The translations under genes were made by a program, and so were the position numbers. The notes beneath the pieces were generated by a model. That model saw only the letters and a program-made list of their open reading frames with translations. It was not told the DNA's origin and searched no databases. From Clostridiales bacterium (GTDB lineage Bacteria; Bacillota; Clostridia; Lachnospirales; Lachnospiraceae), in the NCBI GenBank assembly GCA_021203365.1, contig JAJQBI010000012.1, positions 1 to 64,000 of the forward strand: a stretch of DNA of 64,000 nucleotides, given 5' to 3'. Shown here one piece after another: positions 1 through 64,000 of this stretch. Position 1 is the stretch's first letter. Each line of letters opens with the position of its first letter.

Positions 1-339
1 CGCCACACACCTTGTTAAACATATACTTTTTTCTTTTTCATATTGCCGGTAACCTTACAGTTCCCGGCCTCCTTCTTTTATAAGAGACAGTAAATTCAAT
101 CGTATCCATGTAAATTTTTCAAGATAGGAACAAAAAACATCTGATTGGAGTTTTATTTCTGTTTCGTTATTTATTTGTATTAGTAATGAAATTCCTATAG
201 ATTATTTTGTCAGTCTATGATAATATTCTTTGCAGGAGCTACCAGGATGGTAGGCGGTTAGCCCTCATTTCCGAGGGGACTGTGACCCTCGTTTACATAG
301 AAGCCCAAAAGGGAATCCGATGGAAGGAGGGCTAAGCCA

Positions 340-438
340 ATGAGTATCGCAGACTTAATTGCAGTGCTGAGCTTCGGCATCGGCTGCTTTTGTGCCGGAT
401 ATACATTCGGCAAGGATAATCATAAAACACAGAAATAA
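340..438 (+). CDS. Small hydrophobic protein, 32 aa (MSIADLIAVLSFGIGCFCAGYTFGKDNHKTQK), candidate type I toxin-like / holin-like peptide
   Basis: ATG at 340 preceded by GGAGG (326-330). One hydrophobic helix plus a charged C-terminal tail. Stop at 436-438 immediately overlaps a strong hairpin. Below the ORF-track length cutoff. Confidence 0.6.
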   Translation: MSIADLIAVLSFGIGCFCAGYTFGKDNHKTQK

Positions 439-472
439 CCGCCCCAGTCCTGACAAAGCCGAGCGGTTATTT
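433..472. terminator. Bidirectional intrinsic terminator-like hairpin (AAATAACCGC...GCGGTTATTT)
   Basis: 10-bp perfect inverted repeat 433-442 / 463-472 with T-rich flanks on both strands. Confidence 0.65.
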
Positions 473-552
473 CTAATAACAACTTAACTTAGGGCTAACC
501 GTCTATCGGTAGCTCCCAGAGGCACCTGTTACCAGCAGGTGTCTCTCTTTCT
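433..552 (-). ncRNA. Predicted convergent antisense RNA (~120 nt) facing the 32-aa ORF
   Basis: Minus-strand promoter TTGAAT-17 nt-TATAGT (582-587 / 559-564), 5' stem-loop 518-546, ends at the hairpin 433-472. Prediction only. Confidence 0.4.
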
Positions 553-558
553 ATCCAT

Positions 559-587
559 ACTATACCATAATGCACCGCTTGATTCAA
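559..587 (-). promoter_or_regulatory. Sigma70-like promoter TTGAAT-N17-TATAGT driving the antisense RNA
   Basis: Read on the minus strand: -35 at 587-582, 17-nt spacer, -10 at 564-559. Confidence 0.45.
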
Positions 588-713
588 GCATTTTTCAAGC
601 TCTCCCCTATCTGAAGCAAAGACAGGCGGCTGTTTTCAAATCGCTGCGCATCGATTCCCAAATATTGTGATGAGAATTCCGGGAATACGAAGCACGGAGG
701 AATTCTAAAAAAT

Positions 714-746
714 AAAAACCTCTGATCGAATTCATCAGAGGTTTTT
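714..746 (-). terminator. Intrinsic terminator downstream of the tmRNA/tRNA-Val unit
   Basis: AAAAACCTCTGAT...ATCAGAGGTTTTT inverted repeat. Confidence 0.7.
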
Positions 747-748
747 CA

Positions 749-822
749 TGGAAGCAACGGGGCTCGAACCCGTGGCCTCTCGCGTGTGAGGCGAACGCTC
801 ATCCCAGCTGAGCTATGCTTCC
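749..822 (-). tRNA. tRNA-Val (anticodon CAC)
   Basis: Cloverleaf read on minus: GGAAGCA-TA-GCTC..GAGC-TTCGC CTCACAC GCGAG..ACGGGTTCGAGCCCCGT-TGCTTCC-A. 3' CCA not encoded. Confidence 0.93.
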
Positions 823-826
823 AAAG

Positions 827-1171
827 TGGACCTGGCGGGAATTGAACCCGCGTCCGAAAGCCTATTCATTGTGGCATCTCCCATCGCAGTCGCTGTTTTA
901 ACATTCCCTCCACGGTACGCCCACCGACAGGCTTATCGCTTCAGTAGCTTCATAATACATCTGACGGGGCAAAGCTTACCCGCCAAGGTTTCTCACATCC
1001 TTAACGCCAGGTTCCCAACGTGTGAGTGCATCGGGGCTGACGGCAGCCATCAGGCTGCGAACGCGTACTGTTCGTCTGCGTTTATATTTAATTTCCAGGT
1101 TGATACGCAGTCCCGGAGTCTGCGGATGGCTTCCACAACTTCAAAACCCCCGTCGAAACCAGTACAAGCCC
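827..1171 (-). ncRNA. ssrA: tmRNA (transfer-messenger RNA), predicted tag peptide ADEQYAFAA (codons within 1079-1050), after the non-encoded alanine
   Basis: 5' GGGCTTG pairs with 3' CAGGTCC; conserved GGTTTCGACGGGG near the 5' end; GGGTTCAATTCCCGCC T-arm; TAAAC-GCA resume context followed by GACGAACAGTACGCGTTCGCAGCCTGA. Confidence 0.93.
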
Positions 1172-1350
1172 AGAATATCATGCTTTCTCTCCGCTGTCCG
1201 CACGGAAACTGGCCTTTCAGACGAAGTCTGTAGCTCTTTTGGCTACCATATCATTATACCACTCTCTTTCCCCATGTCAACCCCCAAATTTTAATTTGGA
1301 GGCTGACACGGGTGAGCGTTTTTCATACTTTTTTTATATAAACGGCTAAA

Positions 1351-3282
1351 TCAATATGCCCTGGACTCTCTTCTTCCTTCCATTACATCCTCACAGGCCT
1401 TTCGCACGGATTCCTGTATGGACGTTGTGGCAATTCCCACATTCCACCAGGACTCATAACCGTCCGTCATTGTCTTGGGAATTACCTTCAGGTCAAAGAG
1501 GCATGCGATCTCCTGCTTCTTCGCATCCTCCAGGGCCGCCTCGAGCTCTGCGATGGTTTTGCAGGTGTATGACTTCAGGCCGTATCCTTCCGCCACCTTG
1601 GCGTAATCCACCGGAATCAGATCTCCGCAGGGTTTTTTGCCGTTGGTGTACCGGAACTCTGTGGCAAGACTGCCGATTCCGTTGTTCATTTCCAGATTGT
1701 TGATGCAGCCAAATCCGCAGTTGTCAAATACCAGGATATTCACCTTTTTTCTCTCCTGCATGATCGTCATGATCTCACTGTGAAGCATCTGGAAGCTGGA
1801 ATCGCCCACCACACAGTACACCTCGTTGTCCGGCTCCGCAAGCTTTACGCCCAGGGTAGCCGCCACCTCATAGCCCATGCAGGAATATCCATATTCCGCG
1901 TGATAACCGCCTCTCTTGTCTGTCGTCCACATTCTCTGCATACAGCTGGGAAGGGAACCGCCTGCGGTGATGATGGTGGCGTCCTCATCGATCACTCTGC
2001 GGATGGCAGCCAGAGCCGCGGTCTGCGCGATCTTTCCATCTGTCATCTTCACAAACTCCGGAATGGTTCTGGGATCTCTCGCTTTGATGTTGGGTTCAAA
2101 ATCGTCTCCCGTGTACTCAATGCCCGCAAGGCGCTCCATTTCCTGATCCCATACTTTCTTCGCCTTTTCAATCTCATCTGTGTAGGTGGATACATATTTT
2201 CTCTCACGGAGCTTTTGGGCCAGCGCTTCGATGGTCACCTTCGCATCTCCGACGGCCTTTACCGCATCCATCTTATACGCATGGAATCTACAGTTATTCA
2301 CAGAGACAAACTGTACGTCCTCATTTTTAAACAGACGCTTGGAGCTGGTGGTAAAATCTGACATTCTCGATCCGATGGCGATTACCACATCCGCGTCTCT
2401 GGCAATAATATTGGAGGCGTAGGTTCCCGTCACACCAATGCCGCCCAGGCAATAGGGATGGCTGGATTTGCAAGCGCTCTTTCCCGCCTGGCTCTCCCCA
2501 AAGGGGATTCTGAACTCTTCGCAGAATTTCTCCACGGTTTCTCCGGCATCTGAATAACGGACTCCGCCGCCTACGATCACGAGAGGCTTCTTTGCCCCCG
2601 CGATGATCTCCGCCAGGTCTTCCAATTCCTCCTCCACAGCCACAGGCCTTGTGATTCTGTGCACGCGCTTCTTAAAGAAATATTCCGGGAAATCAAAGGA
2701 CTCTCCCTCCACATCCTGACACAGCGCGATGCAGCAGGCTCCGGTCTCCGCCGGGTCTGTCAGAACGCGCATCGCATTGATCAGGGCTGTCATAATCATC
2801 TCCGGACGGGTAATACGGTCCCAGTATTTGCAGACCGGTTTAAACGCATCGTTTGTGGAAATCGCAAGGCTGCTGCTCTGCTCCAGCTGCTGCAGAACCG
2901 GATCCGGCTGTCTCGACGCAAAGGTATCCGCCGGGAATACAAGAAGCGGAATATTGTTTACTGTCGCCGTAGCGCAGGCAGTCACCATATTGGCGGCGCC
3001 CGGCCCTATGGACGAAGCGCAGGGAATAATTCTTTTCCGGTTGCTCTGCTTCGCAAAGGCGATGGCCGCATGGCACATTCCCTGCTCGTTCCGCCCCTGG
3101 AACACCTTCAGACTGCCCGGATCCGAATCCAGAGCCTCCCCCAGGCCCACGGCGATTCCATGTCCGAAAATTGTGAAAAATCCTTCCACAAATTTTGTCT
3201 CTTCCCCATCCATGGACACATACTGCTGGTCAAGAAACTTCACAATCGCCTGTGCCACTGTCAATCTCACTGTTTTTGCCAT
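1351..3282 (-). CDS. iolD: 3D-(3,5/4)-trihydroxycyclohexane-1,2-dione acylhydrolase
   Basis: ThDP-dependent enzyme with IolD-type sequence (HAAIAFAKQSNRKRIIPCASSIGPGAANMVTACATATVNNIPLLVFPADTFASRQPDPVLQQLEQ). Start set at the RBS-spaced ATG. Confidence 0.93.
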   Translation of the reverse strand: MAKTVRLTVAQAIVKFLDQQYVSMDGEETKFVEGFFTIFGHGIAVGLGEALDSDPGSLKVFQGRNEQGMCHAAIAFAKQSNRKRIIPCASSIGPGAANMVTACATATVNNIPLLVFPADTFASRQPDPVLQQLEQSSSLAISTNDAFKPVCKYWDRITRPEMIMTALINAMRVLTDPAETGACCIALCQDVEGESFDFPEYFFKKRVHRITRPVAVEEELEDLAEIIAGAKKPLVIVGGGVRYSDAGETVEKFCEEFRIPFGESQAGKSACKSSHPYCLGGIGVTGTYASNIIARDADVVIAIGSRMSDFTTSSKRLFKNEDVQFVSVNNCRFHAYKMDAVKAVGDAKVTIEALAQKLRERKYVSTYTDEIEKAKKVWDQEMERLAGIEYTGDDFEPNIKARDPRTIPEFVKMTDGKIAQTAALAAIRRVIDEDATIITAGGSLPSCMQRMWTTDKRGGYHAEYGYSCMGYEVAATLGVKLAEPDNEVYCVVGDSSFQMLHSEIMTIMQERKKVNILVFDNCGFGCINNLEMNNGIGSLATEFRYTNGKKPCGDLIPVDYAKVAEGYGLKSYTCKTIAELEAALEDAKKQEIACLFDLKVIPKTMTDGYESWWNVGIATTSIQESVRKACEDVMEGRRESRAY

Positions 3283-3307
3283 GTTTTTCACTCCTCTTCT
3301 CTGATTT

Positions 3308-4342
3308 TTACGCCCGGGCGATCATTTCGCCGTATTTTTCTTTTTCTTCCTTAATAAAAGCAAACACCTCATCCGGTCCCGGCAGGGAATCCGAACAGTT
3401 GTTGCTGCGCACCATCATGGACGCTTCGGCGGAGCCAAACTCCAGACAGTCGATGATCTCCCACCCCTGATACAGGCCATAGAGGAAGCCGGAACCATAT
3501 CCGTCCCCGCCGCCGAATCCCTTCCTGGCTTCCACCGGGAAAGGACGGATGCTGAATTTCTGCCCGTCACATGTATAAGCCGTGGATCCCTTCATTCCGT
3601 GTTTAATGACCACAATTTTCCCATGATAGCTCTGCCACAGCGCCGCGCTCTCCTCATCGGTCATTCCCGGTCGGATCAGCTTTTCCGTAAGGTCAAATTC
3701 CTCCCTGGATCCCATGATGATGTCCGCCTCTTTTGCCACGGCGGAATAATAGATGGATATCTCATCGCTGTTTTTCCAGTTGTACTCTCTGTAATCAATG
3801 TCAAAAATAATCCTTGTGTCACTCTTCTTCGCCAGCAGAACCGCTTTGAGAGCCGCCTCCCTGGAGGGGCTTTCCGCCAGAGCCGTGCCGGAGATCAGAA
3901 TCGCCTTTGCGCTCCTGATATAGTCCTCATCCACATCGTCCACACTAAGCTGAAGATCCGCGATGCAGTTGCGGTACATCAGAATACTGCTCTCCTTTGG
4001 AGAAAGCATTTCCGTAAAGGTCAGTCCCAGCTTCTCCCCATTGGTGCACCGGGTAATATGGCTGGTGTCAATTCCCTGTTCCGCAAAATACTCCGTCACA
4101 AAGTCGCCGAACTGATCGTCTGAAACTTTGCCGATAAATCCGGCCTTCATCCCGTGATGCGTAATGCCCACCGCAATATTGGCCGGGGAACCGCCCACAA
4201 ACTTTTCAAACATATGCACATTTTTCAGCGGTTTGAATTCTTCCTTCACCTGATCGTTGTACGCGGGGTTGAAATCAATTGCAACTCTTCCGAGAAGCAC
4301 CAGATCCAGAGGCCTTGTCTCATCAAACTCTACATATCCCAT
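3308..4342 (-). CDS. iolC: 5-dehydro-2-deoxygluconokinase (PfkB family)
   Basis: GRVAIDFNP / GGSPANIAVG / GGGDGYGSGF PfkB motifs; adjacent to iolD. Confidence 0.92.
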   Translation of the reverse strand: MGYVEFDETRPLDLVLLGRVAIDFNPAYNDQVKEEFKPLKNVHMFEKFVGGSPANIAVGITHHGMKAGFIGKVSDDQFGDFVTEYFAEQGIDTSHITRCTNGEKLGLTFTEMLSPKESSILMYRNCIADLQLSVDDVDEDYIRSAKAILISGTALAESPSREAALKAVLLAKKSDTRIIFDIDYREYNWKNSDEISIYYSAVAKEADIIMGSREEFDLTEKLIRPGMTDEESAALWQSYHGKIVVIKHGMKGSTAYTCDGQKFSIRPFPVEARKGFGGGDGYGSGFLYGLYQGWEIIDCLEFGSAEASMMVRSNNCSDSLPGPDEVFAFIKEEKEKYGEMIARA

Positions 4343-4428
4343 TCGTTCTCCTCCATCTCTTCATGTTGCGCCGTTTCTGCCGGGATTCACGGCTGCCCCC
4401 TGAAAGAAACGTGAATCCCGGCCTGTTT

Positions 4429-5451
4429 TTAAATATTATATTTTGTCTTTATATTAATGTCCGTATAGCGATACTCATCCTGAATCTCTTTTTTCTTCAG
4501 AATCAGATCCGCCAGAATATGCAGCGGTTCATATCCCTGCACATATTCATCCTGATCGATCAGAAAATCCGCCATGTCTCTCTCCAGCAGGTCCGTATTC
4601 TCCGGGGTCAGGTCATAGATGATGGTGTAAGGCCTCCGCTCCAGCTCCAGGCTCCGGAAGGCCCGCTCAATGCCCTTCTGTCCCGCGGATACCAGAAACA
4701 GTCCGTTTATGCCCGGAATGCTCTGCATCGCGCTTTTTATGATTTTCTCCACTTCCCGGTCGTCATCAAAGCTGCACTGCACACCTGCCGCCTCCAGGCC
4801 CGGAAAGGACTTTTTCAGTTCCCCCACAAACCCATCCACACGGCTGTTATTTACATTGCTGCTGAAAAATCCTGTAATAACCATGATTTTTCCCACACCG
4901 CCGGTGAGCATGCCCATCAGGCCCGCCGCCGTCTGTCCGCTTCTTTTATTGTCCATCCCCACAAAGCAGTTCCTCTTTGTGCCAACAATATCTGAATTAA
5001 AGGTCACAACCGGTATTTTCTTTTCCTCGGTCAGTTCATTTATTTTTTCCCGGACGCCCTCACAGTCGACCGGCATAAGCGCAAGGCCCTGGATCCCCTC
5101 CGCGGTCAGCTCGTCGATCATCGCCAGCTGTTCCTGCTCATCCACGGAAACACTTTCCCGCAAAAGGACCTGGATTCCCATCTCCGCCAGCTCAGCCATC
5201 GCTTTGTGAATTCCCCGGTTCACCTCCAGCATAAAGGAGGATTTCGACAGCTGAGTCACTATGCCCAGCCGCAGATTTTCCTTTTTTGTCTCATACTTCC
5301 TGTGTTTCGGGACATAGCCCATCTCATCCGCCAGCCGCAGCACCCGGTCTGCCACCTCCGGATTCACCCGTCCCCGCTGATTTAAAGCTCTGTCCACAGT
5401 TCCCCTGGAGACCCCGGCGCGCTCTGCAATGTCCTGTATCGTAACTGCCAT
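4429..5451 (-). CDS. LacI-family transcriptional regulator embedded in the iol cluster
   Basis: N-terminal HTH TIQDIAERAGVSRGTVDRALNQRGRVNPEVADRVLRLADEMGY and a periplasmic-binding-protein-like effector domain. Confidence 0.92.
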   Translation of the reverse strand: MAVTIQDIAERAGVSRGTVDRALNQRGRVNPEVADRVLRLADEMGYVPKHRKYETKKENLRLGIVTQLSKSSFMLEVNRGIHKAMAELAEMGIQVLLRESVSVDEQEQLAMIDELTAEGIQGLALMPVDCEGVREKINELTEEKKIPVVTFNSDIVGTKRNCFVGMDNKRSGQTAAGLMGMLTGGVGKIMVITGFFSSNVNNSRVDGFVGELKKSFPGLEAAGVQCSFDDDREVEKIIKSAMQSIPGINGLFLVSAGQKGIERAFRSLELERRPYTIIYDLTPENTDLLERDMADFLIDQDEYVQGYEPLHILADLILKKKEIQDEYRYTDINIKTKYNI

Positions 5452-5503
5452 TTCTCTTTCCCACTCTTTCCATCACTTTTACAGCTATGATAGCACAATG
5501 CAG

Positions 5504-5532
5504 AAAAGCACGCAATATGCCTGCGTGCTTTT
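5504..5532. promoter_or_regulatory. Perfect palindrome AAAAGCACGCA-N7-TGCGTGCTTTT between iolA and lacI (operator and/or attenuator)
   Basis: 11-bp perfect arms 5504-5514 / 5522-5532; the same AAAGCACGCA core recurs upstream of iolG. Confidence 0.5.
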
Positions 5533-5548
5533 TTACCTGTCAAAAGCC

Positions 5549-7069
5549 TCAGATTCTCTCCACGGTGCCTTCCCATGTATCCATGGCCTTTTTCGCAGAC
5601 TCCTCATCATACCAGTGCTTTGTGACTGTTTTCGCTCTTGTATAGAAGCGAACGCCGTCTATGCCGAGAACATGCTGATCGCCATAGAAAGAGTCCTTGT
5701 TTCCGGAGAACGGGAAGTACGCGGTCGGTACCGGAATACCCACGTTGATTCCCACCATGCCGCCGTCCGTCAGCATCTCAAACTGACGCGCGTAATATCC
5801 GCTCTGTGTAAAAATAACAGAACCGTTGGCAAACGGGTTGGCATTCATAAGGGCAAGGCCTTCCTCAAAGTTCTTCACTCTCTTGATCACAGTCACCGGT
5901 CCGAAGATCTCACGGTCTCCAACCGTCATCCCCGGAGTTACATGATCCAGGATGGTCGGCCCCACGAAAAATCCATCTTCATATCCGGGAACAACCACAT
6001 CGCGGCCGTCAAGTACAACCTCCGCGCCCTCGTCAATTCCCTTCTGAATCCAGTTGCATATGGATTCCTTATGCTTCGCGCTCACAACCGGGCCCAGCTT
6101 CGTCTCCGGATCATAGGCACATCCCACCTTCATGGCCATGGCTTTCTTTTTCAGAAGAGCCACAAACTGATCGGCAATACTCTCCTGTACCACAACAACC
6201 GGGAGAGCCATGCAGCGCATTCCCGCACATCCATAGGTGGAGTTGATAATGGCATTTGTAGTGCTTTCCAGATCGCAGTCCTCCAGCACCAGCGCATGGT
6301 TCTTCGCCTCACACTGAGCCTGCACTCTCTTTCCATGAGCGGCCGCAACCGAATAAATATGCTTTCCAACCGCTGTCGTTCCCACGAAGGTTACCGCCTT
6401 GATCCTCGGATCCGTCAGGAAAATCTCAGACTCATTTCTGGAGCAGGTAACCAGGTTCACAACTCCTTTGGGGAATCCTCCCTCTTCATAGAACAGTTCC
6501 ATAATACGCATGGAGGTCAGCGGAGTCTGGGAAGCCGCTTTCAGGACAACCGTATTTCCGGTGGCGATCGCCAGGGGCACCATCCATCCCCAGGGAATCA
6601 TCGCCGGGAAATTAAAGGGAACGATCCCTGCGACAACGCCCAGCGGAACCCGGTAGGAGGCGGTGTCAAACCCTGTGGTAACCTGAAGGGAAGCGCTGCC
6701 CTGGGTAATGTACGGTGCCGAGCATGCAAGCTCTGTGGGCTCAATTGCCTTCAGAACGTCTCCTCTTGCCTCATTCAGTGTCTTTCCGATTTCCTTCGCA
6801 CATATAAGAGCCAGCTCATCCAGATGCTCCGTCAGGATATTGCGCCACTTAAACATCATCTGTGTGCGCTTGGACAGAGACATCTGCGACCACGCCGGGA
6901 ACGCTGCATCCGCCGCAGCAATGGCCTCTTCCACTTCATCTACGGTACAGCAGGGAACCTCAGCCATCACCTTTCCGGTTGAGGAATCCGTAACCTGCAT
7001 CCACTTATCGGTTTTGGACTCCTTCCACTCACCATTCACACAATATTTCTTTCTGATAACCTCGCTCAT
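5549..7069 (-). CDS. iolA: Methylmalonate/malonate semialdehyde dehydrogenase (CoA-acylating)
   Basis: ALDH family with MMSDH-type GCAGMRCMALPVVV active-site region; in iol cluster. Confidence 0.92.
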   Translation of the reverse strand: MSEVIRKKYCVNGEWKESKTDKWMQVTDSSTGKVMAEVPCCTVDEVEEAIAAADAAFPAWSQMSLSKRTQMMFKWRNILTEHLDELALICAKEIGKTLNEARGDVLKAIEPTELACSAPYITQGSASLQVTTGFDTASYRVPLGVVAGIVPFNFPAMIPWGWMVPLAIATGNTVVLKAASQTPLTSMRIMELFYEEGGFPKGVVNLVTCSRNESEIFLTDPRIKAVTFVGTTAVGKHIYSVAAAHGKRVQAQCEAKNHALVLEDCDLESTTNAIINSTYGCAGMRCMALPVVVVQESIADQFVALLKKKAMAMKVGCAYDPETKLGPVVSAKHKESICNWIQKGIDEGAEVVLDGRDVVVPGYEDGFFVGPTILDHVTPGMTVGDREIFGPVTVIKRVKNFEEGLALMNANPFANGSVIFTQSGYYARQFEMLTDGGMVGINVGIPVPTAYFPFSGNKDSFYGDQHVLGIDGVRFYTRAKTVTKHWYDEESAKKAMDTWEGTVERI

Positions 7070-7142
7070 GATTGTCCTCCTATCTTTATGCGATGATTAA
7101 AGCGGCAAAAGCTTTTTGTCGCCATGATACGCTCCAGTATCA

Positions 7143-8153
7143 TCAAATGATTTCCGAAATTTTAACCGGCCTGTGCTCCTCATAGGATTTCCTGGCCGCC
7201 AGGCCCATCAGCACCGGCTTCAGGCCGTCCATAACGCCAAGGGGTGTGTCTGTGTCATTGACAACAGCATCCACAAAGGCGGCGATTTCCTTTCCATAGG
7301 CATCCATATATCTTTCCAGGAAAAAGAACATCGGCTTCTCCTGCGTTACCCCACAGCTGTTGCTGATCGTCATCGTGGATGCCTTATCATTAAAGGATTC
7401 CACCATTCCCTCGGATCCGAATACTTCGGCCCGCTGGTCATATCCATAGGCCGCTCTCCGGCTGTTGTCGATCACTGCCAGAGCGCCGTTCTCCATCCGC
7501 ATGGTGATAATCGCGGTGTCCACGTCCCCGGCCTCTCCAATCGCCGGGTCCACCAGGTTCGCTCCCTGAACGTACACCTCTTCCGCGTCACAGCCTGCCA
7601 GAAAACGGGCCATGTCAAAGTCATGAATCGTCATATCCAGAAACATCCCGCCGGATACCTTTATATAATCAATTCCCGGCGGCTCCGGATCCCGGGATGT
7701 GATCTTGATCACTTCCGGCTTTCCTACCTTTCCGGCGGCCACAGCCTTCTGCAGAGCCTCATAATTGTGGTCAAACCGCCGATTGAAGCCCACCTGATAC
7801 TTCAGTCCGGTTCCTTCCAGCGCCGCAATGACTTCCCGGATCTTCTCCACATCATGATCGATGGGCTTCTCACAGAATACATGCTTTCCCGCCCGAATCG
7901 CTTCAATGGAAATCTGGGAATGCGTGTCCGTGGATGAACAGATGAGTACCGCGGAAATCTCAGGATCGTTCAGAATTTCTCTGTAGTCCTTTGTGGTACA
8001 GGCTACGCCCATGCTCTTTGCCCACTCCGCAGTGGACTCGTCCATAAACGGATCCGCCACTGTCTTAACCTGTGCATTTGGAACCCTGGTGGCAATGCTC
8101 GCGATATGAACCCTGCCGATCCTTCCGGCTCCGATAATCCCTGTTTTTATCAT
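7143..8153 (-). CDS. iolG: Inositol 2-dehydrogenase (Gfo/Idh/MocA family)
   Basis: GIIGAGRIGRVHIASI Rossmann motif, EKPIDHD motif; first gene of iol cluster. Confidence 0.9.
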   Translation of the reverse strand: MIKTGIIGAGRIGRVHIASIATRVPNAQVKTVADPFMDESTAEWAKSMGVACTTKDYREILNDPEISAVLICSSTDTHSQISIEAIRAGKHVFCEKPIDHDVEKIREVIAALEGTGLKYQVGFNRRFDHNYEALQKAVAAGKVGKPEVIKITSRDPEPPGIDYIKVSGGMFLDMTIHDFDMARFLAGCDAEEVYVQGANLVDPAIGEAGDVDTAIITMRMENGALAVIDNSRRAAYGYDQRAEVFGSEGMVESFNDKASTMTISNSCGVTQEKPMFFFLERYMDAYGKEIAAFVDAVVNDTDTPLGVMDGLKPVLMGLAARKSYEEHRPVKISEII

Positions 8154-8697
8154 GCTTCTAATCCGCCTTTCCGCGAATGGCGCCGCGGGGCCACAAAAAC
8201 TTCTGCGGTCTGCCTTCGCTTCTTGTCTGTCAGGTGCGTGCTTTTTTATTTTATGTGCTTTTTGCGTGCCCTGTTTACGGGTTTAGATTATCACACCAAT
8301 GTTCAAATATCAATGGTTTTTTTCTCTTTTTTTCATTTCCGTCGTTTTCTACAATTTCTGCCGTTTCATTTTGTAAAAAGCACACAATTCGGATTTTGCA
8401 TCTGTTTTTTGCACGCAAAGCACGCTCCATTTCATATATGCGGCTGCCATGGAAATATTCCTGAAAGACTCTTCCCGTATGATTGGAAGAAGTTTATGAG
8501 AGGACAGATTGATTATCTTAAAAATAATTTAAAACAGTCATAAAAACTTGTGATTATTTTTTGTGTATTTGAAAATGTATGGAATTTAATACTTGTATTC
8601 CATGAACAGATAGTATAAAATGTTTGTAACACCCGACAGACACGGAAGAACCGTGTGGATTTTCACGGGGAAAACACTATATAAGGAGGATACAACT

Positions 8698-8871
8698 ATG
8701 GCATATGTAATTTCTGATGATTGTGTAAGCTGCGGAACCTGCGAGGCAGAATGCCCCAACGAAGCAATTTCCCAGGGCGACGAGCATTTCGAGATCAATC
8801 CGGATGCGTGCGTTGACTGCGGTACATGCGCGGATGTCTGTCCCACAGAGGCAATTCATCCCGGAGAATAA
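8698..8871 (+). CDS. 2[4Fe-4S] ferredoxin, 57 aa
   Basis: Two CxxCxxCxxxCP motifs; AAGGAGGA RBS before ATG 8698. Confidence 0.95.
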   Translation: MAYVISDDCVSCGTCEAECPNEAISQGDEHFEINPDACVDCGTCADVCPTEAIHPGE

Positions 8872-8888
8872 TCCCACATATCATGAAA

Positions 8889-8919
8889 GAAAAAACCTGC
8901 CGAACCGGCAGGTTTTTTT
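8889..8919. terminator. Terminator after ferredoxin (AAAAAACCTGCC...GGCAGGTTTTTTT)
   Basis: Inverted repeat with T-run. Confidence 0.85.
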
Positions 8920-8935
8920 GTTTGGATGACTGTAC

Positions 8936-9433
8936 TCATCCATGTCTCTTTCGTGTCTTTTTCTTCGCGGGCTCACTGGCGGCCGCCGCCTCCCGGCGCG
9001 CCAGCTGACGGCGGCGAATGGCCTCGTCAACGGAGCGGCAGTGTGTTTCACCCTCATTTTTTATCTGAAGCTCCTGAGTAATCAGCCGGTCCAGAATCTG
9101 CTGGAAGACAATGATTTTTTCATCCGCGGGAGAGTTTTCCGGTGCTTTCTGTGGGGGATTTTCTTCTGGCAGAAAAGATGTCTGCGGTATGGTTTCAGGT
9201 TTTTGTATTTCCGGAGACGGAGTGAGCTGATTTCTGATTGCGCGAAGCTGCATCCCTTTATTTTTCAGTTCTTTTATATTCAGAAACAGCTGAATATCAT
9301 TCTCTGTGTAAACGCGGTGACCCAACTCGTTCCGGCCTATGGGAAGGTTCATCTCTTCTTCCCAGTAGCGGAGGACGTGGGATTTGACACCTGTCAGTTC
9401 CGTCGCCTGACGGACAGAATATTGGTTTGACAT
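8936..9433 (-). CDS. MerR-family transcriptional regulator, 165 aa
   Basis: MSNQYSVRQATELTGVKSHVLRYWEEEMNLPIGRNELGHRVYTENDIQLF HTH_MerR; start at RBS-preceded ATG 9433. Confidence 0.88.
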   Translation of the reverse strand: MSNQYSVRQATELTGVKSHVLRYWEEEMNLPIGRNELGHRVYTENDIQLFLNIKELKNKGMQLRAIRNQLTPSPEIQKPETIPQTSFLPEENPPQKAPENSPADEKIIVFQQILDRLITQELQIKNEGETHCRSVDEAIRRRQLARREAAAASEPAKKKTRKRHG

Positions 9434-9737
9434 GCGATCCCTCCCTGTGACTGTGCAAAGGCAGTGAGCTGCCGGACCAGCCCCGGCACAGGATGTTCTG
9501 AAATCCGGGTTTTCCTGGGACAGGTTTATTATAGGGGTTGTGAAAGAGGATTGCAAGAAAATTTGAACGACAAAATCGGCGATGATTTTCATTTTAATGT
9601 AAGGAATTCACAGGGCGGGCGGGAAGACTTATATCCCCTGGATAAAGGAAATTATAGTTTGCGCTTGCGCACAGAACTTTACGAGCCGTGCTTCACCTCG
9701 CGTCCTCCCGGACGCTCGGTGCCGGGCTTCGCCCTAT

Positions 9738-9799
9738 ACAAATGTACATAAAAACGGCCGGGTATGCAGGCATACCCGGCCGTCCTTATGTACATTTGT
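9738..9799. terminator. Nested long palindrome / terminator downstream of dnaB
   Basis: ACAAATGTACATAA (9738-9751) pairs with TTATGTACATTTGT (9786-9799); inner ACGGCCGGGTATG/CATACCCGGCCGT. Confidence 0.7.
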
Positions 9800-9807
9800 G
9801 CACAGCT

Positions 9808-11136
9808 CTACTTTTTCATATTTACAAACTGGGTGTATCTTGGGAGCCAGACAAGTTCCACGGTTCCGATGGGACCGTTTCTCTGTTTGGCTATGATGAT
9901 TTCGGCTATGTCTTTCTTTTCCGTATCCTTGTGATAGTAGTCGTCCCGGTAGATAAACATGACTACGTCTGCATCCTGCTCGATGGCTCCGGATTCGCGG
10001 AGATCGGAGAGCATGGGACGGTGGTCGGGACGCTGTTCTACGGCACGGCTGAGCTGGGACAGGGCGATGATGGGGACATTCAGCTCACGGGCCAGGGCCT
10101 TCAGAGAACGGGAGATATCAGAGATCTCCTGCTGCCTGGAGTCGGTTCTTCCGCTGCCGCTCATCAGCTGAAGATAATCGATCATCACAATATCCAGGTT
10201 GTGTTCCAGTTTATATTTTCTGCACTTGGAGCGCAGCTCCCCAACGGTGATACCGGGAGAATCGTCGATAATCAGATTGGATTCACCGATAATATCCGCG
10301 CCCTCCACCAGCTTGGTCCAGTCCTCGTCTTTCAGATTGCCGGTGCGGAGATTCTGGGAATCAACATGGGACTCCATGGAAAGGAGACGGTTTACCAGCT
10401 GCTCCTTTGACATCTCCAGACTGAATATGGCCACAGTGTAATCCTTTCGGAAGGCCATATACTGAGCAATATTCAGGACAAAGGCGGTTTTTCCCATGGA
10501 TGGACGGGCGGCGATCAGTACCAGGTCGGAATTGTGCATTCCGGAGGTTTTATAATCCAGATCCACAAAGCCTGTGGGGATTCCCGTCACTGTGCCTTTT
10601 ACCTTGGAGGCACGCTCTATATTTCCGATGGCATTGAGGACCACCTGCTGAATGGGAACAAACTCACTTCCTGTATTCCGCTGGAGAATGTTAAAAAGCT
10701 TCTTCTCTGACTCCTCCAGGATCACGTCTGTGGGTTCCTTTTCCAGGTAACAGGTATTGGCTACCTCCTCTGTGGCGCGGATCAGGCGGCGAAGCACCGC
10801 CTTCTCACTGACAATATTCGCGTAATATTTCACATTGGCGGAGGTGGGAACCGCGTCCAGGAGCTCCCGCACATACTCCATGCTGCTGATATCCGGCGGC
10901 AGATCCTTTTCCCGCAGGCGGACCTGCAGGGTGATGGGATCCACGGGCTTTCCCTCATTGCAGAGTTCCACCATGGCGTCAAAAATCACGCCGTACTGTT
11001 TCTGGTAAAAATCATCGCTGGTGAGGATCTCCGACACCACCAGAATGGCATCCCGATCCATAAGCATACACCCGATCACCGACTGCTCAGCCTCTATGCT
11101 GTGCGGAAGGATCCTTCTGATCAGTGTCTCTTCCAT
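9808..11136 (-). CDS. dnaB: Replicative DNA helicase DnaB
   Basis: N-terminal PHSIEAEQSVIGCML, Walker A ARPSMGKTAF, DYLQLM motif. Confidence 0.97.
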   Translation of the reverse strand: MEETLIRRILPHSIEAEQSVIGCMLMDRDAILVVSEILTSDDFYQKQYGVIFDAMVELCNEGKPVDPITLQVRLREKDLPPDISSMEYVRELLDAVPTSANVKYYANIVSEKAVLRRLIRATEEVANTCYLEKEPTDVILEESEKKLFNILQRNTGSEFVPIQQVVLNAIGNIERASKVKGTVTGIPTGFVDLDYKTSGMHNSDLVLIAARPSMGKTAFVLNIAQYMAFRKDYTVAIFSLEMSKEQLVNRLLSMESHVDSQNLRTGNLKDEDWTKLVEGADIIGESNLIIDDSPGITVGELRSKCRKYKLEHNLDIVMIDYLQLMSGSGRTDSRQQEISDISRSLKALARELNVPIIALSQLSRAVEQRPDHRPMLSDLRESGAIEQDADVVMFIYRDDYYHKDTEKKDIAEIIIAKQRNGPIGTVELVWLPRYTQFVNMKK

Positions 11137-11140
11137 GAGA

Positions 11141-11587
11141 TTACGCCTCTTTTACCCATACCTTCAGACTCCCGGTCACCTTCGGGTGAAGACGGACCGG
11201 AACATTGGTGACACCCAGACTCCGAATGGGAGAAGCCAGTACAAGCTTCTTCTTATCAATATCCAGATTCAGCTGCGTCTTTGCGGCCTCTGAAATTTCC
11301 TTGCCGGAAACAGAGCCAAAGGTTCGTCCGCCCTCTCCCACCTTCAGGGTAAGAATAATCTCCTTCCCTTCCAGATCCTTCGCAAACGCCTGAGCCGCTT
11401 CCAGATTCTCTCTGGCAATTCTTTCTTCCTTTGCCTTCTGAAGCTTCAGGTCGTTGAGATTCTTCGGGGTGGCCTCCAGCCCAAGCCTTTTGGGCAGAAG
11501 CATATTCCTGGCATATCCGTCGCTTACCTTTACAATTTCTCCTTTTTTTCCGAGAGACTTCACATCTTCAAGCAGAATTACCTTCAT
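11141..11587 (-). CDS. rplI: 50S ribosomal protein L9
   Basis: [33 protein letters not shown] signature. Confidence 0.97.
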
Positions 11588-13638
11588 TTTTTTGTCTGAT
11601 CTCCTTCCTGCATCTGGTCAATCACTTCTTTTAACATTTCTTCTGTCTCATCCATGGATGCGGAAACCTGCGCGCCGGCCACATTCAGATGGCCTCCTCC
11701 GCCCAAGCGCTCCATCATCACCTGTACATTCGCCTCATCAATGGCGCGGGCGCTGACATAAACCACGCCTTTATATTTTGTGAGAACAAAGGACGCCTTT
11801 ACACCTGAGATGTTCAGCAGCTCATTGGCCGCCTGAGCCCCCACCACCGTCGGGCTCTCAATTCCCTCATCCGGGCAGCGGCCGATGGCAAAGCAGCCCT
11901 GGTAGATCTCCGCGGTGCGGATTGCCTCCGCTCTGGCCTTGTAGGATTCTATATTATCTCTGAGAAGCTTTCGGACACGGGTCACATCCGCGCCGTTTCT
12001 CCGCAGATACGCGGCCGCCTCAAAAGTCCGCACACCTGCGCGATTGGTAAAGTTATTGGTATCGATTACGATCCCCGCATAAATACAGTCCGCCTCCGCG
12101 TTCCGCAGCCGCAGGCCGTCTGCGAAATACTGAAGGATCTCCGCCACCATCTCGCAGGCGGAGGAGGCATAGGGCTCCACATAGGAAAGAACCGCGTTCT
12201 GGATCACCTCGTTTCCTCTCCGGTGATGGTCGAGGACCACGATGGTCTTTGTCATATAAAGCAGTTCCTGACATTCCGTATAGCTTGGCTTGTTGGTATC
12301 CACCACCACCACCACCGTATTGTTGTCCACCAGATCCTTTGCCTGAGAACTGTCCACAAACATGGAGGGCTCATAATCCGGATTTCCCATGAATCCGGCC
12401 ATCAGGGGACGGATAGAGGTTGTAGGGTCGTTCACCACAATATGGACCGGCTTCCCCAGGGTTTTCCCCGCGCGGTAAATTCCAATGGCAGCGCCCAGTG
12501 CGTCCACATCTGTGATCTTATGTCCCATGACCACCACACGTTCCTTGGTGCTCATAAATTCCTTCAGCGCCTGCGCCTTCACACGGGCCTTCACACGGGT
12601 GGATTTCTCCATCTGCTGCGCCTTTCCGCCAAAATAAGTGATTCCCTCCCCGTTTTTAAGGACGACCTGATCGCCGCCGCGGCCCAGAGCCATCTCTATG
12701 GCAATGCGGGCATACTCATAATTCTGAAGATAGGTGGGCGCGTTGGTGCCGATTCCAATACTCAGGGTAAGAGCCATCTCATTGCCGATATTGACTGTTT
12801 TTACCTCATCCAGAATATGAAATCTCTGCTCCTTCAGCGTCTCCAGGGAGCTTCGGCGCATGAGCAGCAGATACTTGTCCTTCTCCAGTTTCTTCACAAG
12901 GCCGTCAAAATTGGAAAAATATCTTGTAATTTTCCGGTCAATCAGCGCCACCAGAAGGGAACGGCGCACATCCTCCACGCTTTCCAGGGCCTCATCATAG
13001 TTGTCCAGGTAGGCAAGAGCCACTACCACCTTATTGTCCTCAATCTGCTGCAGAGCGTTGCGCAGTTCTGTCTCGTCATAAAGATACAGCGCCACCAGAC
13101 CCACCGGCCCGCCGCCGCTGTCCAGAATGTTCGCCTGGTCGATCACCTGCGTCATATCCATGCGCTGCATGGACACCCGGTAAATCCGGTCAGCGTAATG
13201 AATCTGAATCTCGGAAATCTCCTGTTCCTCCTCCGGCAGCCGGTCCAGGGTAACCTCCGGAAAAATCGTACTGATGTTCTTTCTGTAGGAAGGCGCTTTC
13301 CCGGTTATCCGGGAAAAGAGCTGATTGGACCAGATCATCCTGCCGCCTGCATCCATAATGGCATAGGGCAGAGCCAGCTCCTCCAGCATCTGCTTCTCAA
13401 CCGCGTCATACTGATTTGCAAAGGCAATCATGTCGTTGAGTATCACAGATCTGTGCATGCGCAAAATCAGCAGCGCTATCAGAATATAAAGCACAGTTCC
13501 GGCGGAAACCACCAGGCCGGCCCTGAGATCCGCCATATACACCGGAATATTGAGCAGGATCATAAAAACCGAAAGATACAACGGCCAGCGCATAAACCTT
13601 CTCATGGCTCCGCTGAATTTCACTGAATTCTTGTTCAT
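11584..13638 (-). CDS. gdpP: DHH-family phosphoesterase, c-di-AMP phosphodiesterase GdpP-like
   Basis: TM region, degenerate GGDEF, DHH motif ([12 protein letters not shown]) and [14 protein letters not shown]1 motif; next to rplI. Start ambiguous (13638/13650/13680). Confidence 0.9.
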
Positions 13639-14061
13639 TGTTCTTATCATTCTCCACTGTATCATAATACAAAGAATCACAGGTAATCAGATGAAGTCCA
13701 TTATATCAAACTTTCTGTTTTTTTACCATAGCCTCCCGGAAAAAACTTGGGCGAAATCGGAAATACAAGGAAAAAACCTCCCCTATACCTTCTTTTTCGA
13801 CATTTTCCATAAATTTACGCCCCGTTTCACCGGACTTCAGATCCGGCAAAAATACGGAAATCGCTTCCCGCCCGTATAAAACCGTTTATTATATCCAATT
13901 CATTTAAATACTCGTCTCAAAAACCGTCATTATATACAATCCGTGCCGTTTTTCGCACAATTCACGGCAAAAAAAAGACAAAAGAGAGGCAAAAATTATA
14001 TAATAATACAAGCAATATGCCACAAACAAAAGGCACAAACAAAAAGGAGGGATTTATAACT

Positions 14062-15726
14062 ATGAAAAAAAAGACATTATGTATTTTGCTATCCCTGGCT
14101 GCCATGGTCACAATGACCTGCGGCGGAACCAGCGTGCTGGCGGAGGCGACCTCCTCGGATGCCACATCCTCAGATGCCACATCCGCAGACGCATCCACTG
14201 ACACAACCGATGCCTTATCCCTGGCCGACGCCACGGTGACAGAAATTCATCCGCTGGTGGACGGGGAGACCATGACGGTAACCTGGTATGAGGACGTGTA
14301 TATGGCCTATCCAAACCGGGAAGAAGACCAGCTCATCAGTATTTACGTTCCGGAAAACGCTACGGCAGATTCTCCCATCATCTTCTGTGTAAATAACTCC
14401 GGCTGGCAGGCAGACTCCTATACCAGCCGCACAAAGGTTCTCGGAACCGAAGAGGAGACAGAAGATGCAGGAGATTACTCCAGCACCTCTGATACCGACA
14501 AGATAGGAAAGGCTCTCAGCGAAGGTTATGTCATTGTCTCCTACGGGTGCCGCAGCCGCGCCAACGAACCCACAGAGGACGGCGAATATCAGGGACACTC
14601 CCCGGCGACCATGACGGATACCAAAGCGGCTATCCGCTATCTGCGCTACAACGCGGATCTGCTTCCTGCAGGAGATACAGATAAGATCGTGATCACCGGA
14701 ACCTCCGGCGGCGGCGCGCTTTCTTCCGTAATCGCGGCCAGCGCCAACAGTTCAGATTTTTATGAGTCACTCTACGAGATCGGCGCCGCGGGCATCGAAC
14801 TGGATGAGAACGGAAACTATGTTTCCACCATTGACGACGGAGTTTTCGCAGTGATCGCCTACTGCCCCATCACAGACCTGGCCAACGCAAACTTTGCCTA
14901 CGAGTGGACCTACCATGATACCCGGGAGCGGGTCGGCGAAAACATCGGTGGGGAAACCACGGAAGAGGATCTTGCTGTGTCTGAGGAACTGGCTCAGGCC
15001 TACACAGATTACCTGGCCAGCCTGAATCTGAAAACCGAAGACGGCGAGGATCTGACCACTGACAATCTGAAGGACTGCATTGCCTCCCTGATGGAAACCG
15101 AGATTGAGGAATCCATTGAGGAATACGGCATCGAGCAGATGCAGGCAGATATCGAAAGCTTTGACAACGAAAACAATGTAACCTGGCTCACCTTAAACGA
15201 GGACGGCACCTACACCTATGACTATGATGAGCATCTGTACTGGCTGGCCAGCCACACCGCACTGAAAAACATCCCGGCTTTCAGCAACAAAGGCCTTGGC
15301 TTAAGCGTGAATGAGGACACCTTGTTCGGTTCCTCCACAGATGAATACAGTCCGTTTATCTATTATTCCTGGAACAACGATGCCGTTGAAAACAATGTGG
15401 GACTGGACGACACCGGCCTTACCTGGGATGAATATATAGAGACAGAGGATGGACAGTACCTGCTTCAGCAGATCCGCATGACAAACGCCATTGAATATCT
15501 CAATGACGATTCCGCAGATACGGATATCGCAGCCAACTGGTATGTGCGCTTCGGCATGGCAGACCGCGACACCAGCTTCGCCGTGGAAGCAACCCTTTAT
15601 TACAGCCTGCTGAACAATGAATCCGTAGATCAGGATACCCTGAGTTTCGAATACGCCTGGCTCAAGAGACATATGGGCGACTACGATGTACAGGAAGCCT
15701 ATGAGTGGCTTGCGGGCATTCTGTAA
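14062..15726 (+). CDS. Secreted alpha/beta hydrolase, tannase/feruloyl-esterase-like
   Basis: Signal peptide MKKKTLCILLSLAAMVTMTCGGTSVLAEA, AAGGAGG RBS, nucleophile motif GTSGGGALS. Exact substrate class uncertain. Confidence 0.65.
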   Translation: MKKKTLCILLSLAAMVTMTCGGTSVLAEATSSDATSSDATSADASTDTTDALSLADATVTEIHPLVDGETMTVTWYEDVYMAYPNREEDQLISIYVPENATADSPIIFCVNNSGWQADSYTSRTKVLGTEEETEDAGDYSSTSDTDKIGKALSEGYVIVSYGCRSRANEPTEDGEYQGHSPATMTDTKAAIRYLRYNADLLPAGDTDKIVITGTSGGGALSSVIAASANSSDFYESLYEIGAAGIELDENGNYVSTIDDGVFAVIAYCPITDLANANFAYEWTYHDTRERVGENIGGETTEEDLAVSEELAQAYTDYLASLNLKTEDGEDLTTDNLKDCIASLMETEIEESIEEYGIEQMQADIESFDNENNVTWLTLNEDGTYTYDYDEHLYWLASHTALKNIPAFSNKGLGLSVNEDTLFGSSTDEYSPFIYYSWNNDAVENNVGLDDTGLTWDEYIETEDGQYLLQQIRMTNAIEYLNDDSADTDIAANWYVRFGMADRDTSFAVEATLYYSLLNNESVDQDTLSFEYAWLKRHMGDYDVQEAYEWLAGIL

Positions 15727-15753
15727 TCCGTCATCTTTTATTCTGTCTCACCA

Positions 15754-15791
15754 ATATGAAAGGACCGGCTATTCTGCCGGTCTTTTCATAT
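15754..15791 (+). terminator. Terminator after secreted hydrolase
   Basis: ATATGAAAGGACCGGC...GCCGGTCTTTTCATAT. Confidence 0.8.
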
Positions 15792-15800
15792 AAATAGTAT

Positions 15801-15824
15801 GAGGGAACGCTTCCGCGTTCCCTC
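15801..15824 (-). terminator. Terminator after rpsR
   Basis: GAGGGAACGC TTCC GCGTTCCCTC hairpin. Confidence 0.7.
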
Positions 15825-15844
15825 AATCATTCAATTACGTACGA

Positions 15845-16108
15845 TTAGTCCTGTACATAGGGCATAAGAGACATATGACGGGCTCTCTTGATCGCCACAG
15901 TCAGAGCTCTCTGATGCTTCGCGCAGTTTCCGGTGATTCTTCTGGGAAGAATCTTCCCTCTCTCGGAAACGTACTTTCTCAGCTTTGCCACATCCTTGTA
16001 ATCGATCTCGTTGTTCTCTTTTCCGCAGAATACACAGACTTTCTTTCTTCTGCGGCCGCCTCTTCTCTTCATGGGAGAATCGGGTCTCTCACCTTTATTG
16101 TAAGCCAT
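15845..16108 (-). CDS. rpsR: 30S ribosomal protein S18
   Basis: [37 protein letters not shown] signature. Confidence 0.97.
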
Positions 16109-16173
16109 AGTGCTTCCCTCCTGTCTTATTTATTCAGTCCGGAACTCCCCGGGCAAATCCTCCGTTTCCACTC

Positions 16174-16638
16174 TCAGTGAAACGGCAGTTCCTCATCGAT
16201 TCCATCCGGAATATTCATAAAGCCTTCCGCGATCACGTCGTTCGGCTCAGACATGGACGGAGCCGGTGCCGCCGGACGGGCCTGAGCCCGTGAAGCCGCG
16301 GCGTAGTTGTCACTGGCCGCCTTGCTCTCCGCAAATTCCTGCTCCTCCACCACCACCTCCGTGGTGTATACCTTCTGTCCGTCCCGATTCGTGTAGCTTC
16401 CGGTCTGAATCCTGCCGGTGATGGCAATCTTAATTCCCTGATGGAAATACTTCTCGGCAAACTCAGCGGATCGTCCAAAAGACACACAGCTGATAAAATC
16501 CGCACTTGCCTCCCCGTCGCGCCGGAATCTCCGGTCAACCGCCAGCGTATAGCGCGCAATGGCCAGCGCGTTCTCCCCCGCGGAATATCTCACCTCAGGA
16601 TCTCTTGTCAAGCGTCCCATTAAAATAACTTTGTTCAT
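16174..16638 (-). CDS. ssb: Single-stranded DNA-binding protein
   Basis: MNKVILMGRLTRDPEVRYS OB-fold and acidic DGIDEELPFH C-terminal tail. Confidence 0.96.
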   Translation of the reverse strand: MNKVILMGRLTRDPEVRYSAGENALAIARYTLAVDRRFRRDGEASADFISCVSFGRSAEFAEKYFHQGIKIAITGRIQTGSYTNRDGQKVYTTEVVVEEQEFAESKAASDNYAAASRAQARPAAPAPSMSEPNDVIAEGFMNIPDGIDEELPFH

Positions 16639-16702
16639 TCTTTCTTACCTCTCTGATGTTTGAACGGGTTTAATGGTGCTTTCTGATAACTGTGCGCAAA
16701 AC

Positions 16703-16990
16703 CTATGCATCTTTCCGGATGACCAGGTATCTCAGCACATTGTCCATGATGCGAACATGTCTTTCCAATTCCGCCGGGCACTGTGAGTCTGCTTCAAACT
16801 GAATAAAATAGTAGAAGCCTTCATGCATTTTCTGAATCTCGTAAGCAAGCTTCTTCTTGCCCCATTCTTCAACCTCTGTGATTACGCCGTTGTAACGGGT
16901 GATGTAGCCCTTCGCCTTCTCTACGGTGGCGTCACGCACTTCATCCTCAACCTTCGCACTCACAACCAATGCTAACTCATACTTGTTCAT
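16703..16990 (-). CDS. rpsF: 30S ribosomal protein S6
   Basis: MNKYELALVVSAKVEDE...WGKKKLAYEIQKMHEGFYYFIQFEA. Confidence 0.97.
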   Translation of the reverse strand: MNKYELALVVSAKVEDEVRDATVEKAKGYITRYNGVITEVEEWGKKKLAYEIQKMHEGFYYFIQFEADSQCPAELERHVRIMDNVLRYLVIRKDA

Positions 16991-17146
16991 GCTTGTCTAA
17001 CCTCCTTTTGGTCTTCTGGCCCTTTGCCTGTCAAAGAGCAAGGATATGAAAATATATCACAATTTTTGATTCTAGCACAATTTTCCGGGGGTGTAAAGCA
17101 GAAATTGTCAAATCCGGAAAACTTTTTCCCGAAGCTTTCCCGAAAG

Positions 17147-17338
17147 CTACAGTTCTTTTTTCGCCAGATTCCTGGTGTTTTTTTCCACCAGCTTCCGGCT
17201 CACCATGACCTGATGGCCGCACCCCATGCATTTCAGGCGAAAGTCCGCCCCGACCCGAAGGATTTCCCATTCCCGGCTGCCGCAGGGATGGTTTTTTTTC
17301 AGGGTCACCACATCTCCCACTTCATAGAGGAATCCCAT
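17147..17338 (-). CDS. DUF951-family protein
   Basis: YEVGDVVTLKKNHPCGSREWEILRVGADFRLKCMGCGHQVMVSR. Confidence 0.88.
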   Translation of the reverse strand: MGFLYEVGDVVTLKKNHPCGSREWEILRVGADFRLKCMGCGHQVMVSRKLVEKNTRNLAKKEL

Positions 17339-17402
17339 CCGTCACTCTTCCTTTCCAATACTGAATATGTACATGATACCTGAGGATTTCTCCTTCCGCA
17401 GG

Positions 17403-18128
17403 CTATCTCACCGCGATCTGAGAAAACACCTGCCCGATGGGTTCCTGTATAAGAAGATTCGCGTAGCGGTCTCTGGGTGTGGGAGATTTGTTGATCACCA
17501 CCAGATCATCACCCTGAAAATAATCGATGAGGCTGGCGGCCGGATAAACCGCCAGAGAGGTTCCCCCGATAATCAGCACCTGGGCCCTGGAGATAGCGTC
17601 CACGGAAGCCCGGAGCGTATCATTATCCAGTCCCTCCTCATAAAGCACCACATCCGGCTTGATGACGCCGCCGCAGGTACAGCGGGGCACCCCCTGAGAC
17701 TGCTTTATATACGCAAAATCATAAGACTTCCCACACCGGGTACAGTAGTTGCGGTAAACGCTCCCGTGAAGCTCCAGAACCCTGCGGCTCCCGGCCATCT
17801 GGTGGAGATTATCAATATTCTGAGTAATTACAGCCTTCAGCTTCCCCGCCTGCTCCAGCTCAGCCAGCTTCCTGTGAGCAGCGTTTGGCTGAGCTGTATC
17901 ACAGAGCATCTTATCTCTGTAAAACTTATAAAATTCTTCCGTCTTCCTCATAAAGAAGGTATGGCTGAGGATGGTCTCCGGAGGATAATCGTATTTCTGA
18001 TGATAAAGGCCATCCTGACTGCGGAAATCCGGAATTCCACTCTCCGTGGAAACCCCCGCACCTCCGAAAAACACAATATTGTCATGCGTGTCAATGATCT
18101 GCTGCAGTTTCTCAATCTCTTTTCCCAT
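17403..18128 (-). CDS. NAD-dependent protein deacylase, Sir2 family
   Basis: GAGVSTESGIPDFRS, TQNIDNLHQMAGS, zinc CTRCGKSY/CTCGG. Confidence 0.95.
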   Translation of the reverse strand: MGKEIEKLQQIIDTHDNIVFFGGAGVSTESGIPDFRSQDGLYHQKYDYPPETILSHTFFMRKTEEFYKFYRDKMLCDTAQPNAAHRKLAELEQAGKLKAVITQNIDNLHQMAGSRRVLELHGSVYRNYCTRCGKSYDFAYIKQSQGVPRCTCGGVIKPDVVLYEEGLDNDTLRASVDAISRAQVLIIGGTSLAVYPAASLIDYFQGDDLVVINKSPTPRDRYANLLIQEPIGQVFSQIAVR

Positions 18129-18141
18129 AAGATTCTCCCTT

Positions 18142-18975
18142 CTACTGTGCGGCCACCGCGTTTACCATCTTTCCCTGTACCACAAAACGGGTGGCGGAAT
18201 TGCCGGTGCAGGTAGAAAGCGTCACAACCTTATCCGTCAGCTGCGGATCCCCTGGATCTGTAGCGATCTCCGACTGGGACTCGATTTTTGTCATATAGTC
18301 CAGGAATTCCTGCCCCGCCCCCTCAAAAAGAGTATAGGTGTCACTGTTCACCGCTGTGGTATATGCCGCGATAATCTCATACCGGTAATCCACCTCCGGC
18401 GTGAGAATCCAGAAATATGGGCTGTCCTCATAGAGAGATTCATCGGACACATATTTTTTCAGCTGGCCAAACATGGAGCCATTCTTCATATTGTGCCCGT
18501 ACACAATGGTGTTGCAGTCCGTGAGATCCCGGCTGTTCTGATAATCAATAAAGATCGTCCCGGCAAAATTATAATTGTTCTCGTAGGTGGTATGGAGATA
18601 CTGATCGTTGTCCACTCCCTGCACCACCGGATAATTGATATCTGTCAGCGCTTCCATGTAAATCCAGCCCACCACATCCTCGTTGATGGCAAGAAGCGAA
18701 TCAAAATCCACCTCAATGGGCGCCTGAGGCTGTGCCTCCATTTCCACCGGATCCTCCTCTGAAGTCTCCGACGTATTTTCCCTCTCGGTTACCGCGATCT
18801 TTGCAATGCCGTCGTATTCATCCGTACCCGCCTTATATTCCAGGTAAATCTGGACAAGATTATAGCCGGCATAGAAAAATACGGCGACCGCAAGGATCAG
18901 AATCACGGTGAGGAGATAATCCCCCACCCCTTTTTTCTTTCGTTTCTTATAAGAATGCTGCTGCCCCTGACTCAT
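18142..18975 (-). CDS. Class B sortase
   Basis: N-terminal TM; NEDVVGWIYM, GHNMKNGSMFGQL, catalytic TLSTC motif. Confidence 0.88.
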   Translation of the reverse strand: MSQGQQHSYKKRKKKGVGDYLLTVILILAVAVFFYAGYNLVQIYLEYKAGTDEYDGIAKIAVTERENTSETSEEDPVEMEAQPQAPIEVDFDSLLAINEDVVGWIYMEALTDINYPVVQGVDNDQYLHTTYENNYNFAGTIFIDYQNSRDLTDCNTIVYGHNMKNGSMFGQLKKYVSDESLYEDSPYFWILTPEVDYRYEIIAAYTTAVNSDTYTLFEGAGQEFLDYMTKIESQSEIATDPGDPQLTDKVVTLSTCTGNSATRFVVQGKMVNAVAAQ

Positions 18976-19109
18976 AGGCCTTCCTCCCTTTGCGTTTCCT
19001 TCCTGATATCCTGAAGTATTTCCCCGGATGTTTTCCCAATGGGTTCATTGTACCACAATCTTTTCTTAAATTGTAAATCTGAATGGAGAAAACGCTGAAT
19101 TTTTGTTTT

Positions 19110-20858
19110 TCAGGAGAGAAGCTCAAAGGTATGATAAAGATCTATTTTCCCATATCCCCATTCCGGATTTGGATACTGGACATTCTCCTCCCGCCTGGCG
19201 CCCCTCTGCAGATAATATCGAATGCTGTTTCCTGTGAGAAAAGGCATATTTTCCCTTTGCACCGCCCACTGGAAAAGGAGGGCGGATACCCCGGCCGCCT
19301 GGGCCGCTGCCAGACTGGTCCCGGACATAACGCCAAAGGTTCCGTTTCCCATGGGAACGGAAATCCCGGCCCCGGGCGCCGCCAGATGAGGAGTAACCGT
19401 GCCTTCCGGCGTATACCCGCGGCTGTCCCTGTAAAAAAGGCTGCCGTCCCTGGGCTGATAAGCAGTTACCGTCATGCAGCCTGAAGCGTCCCCCGGCGAC
19501 GTCACCGTATTGTAGGGCGAGGGCTCCAGAAAATAAGTGTCCGGGGAAATCAGTCCTTCCACCGGCAGCCACATATGACAGTGAACCTCCTGCCGGTACC
19601 TTGTCCGCACATGAATTTTCCAGATCCCCGGCGCCGGATGCAGAAAGCGAAAATACACAAGGACATTTCCCGTCTGTCCATGAACCAGTACATAATTGAC
19701 CAGGACCTTCGTCTCCACAAAAACAAAGGAAAGAGTCTGGGTTCCGGAGCCAAGAGAACTGCTCACCTCCAGAGTCTCCCCGGTGGGGGACTGGATGGAA
19801 ACTCCGTAGACCTCCGGCGGCTGCCCCCACATTTCCAGGGTAAACCCAGGTTCCTCCTCACCCACCCGAAGCTCTGCCGTCACCGCCTCCCTTGTCTCAT
19901 GAAAGCTCCCCAGGAAATGATTCCGGGTACTCCCCTCATTGCCTGCGGCCACGGAAACCGCAGTCTGGGAAAAACCCGCCACAGAATCCAGGTACTGGCT
20001 CAGAGGGCTTTTTCCCATATGGGCTCCCTGGCTGCTTCCGATCCCAAGGCACAGAGAAAGAGGCATGGAAAGCTCCCGGGCCCTCCGGACCGCCCAGGCC
20101 ACAGCCAGCATCACATCGTCCTCCTGAAAAACCACCGCCTCCCGGGGATACAGATAAAAATCCCGGAGCCAGGCCTTGGCCTGCTTCAGCTTCACCACAA
20201 GCAGTGCAGCCTCCGGCGCGGCCCCCGTAAACTGATTCCCCTCATCCGTATTGCCCGCCGCGATCCCGGCAAGCGCCGTTCCGTGTCCGTTTTCATCCAC
20301 AGAGGGTACAGCCTCCAAAGGTTCCTCTTCGGCCAGCGCACGGTCAATATCCTCCTTTGTAAAAACCCGTCCAAAAGGCACGTCCCCTCCCGGTTCTCCC
20401 TCCAGGGTCTGATCCCAGAGAAAGGCAATGCGGCTGCCCAGCCGGTCCCGGAAAAGAGGATTCCGGTAATCAATGCCGGTGTCCGCCACAGCCACAGCGG
20501 TGCCCTTTCCCCTGAGCTTCAGGTACGGATGCTCATGGAGCCGGGTCACCCCGGAAGCAGCAGCCGCCTCCACATCCATACAGGCATAACATTTTGGCAG
20601 GGCATCATAGGAATAGCTGTTGATCTCCGGCTCTCCCACTTCCTCCAGAGGAACATAGAGAATTCCATACACACCGTTAATATCCTGAAAAAATGAATTG
20701 GGCGAAACCTCCGTCTCTCCCTTCAGGTTCTGACCGTACTGAACAATAAAATCCCCGAATTCCGGATCCTGCGCCGGGGAAATTCCCCCGGTGCTTTCTT
20801 CCCTCTCAGGATCTGTCTGGGCCGCAGACACATTTTTTTCAGTTTTTCCTCTGCTCAT
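19110..20858 (-). CDS. S8 family (subtilisin-like) peptidase, Csp-like
   Basis: Intact triad motifs VADTGID, NGHGTALAG, SGTSLAAAQ. Confidence 0.92.
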   Translation of the reverse strand: MSRGKTEKNVSAAQTDPEREESTGGISPAQDPEFGDFIVQYGQNLKGETEVSPNSFFQDINGVYGILYVPLEEVGEPEINSYSYDALPKCYACMDVEAAAASGVTRLHEHPYLKLRGKGTAVAVADTGIDYRNPLFRDRLGSRIAFLWDQTLEGEPGGDVPFGRVFTKEDIDRALAEEEPLEAVPSVDENGHGTALAGIAAGNTDEGNQFTGAAPEAALLVVKLKQAKAWLRDFYLYPREAVVFQEDDVMLAVAWAVRRARELSMPLSLCLGIGSSQGAHMGKSPLSQYLDSVAGFSQTAVSVAAGNEGSTRNHFLGSFHETREAVTAELRVGEEEPGFTLEMWGQPPEVYGVSIQSPTGETLEVSSSLGSGTQTLSFVFVETKVLVNYVLVHGQTGNVLVYFRFLHPAPGIWKIHVRTRYRQEVHCHMWLPVEGLISPDTYFLEPSPYNTVTSPGDASGCMTVTAYQPRDGSLFYRDSRGYTPEGTVTPHLAAPGAGISVPMGNGTFGVMSGTSLAAAQAAGVSALLFQWAVQRENMPFLTGNSIRYYLQRGARREENVQYPNPEWGYGKIDLYHTFELLS

Positions 20859-20917
20859 TTCACCTGTCTCCCTTCACAGCAGAATTCCTCCTAAAGATTA
20901 TTCCGACAGATGAAAAA

Positions 20918-21718
20918 TTAGTACCTCCGGCTGCTTTTCGCAGAGGACATCCTCTCTGAATTCAGACGACGTTTTCTTCCCAGATAAAGCAGCAGCAGAA
21001 GGCCGGCCAGCGCCGTAAAAAGTCCGATAAACTGGGAGGTGGAAAGAACTCCCACCCTTCCCCGGGCGGAATCCCCCCGGAAAAACTCCAGGATGAAACG
21101 GCCCACGCTGTAGAAAATCAGATAACAGGCCGCCACCTGCCCATCCGCTTTTTTATGCCTGGCAATCCACAGCAGCAGGAAAAAATGCGCAAAATCCAGA
21201 AGGCTGGAATAAATCTGCGTGGGAATCAGAGCCACCCCCTCCGGCGCGAAGGTGGAATCATAAAAGGTAATGGAAAAAAAGCTGTCTGTCTCTTTTCCGT
21301 AACAGCACCCCGCCAGCAGACATCCAATCCGGCCGAAGCCCTGGGCCAGCGCAATGGAAGGCATCACCAGGTCAAAATATTTCAGAAAAACCAGTCTGTT
21401 TCTCCGACAGTACAGGTATCCCGCCAGAATCCCCCCAAGAATCCCTCCGAAAACTACAAATCCGTCCCCGATGGTCTGAAGCAGATAGGACGGATCCCGG
21501 AGGATTTCTTTCCATTCTGTGATCCAGAAAAGAATTTTCGCCGATGCGAATCCCCCCACCGCACACCAGATCACCAGAGAAAAAACATGCTCCTGCGCAA
21601 GTTTTTCCTTTCGAGCCCTGTATTCTGTGGTCAGATAGGCCGCCACAATGCCCACGGCAACCATCAGGCCATATCCATACACGGTAAAAGGGCCAATGGT
21701 AAACAGTTCATTTTTCAT
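20918..21718 (-). CDS. lgt: Prolipoprotein diacylglyceryl transferase
   Basis: FGRIGCLLAGCCYG and multi-TM organisation. Confidence 0.95.
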   Translation of the reverse strand: MKNELFTIGPFTVYGYGLMVAVGIVAAYLTTEYRARKEKLAQEHVFSLVIWCAVGGFASAKILFWITEWKEILRDPSYLLQTIGDGFVVFGGILGGILAGYLYCRRNRLVFLKYFDLVMPSIALAQGFGRIGCLLAGCCYGKETDSFFSITFYDSTFAPEGVALIPTQIYSSLLDFAHFFLLLWIARHKKADGQVAACYLIFYSVGRFILEFFRGDSARGRVGVLSTSQFIGLFTALAGLLLLLYLGRKRRLNSERMSSAKSSRRY

Positions 21719-22482
21719 GCTTCACTCCTTTGGGACAATCCATACTTTTTCGCCAGAGACAGCAGCTCCCGGTTGGCCCGGTCGTTGGCCTCACTGCTTC
21801 CCCTCTGGCGCGGATCCCGCTCTCCGCAGACATCCATTCCACAGACCGGACAGGAGACAAAAGCCTCCTCCGCCATGGCAAGGAGATTCTCAAGAGAGGT
21901 ATCCCCCTGACTCCACCCTGTACAGGCATCCGCCGGACAGAGAATATCCTTATCTACAGAGAGATAGACAGGCAGATCCCGGCATTCCCCCGGCCAGGCC
22001 CCGCATCTTCCCTCCTGAGAACGCAGCCTTTCCCTGCTGACAAACCTCACTCTGGCCCGAAGTGCCTCCTCAATCTGCAAAAAAGCCTCCTCCTCCGGAC
22101 CCACAAGCATCACTTCCCGGAGCAGAGGAAGCTCTTCCAGGGCCTCCCGCACCCAGCTCCCGCAGGACAAAAGTCCCCCGAAAGCGGGGGACTGCATATC
22201 CGTATGATTGTCAAACACCAGAAGGCGAAAGGGCTTTTGCATCTTTTCCATCCAGAAAAGGCTCAGATAGTGATAGTTTCCGGAATCCAGAAAATGAATC
22301 CCATGACAGGAAAGATTCCGGATGCGCCTGCGGATCTCCTCCCCGGCTTTCGGATCACAGTAGCAGCTGGTTCCGGAAACATCGCCGAAATCCAGCCACA
22401 GAGGATTCTCCTTCTTCCAGAAGTTTTCCTCCCCGTATACCCCGGAAAAATTCATAACTACAGTCTCCCTCAGTCCTTCCAT
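21715..22482 (-). CDS. Arginase/ureohydrolase-like family protein
   Basis: DNHTDMQ and SVDKDIL resemble ureohydrolase metal-ligand motifs (DxHxD, SxDxD). Confidence 0.65.
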   Translation of the reverse strand: MEGLRETVVMNFSGVYGEENFWKKENPLWLDFGDVSGTSCYCDPKAGEEIRRRIRNLSCHGIHFLDSGNYHYLSLFWMEKMQKPFRLLVFDNHTDMQSPAFGGLLSCGSWVREALEELPLLREVMLVGPEEEAFLQIEEALRARVRFVSRERLRSQEGRCGAWPGECRDLPVYLSVDKDILCPADACTGWSQGDTSLENLLAMAEEAFVSCPVCGMDVCGERDPRQRGSSEANDRANRELLSLAKKYGLSQRSEA

Positions 22483-23690
22483 TCTTCCAGAACCTCTTCC
22501 TCCGGTATTTCCGTATTATACGAGGCCTCTGCCGGGTCCGCACCGGCCTCTCTTTCGTCCGCCGGGGAAGAATCCGCCCCGGAGATGGGATTTCGTGGGG
22601 CGTCCTCTGTCCCGGGATTTTTGTCTTCCGCAGAGGTGCTTTCTGTTTCCGGCTCTGCCGGGCCCCCGGATTCCGCATCTGAAACAGTTCCGGGGGCTTT
22701 CACTGGAGGCGGACAGGTTTTTTCACCGGCTTCAGGCTTTTCCTCTCCCGGTTCCGAATCCGTACTGCCCTCAGACTCCGTGGACGAATCCGCCTGGGAA
22801 GCGTGAAGCACGGCCGGTTCCGGTGTCCGGACCGGCGAAAAAGTAACTTCCGTATTCTCTGCGGTTTCCTCCTCTCCCCCCTCCGGACCATCCGGGCCTT
22901 TTTTTATCCGGTTCAGAAGTCCCTGAAAGAAAGACTTTGTGCCCCCCATACCGGTTTCCGTTTCGTCCTGCTTTTTGGAATCTTCCTGCTTTTTGGAATC
23001 TTCCTCTTTTTCATCTCTGTCGTTTCTGTCGGCAGAATCTTTTATAACGGAGTTTCCGGCATCAGAGCTTCCCTTCGCCGATCCTTCCTCCGGGCTCTTT
23101 TCCTTTTCTCCTTCCCATGCCTCATCCCGGTCATTATCCGTGAGAATCAGCTCCTTCTTCATTCCCCTCCGGAGCAGAAGAAGAAAAATCAGGTCCAGAA
23201 CCCCGTCACCGAGCAAAACCCAGCCGGCAAATACCATAATCATGGTAACCGTCTGAAACGGACTGATCAGCACCACAATTCCGAGAACGATAAAAACGAT
23301 GCTGCCGGCAAGCAGTACCTTCCATTCCCAGAAAGTGCGCGCCTTCAGCCGGACGGCCCCCCGGATGGACCAGACATTGTCCGCCAGCAGAAAACCGCCC
23401 AGTATCAGCGGCAGCAGCTTCACCACCACCTGAGGGTTGGTAAAAAGAAACCCTCCTATGACGATCACGACGACGCCTGTGAAAAGGTCCAGAATGGTGG
23501 CGTTTTTCTTTTCCAGCAGATAAAGCATTACATGGTAACAGCCCACAATAATCAGAAGCAGGCCCAGTATTACCTTGCAGATCACGTACACCGTCTGTGC
23601 CGGTACGCAGACCAGGCAAAGCCCCAGCATAATGTAAAAAATAGAGGAGACCAGTTCTCCCTGCAGGTATTTATTCAGTTTCTCACTCAT
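22470..23690 (-). CDS. HdeD/DUF308-like membrane protein with long acidic low-complexity C-terminus
   Basis: Six predicted TM segments in the first ~190 aa, then ~200 aa of E/D/S/P/K-rich sequence. Confidence 0.75.
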   Translation of the reverse strand: MSEKLNKYLQGELVSSIFYIMLGLCLVCVPAQTVYVICKVILGLLLIIVGCYHVMLYLLEKKNATILDLFTGVVVIVIGGFLFTNPQVVVKLLPLILGGFLLADNVWSIRGAVRLKARTFWEWKVLLAGSIVFIVLGIVVLISPFQTVTMIMVFAGWVLLGDGVLDLIFLLLLRRGMKKELILTDNDRDEAWEGEKEKSPEEGSAKGSSDAGNSVIKDSADRNDRDEKEEDSKKQEDSKKQDETETGMGGTKSFFQGLLNRIKKGPDGPEGGEEETAENTEVTFSPVRTPEPAVLHASQADSSTESEGSTDSEPGEEKPEAGEKTCPPPVKAPGTVSDAESGGPAEPETESTSAEDKNPGTEDAPRNPISGADSSPADEREAGADPAEASYNTEIPEEEVLEEWKD

Positions 23691-23826
23691 GGGATTCCCT
23701 CCTGCCCATATAAATATAAATTCGGAAATAACAGAAATTTCCCGTAACTTTCAGATACATTCAGTATACCCCCTTTTGTGGTTTTCGTCCACCAGATTTT
23801 GGACGCCTGACGCAAAAATCCCTTCA

Positions 23827-23855
23827 TTGACAGATCCGGTCTGTCATGCTACATT
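23827..23855 (+). promoter_or_regulatory. Sigma70-like promoter TTGACA-N17-TACATT with an imperfect palindrome (GACAGATCCGGTCTGTC) in the spacer
   Basis: -35 at 23827-23832, -10 at 23850-23855; GACAGA/TCTGTC arms 23829-23845. Confidence 0.5.
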
Positions 23856-23946
23856 GTAAATCAGATGATACGGAATTTTCCCGGCCGTCGTTACTATTTC
23901 ATCCCTTTCCAGGACAACCATAAATTCAGAAATGAGGTGCAGAAAT

Positions 23947-24993
23947 ATGAAAGAAACGATGCTTCAGCAGCAGATGACCGCGCCCGGACAGATCTCTTTC
24001 CGAAATGTCCCCGTACCCACGCCGGGGCCGGATCAGGTTCTGGTGAAAATTAAGAAAATCGGCATCTGCGGCAGTGATATCCATGTCTACCACGGCACAC
24101 ATCCCTATACCGCCTATCCCATTACCCAGGGGCACGAGGTCTCCGGACAGATTGTGGCCACAGGCGAATATGTCCGGGAGCTCCGGACAGGTCAGCGGGT
24201 CACCATCGAGCCACAGGTATTCTGCGGACGCTGCTACCCCTGTCTTCATGGAAAATACAACCTGTGTGAGAAACTCAAGGTCATGGGCTTCCAGACCACC
24301 GGCACTGCCAGCGAGTATTTTTCCGTGGACGCTTCCAAGGTAACCCCGCTGCCGGAAGGAATCACCTACAGTGAAGGGGCAATGATCGAACCCCTGGCGG
24401 TTACCGTCCACGCAGCCAGACGCTTTCCCGGTCTGCAGGGTGCAAAAGTGGCCGTCCTGGGCTGCGGACCGATCGGCATTCTGCTGATTCAGTCTCTGAA
24501 GGCCCTGGGCGCGGCCCAGGTACTGGGCACCGACCTTTCAGACACACGGCTAGAGCTGGCCGGAAAACTGGGCGCCGATTTTACGGTAAACACGGGCAAA
24601 AACGATTACGCTTCTGCCCTCCATGACGCCTTTGGTCCGGACGGTGCGGATGTGATCTATGAGTGCGCCGGAACTGACATTACCATGGACCAGGCCATTC
24701 AGAATGCCCGGAAGGGCAGCACGATTATCCTGGTGGCTGTGTTCGGAAAACGGGCCAGCCTGGATCTGGCCAAACTCAATGACTCTGAGCTGGATCTGAA
24801 TACCTCCATGATGTACCGTCACGAGGACTATGTGGACGCCATTCGCTTTGTCCAGGAGGGAAAAATCCGGCTGGAGCCCCTGGAAAGCATCCACTTTCCT
24901 TTCCGGGAATACCAGAAGGCCTATGAATACATCGACAGCCATCGGGAATCCACCATGAAGGTTCTCATCGATGTAGATCCATCGGAGGAATGA
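23947..24993 (+). CDS. Zinc-dependent medium-chain alcohol/polyol dehydrogenase
   Basis: GHEVSGQIVATGEYV zinc motif, CGRCYPCLHGKYNLC structural zinc, GCGPIGILL Rossmann. Confidence 0.88.
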   Translation: MKETMLQQQMTAPGQISFRNVPVPTPGPDQVLVKIKKIGICGSDIHVYHGTHPYTAYPITQGHEVSGQIVATGEYVRELRTGQRVTIEPQVFCGRCYPCLHGKYNLCEKLKVMGFQTTGTASEYFSVDASKVTPLPEGITYSEGAMIEPLAVTVHAARRFPGLQGAKVAVLGCGPIGILLIQSLKALGAAQVLGTDLSDTRLELAGKLGADFTVNTGKNDYASALHDAFGPDGADVIYECAGTDITMDQAIQNARKGSTIILVAVFGKRASLDLAKLNDSELDLNTSMMYRHEDYVDAIRFVQEGKIRLEPLESIHFPFREYQKAYEYIDSHRESTMKVLIDVDPSEE

Positions 24994-24995
24994 CT

Positions 24996-26603
24996 ATGAA
25001 GCTGACATATAATGGACTGAATAATCAGGAGGACTGGACCGCCGCGGGAATATCCCTGCCGGATTATGACCCCGCCCGGCTGGCGAGGGAGACGCAAAGG
25101 GATCCGCGATGGGTGCACTTCGGCATTGGAAACATCTTCCGCTTCTTCCTGGGCGGCATTGCAGACGCCCTTATCTCCCGCGGGGAAATGGACCGGGGAA
25201 TTACCTGTGTGGAAGCCTATGATTTCGACGTGGTAGATCAGATCTACACACCTCACGACAATCTGGCTCTGGCCGTCACCCTCCACCAGGACGGACGGAT
25301 GGACCGGAAAGTTTTAGGCTCTCTCGCAGAGGCAATAAAAGCCCGCTCCGACGACCCCGCCGCCTGGTCACGGCTCAGGGACATTTTTTCTCATCCCGGT
25401 CTGCAGATGATATCTTTTACCATCACAGAAAAGGGCTATGCCCTGCGGGATGCGGACGGGAAATATCTCAGCCATGTAAAGGCAGACATGGAAAACGGAC
25501 CGGCGGCGGTCACCGGAGCCATGGGGGTGGTCACCGCCCTGCTCTACGCCCGGTTCCAGGCAGGGAGATACCCCCTGGCACTGGTATCTATGGACAACGT
25601 GTCCCGAAATGGGGAAAAGCTGCGGCAGTCTGTACTGGAGACCGCCCATATCTGGGCGGATAAGGGACTGGTGGAACCGGCGTTCTGCAATTATCTGCAG
25701 GATGAAACGAGGGTCACCTTCCCCTGGACCATGATTGATAAAATTACCCCCCGTCCCAGTCCGGCCGTAGCCAGAACACTGGAAGAGTCCGGTGCAGAGG
25801 AAATGGACATTGTTGTCACCTCAAAACAGACCTATATTGCCCCCTTTGTCAACGCGGAGGCGCCGGCATATCTGGTGGTGGAGGATCGGTTTCCAAACGG
25901 AAGGCCTCCCCTGGAGCTGGCCGGGGTATACATGGCAGACCGTACAACGGTCAACGCCGCTGAACGCATGAAAGTCACGGTCTGCCTGAACCCCATTCAC
26001 ACGGCCCTGTGTACCTATGACTGTCTTCTGGGATACACCCTGTTCGCGGACGGTATGAAGGATCCCCAGTTAAGCGAATTGGCCCGGCAGGTGGGATATA
26101 CAGAGGGGCTTCCCGTAGTAAAAGATCCCGGAATTTTTTCTCCCAGGGCATTCCTGGATGAGGTAATTCAGTCCCGCTTCCCCAACCGTTACCTGGGGGA
26201 TACCAGCGCGCGCATCTCTGTGGATATCTCCCAGATGGTGGGAATCCGCTTCGGGGAAACCATCAAGGCATATATCGCCCGGGATGGCAGTGCAGAGCAT
26301 CTGACGGCCATTCCCCTGGCCATTGCCGGGTGGATGCGCTATCTTCTGGCTGTGGACGATCAGGGCAATCCCTTTGAACTGGCTCCGGATCCCATGCTCC
26401 CTGAGCTGCGGGCACAGCTGGCAACCGTGAAATATGGAGACCCGGACAGCCTGACAGATCAGCTTCGTCCCATCCTCTCCAACGCCAACCTTTTCGGCGT
26501 TGATCTCTATGCCGCCGGCATCGGAGACAGGATCGAGGCCATGGTGCGTGAGGAAATCTCCGGCCCGGGCGCTGTGCGGGCCGCCTTAATCCACTATCTG
26601 TAA
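24996..26603 (+). CDS. Mannitol dehydrogenase family protein (fructuronate reductase / UxuB-like)
   Basis: WVHFGIGNIFRFFLGG and KMT..-type polyol dehydrogenase sequence; RBS GGAGG before ATG 24996. Confidence 0.82.
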   Translation: MKLTYNGLNNQEDWTAAGISLPDYDPARLARETQRDPRWVHFGIGNIFRFFLGGIADALISRGEMDRGITCVEAYDFDVVDQIYTPHDNLALAVTLHQDGRMDRKVLGSLAEAIKARSDDPAAWSRLRDIFSHPGLQMISFTITEKGYALRDADGKYLSHVKADMENGPAAVTGAMGVVTALLYARFQAGRYPLALVSMDNVSRNGEKLRQSVLETAHIWADKGLVEPAFCNYLQDETRVTFPWTMIDKITPRPSPAVARTLEESGAEEMDIVVTSKQTYIAPFVNAEAPAYLVVEDRFPNGRPPLELAGVYMADRTTVNAAERMKVTVCLNPIHTALCTYDCLLGYTLFADGMKDPQLSELARQVGYTEGLPVVKDPGIFSPRAFLDEVIQSRFPNRYLGDTSARISVDISQMVGIRFGETIKAYIARDGSAEHLTAIPLAIAGWMRYLLAVDDQGNPFELAPDPMLPELRAQLATVKYGDPDSLTDQLRPILSNANLFGVDLYAAGIGDRIEAMVREEISGPGAVRAALIHYL

Positions 26604-26607
26604 ACAG

Positions 26608-26644
26608 ACAGGGAAAGAAAGCTCCGCCTTCTTTCCCTGTTTTC
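26608..26644 (+). terminator. Terminator after UxuB-like gene
   Basis: ACAGGGAAAGAA...TTCTTTCCCTGTTTT. Confidence 0.8.
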
Positions 26645-26651
26645 GTATAAC

Positions 26652-26676
26652 AAAAACCCCCTGACTCTTCAGGGGG
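26652..26676 (-). terminator. Terminator of tRNA-Cys
   Basis: CCCCCTGA CTCT TCAGGGGG; T-run on minus strand. Confidence 0.75.
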
Positions 26677-26683
26677 CTTCAAA

Positions 26684-26754
26684 AGGTGCCAACCGGATTT
26701 GAACCGGTGATAGAGGTGTTGCAGACCTTTGCCTTACCACTTGGCTATGGCACC
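26684..26754 (-). tRNA. tRNA-Cys (anticodon GCA)
   Basis: GGTGCCATAGCCAAGTGGTAAGGCAAAGGTCTGCAACACCTCTATCACCGGTTCAAATCCGGTTGGCACCT; CCA not encoded. Confidence 0.95.
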
Positions 26755-26848
26755 ATGCGCTCGTCGCGACAAAAAATATGATACCACACCGTTCTGGGTT
26801 TTGCAAGCTTTTTTTACGAAAAATCCAGATTTTTTCCGGATTCCCTTC

Positions 26849-27481
26849 TTACCTGACCTTCTCCCCGTTTTCCAGGCGGTCGAACAAATCAGAAAAAATC
26901 CGGCTGTTTATGTAAGCCACTCCGGAGAACCAGATAAAGAAATACAGGGCAAAAATCCACTTTATATAATCCCCCGGCACAAAAATAATGAGAAGGGGCG
27001 TCAGATTCAGCACCAGAACCGGAAACGTATATCCCAGCTTCGCGGCCGCCAGGTGAAAGGCGTTTCGGATCATATGCAAGACCGTATTCTCAAATCTTGC
27101 CAGCATGGGAAACACATAGGATCCCACCGCCAGAAAAACCACCAGCATGGCCAGCAAAAACCCCATAAACAGGGAACGGCCCGCTTGGGACTCCATCACC
27201 GTGGAAATGCGAAAGTCCATATAGAGGAACACTCCAAATGCTAGCATTCCAAGCCAGATTCCCGTAGCCTGCTTAAAATTCTGCCGGAAGGATTTGAAAA
27301 AATCTCTGTAAATGGGCGATGTCTCCTCATTTTTCACCATTTTCAAAGTGGTGTAGTACAGCCCGGTCACAGAGGCTCCCACAGTAAAAACCGGAATGCA
27401 GCAGATTACAAAAAGTACATTGAGGACCACAAGATCTGTGATCTTATAACAGGCTTCCACAAACCCGGATGCTCTTTTCAC
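26849..27481 (-). CDS. YesL/DUF624 family membrane protein
   Basis: ACYKITDLVVLNVLFVICCIPVFTVGASVTGLYYTTLKM signature; linked to YesMN. Confidence 0.85.
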   Translation of the reverse strand: MKRASGFVEACYKITDLVVLNVLFVICCIPVFTVGASVTGLYYTTLKMVKNEETSPIYRDFFKSFRQNFKQATGIWLGMLAFGVFLYMDFRISTVMESQAGRSLFMGFLLAMLVVFLAVGSYVFPMLARFENTVLHMIRNAFHLAAAKLGYTFPVLVLNLTPLLIIFVPGDYIKWIFALYFFIWFSGVAYINSRIFSDLFDRLENGEKVR

Positions 27482-28980
27482 AGTTTTTCCTCCTTTTCTG
27501 CTTCTCTTTCCATCTGTTCCAGGTATTCCGAGGGGCTTACCCCTGTAACGGACCGAAATACCCGGCTGAAATAAAACTGATCCGAAAATCCCACATAGGC
27601 GGCCACATCCTTTATATAGCTTTCCGGGTACTCCCGGAAGCTCCGCTTGGCGGCCTCCACCCGCAGATTCATCAGGTAGTTTTTATAAGAGGTATCGGCG
27701 TAGGTGTGAAAAAGCCGGGATAGAGTGGCCTGAGACACTCCGATTTCACTGCACACCACCTTTACGGAAAGATTTTCCCCCAGATGGGTTTTCATATAGG
27801 ATACGATTTTCTTAAACACAGCCTCCCGGTCATCCCGGTCCGCCGCCACCTCAAAATCCGCGTACTGCCGGAGAATATCCAGAATATTGCTGCACAGATC
27901 GCTCATGGTAAGTGCCTGGGAAAAAGCGTCTCCCAGCCAGTACTCGTTCCAGTCCTTAAGGAGCCCCCAATTCTGCATTTCATAGAAAAAATAGCGAAGC
28001 TTCCCCTCAATCCAGAACTGAGAACACCGTTCTTCCTCCCAGGCCAGAAAAAGCTTTTCCAGCTCCTTTTTCATACCAGAGAGCTCTCTCCTCTCTGTGA
28101 GGGCGAGAAGCCGGTGGAAGGATTCCTCGGACCGGGTTCTGTCAAAAGTCTCCTTTCCCGGCCGATTCAGAAAGATCTTCTGCTCCAGACCGATGACAAT
28201 GGAATTATCCAGCTTTCGGTACAGATCATGTACAATCTCAGGCAGATCCGCAAGGGCAAACCTTTCCTCGCAGATCACCATGGTCAGGAAATCCTCTTCG
28301 CTTCTGAGCTTTTCAAATTCCCGATCCATCATGGCCTCAAAATCCACCACCAGCATTTCCTCTGAACAGAGGTAAAGCATTTCCATATTATCCCGGCCGT
28401 AAATGATCAGCTGCTCGGATTCCGCTGCAAAAATCTCCCCGCTGCCCCCGCCTCCAAATCTGGAGATCACACTGTTTCTGCGAATAACCGCGGCGTAATA
28501 ATACTCCGCCGGAAAAAGCCTGGGAAGCTTTTCCCGGACCCCGGCGTCCGTTCCGTTGCTGATAGAGTGGAGGACCTGATTTCTCTGAATATCATATTTT
28601 TTCTCCAGTTTTTTCCGGATTCTCTCAAAAAGTGTCTGCACCTCCCGGGGATTCATGGGCTTAAGAAGATAATCCTCCACACTGGCCTGAATGGCCCCCT
28701 TGGCGTAATCAAACTCCTGATATCCGCTGGCAATCACCACATAAGTATCCGGGTATTCCTCCTTCATCCTCGCCGCCAGCGTAATCCCGTCCATCACCGG
28801 CATAATCACATCTGTGATTACCACGTCTACAGGGGTTTTCGCCATCACATCCAGGACGCGCTGCCCGTTCTCCTCAATGGAAACCACCTGAAAATCCGGG
28901 CATTTCCGTTCCAGAATTTTCTGAATCAGAATCCCCGCCGCCGGCTCGTCGTCCGCGATCAAAACCTGATATTTCACCAT
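27478..28980 (-). CDS. Response regulator with AraC-type DNA-binding domain (YesN-like)
   Basis: REC domain (VLIADDEPAAG, VVITDVIMPVMDG) and C-terminal AraC HTH (VAAYVGFSDQFYFSRVFRSVTGVSPSEY). Confidence 0.93.
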   Translation of the reverse strand: MVKYQVLIADDEPAAGILIQKILERKCPDFQVVSIEENGQRVLDVMAKTPVDVVITDVIMPVMDGITLAARMKEEYPDTYVVIASGYQEFDYAKGAIQASVEDYLLKPMNPREVQTLFERIRKKLEKKYDIQRNQVLHSISNGTDAGVREKLPRLFPAEYYYAAVIRRNSVISRFGGGGSGEIFAAESEQLIIYGRDNMEMLYLCSEEMLVVDFEAMMDREFEKLRSEEDFLTMVICEERFALADLPEIVHDLYRKLDNSIVIGLEQKIFLNRPGKETFDRTRSEESFHRLLALTERRELSGMKKELEKLFLAWEEERCSQFWIEGKLRYFFYEMQNWGLLKDWNEYWLGDAFSQALTMSDLCSNILDILRQYADFEVAADRDDREAVFKKIVSYMKTHLGENLSVKVVCSEIGVSQATLSRLFHTYADTSYKNYLMNLRVEAAKRSFREYPESYIKDVAAYVGFSDQFYFSRVFRSVTGVSPSEYLEQMEREAEKEEKL

Positions 28981-28995
28981 ATTTTCATCCCCATT

Positions 28996-30753
28996 CTATT
29001 CACAAACCCGAATGATTACATCAGAACCGCCGGCGTCCGAATGAATTTCAAAGGACAGCCGCTCCCCGTAAACCAGATACAGCCGGGCATAGGTGTTCAC
29101 CAGGCCCATTCCTCCGATCTCCATCTCCACATTTTCCCGGTCCACGGAAAGCCTGCGGCGCACATCCGCCAGCTTTTCTTCCATCTCCGCCTTCTTTTCC
29201 TCCGAAAATCCCACCCCGTCGTCGTGCACGTCCAGGGTCCAGCGCCCGGGCCTTCCTTTCCCGGTCACACGGATAAACATAATCCCGGCCTTCCCGGAAT
29301 AGCCGTGAGTAATACAGTTCTCTACAACCTGCTGCAGGACAATCTTCGGAAGCTTCTCCTGCAGAATTTCCCCGGCTATATCAATGGCATATTCCAGCCT
29401 GTGTTCATAGCGATATTTCAGAAGGTTAAAATAAACCTGCAGATATTCCTTTTCCTCACAGATCGTACCCATTTTATCCTTTGTGTTGGTAGAATACCGG
29501 AGCATCTGCCCAAGACTCGCGCAGATATCACAGATACTCTCATCATCCGCCATAATCCCCTTGGCAGAGATAATGTTCAGCACATTGTAAATAAAATGCG
29601 GATTCACCTGAGCCTGGAGAAGGTCCATCTGGGCCTGAAGCTGAAGAATAGATAAATGCTGCTCCCGGTCCACAGAGATCTTCAGACGGTGCATCAGATC
29701 ATCAAAGGAGCAGTACAGCTTCTCGATTTCCACACTTCCGGAGAGTTCCTTCTCATACTCTGTGCTGACAATGGGCACATTTTCCAGATCCGAGGTCTCC
29801 ATCACATGGCCAAGGGTCCGGATGGGCTTCACCAGCTGCCGGGCGGAAACCCGGGAATAGATCAGCGCGAAGAGAAGAAAGGCCACCAGAATCAGAAGAA
29901 CGGGGAAAACCGTTCTCTGTGCAATCAGAATGAACAGATTCATCGGCTGCACCAGCACCACATACCCCTCAATGGCCCCGCACCACACATAGGCGATGGC
30001 CTGGGATGCGTCAAAAAAGGAATCTTCTGAGGTACCTCTCTCCTTTATACGGGCAAAGCAGTCCGTTTCCCCCTCGCCGGTTCCGTCGTACAATACCTCT
30101 CCGTCCCCGTCCAGCAAAAGGACATTGTAGCTTCCGTCATCGGGGAGAAGCATCTCATCCACCTGGGATTTCAGCCACTGCACTTCAATGTACCCCAGGT
30201 TGCTTCCCACCAGCCCCTTAATAGTGGAGAGCACAATCTGGTCATGGCCTCTTCCCCATTCGTCCTCATGGCAGGCCATCAGGACAAAATCACCGGGCAG
30301 AATGTCCAGGATCCCCGGCACATTTTCCCAGTCCGCTTCTGCGTCTGTGGATTCCCCTGTGGCGGTGGTGCTGACAATCACATCCCCCCGCTGATTAAAA
30401 TACAGAGCCCTGTAAAACTGCCGGGAGACAAAATAATTGTTCAGCGTGGTCAGTATGGTGTTATAGGCACTGCTGAAATAACGGGTCTCGTAATCTTCCT
30501 CCTCGCTTCTGGCAAGGGTCTGAATCGCCAGAAGCGTATCCGGGTCTGACAGCAGGATCTGACTCACCGTCTCCGACTGGTCCATAATGCTTTCCACCTG
30601 TTTGGCGGAAACGGCCGCCCCCATGGACAGTCCGTCGCAGATCTCCTCAATATAGGTATTCGCGGAACTGACGCCATAGATACCTCCCATCATCAGCCCG
30701 GCAATTACCCCGAAAATAAGAAAGGTTCTGAGAATTTTATCTTCCAGCTTCAT
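28996..30753 (-). CDS. Sensor histidine kinase (YesM-like, HisKA_7TM/His_kinase type)
   Basis: LLQAQVNPHFIYNVLNIISA H-box and HDDGVGFSEE / GMGLVNTYARLYL ATPase motifs. Confidence 0.93.
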   Translation of the reverse strand: MKLEDKILRTFLIFGVIAGLMMGGIYGVSSANTYIEEICDGLSMGAAVSAKQVESIMDQSETVSQILLSDPDTLLAIQTLARSEEEDYETRYFSSAYNTILTTLNNYFVSRQFYRALYFNQRGDVIVSTTATGESTDAEADWENVPGILDILPGDFVLMACHEDEWGRGHDQIVLSTIKGLVGSNLGYIEVQWLKSQVDEMLLPDDGSYNVLLLDGDGEVLYDGTGEGETDCFARIKERGTSEDSFFDASQAIAYVWCGAIEGYVVLVQPMNLFILIAQRTVFPVLLILVAFLLFALIYSRVSARQLVKPIRTLGHVMETSDLENVPIVSTEYEKELSGSVEIEKLYCSFDDLMHRLKISVDREQHLSILQLQAQMDLLQAQVNPHFIYNVLNIISAKGIMADDESICDICASLGQMLRYSTNTKDKMGTICEEKEYLQVYFNLLKYRYEHRLEYAIDIAGEILQEKLPKIVLQQVVENCITHGYSGKAGIMFIRVTGKGRPGRWTLDVHDDGVGFSEEKKAEMEEKLADVRRRLSVDRENVEMEIGGMGLVNTYARLYLVYGERLSFEIHSDAGGSDVIIRVCE

Positions 30754-30863
30754 AGTCAGATTCCTCCATAAGCCTTCGGGTTTCTAAAGGGAATATAACA
30801 AAAAGCGTGGTTGGAAACAAGGGTTCCCCCTGTTCCCGGCCACACTTTGTCATCTGCAAAAAA

Positions 30864-31691
30864 TCAGCCCTTCACAGCTCCGGCTGTCATGCCCTCTACC
30901 AGCTGTTTGTTAAAGATGATAAATACGATCAGCATTGGGATGGTGATAATAATTACATCGGCAAACAGAAGGTTATAAGAGCTGGAATATTGCCCCATGA
31001 AATTATACAGTGTCAGCTGTACGGTCACGTTTTCACTGCCCGGGAAGAAATACAGCGGGTTGGTAAAGTCATTGAAAATCGTGCAGGCATTAAGAATAAT
31101 GATGGTGGCCGTAACCGGCCTCAGCAGCGGAAAAACAATACTGACGAAAAGCCTTGGAACCGAACTCCCGTCGATCAGGGCCGCCTCCTCCAGCTCTCTT
31201 GGAACGGAGGCCATAAATCCACGGTACAGCATGGTGGTAAAGGGAATCTGCAGACCGATTTCCACCAGAACCATACCAAACATGGTTTTATACAGATGCA
31301 GGAACTGCAGCAGCCAGATGGTCGGCATTACCGCCGCCGGAATCATCAGACCTATCGCGATCAGCGCGTTCAGGGTTCCCATCAGCTTATCTCTCCGGCG
31401 CTGGATTACATATCCGGCCATGGAACCTACCACAATCAGCCCCAGCACGGAAAATAAGGTGAGAAGAATACTGTTTTTAAAAGCCGTCAGGATCTGATAG
31501 TTCTGAGCGGAGAAGGCGTCCACAAAGTTGCTCCACTGAAATTCACTGGGAAGTGAGATATTCAGCAGGTTCGCCTCCGTCCTCTCCTTCAGGGAGTTCA
31601 CCACCATAAACAAAAATGGGATGATAAAGATCACAAACGCTCCGATCAGTCCCAGAATATCGCCGATAAGAGTCGTCACTTTTCTTTTCAT
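30864..31691 (-). CDS. Carbohydrate ABC transporter permease (MalG/LplC-like)
   Basis: EAAxxDG-like loop EEAALIDGSSVPRLFVSIVFPLLRP; RBS before ATG 31691. Confidence 0.92.
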   Translation of the reverse strand: MKRKVTTLIGDILGLIGAFVIFIIPFLFMVVNSLKERTEANLLNISLPSEFQWSNFVDAFSAQNYQILTAFKNSILLTLFSVLGLIVVGSMAGYVIQRRRDKLMGTLNALIAIGLMIPAAVMPTIWLLQFLHLYKTMFGMVLVEIGLQIPFTTMLYRGFMASVPRELEEAALIDGSSVPRLFVSIVFPLLRPVTATIIILNACTIFNDFTNPLYFFPGSENVTVQLTLYNFMGQYSSSYNLLFADVIIITIPMLIVFIIFNKQLVEGMTAGAVKG

Positions 31692-31692
31692 A

Positions 31693-32550
31693 TCACACTT
31701 CCTCCCTACTCTGCAGCCAGTTCTGCAGCGGAATGGCAATGACCGCGATCAGAATGAACATAATCACGTTTCCGGCTGTGGACAGTCCATAGTAGCCGGC
31801 CGCGTATTTTTTGTAAACGATGGAGGCCAGAACGTCTGTGACAAAGCCAGGCCCGCCGCCGGTCATGGTCCAGATCAGATCGAAGCAGCGCATACCGCTG
31901 GTCAGCGCCAGAATAATAACGGAGTTCATAGACGGACGGCACAGAGGAAGGGTGATCTTCATCAGTTCCTGAAAACTGGTGGCGCCGTCGATGGAGGCCG
32001 CCTCATAATAGCTCCTGTCAATGGATGTAATTCCTGCGATATAAATAATGGTGGCCACACCCACGCCCTTCCAGATATCCGTAAAGATTACACTTCCCAG
32101 GGCCAGATGAGTATTTCCCAGCCAGTCGGGACCCGTAATTCCGATCACGGCCAGTGCTTTGTTGATCAGACCCTTGGAGGGATGCATCAGCGCCGTAAAG
32201 GTAATACCCACGGCGATGGTGGAAACAATGTTTGGGAAGAAAGCCACGCTGCGCAGGAAGTTTTTCGTACGGATCCCGCTTGTGAGGAACACCGCAAGCA
32301 AAAATCCAAGAACCACCTTAAAGATACAGGTGGCAGCCGCGTAGATCAGAGTGTTCTTAATACCGATGGTCATGGAATAATCGGAGAAGAACGTCTTAAA
32401 GTTTCGAAGTCCCGCCCAGGACATACCGGTAAACGTCCAGTTCATCAGACTGAAAACGAAGGAGATAAGGATCGGCAGCAGGAAAAAGATGCCGAAGATT
32501 ATCAGGGCAGGAACCACAAACCAGATATTGTATACTCGTTTTTCCTTCAT
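31693..32550 (-). CDS. Carbohydrate ABC transporter permease (MalF/LplB-like)
   Basis: YYEAASIDGATSFQELMKITLPLCRP loop. Confidence 0.92.
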   Translation of the reverse strand: MKEKRVYNIWFVVPALIIFGIFFLLPILISFVFSLMNWTFTGMSWAGLRNFKTFFSDYSMTIGIKNTLIYAAATCIFKVVLGFLLAVFLTSGIRTKNFLRSVAFFPNIVSTIAVGITFTALMHPSKGLINKALAVIGITGPDWLGNTHLALGSVIFTDIWKGVGVATIIYIAGITSIDRSYYEAASIDGATSFQELMKITLPLCRPSMNSVIILALTSGMRCFDLIWTMTGGGPGFVTDVLASIVYKKYAAGYYGLSTAGNVIMFILIAVIAIPLQNWLQSREEV

Positions 32551-32611
32551 GATATCCTCCTTGTAAAAAGGCGGAAAGCCTTCCGGATTTTCACAGGCCG
32601 GAATGATTCCC

Positions 32612-32703
32612 CATAATCAGAAGCCAGATGGACTTCTGCCCTGTGGTTTTGCATGAAAAGGGCGTGTGTGCTCCACACGCCCTGTCACACATTCCTGATT
32701 ATG
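32612..32703 (-). other. Structured intercistronic region between binding protein and permease
   Basis: Outer arms CATAATCAG (32612-32620)/CTGATTATG (32695-32703); hairpins CAGAAG/CTTCTG (32618-32638) and AGGGCGTGTG/CACACGCCCT (32659-32683). Confidence 0.5.
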
Positions 32704-32770
32704 TATGTTTTTCGGTCCGCTTACCTTCCGGTGCGTCTCCGCCAGTCTCCCTTATAAGGGAAAAATCTTT

Positions 32771-34108
32771 CTACTGCGCCCACTCATAGCCCAGCTGCTG
32801 TGCCTGCAGCAGGCAGTCAGAATCATATTTCGCCGCAGCTTCCTCCGCGGTGGTCTGACCGGAGCCGGCTTCCTGGGTGATCTGCATGCAGTTGGATCCC
32901 TTGATATCGGTAAGGAATTCCATTGCAAGACCGGTCATACCGGAATCAAAATAGGCCTGCATGTCTTCCGCAACCGCCGGATAAGCGTTGTCCGGAAGCT
33001 CATATCCGTTGATGCAGTACGGGCCGTCGGGAAGGATGGTCTCTGTGTAGCAGTCAAGAGCTTCGTCAGAGATGTAGAATTCCATGAAGCGAAGAGCCGC
33101 GTCATAGTTTTCGCTGTTCTTGTTCAGATACAGGGAAGTGGGCATCCAGGTGGTCAGATAGGTGTCGCCCTCTGTGGCCGGAATCGCGAAAACGCCGATG
33201 CTGCTGTTGTCGCCGTAAAGCTCATAAATGTTGGAGAGCGCCTGGGTCAGGCAGATCCAGTGCGCGCCGTCGCCGTTGTAGATCATATCGCAGGCGTCGT
33301 CGTAGGAGGTTGCCAGATAATCGCTGTTGTAGTACGGATTCAGGTCTACGCATTTCTGGAAGGAGGCAAGAGCGTACTCATTTCCCGCGTAGGTATCCTC
33401 GCCGTTGGTCAGGTTGGTTGCAAAGTCAGGATCCAGAGCCATCAGGTTTGCGTTGTCGCCAAGGAAAACAACCTGGGTGGTCCAGCTGTCCGCGAAGGAG
33501 CCGATTACAGCCGTCTCTCCTGCATCCTGCAGAACCTGGCAGTTCTCAAGGAACTCATCCCATGTGGTGGGAACCTCAAGCCCATATTCCTCATAAATGT
33601 CCTTGTTGTACATTACCGCGCCGGCCTGAGAAGCACAGGCAGGAACTCCATAGAGAGCGTCGTTAACGGTAACCGTAGACGCATAGGTAGCATCCAGACG
33701 GCTTGCGATCCACTCATCATCGGAAAGATCCGCGAAATACTCAGACGGATTCAGAGCGGAAAGAAGAGCGCCGGAGTTGTACGCGCAGATGTCGGTCATA
33801 TCTCCGGAGGCAAGACGGGTCTTTACAAGATTGTCGCCGTCGGTGCCGCCCACACGGTACTCAACCTCCACGGTGATGCCCAGCTTTTCCTTGGCCAGAT
33901 CGCATACGGCCAGAAGTCCGGCATCCGTCATGTCTGTATCGATCATCAGGGTGATGGTTGCCTCTTCATACTCCCACTCCGGCTCCGCAACGCTCTCAGC
34001 GGCCTCGCCGTCAGAAGCGGTGGCGTCCTCCGCGCTTACAGATACCGCGGACAGACCCATGGACGTAACCATGGCTGCGGTCAGCAAAACTGCCAGTTGT
34101 TTTTTCAT
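32771..34108 (-). CDS. Extracellular solute-binding protein of carbohydrate ABC transporter
   Basis: Sec signal peptide, family 1 SBP pattern (YNKDIYEEYGLEVPTTWDEFLENCQVL), next to permeases. Confidence 0.92.
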   Translation of the reverse strand: MKKQLAVLLTAAMVTSMGLSAVSVSAEDATASDGEAAESVAEPEWEYEEATITLMIDTDMTDAGLLAVCDLAKEKLGITVEVEYRVGGTDGDNLVKTRLASGDMTDICAYNSGALLSALNPSEYFADLSDDEWIASRLDATYASTVTVNDALYGVPACASQAGAVMYNKDIYEEYGLEVPTTWDEFLENCQVLQDAGETAVIGSFADSWTTQVVFLGDNANLMALDPDFATNLTNGEDTYAGNEYALASFQKCVDLNPYYNSDYLATSYDDACDMIYNGDGAHWICLTQALSNIYELYGDNSSIGVFAIPATEGDTYLTTWMPTSLYLNKNSENYDAALRFMEFYISDEALDCYTETILPDGPYCINGYELPDNAYPAVAEDMQAYFDSGMTGLAMEFLTDIKGSNCMQITQEAGSGQTTAEEAAAKYDSDCLLQAQQLGYEWAQ

Positions 34109-34423
34109 AGTGTGATTCCTCCTTTTTCTGAAATGCAGGGCATACTTCCGGCAAATTGCACACGCTCATGCCGGGTGGTTTCCCAGGCCTCTGCCCCGCA
34201 CGTTTACTATGGGAAGTTACAGATATCATAACGTAATTTTTGTCCCGGAAACATGGATTTTTTAGTCAAATTGCATTGATTTTTTTTAATTTCCCTCCCA
34301 GGCTTGTGTAAATTACATGGATTTTTCAATCACGGCCCATGGAAAAATCCTTCATTTTTCTTTCCCTTCTTGACTTCGGAGGAAGAAAATGTTTTGCTTT
34401 ATTTAATATTGGAGGGATGACCA

Positions 34424-35095
34424 TTGAAAAAAGAGAAAACCTCAGAGGTAACCAGAGAGCTTCGCCGGGAACAGCGGGCACGGGATCTTGAAACCATCCG
34501 CAGCCTTCACGGATTTCGAAAACTGCAGCACATTCTCATCTATTACCGGATTGAGCTTTCCATTGTATTTGGCTCCGTCTTTGTGGTAATCGCCCTGATT
34601 TATTCGGTACGCCAGGGTTCCATTCCCACAGACCTGTATTTTTCCCTTTTTACGGGAAGCACCCAGGACTACACCCAATGGGCGGATTCTCTTCTGGCCC
34701 AGATGGAGGATGCCGGGGAGCTGAATGTGGAGTGGGTGCAGAGCACCTATTTTACAGAGGGAAGCGTTTTGTCCGGAAATGATGAGAGCTACCTTTCCAC
34801 GAGAATCGGGGTTCATGAACTGGACCTGATCATCAGTACAGAAGAGCTTTACGAGTATATGCTGGAGCTGGAGGTCCTGCTCCCCCTGACAGAAATTCTC
34901 ACGGAGGAAGAGATGCAGGCCTGGTCGGACGCTGTGGTCTGCACACAGGACGGCACCGCCTGGGGGCTGCTCCTCACAGAAGAACAGTTTCCGGAAGCGG
35001 CGGAGGAAGATTATTATGTATATTTCTGCAGCACCGGGGAAAATACGGAAAACGCCCATCAGCTTCTTCAGATTCTGATGAATACGTCTTCCTGA
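34424..35095 (+). CDS. Hypothetical single-TM protein with extracytoplasmic domain, TTG start
   Basis: GGAGGG RBS before TTG 34424; TM YYRIELSIVFGSVFVVIALIYSV; followed by terminator. Confidence 0.75.
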   Translation: MKKEKTSEVTRELRREQRARDLETIRSLHGFRKLQHILIYYRIELSIVFGSVFVVIALIYSVRQGSIPTDLYFSLFTGSTQDYTQWADSLLAQMEDAGELNVEWVQSTYFTEGSVLSGNDESYLSTRIGVHELDLIISTEELYEYMLELEVLLPLTEILTEEEMQAWSDAVVCTQDGTAWGLLLTEEQFPEAAEEDYYVYFCSTGENTENAHQLLQILMNTSS

Positions 35096-35165
35096 CCCTC
35101 TCCGGAGGAGATTCAAAGACCCGGGGATCTGAAGCCCGGAATATGGAGCCGGAACGCGAACCGGT

Positions 35166-35211
35166 AAAAAAAGGTACACCCTCCGGAAAATCCGGCGGTG
35201 TACCTTTTTTT
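35166..35211 (+). terminator. Terminator (GGTACACC...GGTGTACCTTTTTT)
   Basis: Inverted repeat with T-run. Confidence 0.8.
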
Positions 35212-35292
35212 CGCAGAAACCCATGAGGATGCCCGGATTTCCCGAGGGGCCTCCTGTAAATGTCCGCACCTCACGCTCTCATATTCCCTGCG

Positions 35293-36570
35293 TTACTCAA
35301 TGTCCCGAAAATGGAAGGAGCGTCTCCCTTTGGCGTAATCTCCCACAATATGTCCGTCCCCGAACAGCTTATATTTATAGGTAACCAGTCCTTCCAGCCC
35401 CACAGGTCCGCGGGCATGGATCTTGCCGGTGCTGATTCCCACTTCCGCACCAAAGCCGTAGCGGAAGCCGTCTGCGAACCGGGTGGAGCAGTTCTGGTAA
35501 ACACCCGCGGAATCCACCAGCTGCATAAATCTTTCCGCCGTACCCCTGTTTTCCGTGAGAATGGAATCGGTGTGGTGAGAGCCGAACCGGTTGATATGGG
35601 CGATGGCCTCCTCCACATTGTCCACCAGCTTCACGGAAAGAATCAGATCCAGGTATTCCCGGAAATCCTTTTCCTCGATGGTTTCCGCCTGGATGATATC
35701 CGTCACCTCTTTTGTCCCGCGAAGCTTTACCCCCTCCGCCCTGAGAGCGCAGGCAAGCTCCGGGAGGAAGTCCCCGGCGATTTCCCTGTGTACAAGCAGG
35801 GTTTCCACCGCATTACAGGCGGCTGTATACTGGGTTTTGGCATCCACAATGACAGGAATGGCCTTCTGAAGATCTGCGTCCCGATCCACATAGATATGGC
35901 AAAGTCCATCGGCATGGCCCATAACCGGGATCTTCGTGTGATCCATAATGTACTGCACAAACCTGTTGGAGCCTCTGGGAATCAGCAGGTCCACACTTCC
36001 ATGGCACTCCAGCAGCTCGTCGATCTCACTGTGCTGCTCCGCCTGCAAAAGGCATCCCTCCGGAAGCCCTGCCTTCACTGCGCTGTCATAGATCAGCCGG
36101 AACAGAACCCGATTGGTATGGGCCGTCTCCTTTCCGCCCTTGAGGACCGCACAGTTTCCGCTTTTAATACAAAGAGAGGAAATCTGCACCAGAGCATCCG
36201 GCCGCGCTTCAAAAATCACACCGATCACTCCGATGGGACAGCTGACCCGGTACAGGGTCAGGCCTTCGTCCAGCTCTCTGGCCAGGGAAACCTTTCCCAC
36301 AGGGTCCGGCAGACCGATCAGCTGTTCAATGCCGGCGGTCACGTCCTCCAGCTTTCCCGGATCAAACTTCAGGCGCTTCATAACCGCAGCGCTGATTCCC
36401 GTCTGCTCCGCCAGATCCATATCCTGTTTATTTGCCTGAAAGATCTCCTCCGAATGCTCCCGAAGGGTATCCGCAATCCGGGAGAGCGCCTGATTCCTGG
36501 TTTCCACAGAAGAAGCCGCCAGATAGGGGGCCACTGCCTTCATGTTCCGCACATCTTCTTTTATACTCAT
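35293..36570 (-). CDS. proA: Glutamate-5-semialdehyde dehydrogenase
   Basis: ProA signatures (PIGVIGVIFEARPDALVQISSLCIKSGNCAVLKGGKE). Confidence 0.96.
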   Translation of the reverse strand: MSIKEDVRNMKAVAPYLAASSVETRNQALSRIADTLREHSEEIFQANKQDMDLAEQTGISAAVMKRLKFDPGKLEDVTAGIEQLIGLPDPVGKVSLARELDEGLTLYRVSCPIGVIGVIFEARPDALVQISSLCIKSGNCAVLKGGKETAHTNRVLFRLIYDSAVKAGLPEGCLLQAEQHSEIDELLECHGSVDLLIPRGSNRFVQYIMDHTKIPVMGHADGLCHIYVDRDADLQKAIPVIVDAKTQYTAACNAVETLLVHREIAGDFLPELACALRAEGVKLRGTKEVTDIIQAETIEEKDFREYLDLILSVKLVDNVEEAIAHINRFGSHHTDSILTENRGTAERFMQLVDSAGVYQNCSTRFADGFRYGFGAEVGISTGKIHARGPVGLEGLVTYKYKLFGDGHIVGDYAKGRRSFHFRDIE

Positions 36571-36628
36571 AGTCCGCTCCTCTCACATAACACCGCTTTT
36601 TTCGAAATCCCCGGCTGTACCGCGGACT

Positions 36629-37324
36629 TTATCCCTTTTGTTTCAGAAAAGCCTCCGCAATCAGCATGTCCTCCGGGGTTGTAATCTTAATATTCCGGTA
36701 AGAGCCTTCGGACAGCCGCACCCGCACGCCGGTTTCCTGCTCGGCCACCATGGCGTCGTCTGTAATTCCGGTTCTGTCCTTCCCCTGTATCTTCTCATAG
36801 GCCTCCCGGATCAAAGAATAACGGAAAACCTGCGGGGTCTGTATGATCCAGGTTTTTTTCCGGTCCGGTGTCTCCTCCACACAGCCGGAAGAATCCGCCA
36901 GCTTCACCGTATCCTTGGAGGGCATGCCCGCCACACAGGCGCCGCTCTCCCGCACCCCCGCAAGGGCTCTTTCCAGAATTGCCTCCGTGACAAAGGGCCT
37001 GGCGCCGTCATGGATAAACACATACTCCGTATCCCGGCAGGCCAGAAGCCCCTGGTAAACCGAGTCATACCGTTCCTCTCCGCCCGGGATCACCTGACGC
37101 ACCTTGGTAAATCCGTATTTCCTTACAATCTTTTCCTCACAGTACGCCACCTGTTCTCTGCCGGTTACCAGGAGAATATCCCGGATAAAGGGGCATTCCT
37201 GAAAGCACTCCAGAGAATAAAAAATCACCGGCCGGCCCCCCAGCTCCAGAAACTGCTTCTGAATCCGGCTGTTCATTCTTTTTCCCTGGCCGGCCGCCAG
37301 CACAATTGCCGTACATCGCTCCAT
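36629..37324 (-). CDS. ispD: 2-C-methyl-D-erythritol 4-phosphate cytidylyltransferase
   Basis: AIVLAAGQGKRMNSRIQKQFLELGGRPV; VFIHDGARPFV. Confidence 0.94.
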   Translation of the reverse strand: MERCTAIVLAAGQGKRMNSRIQKQFLELGGRPVIFYSLECFQECPFIRDILLVTGREQVAYCEEKIVRKYGFTKVRQVIPGGEERYDSVYQGLLACRDTEYVFIHDGARPFVTEAILERALAGVRESGACVAGMPSKDTVKLADSSGCVEETPDRKKTWIIQTPQVFRYSLIREAYEKIQGKDRTGITDDAMVAEQETGVRVRLSEGSYRNIKITTPEDMLIAEAFLKQKG

Positions 37325-37366
37325 CCCCGTCCCTCCTGACCATTTATCCGAAAAACCTTCCGGTTT

Positions 37367-38386
37367 TTATCTCTCTCCCAGACGCAGATTGGGAATGGCA
37401 TTCAGATCCCACCCGTGCCGGGTTCCCTTTACAAACTCATAATAAGCGGCGGCGCCGATCATGGCCGCGTTGTCTGTACAGAGAATGGGGGACGGACGGT
37501 AAAACCGGTACCCTCTCTTGTCACAGGCCCGGCTCATGGCCTCCCGCAGTGTGCCGTTGGAGGCCACACCCCCTGCGATGGCAATTTTCTTCATGTGATA
37601 ATCCCGGGCCGCAGCCATGGTGTGCTCCACCAGCACATCCACCACCGCCCTCTGAAAGGAGGCCGCCAGGTCCGCCCGGTTCACTTCCTCCCCCTTCATC
37701 TTCGCACTGTTCAGATAATTCAGAACCGCAGATTTCACTCCGCTGAAGCTGAAGTCATAGGGACTGTCCTCAATTTTCGCCCGGGGAAACCAGATGGCCT
37801 GATCGTTTCCCTCTCTGGAGAGCCGGTCAATCTTCGGACCGCCGGGATATCCAAGACCAATGGCCCGGGCCACCTTGTCAAAGGCCTCCCCCGCAGCGTC
37901 ATCCCGGGTTCTTCCCAGAATCTCAAATTCCCCGTAATCCTTCACAATCACCAGGTGCGTATGTCCCCCGGACACAATCAGGCAGAGAAACGGCGGCTCC
38001 AGATCCGGGTTCTCGATATAGTTGGCCGACACATGTCCTTCAATGTGGTGTACACCCACCAGGGGAAGCTTTTTCGCGTAGGCGATGGCCTTGGCCTCCG
38101 CCACACCCACCAGAAGCGCCCCCACCAGCCCCGGACCGTAAGTCACTCCCACCGCGTCCAGGTCGTCCAGGGTAACTCCCCCGTCCCTCAGCGCCTCCTC
38201 AATCACCGGATTGATTTTCTCGATATGCTTCCTGGAGGCGATCTCCGGAACCACGCCACCGTACAGCTTATGCAGATCGATCTGGGAGGAGATCACACTG
38301 GAAAGGACCGTTCTCCCGTTTTTTACCACCGCGGCCGCCGTCTCGTCACAGGAGCTCTCAATGGCAAGAATCAAGATATCTTTCAT
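37367..38386 (-). CDS. tsaD: tRNA N6-adenosine threonylcarbamoyltransferase
   Basis: [35 protein letters not shown]. Confidence 0.97.
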
Positions 38387-39318
38387 ATTTCACAGGCTTC
38401 CTTTCCCGAATCCTCTTCGAAATTCAGTTCCACGCTTTTTCCGTCCCGGCCGGCCACGGCCTTTGGAAAGATCTCCCGGACCGGTTTCATAAAATCCTCC
38501 GGATAGATCAGCGATGGGCTGTAATGGGTCAGCCACATCTCCCCGACCCCTGCCTCCCGGGCCAGAAGGGCGGCTTCCCGGAAGGTCATGTGTTTATAAT
38601 CCCTGGCCTTCGCCTCCTTGTCGTCCTCCCCGTACATTCCCTCACAGATAAAAAGGTCCGCCCCCGCCGCATTCCGGCGGATGGACTCTGTGGGACGGGT
38701 GTCCGTCGTATAAGTCAGCTTAATGCCTTTCCTGGGCGGGCCCAGAACCATATCCGGAGTGTACACTCTGCCGTCCATCTCCACGGTTTTCCCCTTTTGA
38801 AGAGGGTTCCACAGCCGCAGGGGAATCCCCTGAGCCCGGGCGTTTTCCGGGGAAAATTTCCCCTGGCGGAGAATCTCCAGCGTATATCCATAGCACAGCA
38901 CATTGTGGTTCACTTTAAAGGCCGTGATCCGGTAGCCGCTTAGCTCCAGCACCTCCTCCGGCTTCGTAATTTCAATAAAATTCAGTTCAAAGGGAAGCTC
39001 CGGGGCAATCACCCGCAGGGCGCTCACCACCCGCTCAAGGCCCCGGGGGCCCACCAGAGTCAGGGGATTTTTGCGGTCCGCATTTCCCATGGTGAGAAGC
39101 AGCCCCGGTAGCCCGCTGATGTGATCCCCATGGTAGTGCGTGAAACAGATCACATCTATGGGCTTAAAGCTCCAGCCCTTTTCCCGGATGGCAATCTGCG
39201 TGCCTTCCCCGCAGTCGATGAGCAGACTGCTCCCGTTATACCGGGTCATCAGCGCCGTCAGCCATCGCTTCGGCAGCGGCATCATCCCTCCGGTTCCCAA
39301 CAAACATACATCCAGCAT
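38383..39318 (-). CDS. rnz: Ribonuclease Z
   Basis: [59 protein letters not shown]. Confidence 0.93.
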
Positions 39319-39348
39319 AAAACCTTCCTCGTCTATTCTCTTTTTCTG

Positions 39349-39786
39349 TCATTCCCGGGTCATAAGAACCGCGTCCTCCACAGGGTCTGTATAATAATTC
39401 CTGCGCAGGCCGTCCTGCCGAAAGCCAAAACGGCTGTACAGCCCAATCGCCCGTTCATTTCCCCTGCGCACTTCCAGATGAAGCCGCTTCACGCCCCGCC
39501 GGGCCGCAAGCTCTGTCAGGTTCCTCATGAGAAAGGAGCCGATTCCCTCTCCCTGCCGGTCCCTCCGGACCGCCACATTCACCACGTCCCCCTCATCCAG
39601 AACCATAAGAACCCCACAGTATCCCAGAATACAGTTTCCTTTTTCATCGGCCGCCACAAGAAACAGAGTATCCTTCCGTCTCAGAAAATCCAGGAAGCTC
39701 TCCCTGGACCAGCCGGGGGAAAACAGGTCTTCCTCCATCTCCATCACCGGTCCCAGATCGTCCTCACACATCTCCCGCAGAATCAT
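39349..39786 (-). CDS. rimI: Ribosomal protein S18-alanine N-acetyltransferase
   Basis: GNAT motif VRRDRQGEGIGSFLM; flanked by tsaB. Confidence 0.88.
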   Translation of the reverse strand: MILREMCEDDLGPVMEMEEDLFSPGWSRESFLDFLRRKDTLFLVAADEKGNCILGYCGVLMVLDEGDVVNVAVRRDRQGEGIGSFLMRNLTELAARRGVKRLHLEVRRGNERAIGLYSRFGFRQDGLRRNYYTDPVEDAVLMTRE

Positions 39787-40532
39787 ACCGGGTTCTCCCG
39801 TAGCCTCTGGGCGCGCTCCCGCTCCGCCTGAGAAAGGCGGAGATAATCCGGACAGTGCTCCGCAGCGGTCTGCGTTTTTCCTTCATTATAATATAGCATC
39901 CCCAGAGTTCCCACCGCGGCGGCTCTCTGGCGATTCAGATGGGCCGGGGCATAGCCATGGGAAACTCTCAGCTTTTCCTCTATAATCTCCCGATATACCG
40001 GAACCCCGTCGCCCAGAAAGGTCACCGGCTCCTCCAGATGATTCAGAAATTCCGTAAGCTCCTCAATTCCCATCGCCGTCTGTGCCTTCACCGTCTGAAG
40101 TCTGTGCTCCGAAAACCGGAACACGCCTGTGTACACCTGCTTCCTCCTGGCATCCATGATGGGGCAGACCAGGCCTGCTGTGTCAAAAAGATTCCAGGCA
40201 AGGGCCTCCACCGTAGGAACCGCCACCAGAGGCTTATCCAGGGCAAGCCCCAGCCCCTTGGCTGTGGCGGAGCCGATGCGAAGCCCGGTAAAGGAGCCGG
40301 GGCCGGCCGCCACCGCGATGGCATCCACCTCCGTCAGATCCGTCTCTGTCATTTTCACAATTTCATCCAGCATGGGAAGCAGGGTCTGAGAATGGGTTTT
40401 CTTATAGTTCACAGTATATTCCGCCAGAAGAGTGTCCCCTTCCACCAGGGCCACAGAGGCCACCATCCCCGAGCTGTCCAGTGCGAGAAGCCTTGCCGGC
40501 CTGTCTGCGCTCTTTTCCTTTCCCTCAGGCAT
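39783..40532 (-). CDS. tsaB: tRNA threonylcarbamoyladenosine biosynthesis protein TsaB
   Basis: LLALDSSGMVASVALV, AAGPGSFTGLRIG; start at RBS-preceded ATG 40532. Confidence 0.93.
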   Translation of the reverse strand: MPEGKEKSADRPARLLALDSSGMVASVALVEGDTLLAEYTVNYKKTHSQTLLPMLDEIVKMTETDLTEVDAIAVAAGPGSFTGLRIGSATAKGLGLALDKPLVAVPTVEALAWNLFDTAGLVCPIMDARRKQVYTGVFRFSEHRLQTVKAQTAMGIEELTEFLNHLEEPVTFLGDGVPVYREIIEEKLRVSHGYAPAHLNRQRAAAVGTLGMLYYNEGKTQTAAEHCPDYLRLSQAERERAQRLRENPV

Positions 40533-40968
40533 CCGTTTTTCCTCCTGTCTCTGTAATGGTAATGCAGCGGTAATCAAATCCCTTCTCCACATCTCTGTCA
40601 ATCCGGATCTCTGTCCGTTTCTCCGGCAGGATGTCCCAAATCCGGCCGGCCCACTCAATCAGACAGATTCCCTCCCCGAAAAAATAATCGTCATAACCGA
40701 TCTCTTCCATTTCCTCTATGTCCTCAATCCGGTATACATCAAAATGATACAGGGGCAGCCGCCCGCCCCCGTATTCCTGCAAAATGGTAAACGTAGGACT
40801 GTTGACCGGCTCCCTGATTCCAAGGCCGGCCGCCACGCCCTGGGTGAAAACCGTCTTTCCGGCTCCCAGGTCCCCGTCCAGGGTAAAAATCTCTCCCGCC
40901 CCGGCGTGCTTCCCAATCTCCTCCCCGGCTCTGCGGGTTTCCTCCGGTGTATATGTCTCAATGGTCAT
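40525..40968 (-). CDS. tsaE: tRNA threonylcarbamoyladenosine biosynthesis ATPase TsaE
   Basis: Walker A DGDLGAGKTVFTQG; SPTFTILQEY. Confidence 0.94.
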   Translation of the reverse strand: MTIETYTPEETRRAGEEIGKHAGAGEIFTLDGDLGAGKTVFTQGVAAGLGIREPVNSPTFTILQEYGGGRLPLYHFDVYRIEDIEEMEEIGYDDYFFGEGICLIEWAGRIWDILPEKRTEIRIDRDVEKGFDYRCITITETGGKTDA

Positions 40969-41064
40969 ACTTTCCCTGCCTTTTTTCTTGCATATTTATC
41001 TTTGCAATATTATAATAAAGCGAAAACGAAAAAACAATACTTTTTGAAAAGGAGTACAAAAACA

Positions 41065-41583
41065 ATGGAAAATCCTGTTGTTACAATTACAATGGAAAAC
41101 GGCGATGTCATGAAGGCGGAGCTGTACCCGGACATTGCTCCCAATACGGTAAACAATTTTATCAGCCTGGTAAAAAAGGGATTCTATGACGGTCTGATCT
41201 TTCACCGCGTCATCAATGGATTCATGATTCAGGGCGGCTGCCCGGACGGGAACGGCATGGGCGGCCCCGGATACAGCATCCGCGGCGAATTTGCCCAGAA
41301 TGGCTTTCCCAATGATCTGGCCCATAAACCGGGGGTTCTGTCCATGGCAAGAGCCATGCATCCCAATTCCGCCGGAAGCCAGTTCTTCATCATGCACAAG
41401 GCGGCACCCCATCTGGACGGAAGCTACGCGGCCTTTGGCCAGATAACCGAAGGCATGGACGTGGTAAACCGCATCGCCCAGGAGGACACCGATTACAGCG
41501 ACCGTCCTCTGGACGAACAGAAAATCCGCACCATGACCGTGGAAACCTTCGGTGTAGACTATCCGGAACCGGAAAAATGCTGA
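41065..41583 (+). CDS. Peptidyl-prolyl cis-trans isomerase, cyclophilin type
   Basis: NFISLVKKGFYDGLIFHRVINGFMIQGG; AAGGAG RBS before ATG 41065. Confidence 0.94.
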   Translation: MENPVVTITMENGDVMKAELYPDIAPNTVNNFISLVKKGFYDGLIFHRVINGFMIQGGCPDGNGMGGPGYSIRGEFAQNGFPNDLAHKPGVLSMARAMHPNSAGSQFFIMHKAAPHLDGSYAAFGQITEGMDVVNRIAQEDTDYSDRPLDEQKIRTMTVETFGVDYPEPEKC

Positions 41584-41604
41584 TATATCCGGAATCCGGA
41601 ATGG

Positions 41605-42276
41605 TCACCTAGCCATTCCGGACTCCGGAAACAGTTTTACCCCCTCCGGTGTCCGGGCAAAATACAGCTCCCGTTCTCTCTGAAGCTCCGCCCGGCCTCC
41701 GGTGGCCTCCGTAACCGCTTTTTCCACCGTTCCGATCCGGTCCGCGGGAACCAGAAGCTTTAACCGGACTCGATTCGTATATTCCGCCTCCAGAATGGGC
41801 AGCTCCTGTTCTCCGGCAAAATACTGAAGTCTTCCAAGCGCTGTGTAATCTGTGCCGATGGCCAGGGAAAAGCCGTGGATTTTCTCTACCACTACGGCGG
41901 CGCGCAGACCCTCCGACGCGGCCCGTGAATAGGCCCGCGTCAGGCCGCCCGTTCCCAGCAGAATCCCGCCGAAATACCGGGTGACGACCACCACAGCGTT
42001 GTGAATATCCTCCCCGAGAAGCACGTCCAGGATGGGTCTCCCCGCCGTACCGGAAGGCTCCCCGTCATCCCCCGCCCGGGTAAATTCCCGGTTCTGGCCT
42101 ACCGTATAGGCATAACAGTTGTGACGGGCATCCCAGTATTTCTTCCGGGTTCTCTCAATAAAAGCCAGCGCTTCCTCCTCCGTTTCCGCCGGGTATGCAC
42201 CGGCAATGAAACGGGATTTTTTTTCTGTAATTTCCCCTTCGCCGCCTGTATAAATGGTTTTATATTTTTCAAGCAT
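41605..42276 (-). CDS. YigZ/IMPACT family protein
   Basis: EKKSRFIAGAYPAETEEEALAFI, DDGEPSGTAGRPIL. Confidence 0.93.
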   Translation of the reverse strand: MLEKYKTIYTGGEGEITEKKSRFIAGAYPAETEEEALAFIERTRKKYWDARHNCYAYTVGQNREFTRAGDDGEPSGTAGRPILDVLLGEDIHNAVVVVTRYFGGILLGTGGLTRAYSRAASEGLRAAVVVEKIHGFSLAIGTDYTALGRLQYFAGEQELPILEAEYTNRVRLKLLVPADRIGTVEKAVTEATGGRAELQRERELYFARTPEGVKLFPESGMAR

Positions 42277-42300
42277 TCTCCTGCCTCCGGATTGTCCAAT

Positions 42301-42336
42301 ACTGCGGGCAAGCTGTGTTTACAGACTTCCCGCAGT
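42301..42336. other. Strong hairpin in divergent intergenic region (yigZ 5' leader)
   Basis: ACTGCGGG..CTGT GTTT ACAG..CCCGCAGT. Confidence 0.6.
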
Positions 42337-42470
42337 TATATTTTAATATAAGAGGGAATATTACACAACGAAAAATTATAAAAGAAGACAGAATGTGAAT
42401 TTTTATTTTTGGGGTTCCTTTCACATACCCGATTTGTTATAATGAAAAGAACTTTTAAAGGAGGAATATC

Positions 42471-45029
42471 ATGAATTTTGGCAGACAATCCACCTCAAAG
42501 AAGCGGAATGCCCTGACTTCCCGCTCGTCCATGATGGGAAAACGCGCCCATGTCTCACTGATCCGGGTTCTTTTCTTTTCTCTGATTGCGGTTTGTGTGA
42601 TGGGCATCTGCGTTGGCGTGGGTTCCATCAGCGGGATCATTGCCAACGCGCCGGATGTGGACGAAATTGACATCACCCCCCTTGGATACGCCACCACTCT
42701 GTACGACGACGCCGGCAACAAGCTCCGCCAGCTTTCCTCAGCGGACTCCAACCGTATTCTGGTCTCCATCGACCAGATCCCCGAGAGCCTGCAGAACGCG
42801 GTGGTAGCCATTGAGGACGAGCGTTTTTATGAGCATAACGGCATTGATGTAACAGGCATTCTCCGCGCCGCGGTCAACGCGGTCACCACCGGAAGCTTTT
42901 CCGAAGGTGCCAGCACCATCACGCAGCAGCTGCTGAAGAACAACGTATTCACGGAATGGACAAGCGAAACCACGCTTCTGGAACGCTTCACCCGTAAATT
43001 CCAGGAGCAGTACCTGGCCCTTCAGGTGGAGAAAATATATGACAAACAGACCATTCTGGAGAATTATCTGAATACCATCAACCTGGGGGCCGGCACCTAC
43101 GGTGTACAGGCCGCCTCCAAGCAGTACTTTAACAAGGATGTGTGGGATCTGACCCTTTCCGAATGCGCGGTTCTGGCGGGGATCACGCAGAATCCCACCA
43201 AATACAACCCCATCACCAATCCGGAAGACAATGCCACAAGGCGCCAGGAGGTTCTGGAGCACATGCTGGACCAGGGATACATCACACAGGCAGAATATGA
43301 CGAAGCCATCAGCGACGATGTATACACCCGCATCCAGGAAGCGCAGAATGAACAGGACGACAGCAGCAGCACCGTATATACCTATTTCGAGGATGAGCTG
43401 ATCGATCAGGTGATCAACGACCTGATGAGCATCAAGGGATATTCCAGAACACAGGCACAGAATCTGGTTTACAGCGGCGGCCTTCAGATCATGACCACCC
43501 AGGATCCGGATATCCAGGCAATCCTGGACGAGGAATACGCGGACGAAAGCAATTTCCCATCCTCCACAGAATACCTGCTGGATTACGCGCTGACCGTCAC
43601 GGACGCAGAGGGAAACACGGTCAATTACAGCGATGAGATGATGGAGACCTATTTCCAGGGTTTATACGGCGATTCCTTTGACCTGCTCTTCAGCTCTACA
43701 GAGGAGGGGCAGACCTATGTGGATGAGTACCGCAACACCATTGTGGCGGGTGGAAGCACGGTGGTGGCGGAGAGTGTGACCTTCACACCCCAGCCCCAGT
43801 CCTCCATGAGTGTGATCGACCAGCACACCGGCTATGTGAAGGCCATTGTGGGCGGACGGGGGGAAAAGACCGCCAGCCTGACTCTGAACCGGGCCACGGA
43901 CACCACCCGGCAGCCGGGATCCACCTTCAAGATCCTGTCCACCTACGCGCCGGCTCTGAACGAGCTTGGACAAAGTCTGGCAACCACCTATGTAGATGAA
44001 GAATACTACTATCCCGACGGCTCCGAGGTCAAGAACGCCAGCCTGTCCTACAGCGGCACCACCACCATCCGAAGAGCCATCACCAACTCCATCAACGTGG
44101 TCGCTGTCAAATGTCTGGAGACAGTTACGCCGGAGCTTGGCCTTCAGTACCTGGATAATTTCGGCTTTACCACCCTTGCCCATGGCGATGAGGAGGATAC
44201 CGCCGCGGACGGAACCGTATATACGGACGCCAATCTCTCCACGGCTCTGGGCGGAATCACCTACGGAGTCACAAACGTAGAGCTGTGCGCGGCATACGCG
44301 GCCATCGCCAACGGCGGCAATTATATCAAACCCATTTACTACACACAGATTCTGGACCACGACGGAAACGTCCTGATCGACAATACCTCCGTCTCCCGCT
44401 CTGTAATCAAGGAGAGCACCGCCTACCTTCTCACCAGCGCCATGGAAGATGTAGTGTCCTCCGGAACCGGTATGGCCTGCCAGCTTGACAATATGGCCGT
44501 GGCCGGAAAGACCGGTACCACAGAATCCTACAATGACCTGTGGTTTGTGGGCTACACTCCCTATTACACCTGCGCGGTATGGTCCGGCTATGACAACAAC
44601 CAGGAGATTCCCTCTGACGCCAGGAATTTCCATAAGAACCTGTGGAAAAAGGTAATGACCCGTATCCACGAGAATCTGGAATACCAGGATTTCACAGTTC
44701 CCTCCAGTGTGGAAAAAATCTCTGTCTGCTCTGAGACCGGACTGCTGCCCAGAGCCGGATGCACGGTCATCACCGAGTATTTCGACATAGGCTCTGAACC
44801 TACTGAATACTGTGAGGAGCATTACTACGACGCCTATTACGAGGATGAGGACGAGGACGATACGGATACAGTCACCGTAGAGGATACTACCACCGATACT
44901 TCCTCCGGAACGGACACCGACGATTCCTATTACGAGGACAGCTATGAGGACTCCGATACCTCCTATTATGAGGATTGGGATTACGACTCCTCCGATTCAG
45001 GAGATGGCTGGATTGATTACTACGATTAG
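42471..45029 (+). CDS. Class A penicillin-binding protein (PBP1A family) with acidic Tyr/Asp/Ser-rich C-terminal tail
   Basis: Transglycosylase EDERFYEHNGID, TQQLLKN; transpeptidase STFK and KTGTT motifs. Confidence 0.95.
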   Translation: MNFGRQSTSKKRNALTSRSSMMGKRAHVSLIRVLFFSLIAVCVMGICVGVGSISGIIANAPDVDEIDITPLGYATTLYDDAGNKLRQLSSADSNRILVSIDQIPESLQNAVVAIEDERFYEHNGIDVTGILRAAVNAVTTGSFSEGASTITQQLLKNNVFTEWTSETTLLERFTRKFQEQYLALQVEKIYDKQTILENYLNTINLGAGTYGVQAASKQYFNKDVWDLTLSECAVLAGITQNPTKYNPITNPEDNATRRQEVLEHMLDQGYITQAEYDEAISDDVYTRIQEAQNEQDDSSSTVYTYFEDELIDQVINDLMSIKGYSRTQAQNLVYSGGLQIMTTQDPDIQAILDEEYADESNFPSSTEYLLDYALTVTDAEGNTVNYSDEMMETYFQGLYGDSFDLLFSSTEEGQTYVDEYRNTIVAGGSTVVAESVTFTPQPQSSMSVIDQHTGYVKAIVGGRGEKTASLTLNRATDTTRQPGSTFKILSTYAPALNELGQSLATTYVDEEYYYPDGSEVKNASLSYSGTTTIRRAITNSINVVAVKCLETVTPELGLQYLDNFGFTTLAHGDEEDTAADGTVYTDANLSTALGGITYGVTNVELCAAYAAIANGGNYIKPIYYTQILDHDGNVLIDNTSVSRSVIKESTAYLLTSAMEDVVSSGTGMACQLDNMAVAGKTGTTESYNDLWFVGYTPYYTCAVWSGYDNNQEIPSDARNFHKNLWKKVMTRIHENLEYQDFTVPSSVEKISVCSETGLLPRAGCTVITEYFDIGSEPTEYCEEHYYDAYYEDEDEDDTDTVTVEDTTTDTSSGTDTDDSYYEDSYEDSDTSYYEDWDYDSSDSGDGWIDYYD

Positions 45030-45046
45030 AATACGCGGATATAAGA

Positions 45047-45090
45047 ACTGCGGGGCTCCGGAAATTATTCCCGGAACCCCGCAGTTTTTT
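45047..45090 (+). terminator. Terminator after PBP gene
   Basis: AACTGCGGGGCTCCGG...CCGGAACCCCGCAGTTTTTTT. Confidence 0.85.
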
Positions 45091-45116
45091 TGTCCTCAGA
45101 AACAGCTTCAAAAAGC

Positions 45117-46046
45117 TCAGAGGCGCTTTCTCGCTATATTTTCCTGTACCCGCTTGTACAGCTCCTCCGCAGCGTTGTAACCCATCTTCTTCTGTCTGTG
45201 ATTCACCGCAGCCGCCTCCACAATAATCGCCAGATTCCGGCCGGGACGGATGGGAAGGGAATGGCATACCACCTTGTTCCCAAGATACTCTGTATACTCC
45301 TCGTGAAGACCGAGGCGGTCATATTCCTTATCCCGGTCCCATTCCTCAAGCTTGATAACCAGATCAATGGACTGGGTATTTTTCACGCTCTCAATTCCAA
45401 ACAGAGTTTTCACGTCTATGATTCCGATTCCTCGAAGCTCAATAAAATGGCGGGTAATATCCGGTGCGGATCCCACCAGAGTCACATCGCTGACCTTGCG
45501 AAGCTCCACCACATCGTCGCTTACCAGACGATGCCCTCTCTTAATCAGCTCCAGAGCCGCCTCGCTTTTTCCGATTCCGCTCTCTCCCGTGATCAGGATT
45601 CCCTCACCGTAAACATCCACAAGAACACCGTGAATGGAAATACAGGGCGCCAGCTCAACACCCAGCCATCGGATCAGCTCCGCCATAAGACTGGAGGTGG
45701 TCCGCTCTGTCACAAACGTGGGGACCTGATACTTCAGCGCCAGATCGATCATATCCTGGGAAGGCCGCGTCATGGTGCTGAAAACCACACAGGGAATCCT
45801 GCTGGAAATGAACCGCTCATATTTGAATTTACATTCTTCCTCATTCAGCTGCATCAGATATGTGTATTCCACATAACCGATAATCTGCACGCGCTCATTG
45901 GCAAAGTGCTCCAGATATCCGGTCAGCTGAAGAGCCGGACGGTTGATCTCCGCGGTTTTAATCAGAATCTCAGACATGTCAATCTCAGGCGTCAGGTTGG
46001 TAAGCTCCAGCTCCTGCACCATTTTTGTCAACTGTACACCCTTCAT
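45117..46046 (-). CDS. hprK: HPr kinase/phosphorylase
   Basis: GESGIGKSEAALELIKRGHRLVSDDVVEL, LRGIGIIDV. Confidence 0.96.
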   Translation of the reverse strand: MKGVQLTKMVQELELTNLTPEIDMSEILIKTAEINRPALQLTGYLEHFANERVQIIGYVEYTYLMQLNEEECKFKYERFISSRIPCVVFSTMTRPSQDMIDLALKYQVPTFVTERTTSSLMAELIRWLGVELAPCISIHGVLVDVYGEGILITGESGIGKSEAALELIKRGHRLVSDDVVELRKVSDVTLVGSAPDITRHFIELRGIGIIDVKTLFGIESVKNTQSIDLVIKLEEWDRDKEYDRLGLHEEYTEYLGNKVVCHSLPIRPGRNLAIIVEAAAVNHRQKKMGYNAAEELYKRVQENIARKRL

Positions 46047-46078
46047 ACTATCCTCTTTTCCGGCCCCAGGGGCCAACC

Positions 46079-47926
46079 TCATGTCCCATGGAAAAAATCA
46101 AACACCTGACGGGCGCTCTTTGCATTCATGCTCTCCGTAAGGGTCAGTTCCTCCAGGGACGCCTCCTGTATCTTCTCCACAGATTTAAATTTCCGCAGCA
46201 GGGCTTTTCGACGGGTCTCCCCGATTCCGGGGATATCATCCAGAACAGAGTGAACCTGCTCCCTGCTCCGAAGAGACCGGTGATACTCTATGGCAAACCG
46301 GTGCGCCTCGTCCTGCACACGGGTGATCAGGCGAAATCCCTCACTGGATGTATCAATGGGGATCTCCACATTGTTGTAATACAGTCCCCGGGTCCGGTGA
46401 TGATCGTCCTTCACCATCCCGCACACCGGAATGGAAAGCCCCAGCTTTCCCAGCACCTCCAGAGCAATGTTCACCTGCCCTCTTCCCCCGTCCATGAGAA
46501 TCAGGTCCGGCATACGGGAAAAGCTGTCATACTCTCCATTTCCCTCATGGGTAAAACGGCGGGTGAGCATCTCCTCCATGCTGGCGTAGTCATTTGGCCC
46601 CTGCACCCATTTGATGCGGAATTTCCGGTAGTCACTCCGCTTTGGCTTTCCCTTCTCGTAGACTACCATGGAACCCACAGACTCAAACCCGCTGATATTG
46701 GAAATATCATAGGCTTCCATCCGGACGATCTCCGGCAGCCCAAGCCAGTTTGCCACTTCCTTTACCGCGCCGATGGTGCGTCCTTCCTCCCGGCGGATTC
46801 TCTCCCGGTCCCTGGACAGAACCATCCGTGCGTTCTCCTCCGCCAGCTCCACCAGCTTCTCCTTGGTTCCTTTTTTGGGTACCCGGATATGCGCCTTCGA
46901 ACCCCGGCGGGACGTCAGCCATTCTTCGATCAGAGTCTTATCTTCAATCTCGTCCTGCAGCATAATCTCCCCGGGGATAAAAGGCGTCCCCGCGTAAAAC
47001 TGCTTCAGAAAGCTTGACAGGACCTGCTCTCTTGGATCTCCCCGGGCCACACGAAGATAAAAATGATCCCTTCCGATCAGGCGGCCATCCCGGATAAAAA
47101 ACACCTGAACCACCGCGTCCTGTTCTCTTTTGTCCTCACTTTCATCCATGGCCGCGGCGATCACGTCCCGGTCCTCATTTCCGTAACCCGTGATTTTCTG
47201 ACGCTCCCCGATCCGCCGGATACTGTCGATCTGGTCCCGGTATTCCATGGCGTCCTCATAGCGGAGATCCTCCGCGGCGGCCTGCATCTTCTGAGTCAGA
47301 TCCTCAATGGTATCCTGAAAATCTCCATTGAGGAAGCGCAGAGCCCGGTCTATGTTCTTCCGGTAATCCTCCGGAGAGATTTTCCCCTGACAGGGCGCTG
47401 CACACTGCTTCATGTGATAATAAAGACAGGGGCGCTCCTTTCCCTGATCCCGCGGCAGAACCCGGTTGCAGGAGCGCACCTGGTAAAGCCGGCGCACCAG
47501 CTCGATCACGTCCTTCACCGCGCCGGCGCTGGTGTACGGGCCGAAATACCTGGATTTATCCTTCTTCATGCGGCGGGAAAAAAGCACTCTCGGATAGGTT
47601 TCCCCCATGGTCACCCGGATAAAGGGATAGCTCTTGTCGTCCTTCAGCATGGTGTTGTATCTGGGGCGATGCTCCTTGATCAGGTTGCATTCCAGTACCA
47701 GCGCCTCCAGCTCTGAATCGGTGACGATGTACTCAAACCGGGTGATGTGAGTCACCATCTGTTCGATTTTGGCCCCCTTATTCCGGCTGGACTGAAAATA
47801 CTGGCGTACCCGGTTCTTCAGGACAACGGCCTTCCCCACATAGATAATCTCATCCTTCTCCCCGTGCATAATATACACGCCCGGCCGGGCAGGGAGCTTT
47901 TTCAGCTCCTCTTCAATGTCAAACAC
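46079..47926 (-). CDS. uvrC: Excinuclease ABC subunit C
   Basis: [32 protein letters not shown]; likely GTG start overlapping the ftsH stop. Confidence 0.95.
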
Positions 47927-49868
47927 CGGCGGCCTCTTCCGGGAAAACAAGATCCTCCAGGTTTTCCGGAATCTCCATTCCCTTTTCCACCGCCCGGAAA
48001 ATCTTCATGAATTCCTTCCCTGTGATGGTCTCCTTCCGGATCAGATATTCCGCGATCTTATCCAGAGCCTCCCTGTGGCTGCCAATCAGGCGCTTCGCCT
48101 CCTCATAGGAGTCGTGAAGCAGCTTCATAACCTCATGGTCCACCTCGGTGGCGGTGTCGTCGCCGCAGTTCAGCACAGCCCGGCCGGTGAGATACTGATC
48201 CTCCTGGGTAGCCAGCCCCATCAGCCCGAACTTCTCAGACATTCCGTACTGCGTCACCATGGCCCGGGCCACCCGGGTGGCCTGCTCAATGTCGTTGGCC
48301 GCCCCGGTGGTCACCGTGTCAAAAACAATTTCCTCCGCGGCGCGTCCGCCCAGATATCCGATCAGCATGGCTTCCAGCTCTTTCTGGGTATTGAGATACT
48401 TCTCCTCCTCAGGGACCTGCATCACATAGCCCAAAGCTCCCATGGTGCGGGGCACAATGGTGATCTTCTGCACAGGCTCCGCGTCCTTCTGCAGGGCATT
48501 CACCAGGGCATGCCCCACCTCATGGTAGGATACGATCTTTCTCTCCTGGGCGCTGAGGATCCGATCCTTCTTTTCCTTCCCCACAAGCACTACCTCCACA
48601 GATTCCAGGAGATCCTTCTGGGAAACCGCGGTGCGCCCGTTCTTCACCGCCAGAATCGCCGCCTCATTGATCATGTTGGCCAGGTCCGACCCAACCGCTC
48701 CGGAGGTAGCCAGGGCCACCTCTTCAAAGTCCACGCTCTCGTCCAGGTGCACATCCTTGGCGTGTACCTTCAGAATATCCACCCGTCCCTTCAGGTCCGG
48801 CCGGTCCACAATCACACGCCGGTCAAACCGTCCCGGCCGAAGAAGGGCCGGATCCAGCACTTCCGGACGGTTGGTGGCCGCCAGAATCAGAAGCCCCTTG
48901 GAAGTGTCAAAGCCGTCCATCTCCGCCAGAAGCTGATTCAGGGTCTGTTCCCGCTCATCGTTCCCCCCGTAATGAGAATCCCGGGTCTTGCCGATGGCGT
49001 CCACCTCATCGATAAACACAATACAGGGGGCATTCTTCTTGGCCTCCTCAAACAGATCCCGCACACGGGAGGCGCCCACGCCCACAAACATCTCCACAAA
49101 CTCAGACCCGGAGAGGGAGAAAAAGGGCACATGAGCCTCCCCGGCCACCGCCTTGGCCAGCAGCGTCTTGCCGGTTCCGGGGGGACCTACCAGAAGAGCC
49201 CCTTTGGGCAGCTTGGCGCCGATGGCCGTGTATTTCCCCGGGTTATGCAGAAAATCCACAACCTCCTGCAGAGACTCCTTGGCCTCGTCCTGCCCGGCCA
49301 CATCCTGAAAAGTAACTCCTGTCTCCTGCTGCACATAGGCCTTGGCGCGGCTTTTTCCCACGCCCATACCCATGATTCCGCCTCCGCTTCGGTTCATGCG
49401 GCGCATGAAAAGCATCAGAAGACCGAAAAGCACCAGCGTGGGGAGGAGCACACTGATCATCATCGACATAAATTCGGCAAAGGCGTCCGGCGCTTCCTCC
49501 CGGAACACAATCCCCGTCCCCTCCAGGCGCTGGGTCAGCGCGTTCTCATCCTCCATCATTGTGGTGTAATAAGTAGTGTTTTCACTGGAGGAAGCGCTGC
49601 TCTTCACCTCTATGATCAGCGTCTCCGACTGGAGAGTTACCTCCTCCACCTGATCCTTCTCCACCAGCTCTATGAATTTATCATAGGTAATTTCGCTGCT
49701 GCTGTCATTGAGCATATTGGTAAAAAGCGCAAAACACACCAGCGTCACCAGGAGGCAGATCAGAAAGGCCAGAATCGACTGATTGTTTCTATGGGAATTC
49801 GGTTTCTTTGGATTCCCATGCTCCGGATCATTCTCATTCCGGTTGTTATCCAATTGATTGTCCATCAT
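47919..49868 (-). CDS. ftsH: ATP-dependent zinc metalloprotease FtsH
   Basis: [21 protein letters not shown] second region of homology; zinc motif present as HEVGH. Confidence 0.97.
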
Positions 49869-50061
49869 TTTCCTCCTTTTGTAATGGCGTTTTCCTTTGC
49901 TTCTCTCTGGAAAAACGTCCCCTTCATTATAATGATAATTTTTCTATAAATCAACCGGGATATTGCGAAAATCTTTCCACAAACGGGGAAAATTGTAGTA
50001 TACTGGAATAAGTGTTTCTACACAGTACATGTGATTCTTGAAAAAGTGAGGAAAACAGCTG

Positions 50062-51549
50062 ATGAAAACTGGTTTTGACAACGAGAAATACCTGAAGCTC
50101 CAGTCTGAGCATATCCGGAAACGGATTTCGCTGTTTGGGGACAAACTGTACCTTGAATTCGGAGGCAAACTCTTTGACGACTACCATGCCGCCAGGGTCC
50201 TGCCCGGATTTGAACCGGACAGCAAGCTCCGCATGCTGATGCAGCTCTCCGCCCAGGCCGAGATTGTCATCGTCATAAACGCGGGAGATATCGACAAAAA
50301 CAAGGTCCGGGCAGACCTTGGAATCACCTATGACACAGACGTTCTGCGGCTGATCGAAGAATTTACCCGCCGGGGACTATACGTTGGAAGTGTGTGCATC
50401 ACCCAGTACGCCGGGCAGGAAAGCGCCGATCTGTTTAAAAAGCACCTGGAAAAAATGGGGATCCGCGTCTATATCCACTATGTAATTCCCGATTACCCCA
50501 GCGATACCGCTCTGATTGTCAGTGACAACGGATATGGAAAAAATCAGTATATTGAAACCTCCCGCCCCCTGGTGGTGGTAACCGCCCCGGGACCGGGAAG
50601 CGGCAAAATGGCCACCTGCCTTTCCCAGCTCTATCACGAACACAAGCGGGGGATTTCCGCCGGCTACGCCAAGTTTGAGACCTTTCCCATCTGGAACATC
50701 CCGCTGAAGCATCCGGTAAACCTGGCCTACGAGGCGGCCACCGCGGATCTGAACGATGTGAATATGATCGATCCCTTCCACCTGGAGGCCTACGGGGAAA
50801 CCACCGTCAACTACAACCGGGATGTGGAGATTTTTCCCGTACTCCAGGCCATTTTTGAAAAGATCACCGGCTCCTGCCCCTACAAATCCCCCACAGATAT
50901 GGGCGTAAACATGGCCGGAAACTGCATCGTGGACAACGCGGTATGTGAGGAGGCCTCCCGCCAGGAAATTATCCGCCGCTACTACAAAAGCATGGGGGCC
51001 TTTGTCAGCGGCACAGGGAAGGAGGAAGAGGTGCGAAAGCTTTCCCTTCTCCTGAAGCAGGCCCATGCCGTGCCGGAGGACCGCCGGGTGGTTTCCCCCA
51101 GCCTTACCAGGGAGGCGGCCACCGGAGCTCCCGCCGCGGCGCTGGAGCTCCCGGACGGACGGATCATCACAGGGAAAACCTCTGCTCTTCTGGGTGCCTC
51201 CTCCGCCCTGCTTTTAAATACGCTGAAGGAACTGGCGGGCATTGACCACGATCACCACGTCATCTCCCCGGAGGCCATAAGGCCCATCCAGGAACTGAAA
51301 ACCAGATATCTTGGAAGCAAAAATCCAAGGCTTCACATGGATGAGACTCTGATTGCCCTGTCTCAGAGTTCAGCCCAGAACGAGGAGGCCCGCCGGGCCC
51401 TGGAGCAGATTCCAAAGCTGAAGAGCTGTCAGGCACATACCTCCGTTCTTTTATCCTCCGTAGATGTGCTCTGTTTCCGGAAGCTGGGCATTGAACTCAC
51501 CTGCGAACCCAAATTTGAAATACGACAGAATTACAGCGCCATCGCCTGA
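50062..51549 (+). CDS. DUF1846 domain-containing protein
   Basis: GFDNEKYLKLQSEHIRKRISLFGDKLYLEFGGKLFDDYHAARVLPGF signature. Confidence 0.92.
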   Translation: MKTGFDNEKYLKLQSEHIRKRISLFGDKLYLEFGGKLFDDYHAARVLPGFEPDSKLRMLMQLSAQAEIVIVINAGDIDKNKVRADLGITYDTDVLRLIEEFTRRGLYVGSVCITQYAGQESADLFKKHLEKMGIRVYIHYVIPDYPSDTALIVSDNGYGKNQYIETSRPLVVVTAPGPGSGKMATCLSQLYHEHKRGISAGYAKFETFPIWNIPLKHPVNLAYEAATADLNDVNMIDPFHLEAYGETTVNYNRDVEIFPVLQAIFEKITGSCPYKSPTDMGVNMAGNCIVDNAVCEEASRQEIIRRYYKSMGAFVSGTGKEEEVRKLSLLLKQAHAVPEDRRVVSPSLTREAATGAPAAALELPDGRIITGKTSALLGASSALLLNTLKELAGIDHDHHVISPEAIRPIQELKTRYLGSKNPRLHMDETLIALSQSSAQNEEARRALEQIPKLKSCQAHTSVLLSSVDVLCFRKLGIELTCEPKFEIRQNYSAIA

Positions 51550-51689
51550 GCGGATTTCAAAGGCTGTCAGGATTTCGGGCTGCAAAATACGCCCCCCGCA
51601 GGGCGCTCTGCGGGATAATCCTGGTATCACAGCGGCAAAATACCTTTTGTCGCTTCAACAGATATATTCAGAGAAATGAGGTATTTCCT

Positions 51690-52622
51690 ATGAGCAAAAA
51701 AATCACAGTAGTCGCGCTGGGCCACAGAGCGCTTGGAACCACTCTTCCCCAGCAGAAGATTGCCGTAAGGCAGACGGCGAAGGCCATCGCCGATCTGGTC
51801 GCGGAGGGTACCCAGGTGGTAATCTCCCACAGCAACGGCCCACAGGTAGGGATGATCCACACCGCCATGAACGAGTTCGGCAAGGCTCACCCGGACTATA
51901 CCTTTGCCCCCATGTCTGTCTGCTCCGCCATGAGCCAGGGATATATCGGCTACGACCTGCAGAATGCCATCCGGGCGGAATTTCTTTCCCGGGGCATCTA
52001 TAAGCCGGTGAGCACCATTCTCACCCAGGTTGTCATCGATCCATACGACGAAGCCTTCGCAGAGCCGGAAAAGATCATCGGCCGGGTTCTCTCCGAGGAA
52101 GAGGCGGAGCTTGAGGAAGAAAAGGGCAACTTTGTCACAAAGCTTCCGGAGGGCGGCTACCGCCGGATTCTGGCGGCTCCCAAACCACATAAAATCATCG
52201 AGATCGAAACGGTCCGCGTCCTGGCGGAGGCCGGACAGGTGGTCATCGCGGCGGGAGGGGGCGGAATTCCTGTCATGGAGCAGGGCATCGACCTGAACGG
52301 CGCCAGCGCCATCATTGAGAAGGATCTGGCCAGCGGCCTGCTGGCAGAGGAGCTGGACGCCGACACCCTTCTGATCCTCACCAGTGTGGAAAAAGTAAGC
52401 CTGAATCTTGGAACCGACCGGGAAGAATTCCTGGACACCATCTCCACAGAGGAGGCAAAAAAACACATGGCACAGAATCAGTTCACCCCCGGCTCCATGC
52501 TCCCGAAATTTGAGGCCGGAATCTCTTTTATTGAGAAGGGAGAGGGACGACGGACAATTATCACCGATATCACCCACGCCAGAGACGGCTACAGGGAGAA
52601 AACCGGAACTATCATCAAATGA
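51690..52622 (+). CDS. arcC: Carbamate kinase
   Basis: TQVVISHSNGPQVGMI, AAGGGGIPV, amino acid kinase fold motifs. Confidence 0.93.
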   Translation: MSKKITVVALGHRALGTTLPQQKIAVRQTAKAIADLVAEGTQVVISHSNGPQVGMIHTAMNEFGKAHPDYTFAPMSVCSAMSQGYIGYDLQNAIRAEFLSRGIYKPVSTILTQVVIDPYDEAFAEPEKIIGRVLSEEEAELEEEKGNFVTKLPEGGYRRILAAPKPHKIIEIETVRVLAEAGQVVIAAGGGGIPVMEQGIDLNGASAIIEKDLASGLLAEELDADTLLILTSVEKVSLNLGTDREEFLDTISTEEAKKHMAQNQFTPGSMLPKFEAGISFIEKGEGRRTIITDITHARDGYREKTGTIIK

Positions 52623-52652
52623 CGATTCCAGGATCCGGGATCACAGGGGACA

Positions 52653-52700
52653 AAAAGGTCCTGCATACAGATGCACGCATCTGTATGCAGGACCTTTTTC
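52653..52700. terminator. Long terminator hairpin after arcC
   Basis: AAAAAGGTCCTGCATACAGATGC ACGC-type loop with perfect complementary arm ending ...GGACCTTTTT. Confidence 0.85.
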
Positions 52701-52728
52701 ATACGCAGCCCTCCGGTTTCACCCGGAC

Positions 52729-53619
52729 TCAGAAACAAAACTCCCGGAAAAAGTCACACTCCGCGTCGTTGCACTGGGCCGCGTCCACGGTTTTAATATC
52801 ACAGTGAAACACATGGGCGAGCTGGTTCACCTTGTCCCCGAACATCCGGAAAACAAAGGGCACCCGGTTCTCCGTAAGCTTCTGCACCAGAGGCAGGGCC
52901 TGGTGCTTCTCCATGTCCGCCACCGACGTCATACAGAAGGTCGGAGGATACACATCCGTGATCCATTTCAGAACGGAAATCTGCGCCAGCTCCTCCTCCG
53001 TCCCGCCGCCTGGGAGAAAATCCTTCATCAGAACCCTTGCCATAATATCATCCCCGCAGTCTGAATGGATTTCATAAACCCCGCAGTTCAGGGCGATGGC
53101 TGTCAGAGAAAATCCCTCCGGCACAGTAAAATCGTAAAGCCCGGCGCACTCCGGATTTGTACAGATTCCCGCGTAGAGTCCCAGCAGTTGGGCTCCCGCA
53201 GAATCTCCCACGCCAAAAATCCGCTCTGTGTCAAAGTGGTACCGCCTTGCCCGGCGCATCACCCATCCGCACACCAGATTCAGATCCTCCAGCGGCGCCG
53301 GATATTTGAATTTCGGAGCCAGCCGGTAGGTGAAATTCACCACGGCAAAGCCCCTCTGGGCCAGACTCATGCAGTAATACTGATAGCGTTCCTTATCCCC
53401 GTAGACCCAGCCGCCGCCGTGTACACTGATAATCACCGGCAGGTCCTCATCCTCCGCCTGCTTTGGACGATATACATCCAGCACCTGCCATTTTCTCTCC
53501 TCATGTCCGTATACAATATTGTCCCAGCGGGCCACATCCTCCGGCGTGGAGAGCAAAGCGTCCCGGGCATCGTCGTTTTTCTTAAATTCCTCGCAAAGGC
53601 TGTCACTGAATTTTGACAT
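52729..53619 (-). CDS. Alpha/beta hydrolase (HSL/esterase family)
   Basis: SVHGGGWVYGDKERY oxyanion motif and GVGDSAGAQLLGLY nucleophile motif. Confidence 0.88.
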   Translation of the reverse strand: MSKFSDSLCEEFKKNDDARDALLSTPEDVARWDNIVYGHEERKWQVLDVYRPKQAEDEDLPVIISVHGGGWVYGDKERYQYYCMSLAQRGFAVVNFTYRLAPKFKYPAPLEDLNLVCGWVMRRARRYHFDTERIFGVGDSAGAQLLGLYAGICTNPECAGLYDFTVPEGFSLTAIALNCGVYEIHSDCGDDIMARVLMKDFLPGGGTEEELAQISVLKWITDVYPPTFCMTSVADMEKHQALPLVQKLTENRVPFVFRMFGDKVNQLAHVFHCDIKTVDAAQCNDAECDFFREFCF

Positions 53620-53631
53620 GGCGCCTCCTCC

Positions 53632-55767
53632 TTACATGGATTTTCTCTCGGCGATCTCCGCCATCTTCGCCGCATTCAGCCGGGTATCCCCGTGAACACG
53701 GCTGTAGGAAAGGTATCCGTTCATGCGGTCGATCTTTGTCAGATTCCTGGAACCACACACCGGACACACATCCATCTCCAGCTCCTCATGTCCGCAGTCG
53801 TCACAGTAGGCCAGAGAGAGGTTCACTCCCTCATAATAGCCCAGAGCCATGGCGCGGCGGATCAGAGTGCGCACTGCCTCCCGGTTATAGCTGATGGGAT
53901 AGCGGACATACTGGATTTTTCCGCCGTTGCAGAGCTCCCAGAACCTTCCCTCCAGATCCTGCTTCTCAATGGGGCTCAGATCCTCCGTCACATGGCAGTG
54001 AAAGCTGTTGCTCACATAGGGGCGATCCGACACACCCGCCACAATTCCGTAAATCTTGCGGAACTGCTCCACCTGAAGGCCACACAGACTCTCCGCCGGT
54101 GTTCCATAGATGGCGTAAAGAATTCCGTCCTCCTTCTTAAACTGGCTGACCTTCTCATTGATATACTGAAGGACCTCCAGGGCAAAGGCGCCGTCCTCGG
54201 CGATGGATTTCCCGTTATACAGCTCCTGCAGCTCATTGAGCGCCGTAATTCCAAAGGAGGCCGTCATGGGCTTCAGAATTTTGCCGATTTTCTCATCAGG
54301 AGCCAGATGTCCCCCGTAGAAGCCGCCCTCACAGTAAGCCAGAGGGTTGGTGGAGGCTCGCATCTGTCCCAGGTATTCGTAGGTTCGGATATGAAGCCCC
54401 CGGATCATCTCCAGATAAAAATCCAGCACCTCATAGAAATCCCGGCTCTCCGATCTGGATTTCGCCAGGATCATGGGAAGATGAAGGCTGACCGCCCCGA
54501 TATTAAACCGTCCCACAAATACCGGCTGATCCTCCTCATCCGCAGGCTCCATTCCGCCCCGCTCATACCAGGGGCTCAGAAAGGCCCGGCAGCCCATAGG
54601 GCTGATCACCTTTCCGTATTTCCTGTACATGCTGGCAATATACCCTTCCCCGGACATGGAAAGCCAGTCCGGATACATGGTTTTGGAGGAGCAGGACACG
54701 CCGGCCTCAAACACATCCTCACAGCATTTGCCCTTCCCGTGAATGTTTTCATCATAGAGGAACACAATCTTGGGGAAAAGCACCGGCTTCTTGTGCCCGG
54801 AACGTCCCTGTCCGCCCTGGTGCACACGGAGAAGGGAAATATTGCACATTTTCTCAAATTTTCCGGTGCCAAGCCCCATGGTCACAGTGACAAAAGGATA
54901 ATCTCCCCGGGAAGATCCCACCGTGTTCAGCTTATACTCAATTCCCTGCCAGCCCTGGTCATATTCCCGCTGCACCTTGTCCAGCGCATACTCAATGGCA
55001 CGCTCTTCCCTTCCCGGCCAGCTCTCATCGGTATATTTCATATATTCCCGGATGCACTTGTCATAGCTTTTCTTGGCATAGGGGGCCAGGATCTTATCCA
55101 CCTCCGGCACCGTAAAGCCGCCGTACTGCTGAGCCGCCGTGCTGAGAATAATATCTCCCATAACGTCAAAGGCCGTATCCAGCGTCTTGGGCTCGTTGTA
55201 CCACACATTCCCCATCTCAAAGCCGCCCTTCAGGACCGCGGCCACGTCAAACAGACAGCAGTTCATGGTATCCAGGCGGGCAGACTGATCATGAATGTAA
55301 ATATACCCGTCCTTGCATGCCTGAAGCTCGTTCCGGGTCATAAAGAATTTGCGGTAAAGCTCCTTGTTCAGCTCATTGAAAATCAGACTCCGCTTGGTAG
55401 CCACCAGAGCGCTGTCCGTATTGGCGTTGCTCTTGTCCCCGATATAGCGGATGGCCTGGCTCTTGGTATATACGTCGTCCATCATGTGAATGAAATCCAG
55501 CTTGTAGTTGCGGTAGTCCCGATAGCTCTTGGCCACCGCCGGGTTCACTCTCTCCAGAGCACCTTCCACAATATTGTGCATTTCCTGGATCTGGATCTCC
55601 TCCTTCCCCAGAGACTCCGCCCGCTCCTGCGCGAAACGGCAGATGAAATCCTTCTCCTCCTCCGAAAAGGTATACAGGATACGGGTGGCCGATTTATTCA
55701 CCGCGGCCACGATTTTCTGCGGGTTAAACTCCTCCCGGGTTCCGTCCTTTTTTATAACATATAGCAT
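53632..55767 (-). CDS. nrdD: Anaerobic ribonucleoside-triphosphate reductase (class III)
   Basis: N-terminal ATP-cone, C-terminal CDDCGHEELEMDVCPVCGS zinc motif and glycyl-radical region RVHGD. Confidence 0.95.
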   Translation of the reverse strand: MLYVIKKDGTREEFNPQKIVAAVNKSATRILYTFSEEEKDFICRFAQERAESLGKEEIQIQEMHNIVEGALERVNPAVAKSYRDYRNYKLDFIHMMDDVYTKSQAIRYIGDKSNANTDSALVATKRSLIFNELNKELYRKFFMTRNELQACKDGYIYIHDQSARLDTMNCCLFDVAAVLKGGFEMGNVWYNEPKTLDTAFDVMGDIILSTAAQQYGGFTVPEVDKILAPYAKKSYDKCIREYMKYTDESWPGREERAIEYALDKVQREYDQGWQGIEYKLNTVGSSRGDYPFVTVTMGLGTGKFEKMCNISLLRVHQGGQGRSGHKKPVLFPKIVFLYDENIHGKGKCCEDVFEAGVSCSSKTMYPDWLSMSGEGYIASMYRKYGKVISPMGCRAFLSPWYERGGMEPADEEDQPVFVGRFNIGAVSLHLPMILAKSRSESRDFYEVLDFYLEMIRGLHIRTYEYLGQMRASTNPLAYCEGGFYGGHLAPDEKIGKILKPMTASFGITALNELQELYNGKSIAEDGAFALEVLQYINEKVSQFKKEDGILYAIYGTPAESLCGLQVEQFRKIYGIVAGVSDRPYVSNSFHCHVTEDLSPIEKQDLEGRFWELCNGGKIQYVRYPISYNREAVRTLIRRAMALGYYEGVNLSLAYCDDCGHEELEMDVCPVCGSRNLTKIDRMNGYLSYSRVHGDTRLNAAKMAEIAERKSM

Positions 55768-55782
55768 ATTTTCCCCTCCAGA

Positions 55783-55798
55783 CCACTACATCTTGTGA
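55783..55798. promoter_or_regulatory. Putative NrdR box 1 upstream of nrdD
   Basis: Minus strand TCACAAGATGTAGTGG; 12/16 match to ACACWATATATWGTGT by eye. Confidence 0.5.
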
Positions 55799-55813
55799 TT
55801 CTCATTTTTTATT

Positions 55814-55829
55814 CATCTATATTTGGTGT
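55814..55829. promoter_or_regulatory. Putative NrdR box 2 upstream of nrdD
   Basis: Minus strand ACACCAAATATAGATG; 11/16 match; start-to-start distance to box 1 is 31 bp. Confidence 0.5.
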
Positions 55830-55979
55830 TGAATTAGAGTATAGCACAGGGTACCTGAAAAGAAAAGAGACAATTTATTTTTCGTTATTATTCACAGAGA
55901 CATCAATTGCCATGGAGAAGTTTTTTTGTTATAATGAGAATGCATTTGATGATACAAGGGACAAAAGGAGGTTTTTCTT

Positions 55980-56987
55980 ATGGCGCAGCTAATTATCCCG
56001 GAAGGCTATCATTCCGATCTTAACCTTCACGATACTCAGATCGCGATTAAAACAGTAAAGGATTTTTTCCAGCAGACTCTCTCCCAGAAGCTGAATCTGC
56101 TGCGTGTTTCCGCCCCGGTTTTTGTGGATCCGGAAACCGGTTTAAATGACAACCTGAACGGCGTGGAGCGCCCGGTAAGCTTTGACATCCGCGGACAGGA
56201 GGGAAAGGCGGAGATCGTCCACTCCCTGGCGAAATGGAAACGGTACGCCCTGAAGCAGTATGGCTTTCAGACAGGTGAGGGCCTGTACACCGACATGATC
56301 GCGATCCGTCGGGACGAGGAGCTGGACAATATCCACTCCGTCTATGTGGACCAGTGGGACTGGGAGAAGATCCTGTCCAGAGAGGACCGCACCGTGGAGA
56401 CCCTTCAGTCTGTGGTGCGCACCCTGTACGCAGTTCTTCGAAAGACAGAGAAATACATGGCGGTTCAGTACGATTATATCCATGAGATTCTGCCGGAGGA
56501 TATTTACTTCATCACCTCTCAGGAGCTTCTGGACCTGTACCCGGACTGCACCCCCAGAGAACGTGAATACAACATTGTAAAGGAGAAAGGCGCGGTTTTC
56601 CTTATGCAGGTGGGAAAGAAGCTCAGCAACGGACAGCGCCACGACGGACGGGCGCCGGACTATGACGACTGGGATTTAAACGGAGATATCCTGGTTTACT
56701 ATCCGGTTCTGGATATTTCTCTGGAGCTTTCTTCCATGGGAATCCGGGTGGATGAGAATTCCCTGGCCCGGCAGCTTAAGGAAGCCGGATGTGAGGAGAG
56801 AGCTTCCCTCCCCTTCCAGAAGGCAATCCTGCAGGGAGATCTTCCCTACACCATCGGCGGAGGCATCGGACAGTCCCGCATCTGTATGTTTTTCCTGCGC
56901 AAGGCCCACATCGGGGAAATCCACGTATCCCTCTGGCCCGAAGATATGCAGAAAAAAGCTGCGGAAAACGGTCTTACGCTTCTATGA
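55980..56987 (+). CDS. asnA: Aspartate--ammonia ligase
   Basis: LRVSAPVFVDPETGLNDNLNGVERPVSFDI; GGGIGQSRICMFFLRKAHIGE. Confidence 0.97.
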   Translation: MAQLIIPEGYHSDLNLHDTQIAIKTVKDFFQQTLSQKLNLLRVSAPVFVDPETGLNDNLNGVERPVSFDIRGQEGKAEIVHSLAKWKRYALKQYGFQTGEGLYTDMIAIRRDEELDNIHSVYVDQWDWEKILSREDRTVETLQSVVRTLYAVLRKTEKYMAVQYDYIHEILPEDIYFITSQELLDLYPDCTPREREYNIVKEKGAVFLMQVGKKLSNGQRHDGRAPDYDDWDLNGDILVYYPVLDISLELSSMGIRVDENSLARQLKEAGCEERASLPFQKAILQGDLPYTIGGGIGQSRICMFFLRKAHIGEIHVSLWPEDMQKKAAENGLTLL

Positions 56988-57024
56988 GACACAGTGAAAT
57001 ATGAAATGAGGTGGGATAACCACA

Positions 57025-57441
57025 ATGAACATATTGTTTTTTCTGACTCCCAAGAATGAAGTGGCCTACATTTTTGAGAACGAAACACTCCGGCAGACCC
57101 TGGAAAAAATGGAGCACCGGAAGTTTTCCTGCATCCCCATCCTGAACGGAGAGGGGAAATACACCGGAACCATCTCAGAAGGCGACCTGCTCTGGGGCAT
57201 GCAGCGCATGAACATCACCGACATGAAACAGGCGGAGGAGGTTCCCATACTGGCGATTCCCCGAAGGGCCACCTACAAGCCTGTACACGCGGACTCGAAC
57301 ATGGAAGACCTGCTGGACCGGGCCATTAACCAGAATTATGTCCCCGTGGTGGACGACAAGGGATGCTTCATCGGCATTATCACCCGCAAGGCCATCATCA
57401 AATACTGCTACAATGAGCTGAAAAAGAACGGGCCTTCATAA
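57025..57441 (+). CDS. CBS domain-containing protein
   Basis: Two CBS repeats (FSCIPILNGEGKYTGTISEGDLL; YVPVVDDKGCFIGIITRKAII). Confidence 0.92.
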   Translation: MNILFFLTPKNEVAYIFENETLRQTLEKMEHRKFSCIPILNGEGKYTGTISEGDLLWGMQRMNITDMKQAEEVPILAIPRRATYKPVHADSNMEDLLDRAINQNYVPVVDDKGCFIGIITRKAIIKYCYNELKKNGPS

Positions 57442-57476
57442 CACATACAGCTTCACAGCATTTCCCACATAAAAGG

Positions 57477-57502
57477 CGGGCGCCCTTCGGCGCCCGTATT
57501 TT
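57477..57502 (+). terminator. Terminator CGGGCGCC CTTC GGCGCCCG + T-rich tail
   Basis: Inverted repeat with T-run. Confidence 0.8.
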
Positions 57503-58245
57503 TATAAAACTCTGGACAAAAAGTCCCGCAGTCTCTGATTCTTCGGATTCTCAAAAAATTTATCCGGTGTATTTTCCTCCTGAATTTTCCCCTCGTCAAT
57601 AAACAGGATCCGGGTGGCTACCTCCCGGGCAAATCCCATCTCGTGGGTGACCACCACCATGGTCATGCCGGCCCTTGCCAGCTCCTTCATAAGCTCCAGC
57701 ACTTCTCCCACCATCTCCGGGTCAAGAGCCGAGGTGGGCTCGTCAAAAAGCATCACGTCCGGGTTCATGGCCAGAGCCCTGGCAATGGCAATCCGCTGCT
57801 TCTGTCCGCCGGAGAGCATGTTCGGATAGGTATCCGCCTTATCCGGAAGACCCACACGGGCCAGAAGCTCCTCCGCCTTTTTGGACGCCTCCTCCCTGGA
57901 CATAAGCTTCAGGGTCACAGGCGCAAGCATGATATTTTCCTTTACCGTCTTATGTGGAAAAAGATTAAAAAGCTGAAACACCATTCCGATTTTCTGCCGG
58001 TGCCGGTTAATATCCACATGGGGATCCGTGATGTCCGTTCCTTCAAAAAGGATCCGGCCCCCCGTAGGCTCCTCCAGAAGATTCATGGAGCGGAGGAAGG
58101 TAGACTTTCCGCACCCGGAAGGTCCGATGATGGCCACAACCTCGCCGCGGCGGATCTGCGTGGTAATTCCGTTCAGCACCACATTGCTGCCGAAGGATTT
58201 TTTCAGGTCCTGAATGTCCAGCAAAACTTCACCTTTAGCGCTCAC
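57502..58245 (-). CDS. Polar amino acid ABC transporter ATP-binding protein
   Basis: [35 protein letters not shown]. Confidence 0.95.
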
Positions 58246-58921
58246 TGGTTCTCAGCCTCCTTTCAAGTTTTCCTACCAGCCAGGTCAGGAACATGACAAT
58301 CACAAGGTAAATCGCCGCCACCCCGATGAGGGGAAGAAAAGCGCTGTAGGTCTGGCTTCGAATAATATCACCGCCCCGGGTCAGATCCATCAGTCCGATA
58401 TAGCCGCTGATGGAGGTCTCCTTCAGAAGGACAATAAACTCATTGGCCAGGGCCGGCAGTACATTTTTCAGCGCCTGGGGAAGAATGATCTGAATCATGG
58501 TCTGGCTGTAGCTTAAGCCCAGGCTCCTCCCCGCCTCCAGCTGTCCCTGGTCAATGGACATGATTCCGGAGCGGACAATCTCCGCCTGATAAGCGCCGGA
58601 ATTCAGGCCGAAAGCCAGAACCGCCACCACGATTTTACCCGGGTCATAAGTAGCGAAAACAACATAGTATATAATCAGAAGCTGAACCATCACAGGCGTT
58701 CCCCGGATGACGGTCAGATAGATCTTGCAGATAAAATTCAGGACCTTCAGTTTCCCGGTCCGGTCGCAGGTGGAACGGACGATCGCCACCAGAAAGCCCA
58801 GGACAACTCCCAGAATCACGGCAAAAAACGTGATGATCAACGTATTCCGTAAGCCTGTCACAATGAACTGCCAGCGGTTGTTCTCCAGGAAATTAAAGGA
58901 GAACTGTTCAAAAAAGTTCAT
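58235..58921 (-). CDS. Polar amino acid ABC transporter permease
   Basis: HisM/GlnP-type [29 protein letters not shown]. Confidence 0.95.
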
Positions 58922-59075
58922 TTCCTTCACCACTCTCTCTTATTGTACTTGCTTTGGGGAGACACTCCCCCTTCTCTTATTCATTCTCGGAAAACCGCAC
59001 AGGTTCCGGGTATCCGCGGGAATATCCCGACGGATATCCGGAACCTGTCAACGTCTTTGTTGTATTCCAGATCTC

Positions 59076-59882
59076 TTATTTGCGCACCACGATCACCTGG
59101 GAAGTAGTCGTATAGGTATCCGTAAAGTCTACGCTCTTCAGACGGTCCTCGGTGACGGTCATGCCGGCCATGCCGAAATCCGCCTTCCCGGAGGTTACCG
59201 CATTGATAATGGAATCAAATTCCATATCGGAAATCTCCAGCTCATATCCAAGAATGTCACAAATGGCCAGGGCAAGCTCCGCGTCGATTCCCACGATGGT
59301 ATCCCCGTTATAATACTCATAGGGCTCAAAGGCCGCGTTGGTGGCCATGGTCAGAGTGCCGTTGGAGCGATCCACATCCTCCGGGGACTCATAAGGACAG
59401 GTTCCCTTGGTATCGTCTCCAATATAGTTGTCAATGATCTGCTGCACGGTCCCGTCCTCTGTGAGCTGGGCGAGAGCCTCATTGATGGATTCCGTCAGCT
59501 CCGTGTTCTCCTGGGAAACACAGATGGCGTATTCCTCCTGGGTAAACTCCTCGTCCAGGACCATCAGATCGTCATTGTTTTCCACAAATTTCTCCGCCAC
59601 CTGACTGTCAATGATCACACAGTCCACCTTGCCCTGCTTCAGGGCCAGAATGGCGTCATTTCCCTTATTATACCGCTCCACGGTGGTTCCGGCATCGTCT
59701 CCCTCATAGTCAGAGGCATAAATATCCCCGGTGGTGCCAAGCTGTACGCCGATGGTCTTGCCATCCAGGTCAGCCACGCCGCTGATTCCGCTGCTGTTCT
59801 CCTCCGCGAAAACCGCCGCGGACCCGGACGCTGTCAGCAGCGCCGCCAGCGAAAAAGCAAGAATCCTTTTCATTTTTTTCAT
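59076..59882 (-). CDS. Polar amino acid ABC transporter substrate-binding protein
   Basis: SBP family 3 (GFDAELA-like GIDAELALAICDILGYELEISDMEFDSIINAV); RBS-preceded ATG 59882. Confidence 0.93.
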   Translation of the reverse strand: MKKMKRILAFSLAALLTASGSAAVFAEENSSGISGVADLDGKTIGVQLGTTGDIYASDYEGDDAGTTVERYNKGNDAILALKQGKVDCVIIDSQVAEKFVENNDDLMVLDEEFTQEEYAICVSQENTELTESINEALAQLTEDGTVQQIIDNYIGDDTKGTCPYESPEDVDRSNGTLTMATNAAFEPYEYYNGDTIVGIDAELALAICDILGYELEISDMEFDSIINAVTSGKADFGMAGMTVTEDRLKSVDFTDTYTTTSQVIVVRK

Positions 59883-60444
59883 TTCTGCTCCTCCTTTTCG
59901 TGAATTTAATGCACGGATTTCCGGGCACTTCATGCTCCCGAAATCCCCTTGTATCATCATACCATTTTTCCCGGAAATTGCAAGCTGATAGAAAAAATAA
60001 CTCAGGTTTTTTCACTGGGTTTTCACATTTCGTACACATTTCACGTTAAATAATACTTGTAACTTAATTTTATTGGTGCTAAACTGTATAAAATGTTGCT
60101 TTTGGGGGACCTCGGATACATTCCGCGGACAGAAGGTAGAACAAATATGAAACACACGCAGGACTTTATAGATACAATCGAACATGAGTACAGAAAGAGA
60201 TGGAACACTCTCACTTTCGCCATGGAATGTACACGGATGATCTCACCGGTCGGCGCCCCGAAAAGGATTTCATCGCTTTTTCCGTGCAATAAACACCGGG
60301 CATTCTTTCCAGGACTCTGGAATATGCGTTTTACCGACAGGGAAACCAAAAGTGCTATAGTATTGCGGAACACAGGGCCGGCGGCCGACACCTGGAATCG
60401 GCATAAACAGTTCTGTCAAACCGGAATACAGCAAGGAGGTTATT

Positions 60445-61299
60445 ATGAAATTTACAAAAATGCACGGCATCGGAAACGATTATGTATATGTCAATTGCTT
60501 TGAAGAAAATATAAAGGATCCTTCCGCAGTGGCAAAGTTTGTCAGCGACCGCCACTTCGGAATCGGCGCAGACGGCCTGATTCTGATCCGTCCGTCTGAG
60601 ACCGCGGACTGCGAGATGGATATGTACAACGCGGACGGGTCCCAGGGCGCCATGTGCGGAAACGGAATCCGCTGTGTGGCCAAATATGTTTTTGACCACG
60701 AAATCACCAACAAGACCAGTCTGACCATCGATACCAAAAGCGGAATCAAATATCTGGACCTGGCTGTGACGGACGGAAAAGTCTCCATGGTTCGGGTGAA
60801 TATGGGATCCCCGATCCTTACGGCCACGGAAATCCCCGTGGCGGCAGAGACAGAGACCGTTCTGGACGCCCCCATTACCGTAGGGGGAATCAACTACCAT
60901 TTCACCGCCGTCTCCATGGGAAATCCCCACGCGGTGGTATACATGACCGGAATCGACGATCTGGATCTGACCCTGATCGGCCCCTCCTTTGAGAACCATG
61001 TGGTTTTCCCTGACCGGGTAAACACGGAATTTGTGGAGATTATCGACCGCCATACCGTGAAGATGCGGGTGTGGGAACGGGGCTCCGGGGAAACCCTTGC
61101 CTGCGGTACAGGCGCCTGCGCCGTCACCGTGGCCTCCATTCTCAACGGCCTGGTAGACGAAGACAAGCCCGTGACTGTAAAGCTTCTGGGCGGAGATCTG
61201 CAGATTTCCTGGGCACGGAGAGAGAACCTGGTCTACATGACCGGCCCGGCCACCACTGTGTTTGACGGAGAAATTGATCTGTCCTTCCTGGGCGAATGA
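60445..61299 (+). CDS. dapF: Diaminopimelate epimerase
   Basis: KMHGIGNDYVYVN; MCGNGIRCVAKY; ACGTGACAVTVAS. Confidence 0.97.
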   Translation: MKFTKMHGIGNDYVYVNCFEENIKDPSAVAKFVSDRHFGIGADGLILIRPSETADCEMDMYNADGSQGAMCGNGIRCVAKYVFDHEITNKTSLTIDTKSGIKYLDLAVTDGKVSMVRVNMGSPILTATEIPVAAETETVLDAPITVGGINYHFTAVSMGNPHAVVYMTGIDDLDLTLIGPSFENHVVFPDRVNTEFVEIIDRHTVKMRVWERGSGETLACGTGACAVTVASILNGLVDEDKPVTVKLLGGDLQISWARRENLVYMTGPATTVFDGEIDLSFLGE

Positions 61300-61397
61300 C
61301 CGGAAATCAAACAAAGAGCCTGTATCTCCGGTTCCCATTCCGGCAGGTACAGGCCTTTTCTTTTTTCCGAAAAGAGCAAAATCCGCGTCCTGTTTTC

Positions 61398-61715
61398 TCA
61401 GATCACAAATGTCAGAATTCTCTCCGCGATAAATACGGCCGCGCAGGCCAGAAGCGCCACGGTGAGAAGACTTTTCTCCCGGTAGGCGGCCAGCATGGCC
61501 ACAGCAAAGCCGGCCACAGCGGAAACCGTATACTCTGTAGCATTTAAGATGGCCGGAAAGGTCATGGCCGCCAGACAGGCATAGGGTACATAGTAAAGAA
61601 AAGAACGGATAAAAGGACTGGTGATCTCTTTTTTGGCCAGCGCCAGAGGAAGCATCCGGATCAGGTATGTAACCACGGCCATGACAAGAATATAGGCGTA
61701 AATACTGTGGGTCAT
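61398..61715 (-). CDS. azlD: AzlD-family branched-chain amino acid transport protein
   Basis: Small multi-TM protein overlapping azlC by ATGA. Confidence 0.85.
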   Translation of the reverse strand: MTHSIYAYILVMAVVTYLIRMLPLALAKKEITSPFIRSFLYYVPYACLAAMTFPAILNATEYTVSAVAGFAVAMLAAYREKSLLTVALLACAAVFIAERILTFVI

Positions 61716-62431
61716 TTCTCCGTCCCTCCTTCCTCCGTGGAAACCGGCCGCAGCCAGGCTGCCGCGCCGGCCACCACAACCGTTGTAATAATAATCACAA
61801 AGCCCGAGGAAACCCGGCGCAGCACAGGCGCCACGGCAAAAAGGGCGCTGATCGCCATTCCCGCCAGCACCACCAGGAACACAGTCCGGTCCTTTTTCGC
61901 CGGAGGGATGATGATTGCCAGAAACATTCCGTAAATCGCCACGCCCAGGGCGCTGACCATAAAGTCCGGCAGAAGATTCCCGGATACGGCCCCCGCCAGG
62001 GTTCCCAGGGCCCACCCCGGAATGGCCACGCACATGGCTCCATAGTTATAAAAAACACTGACTCTCCCCTGCTGGCTGGCGCTCACCGCGAAAATTTCGT
62101 CCGTCATCCCAAAAGCAGCCACATAACGGCCGGCTCCGGGTTCGTCCCGCCGGAATTTCTGGGACATGGAAAAAGACATCAGACTGTACCGCAGGTTGAT
62201 CACCAGCTGGGTCAGCGCCATTTCCCACAGGGAACCGCCGGCTGAGATGATGGAAAGCCCGGCAAACTGTCCCGCTGAGGTCAGATTGGTCAGGGAAATC
62301 AGTACCGCGTCCGAAACCCTCAGCCCGTCCCCCACCGCCATCATTCCAAAAGTAAAGGAGACCGCAAAATATCCCAGCGCGATGGGGATTCCGTCCCGCA
62401 GGCCCCGGGCAAAGCTTTCTTTTCTGTTCAT
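61712..62431 (-). CDS. azlC: AzlC-family branched-chain amino acid transporter
   Basis: GIPIALGYFAVSFTFGMMA...LTNLTSAGQFAGL signature. Confidence 0.92.
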   Translation of the reverse strand: MNRKESFARGLRDGIPIALGYFAVSFTFGMMAVGDGLRVSDAVLISLTNLTSAGQFAGLSIISAGGSLWEMALTQLVINLRYSLMSFSMSQKFRRDEPGAGRYVAAFGMTDEIFAVSASQQGRVSVFYNYGAMCVAIPGWALGTLAGAVSGNLLPDFMVSALGVAIYGMFLAIIIPPAKKDRTVFLVVLAGMAISALFAVAPVLRRVSSGFVIIITTVVVAGAAAWLRPVSTEEGGTEK

Positions 62432-62443
62432 AGGCAGCTTCCC

Positions 62444-62860
62444 TTAGTCCACCCGGTTAAGAACTGTAAATCCATTGTTTTTCAGCACGCTCTCCGTCAC
62501 CATCATTTCCTCTGCGTGAAGGATGGCCACCGGAATTTTCAGTCCTCTGTGAAAGAAGGTATAGACATAATTCAGATTCACATTGCTCTGGGCAAGCACA
62601 TCCAGAAGAGCATCCAGACTTCCGATCTCATCCTTCAGATCCACCAGGATCACCTGGGAAATCCGGGACATATATCCGTTTTCGGTCAGGATTTTCTGAG
62701 CCCCCTCCGGGTCGTCGCACACCATTCGGAAAATGGCAAATTCCGGCGCGTCAAAGCATCCAAAGCCGTAAATGTAAATCTTATTCTCCGCCAGAAGCTT
62801 CGTCGCCTGGTGAAGACTTCCCGCACGGTTTTCCACAAACACAATATTCTGTTTTACCAT
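62444..62860 (-). CDS. ACT domain-containing (amino-acid-binding) protein
   Basis: IVFVENRAGSLHQATKLLAENKIYIYGFGCFD; tandem ACT pattern. Confidence 0.85.
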   Translation of the reverse strand: MVKQNIVFVENRAGSLHQATKLLAENKIYIYGFGCFDAPEFAIFRMVCDDPEGAQKILTENGYMSRISQVILVDLKDEIGSLDALLDVLAQSNVNLNYVYTFFHRGLKIPVAILHAEEMMVTESVLKNNGFTVLNRVD

Positions 62861-62895
62861 TTCATCTTCTCCTTTGCACTATAGAAAAGCCTCTC

Positions 62896-63708
62896 TTATA
62901 TTCCGAGGAGCGCGGCCGCATTTTTCCAGAGGATCTGCTCCTTCTCCTGTGCAGAGAGACCTTCCATACCCCTCAGCCGTTCCACTCCCGCCTTCTGTAT
63001 GGTCCAGGGGGCATCCGTTCCGAAAAGGACCCGGTCCGCCCCATGCTTTCGCACCATGCGTACAAACTGCTCCCCGGACATGTGCATCAGGGAATAGGCC
63101 GTATCCATGTAAAGGCCTTCCCCGCACAGCTTTTCCTCCGATTCCTCATAGTTTTCATTGCTGCCCATATGAGCGGCTACCAGCTTCGGAGGACACACCT
63201 CCCGCAGCACATGAAGAATCATCTCCGGGGAGCAGTACACCTCCCCGGGCGTATAGGGATCGTACCCGGCGTGAGTCAGCACCAGAAGCCCCAGCTCCGA
63301 GGCGTCATAAATTATTCTTTTATAGCGGATATCGTCAAAGACCACCCCCTGATAATTGGGATGGAGCTTAATCCCCTGAAATCCCTCCCGGGCAATTTGC
63401 CGGAGCTTTTCCTTCGGATCCGGAGAATCCGGATGAATCCCGGCCAGGGAAAGAAGCTTTGGGCCCTTTCCCCGGGCAGATTCCTCATTCACACGGGAGG
63501 CAAACCGCAGGATGGAATCAAACTGATGGGGATCCGTAACCACGGGAAGCACCACGCTCACATCCACTCCCGCTGCGTCCATGGATTCTCTCAGACCCTG
63601 GCTGGTACCGTTCATGCCGGGAGGAATCCCGATCACGGCGGCCAGCTTTCCAAGGGCCCGATCCGCGATCTTCTCCGGAAAAATATGTGTGTGAAAATCA
63701 ATGACCAA
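62896..63708 (-). CDS. Amidohydrolase family protein (TIM-barrel metal-dependent hydrolase)
   Basis: VIDFHTHIFP, GIKLHPNYQG, LFGTDAPW; likely TTG start at 63708 with upstream GGAGG. Confidence 0.88.
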   Translation of the reverse strand: MVIDFHTHIFPEKIADRALGKLAAVIGIPPGMNGTSQGLRESMDAAGVDVSVVLPVVTDPHQFDSILRFASRVNEESARGKGPKLLSLAGIHPDSPDPKEKLRQIAREGFQGIKLHPNYQGVVFDDIRYKRIIYDASELGLLVLTHAGYDPYTPGEVYCSPEMILHVLREVCPPKLVAAHMGSNENYEESEEKLCGEGLYMDTAYSLMHMSGEQFVRMVRKHGADRVLFGTDAPWTIQKAGVERLRGMEGLSAQEKEQILWKNAAALLGI

Positions 63709-63730
63709 GGTTCTCTCCTCCTGTGTCCGG

Positions 63731-64000
63731 TCACAGCGCAAGAATCTGCGCCGTGCCCTCTCCGTATTTCTCACTGAAGGCCTTCACCGTCACTTTTCCC
63801 GGCTTCTCCGGCCGGATCACAGCCAGGGCCTCTCCGTAATAAGTATCTGTCACATCTCCCAGGTAGCTCTTCGTATAATAGGGGCAGGCGCTGCCAAGAC
63901 CCAGCAGCCTTCCGCCTTCCACCTTCACCTGAATATCGTCCCGCTCCAGCGGCTTTACCAGGCCTTTCCCGTCAGTCAGCTTCAGCCTCACATAGCACAG
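63731..64000 (-). CDS. C-terminal fragment of glycoside hydrolase family 2-like protein (truncated by window edge)
   Basis: ORF open through position 64000; RLKLTDGKG..VEGGRLLGLGSACPYYTKSYLGDVTDTYYGEALAVIRPEKPGKVTVKA resembles GH2 C-terminal Ig-like domains. Confidence 0.6.
   Translation of the reverse strand: MCYVRLKLTDGKGLVKPLERDDIQVKVEGGRLLGLGSACPYYTKSYLGDVTDTYYGEALAVIRPEKPGKVTVKAFSEKYGEGTAQILAL

What the first reader, a model, noticed from the sequence alone, without database searches (positions are those of the whole stretch)
235..590. Type I toxin-antitoxin-like unit with a symmetric, SD-complementary element
Seen directly: an unlisted 32-aa hydrophobic ORF (340-438), a bidirectional terminator overlapping its stop (433-472), and a convergent minus-strand promoter TTGAAT-N17-TATAGT (587-559). 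A long inverted repeat (235-265 vs 491-516) gives the ORF mRNA and the predicted ~120-nt antisense RNA nearly the same leader (GGAGCTACC...GGTTAGCCCT). The 3' part of this leader, TTAGCCCT (258-265), is perfectly complementary to AGGGCTAA at 328-335, which overlaps the Shine-Dalgarno. Inference: the SD can be masked in cis by the mRNA leader or in trans by the antisense RNA. This differs from Fst/par loci, where direct repeats give complementary RNAs.
Basis: partly seen in the sequence, partly recalled or inferred. Interest (0 to 1): 0.75.

Follow-up and report, generated by a model that had tools for sequence, protein, structure and literature searches.

The report
Gut-bacterial type I toxin–antitoxin RNA family

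Summary
The described elements are all present and far from chance. The unit recurs in the own genome, in 24 of 97 near genomes by DNA search, and (antisense RNA model) in 177 of 295 genomes of the order, with a short hydrophobic ORF under purifying selection (median dN/dS 0.14). Two promoters are supported, the antisense one stronger. It is best read as a large type I toxin-antitoxin family, absent from Rfam at gathering score, that works like bsrG/SR4. Cis masking of the Shine-Dalgarno (SD) by the leader is supported (own pairing beats swapped, 0/5000). Trans masking of the SD by the antisense RNA is not supported across the family (1491/5000), though possible in this unit. The inverted repeat is better explained as the 5'-3' closing helix of one mRNA that runs through the right arm: leader/antitoxin differences are mostly those that keep G-U pairing with the right arm (209:71; 223:42), cis 5'-3' pairing is unit-specific (-43.3 vs -28.9 swapped, 0/5000), and 62 of 69 units have a T-run or terminator after the right arm. 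Model: the antitoxin, a perfect match to the mRNA 3' end, displaces the leader, which then clamps the SD. Transcription and toxicity are untested.

The parts
192..221 (+). weak toxin-mRNA promoter (TTCCTA-N18-TATGAT, 8/12); relatives have TTGCAG-N17-TATAAT here
   Evidence: alignment; promoter counts (34% of units >=10/12 against 4% in shuffles)
235..265 (+). left arm: mRNA 5' end GGAGCTACC ... GGTAGGCGGTTAGCCCT
   Evidence: pairs with 491-516 at p about 0.96-1.0 in the fold of 231-552, except 0.56 at its last base; directional wobble test
239..253 (+). local hairpin CUACC(239-243)/GGUAG(249-253), alternative to the 5'-3' helix
   Evidence: folds (3' end absent or blocked)
258..266 (+). anti-SD strand 'a' (TTAGCCCTC), pairs with 327-335
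   Evidence: pairing p 0.98 at 260-266 in the mRNA without its 3' end; own vs swapped
273..290 (+). hairpin GAGGG(273-277)/CCCTC(286-290); 286-290 is a second anti-SD strand 'c', paired with the SD in the full-length fold
   Evidence: fold; alignment A1
304..313 (+). hairpin CCC/GGG with compensatory changes in relatives
   Evidence: 3 pairs, 6 to 27 sequences changed on both sides
324..330 (+). Shine-Dalgarno AAGGAGG
   Evidence: sequence; conserved in A1
340..438 (+). 32-aa hydrophobic ORF, predicted toxin MSIADLIAVLSFGIGCFCAGYTFGKDNHKTQK
   Evidence: dN/dS 0.14; no Pfam/NCBIfam match
431..474 (-). terminator hairpin of the antisense RNA (AGAAATAACCGC/GCGGTTATTTCT), overlapping the ORF stop
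   Evidence: conserved with compensatory changes
491..516 (+). right arm: 3' part of the toxin mRNA, complementary to its 5' end; on the minus strand the 5' hairpin of the antitoxin
518..546 (+). + strand terminator hairpin (13 pairs) followed by CTTTC; probable end of the toxin mRNA
   Evidence: 62 of 69 units have a T-run or extra hairpin plus T-run after the right arm
425..552 (-). predicted antitoxin RNA of about 120-130 nt
   Evidence: model R1 hit 417-533 E 1.4e-22 (this sequence is in the model); fold z -3.6; ends are inferred
559..587 (-). antitoxin promoter TTGAAT-N17-TATAGT (TTGACA-N17-TAATAT in relatives)
   Evidence: (70% of units >=10/12 against 2% in shuffles)

Best explanation
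It is a type I toxin-antitoxin module of the 3'-overlap kind. A weak promoter makes a roughly 320-nt mRNA for a 32-aa membrane peptide; a stronger convergent promoter makes an antisense RNA of about 120-130 nt matching the mRNA's 3' third. The inverted repeat is the mRNA's two ends: the 5' leader (left arm) pairs with the 3' end (right arm). The leader has a second possible partner, the Shine-Dalgarno. When the antitoxin takes the mRNA 3' end (perfect Watson-Crick, against a cis helix with wobbles and a 5-nt bulge), the leader is released and clamps the SD with 9-14 pairs instead of the 5 pairs made by the downstream strand 286-290. Translation is thus doubly blocked; if the antitoxin is lost, the weakly masked form, perhaps after trimming, makes toxin. 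Shown by sequence comparison: conservation, ORF selection, promoters, cis leader-SD pairing, 5'-3' pairing. Inferred: the mRNA 3' end, displacement, activation and toxicity.
For: Recurrence; dN/dS 0.14; promoters. Cis leader:SD own -16.0 vs swapped -14.9, sd 0.22, 0/5000 and -17.6 vs -16.1, 0/5000 in an independent set. 5':3' helix own -43.3 vs swapped -28.9, sd 0.71, 0/5000; antitoxin-to-leader differences that keep pairing vs break it 223:42 (70 units), 209:71 (53 units), 145:52 without the conserved core; units from outside the order: own -45.4 vs -35.3, 30:15. T-run or terminator after the right arm in 62/69 units. Window energies: cis helix -46.6, antitoxin on the right arm -56.0, leader on SD -22.0, downstream strand on SD -9.7; mean SD openness over 64 units 0.17 full-length, 0.06 with the 3' end blocked. 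bsrG/SR4 shows the same leader/antitoxin identity, 3 of 3 differences pair-keeping, and SR4 binding lengthens its SD stem from 4 to 8 bp (PMC6562991).
Against: No transcript, RACE or toxicity data. The strict terminator scan of two relatives found no + strand terminator, so the mRNA 3' end rests on T-runs, pairing and the 518-546 hairpin. A-poor leaders explain part of the A>G excess (A lost to C/T is 40:21), though not C>U 71:26. Swap tests do not remove relatedness. An 8-nt match of leader GGCGGUUA to UAACCGCC at the ORF end offers a third leader partner. The bsrG leader/SR4 score (34) lies within its shuffle range (max 38). Removing the leader and 3' end in silico does not open the SD much (0.19), so the active form is unknown.
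Confidence: 0.66

Rival explanations
1. The antitoxin leader acts in trans directly on the SD: antisense GGTTAGCCCT pairs with AGGGCTAAgCC over the SD.
For: 10 pairs, -16.1 kcal/mol in this unit; antisense 5' part pairs with the SD somewhat better than shuffled sequence.
Against: No cognate preference (489/5000; 1491/5000); 8 of 9 units with SD GGAGGA have an antisense C there, which cannot pair with A (p = 0.41).
Confidence: 0.12
2. The arms are identical for another reason: terminal inverted repeats of a small mobile element, a shared protein site, or gene conversion between two leaders; the mRNA ends at 431-475.
For: Homology often starts and stops at the arms; units are multicopy and tandem.
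Against: Differences are strongly directional (A>G and C>U together), as pairing predicts and identity for other reasons does not; promoters beyond the arms are conserved; no match in phages or plasmids.
Confidence: 0.12
3. The small ORF is a regulatory or signalling membrane peptide rather than a toxin, with the same RNA control.
For: No toxicity data; the window peptide matches no toxin profile.
Against: The same RNA chassis carries Hol_Tox toxins (L109 27.5 bits; L185 32.4 bits; cut-off 23.3), the family of BsrG (34.5 bits); an orphan antitoxin with a decayed toxin lies in the own genome.
Confidence: 0.1

Closest known systems
bsrG/SR4 (Bacillus subtilis prophage SPbeta; TxpA/BsrG family)
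   Same: Small membrane peptide, convergent antisense RNA overlapping the mRNA 3' end, mRNA leader complementary to its own 3' end, SD weakly masked alone and more strongly when the antitoxin binds (PMC6562991).
   Different: BsrG is a Hol_Tox protein, the window peptide is not by profile; arms are unrelated in sequence; model R1 does not find the bsrG locus.
txpA/RatA (Rfam RF01776) and Enterococcus Ref66 (RF02839)
   Same: Antisense RNA at the mRNA 3' end with a terminator hairpin; Ref66 is the best Rfam near-hit (E 7e-4, 28.2 bits).
   Different: Both are far below the gathering score (92 and 49 bits); the conserved GCUACCGAUAGACGGUUAG hairpin is not in either model alignment. RatA acts by RNase III decay only (PMC4147584).
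Fst/par (RNA I/RNA II, pAD1)
   Same: Convergent RNAs overlapping at 3' ends; small membrane toxin.
   Different: Direct repeats pair between the two RNAs and block ribosome binding (PMC4147584); here the repeats are inverted.
Clostridioides difficile modules (CD2517.1-RCd8 and others)
   Same: Clostridia, convergent antisense antitoxin, small hydrophobic toxin (PMC6563280).
   Different: Toxins of 34-59 aa in the review; their RNAs were not compared here.
aapA/IsoA (Helicobacter pylori)
   Same: Short SD-masking hairpins in the toxin mRNA thought to act during transcription (PMC6733600).
   Different: No sequence relation tested; different phylum.

Membership tests
type I toxin-antitoxin | small hydrophobic ORF under coding selection | tested here: met
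   102 of 105 units with a short ORF above hydropathy 1.5; dN/dS 0.14
type I toxin-antitoxin | antisense RNA gene with its own promoter and terminator | tested here: met
   promoter; conserved structured RNA and terminator (prediction, not transcription)
type I toxin-antitoxin | toxicity of the peptide and neutralisation by the RNA | not testable with these tools
   needs expression in a laboratory strain
TxpA/BsrG (Hol_Tox) family | toxin matches PF16935 | tested here: not met
   window ORF: no Pfam family at E <= 10; some other units with the same RNA do match
TxpA/BsrG (Hol_Tox) family | mRNA 5' leader complementary to its own 3' end, antitoxin matching that 3' end | tested here: met
   (mRNA 3' end inferred)
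Rfam RatA / Ref66 | score above the gathering threshold | tested here: not met
   20.1 of 49 bits and 28.2 of 92 bits; no Rfam match in nine divergent loci
Fst/par | direct repeats giving complementary 5' regions | tested here: not met
   arms are inverted

The most novel reading that the evidence does not exclude
One regulatory RNA chassis, spread over the order and other classes of the phylum, onto which unrelated small toxins are swapped; its antitoxin acts by strand displacement at the mRNA 3' end, made favourable because the cis helix is kept weaker by conserved G-U pairs and a bulge, and the freed leader locks the Shine-Dalgarno.
Probability: 0.4. Interest if true: 0.75.

Novelty: new variant of a known kind. 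Interest (0 to 1): 0.55.

Why it matters
If right, a large share of Lachnospiraceae-type gut bacteria carry one to several copies of an unannotated type I toxin-antitoxin family that ordinary annotation and Rfam miss. It gives hundreds of natural variants of one RNA switch, so the bsrG/SR4-type mechanism, in which an antitoxin acting at the 3' end closes a distant ribosome site, can be tested by covariation and mutation, and it offers a ready search model for other genomes.

Tried and rejected
Trans SD masking by the antisense leader: no cognate preference. Antisense leader as complement of the mRNA leader: weak effect, 33/5000. Terminal inverted repeats or gene conversion: contradicted by directional differences. 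Leader GGCGGUUA: UAACCGCC at the stop codon: 93-99% paired per position in 115 units, own above swapped 3/10000 by pair count but not by energy (1486/5000); kept as an unresolved third pairing. Spread on phages or plasmids: no match by DNA or by two toxin proteins. RatA in control genomes: nothing rang, uninformative; RatA consensus in phages: none. Viral-contig scans failed six times. A made-up terminator query against phages gave only unrelated AT-rich hits. Literature: no paper found in the held library describes this family, which does not exclude papers not held.

Full report
What is there. Missed was a + strand terminator-like hairpin at 518-546, beyond the right arm, with 13 pairs.

It is not chance. 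The own genome has three copies by DNA search and six matches to an antisense-RNA model. DNA search finds 24 of 97 near genomes, with many matches running from arm to arm, and the alignment shows conservation of both promoters, arms, leader hairpins, SD, ORF and terminator. The exact right-arm 19-mer occurs in at least 119 GTDB stretches, mostly Lachnospiraceae and also Selenomonadaceae, Mogibacterium and others. In 105 of 149 of the matches held, a left arm and an ORF lie at regular distances. The ORFs are diverse, but nearly all are short and hydrophobic. Within the window's subfamily the median dN/dS is 0.14 over 406 pairs. Model R1 of the antisense RNA hits 177 of 295 genomes and 90 of 129 genera of the order, and 29 of 399 in a phylum-wide sample.

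The toxin. The window peptide matches no Pfam or NCBIfam profile. Other units with the same RNA carry Hol_Tox peptides above the Pfam cut-off (L109; L185), the family of B. subtilis BsrG. So the RNA chassis is conserved while toxins change; toxin exchange on bsrG/SR4 loci has been noted (PMC6562991).

Cis masking. In a fold of 231-478 the SD bases 327-333 pair with 260-266 at probability 0.98, and the leader is more stable than shuffles (z -3.3). Over 90 units the cognate leader-SD duplex is -16.0 against -14.9 for swapped partners (0/5000); over 54 divergent units -17.6 against -16.1 (0/5000).

Trans masking. The antisense leader does not prefer its own SD and its variable base does not follow the SD. 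So the symmetric element needs another explanation.

The inverted repeat as one mRNA's two ends. In divergent units the arms change sequence but stay alike within a unit: leader/antisense identity score 28.0 against 18.9 swapped (0/5000; examples). On the + strand the right arm is followed directly by a T-rich stretch in 50 of 69 units and by an extra hairpin with T-run in 12 more, so the toxin mRNA probably runs through it. The right arm then pairs with the mRNA's own 5' end: in the fold of 231-552 this helix forms at probability about 0.96-1.0 apart from 0.56 at its last base. The key test is direction. If the leader resembles the antitoxin because both pair with the right arm, differences should be those that leave G-U pairs (antitoxin A to leader G, C to U). 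They are: 223 against 42, 209 against 71 in the independent set, and 145 against 52 in units lacking the conserved core. A difference in G+C content would not raise both A>G and C>U. Cognate 5':3' duplexes average -43.3 against -28.9 swapped (0/5000). Twelve units from outside the order give -45.4 against -35.3 and 30:15. The SPbeta bsrG leader shows the same relation to SR4, with 3 of 3 differences pair-keeping, although the alignment score itself is within its shuffle range.

How it probably works. In this window the cis 5'-3' helix is worth -46.6, the antitoxin on the same right arm -56.0, the leader on the SD -22.0 and the downstream strand 286-290 on the SD -9.7 kcal/mol. Full-length mRNA keeps the SD behind the weak strand; when the 3' end is blocked, the leader takes the SD. 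Over 64 units mean SD openness falls from 0.17 to 0.06. This matches bsrG/SR4, where antitoxin binding at the 3' end lengthens the SD stem from 4 to 8 bp (PMC6562991). RNase III decay of the duplex is likely to contribute, as in that family. Displacement and activation are inference; transcripts and toxicity are untested.

Placing it. Type I toxin-antitoxin by anatomy; BsrG-like by RNA architecture; not a member of the Hol_Tox protein family by the window toxin; not Rfam RatA or Ref66; not Fst. I rate it a new variant of a known kind, of interest mainly for its breadth and its testable RNA switch.

Noticed in passing
L237 487-595 (own genome contig C64): An antitoxin copy whose toxin is reduced to a C-terminal remnant (ALINAEK-like), an apparent orphan antitoxin.
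   Followed up: partly
L181 308-2510: Five antitoxin-model matches within 3.2 kb; L206, L200 and L249 also hold three to four each: tandem arrays of units.
   Followed up: partly
L005, L010, L012, L016, L018 and others, leader between the anti-SD strand and the GAGGG hairpin: A recurring insert of about 51 nt (GGTTGCAGAGTGCC...GAAACGGAGACC), itself hairpin-forming, inside the leader of several units.
   Followed up: no
window 279-300: Hairpin loop ACUGUGA and downstream UUACAUAG are strongly conserved in A1 and could form a 5-bp pseudoknot (CUGUG:CAUAG).
   Followed up: no
window 253-260 and 436-443: Leader GGCGGUUA is complementary to UAACCGCC at the ORF end, 93-99% paired per position over 115 units; a possible third leader partner.
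   Followed up: partly
L046, L074 (MAGs named Aeriscardovia and Bacteroides): The right-arm 19-mer in records labelled as other phyla; probably binning errors, possibly transfer.
   Followed up: no
window 749-1171: tRNA (749-822) and tmRNA (824-1171) on the minus strand next to the unit.
   Followed up: no
window 1351-7069: TPP enzyme (Pfam) followed by reading frames that look like a sugar kinase, a LacI-type regulator and an aldehyde dehydrogenase; perhaps an inositol-type catabolic cluster (only the first was tested).
   Followed up: no
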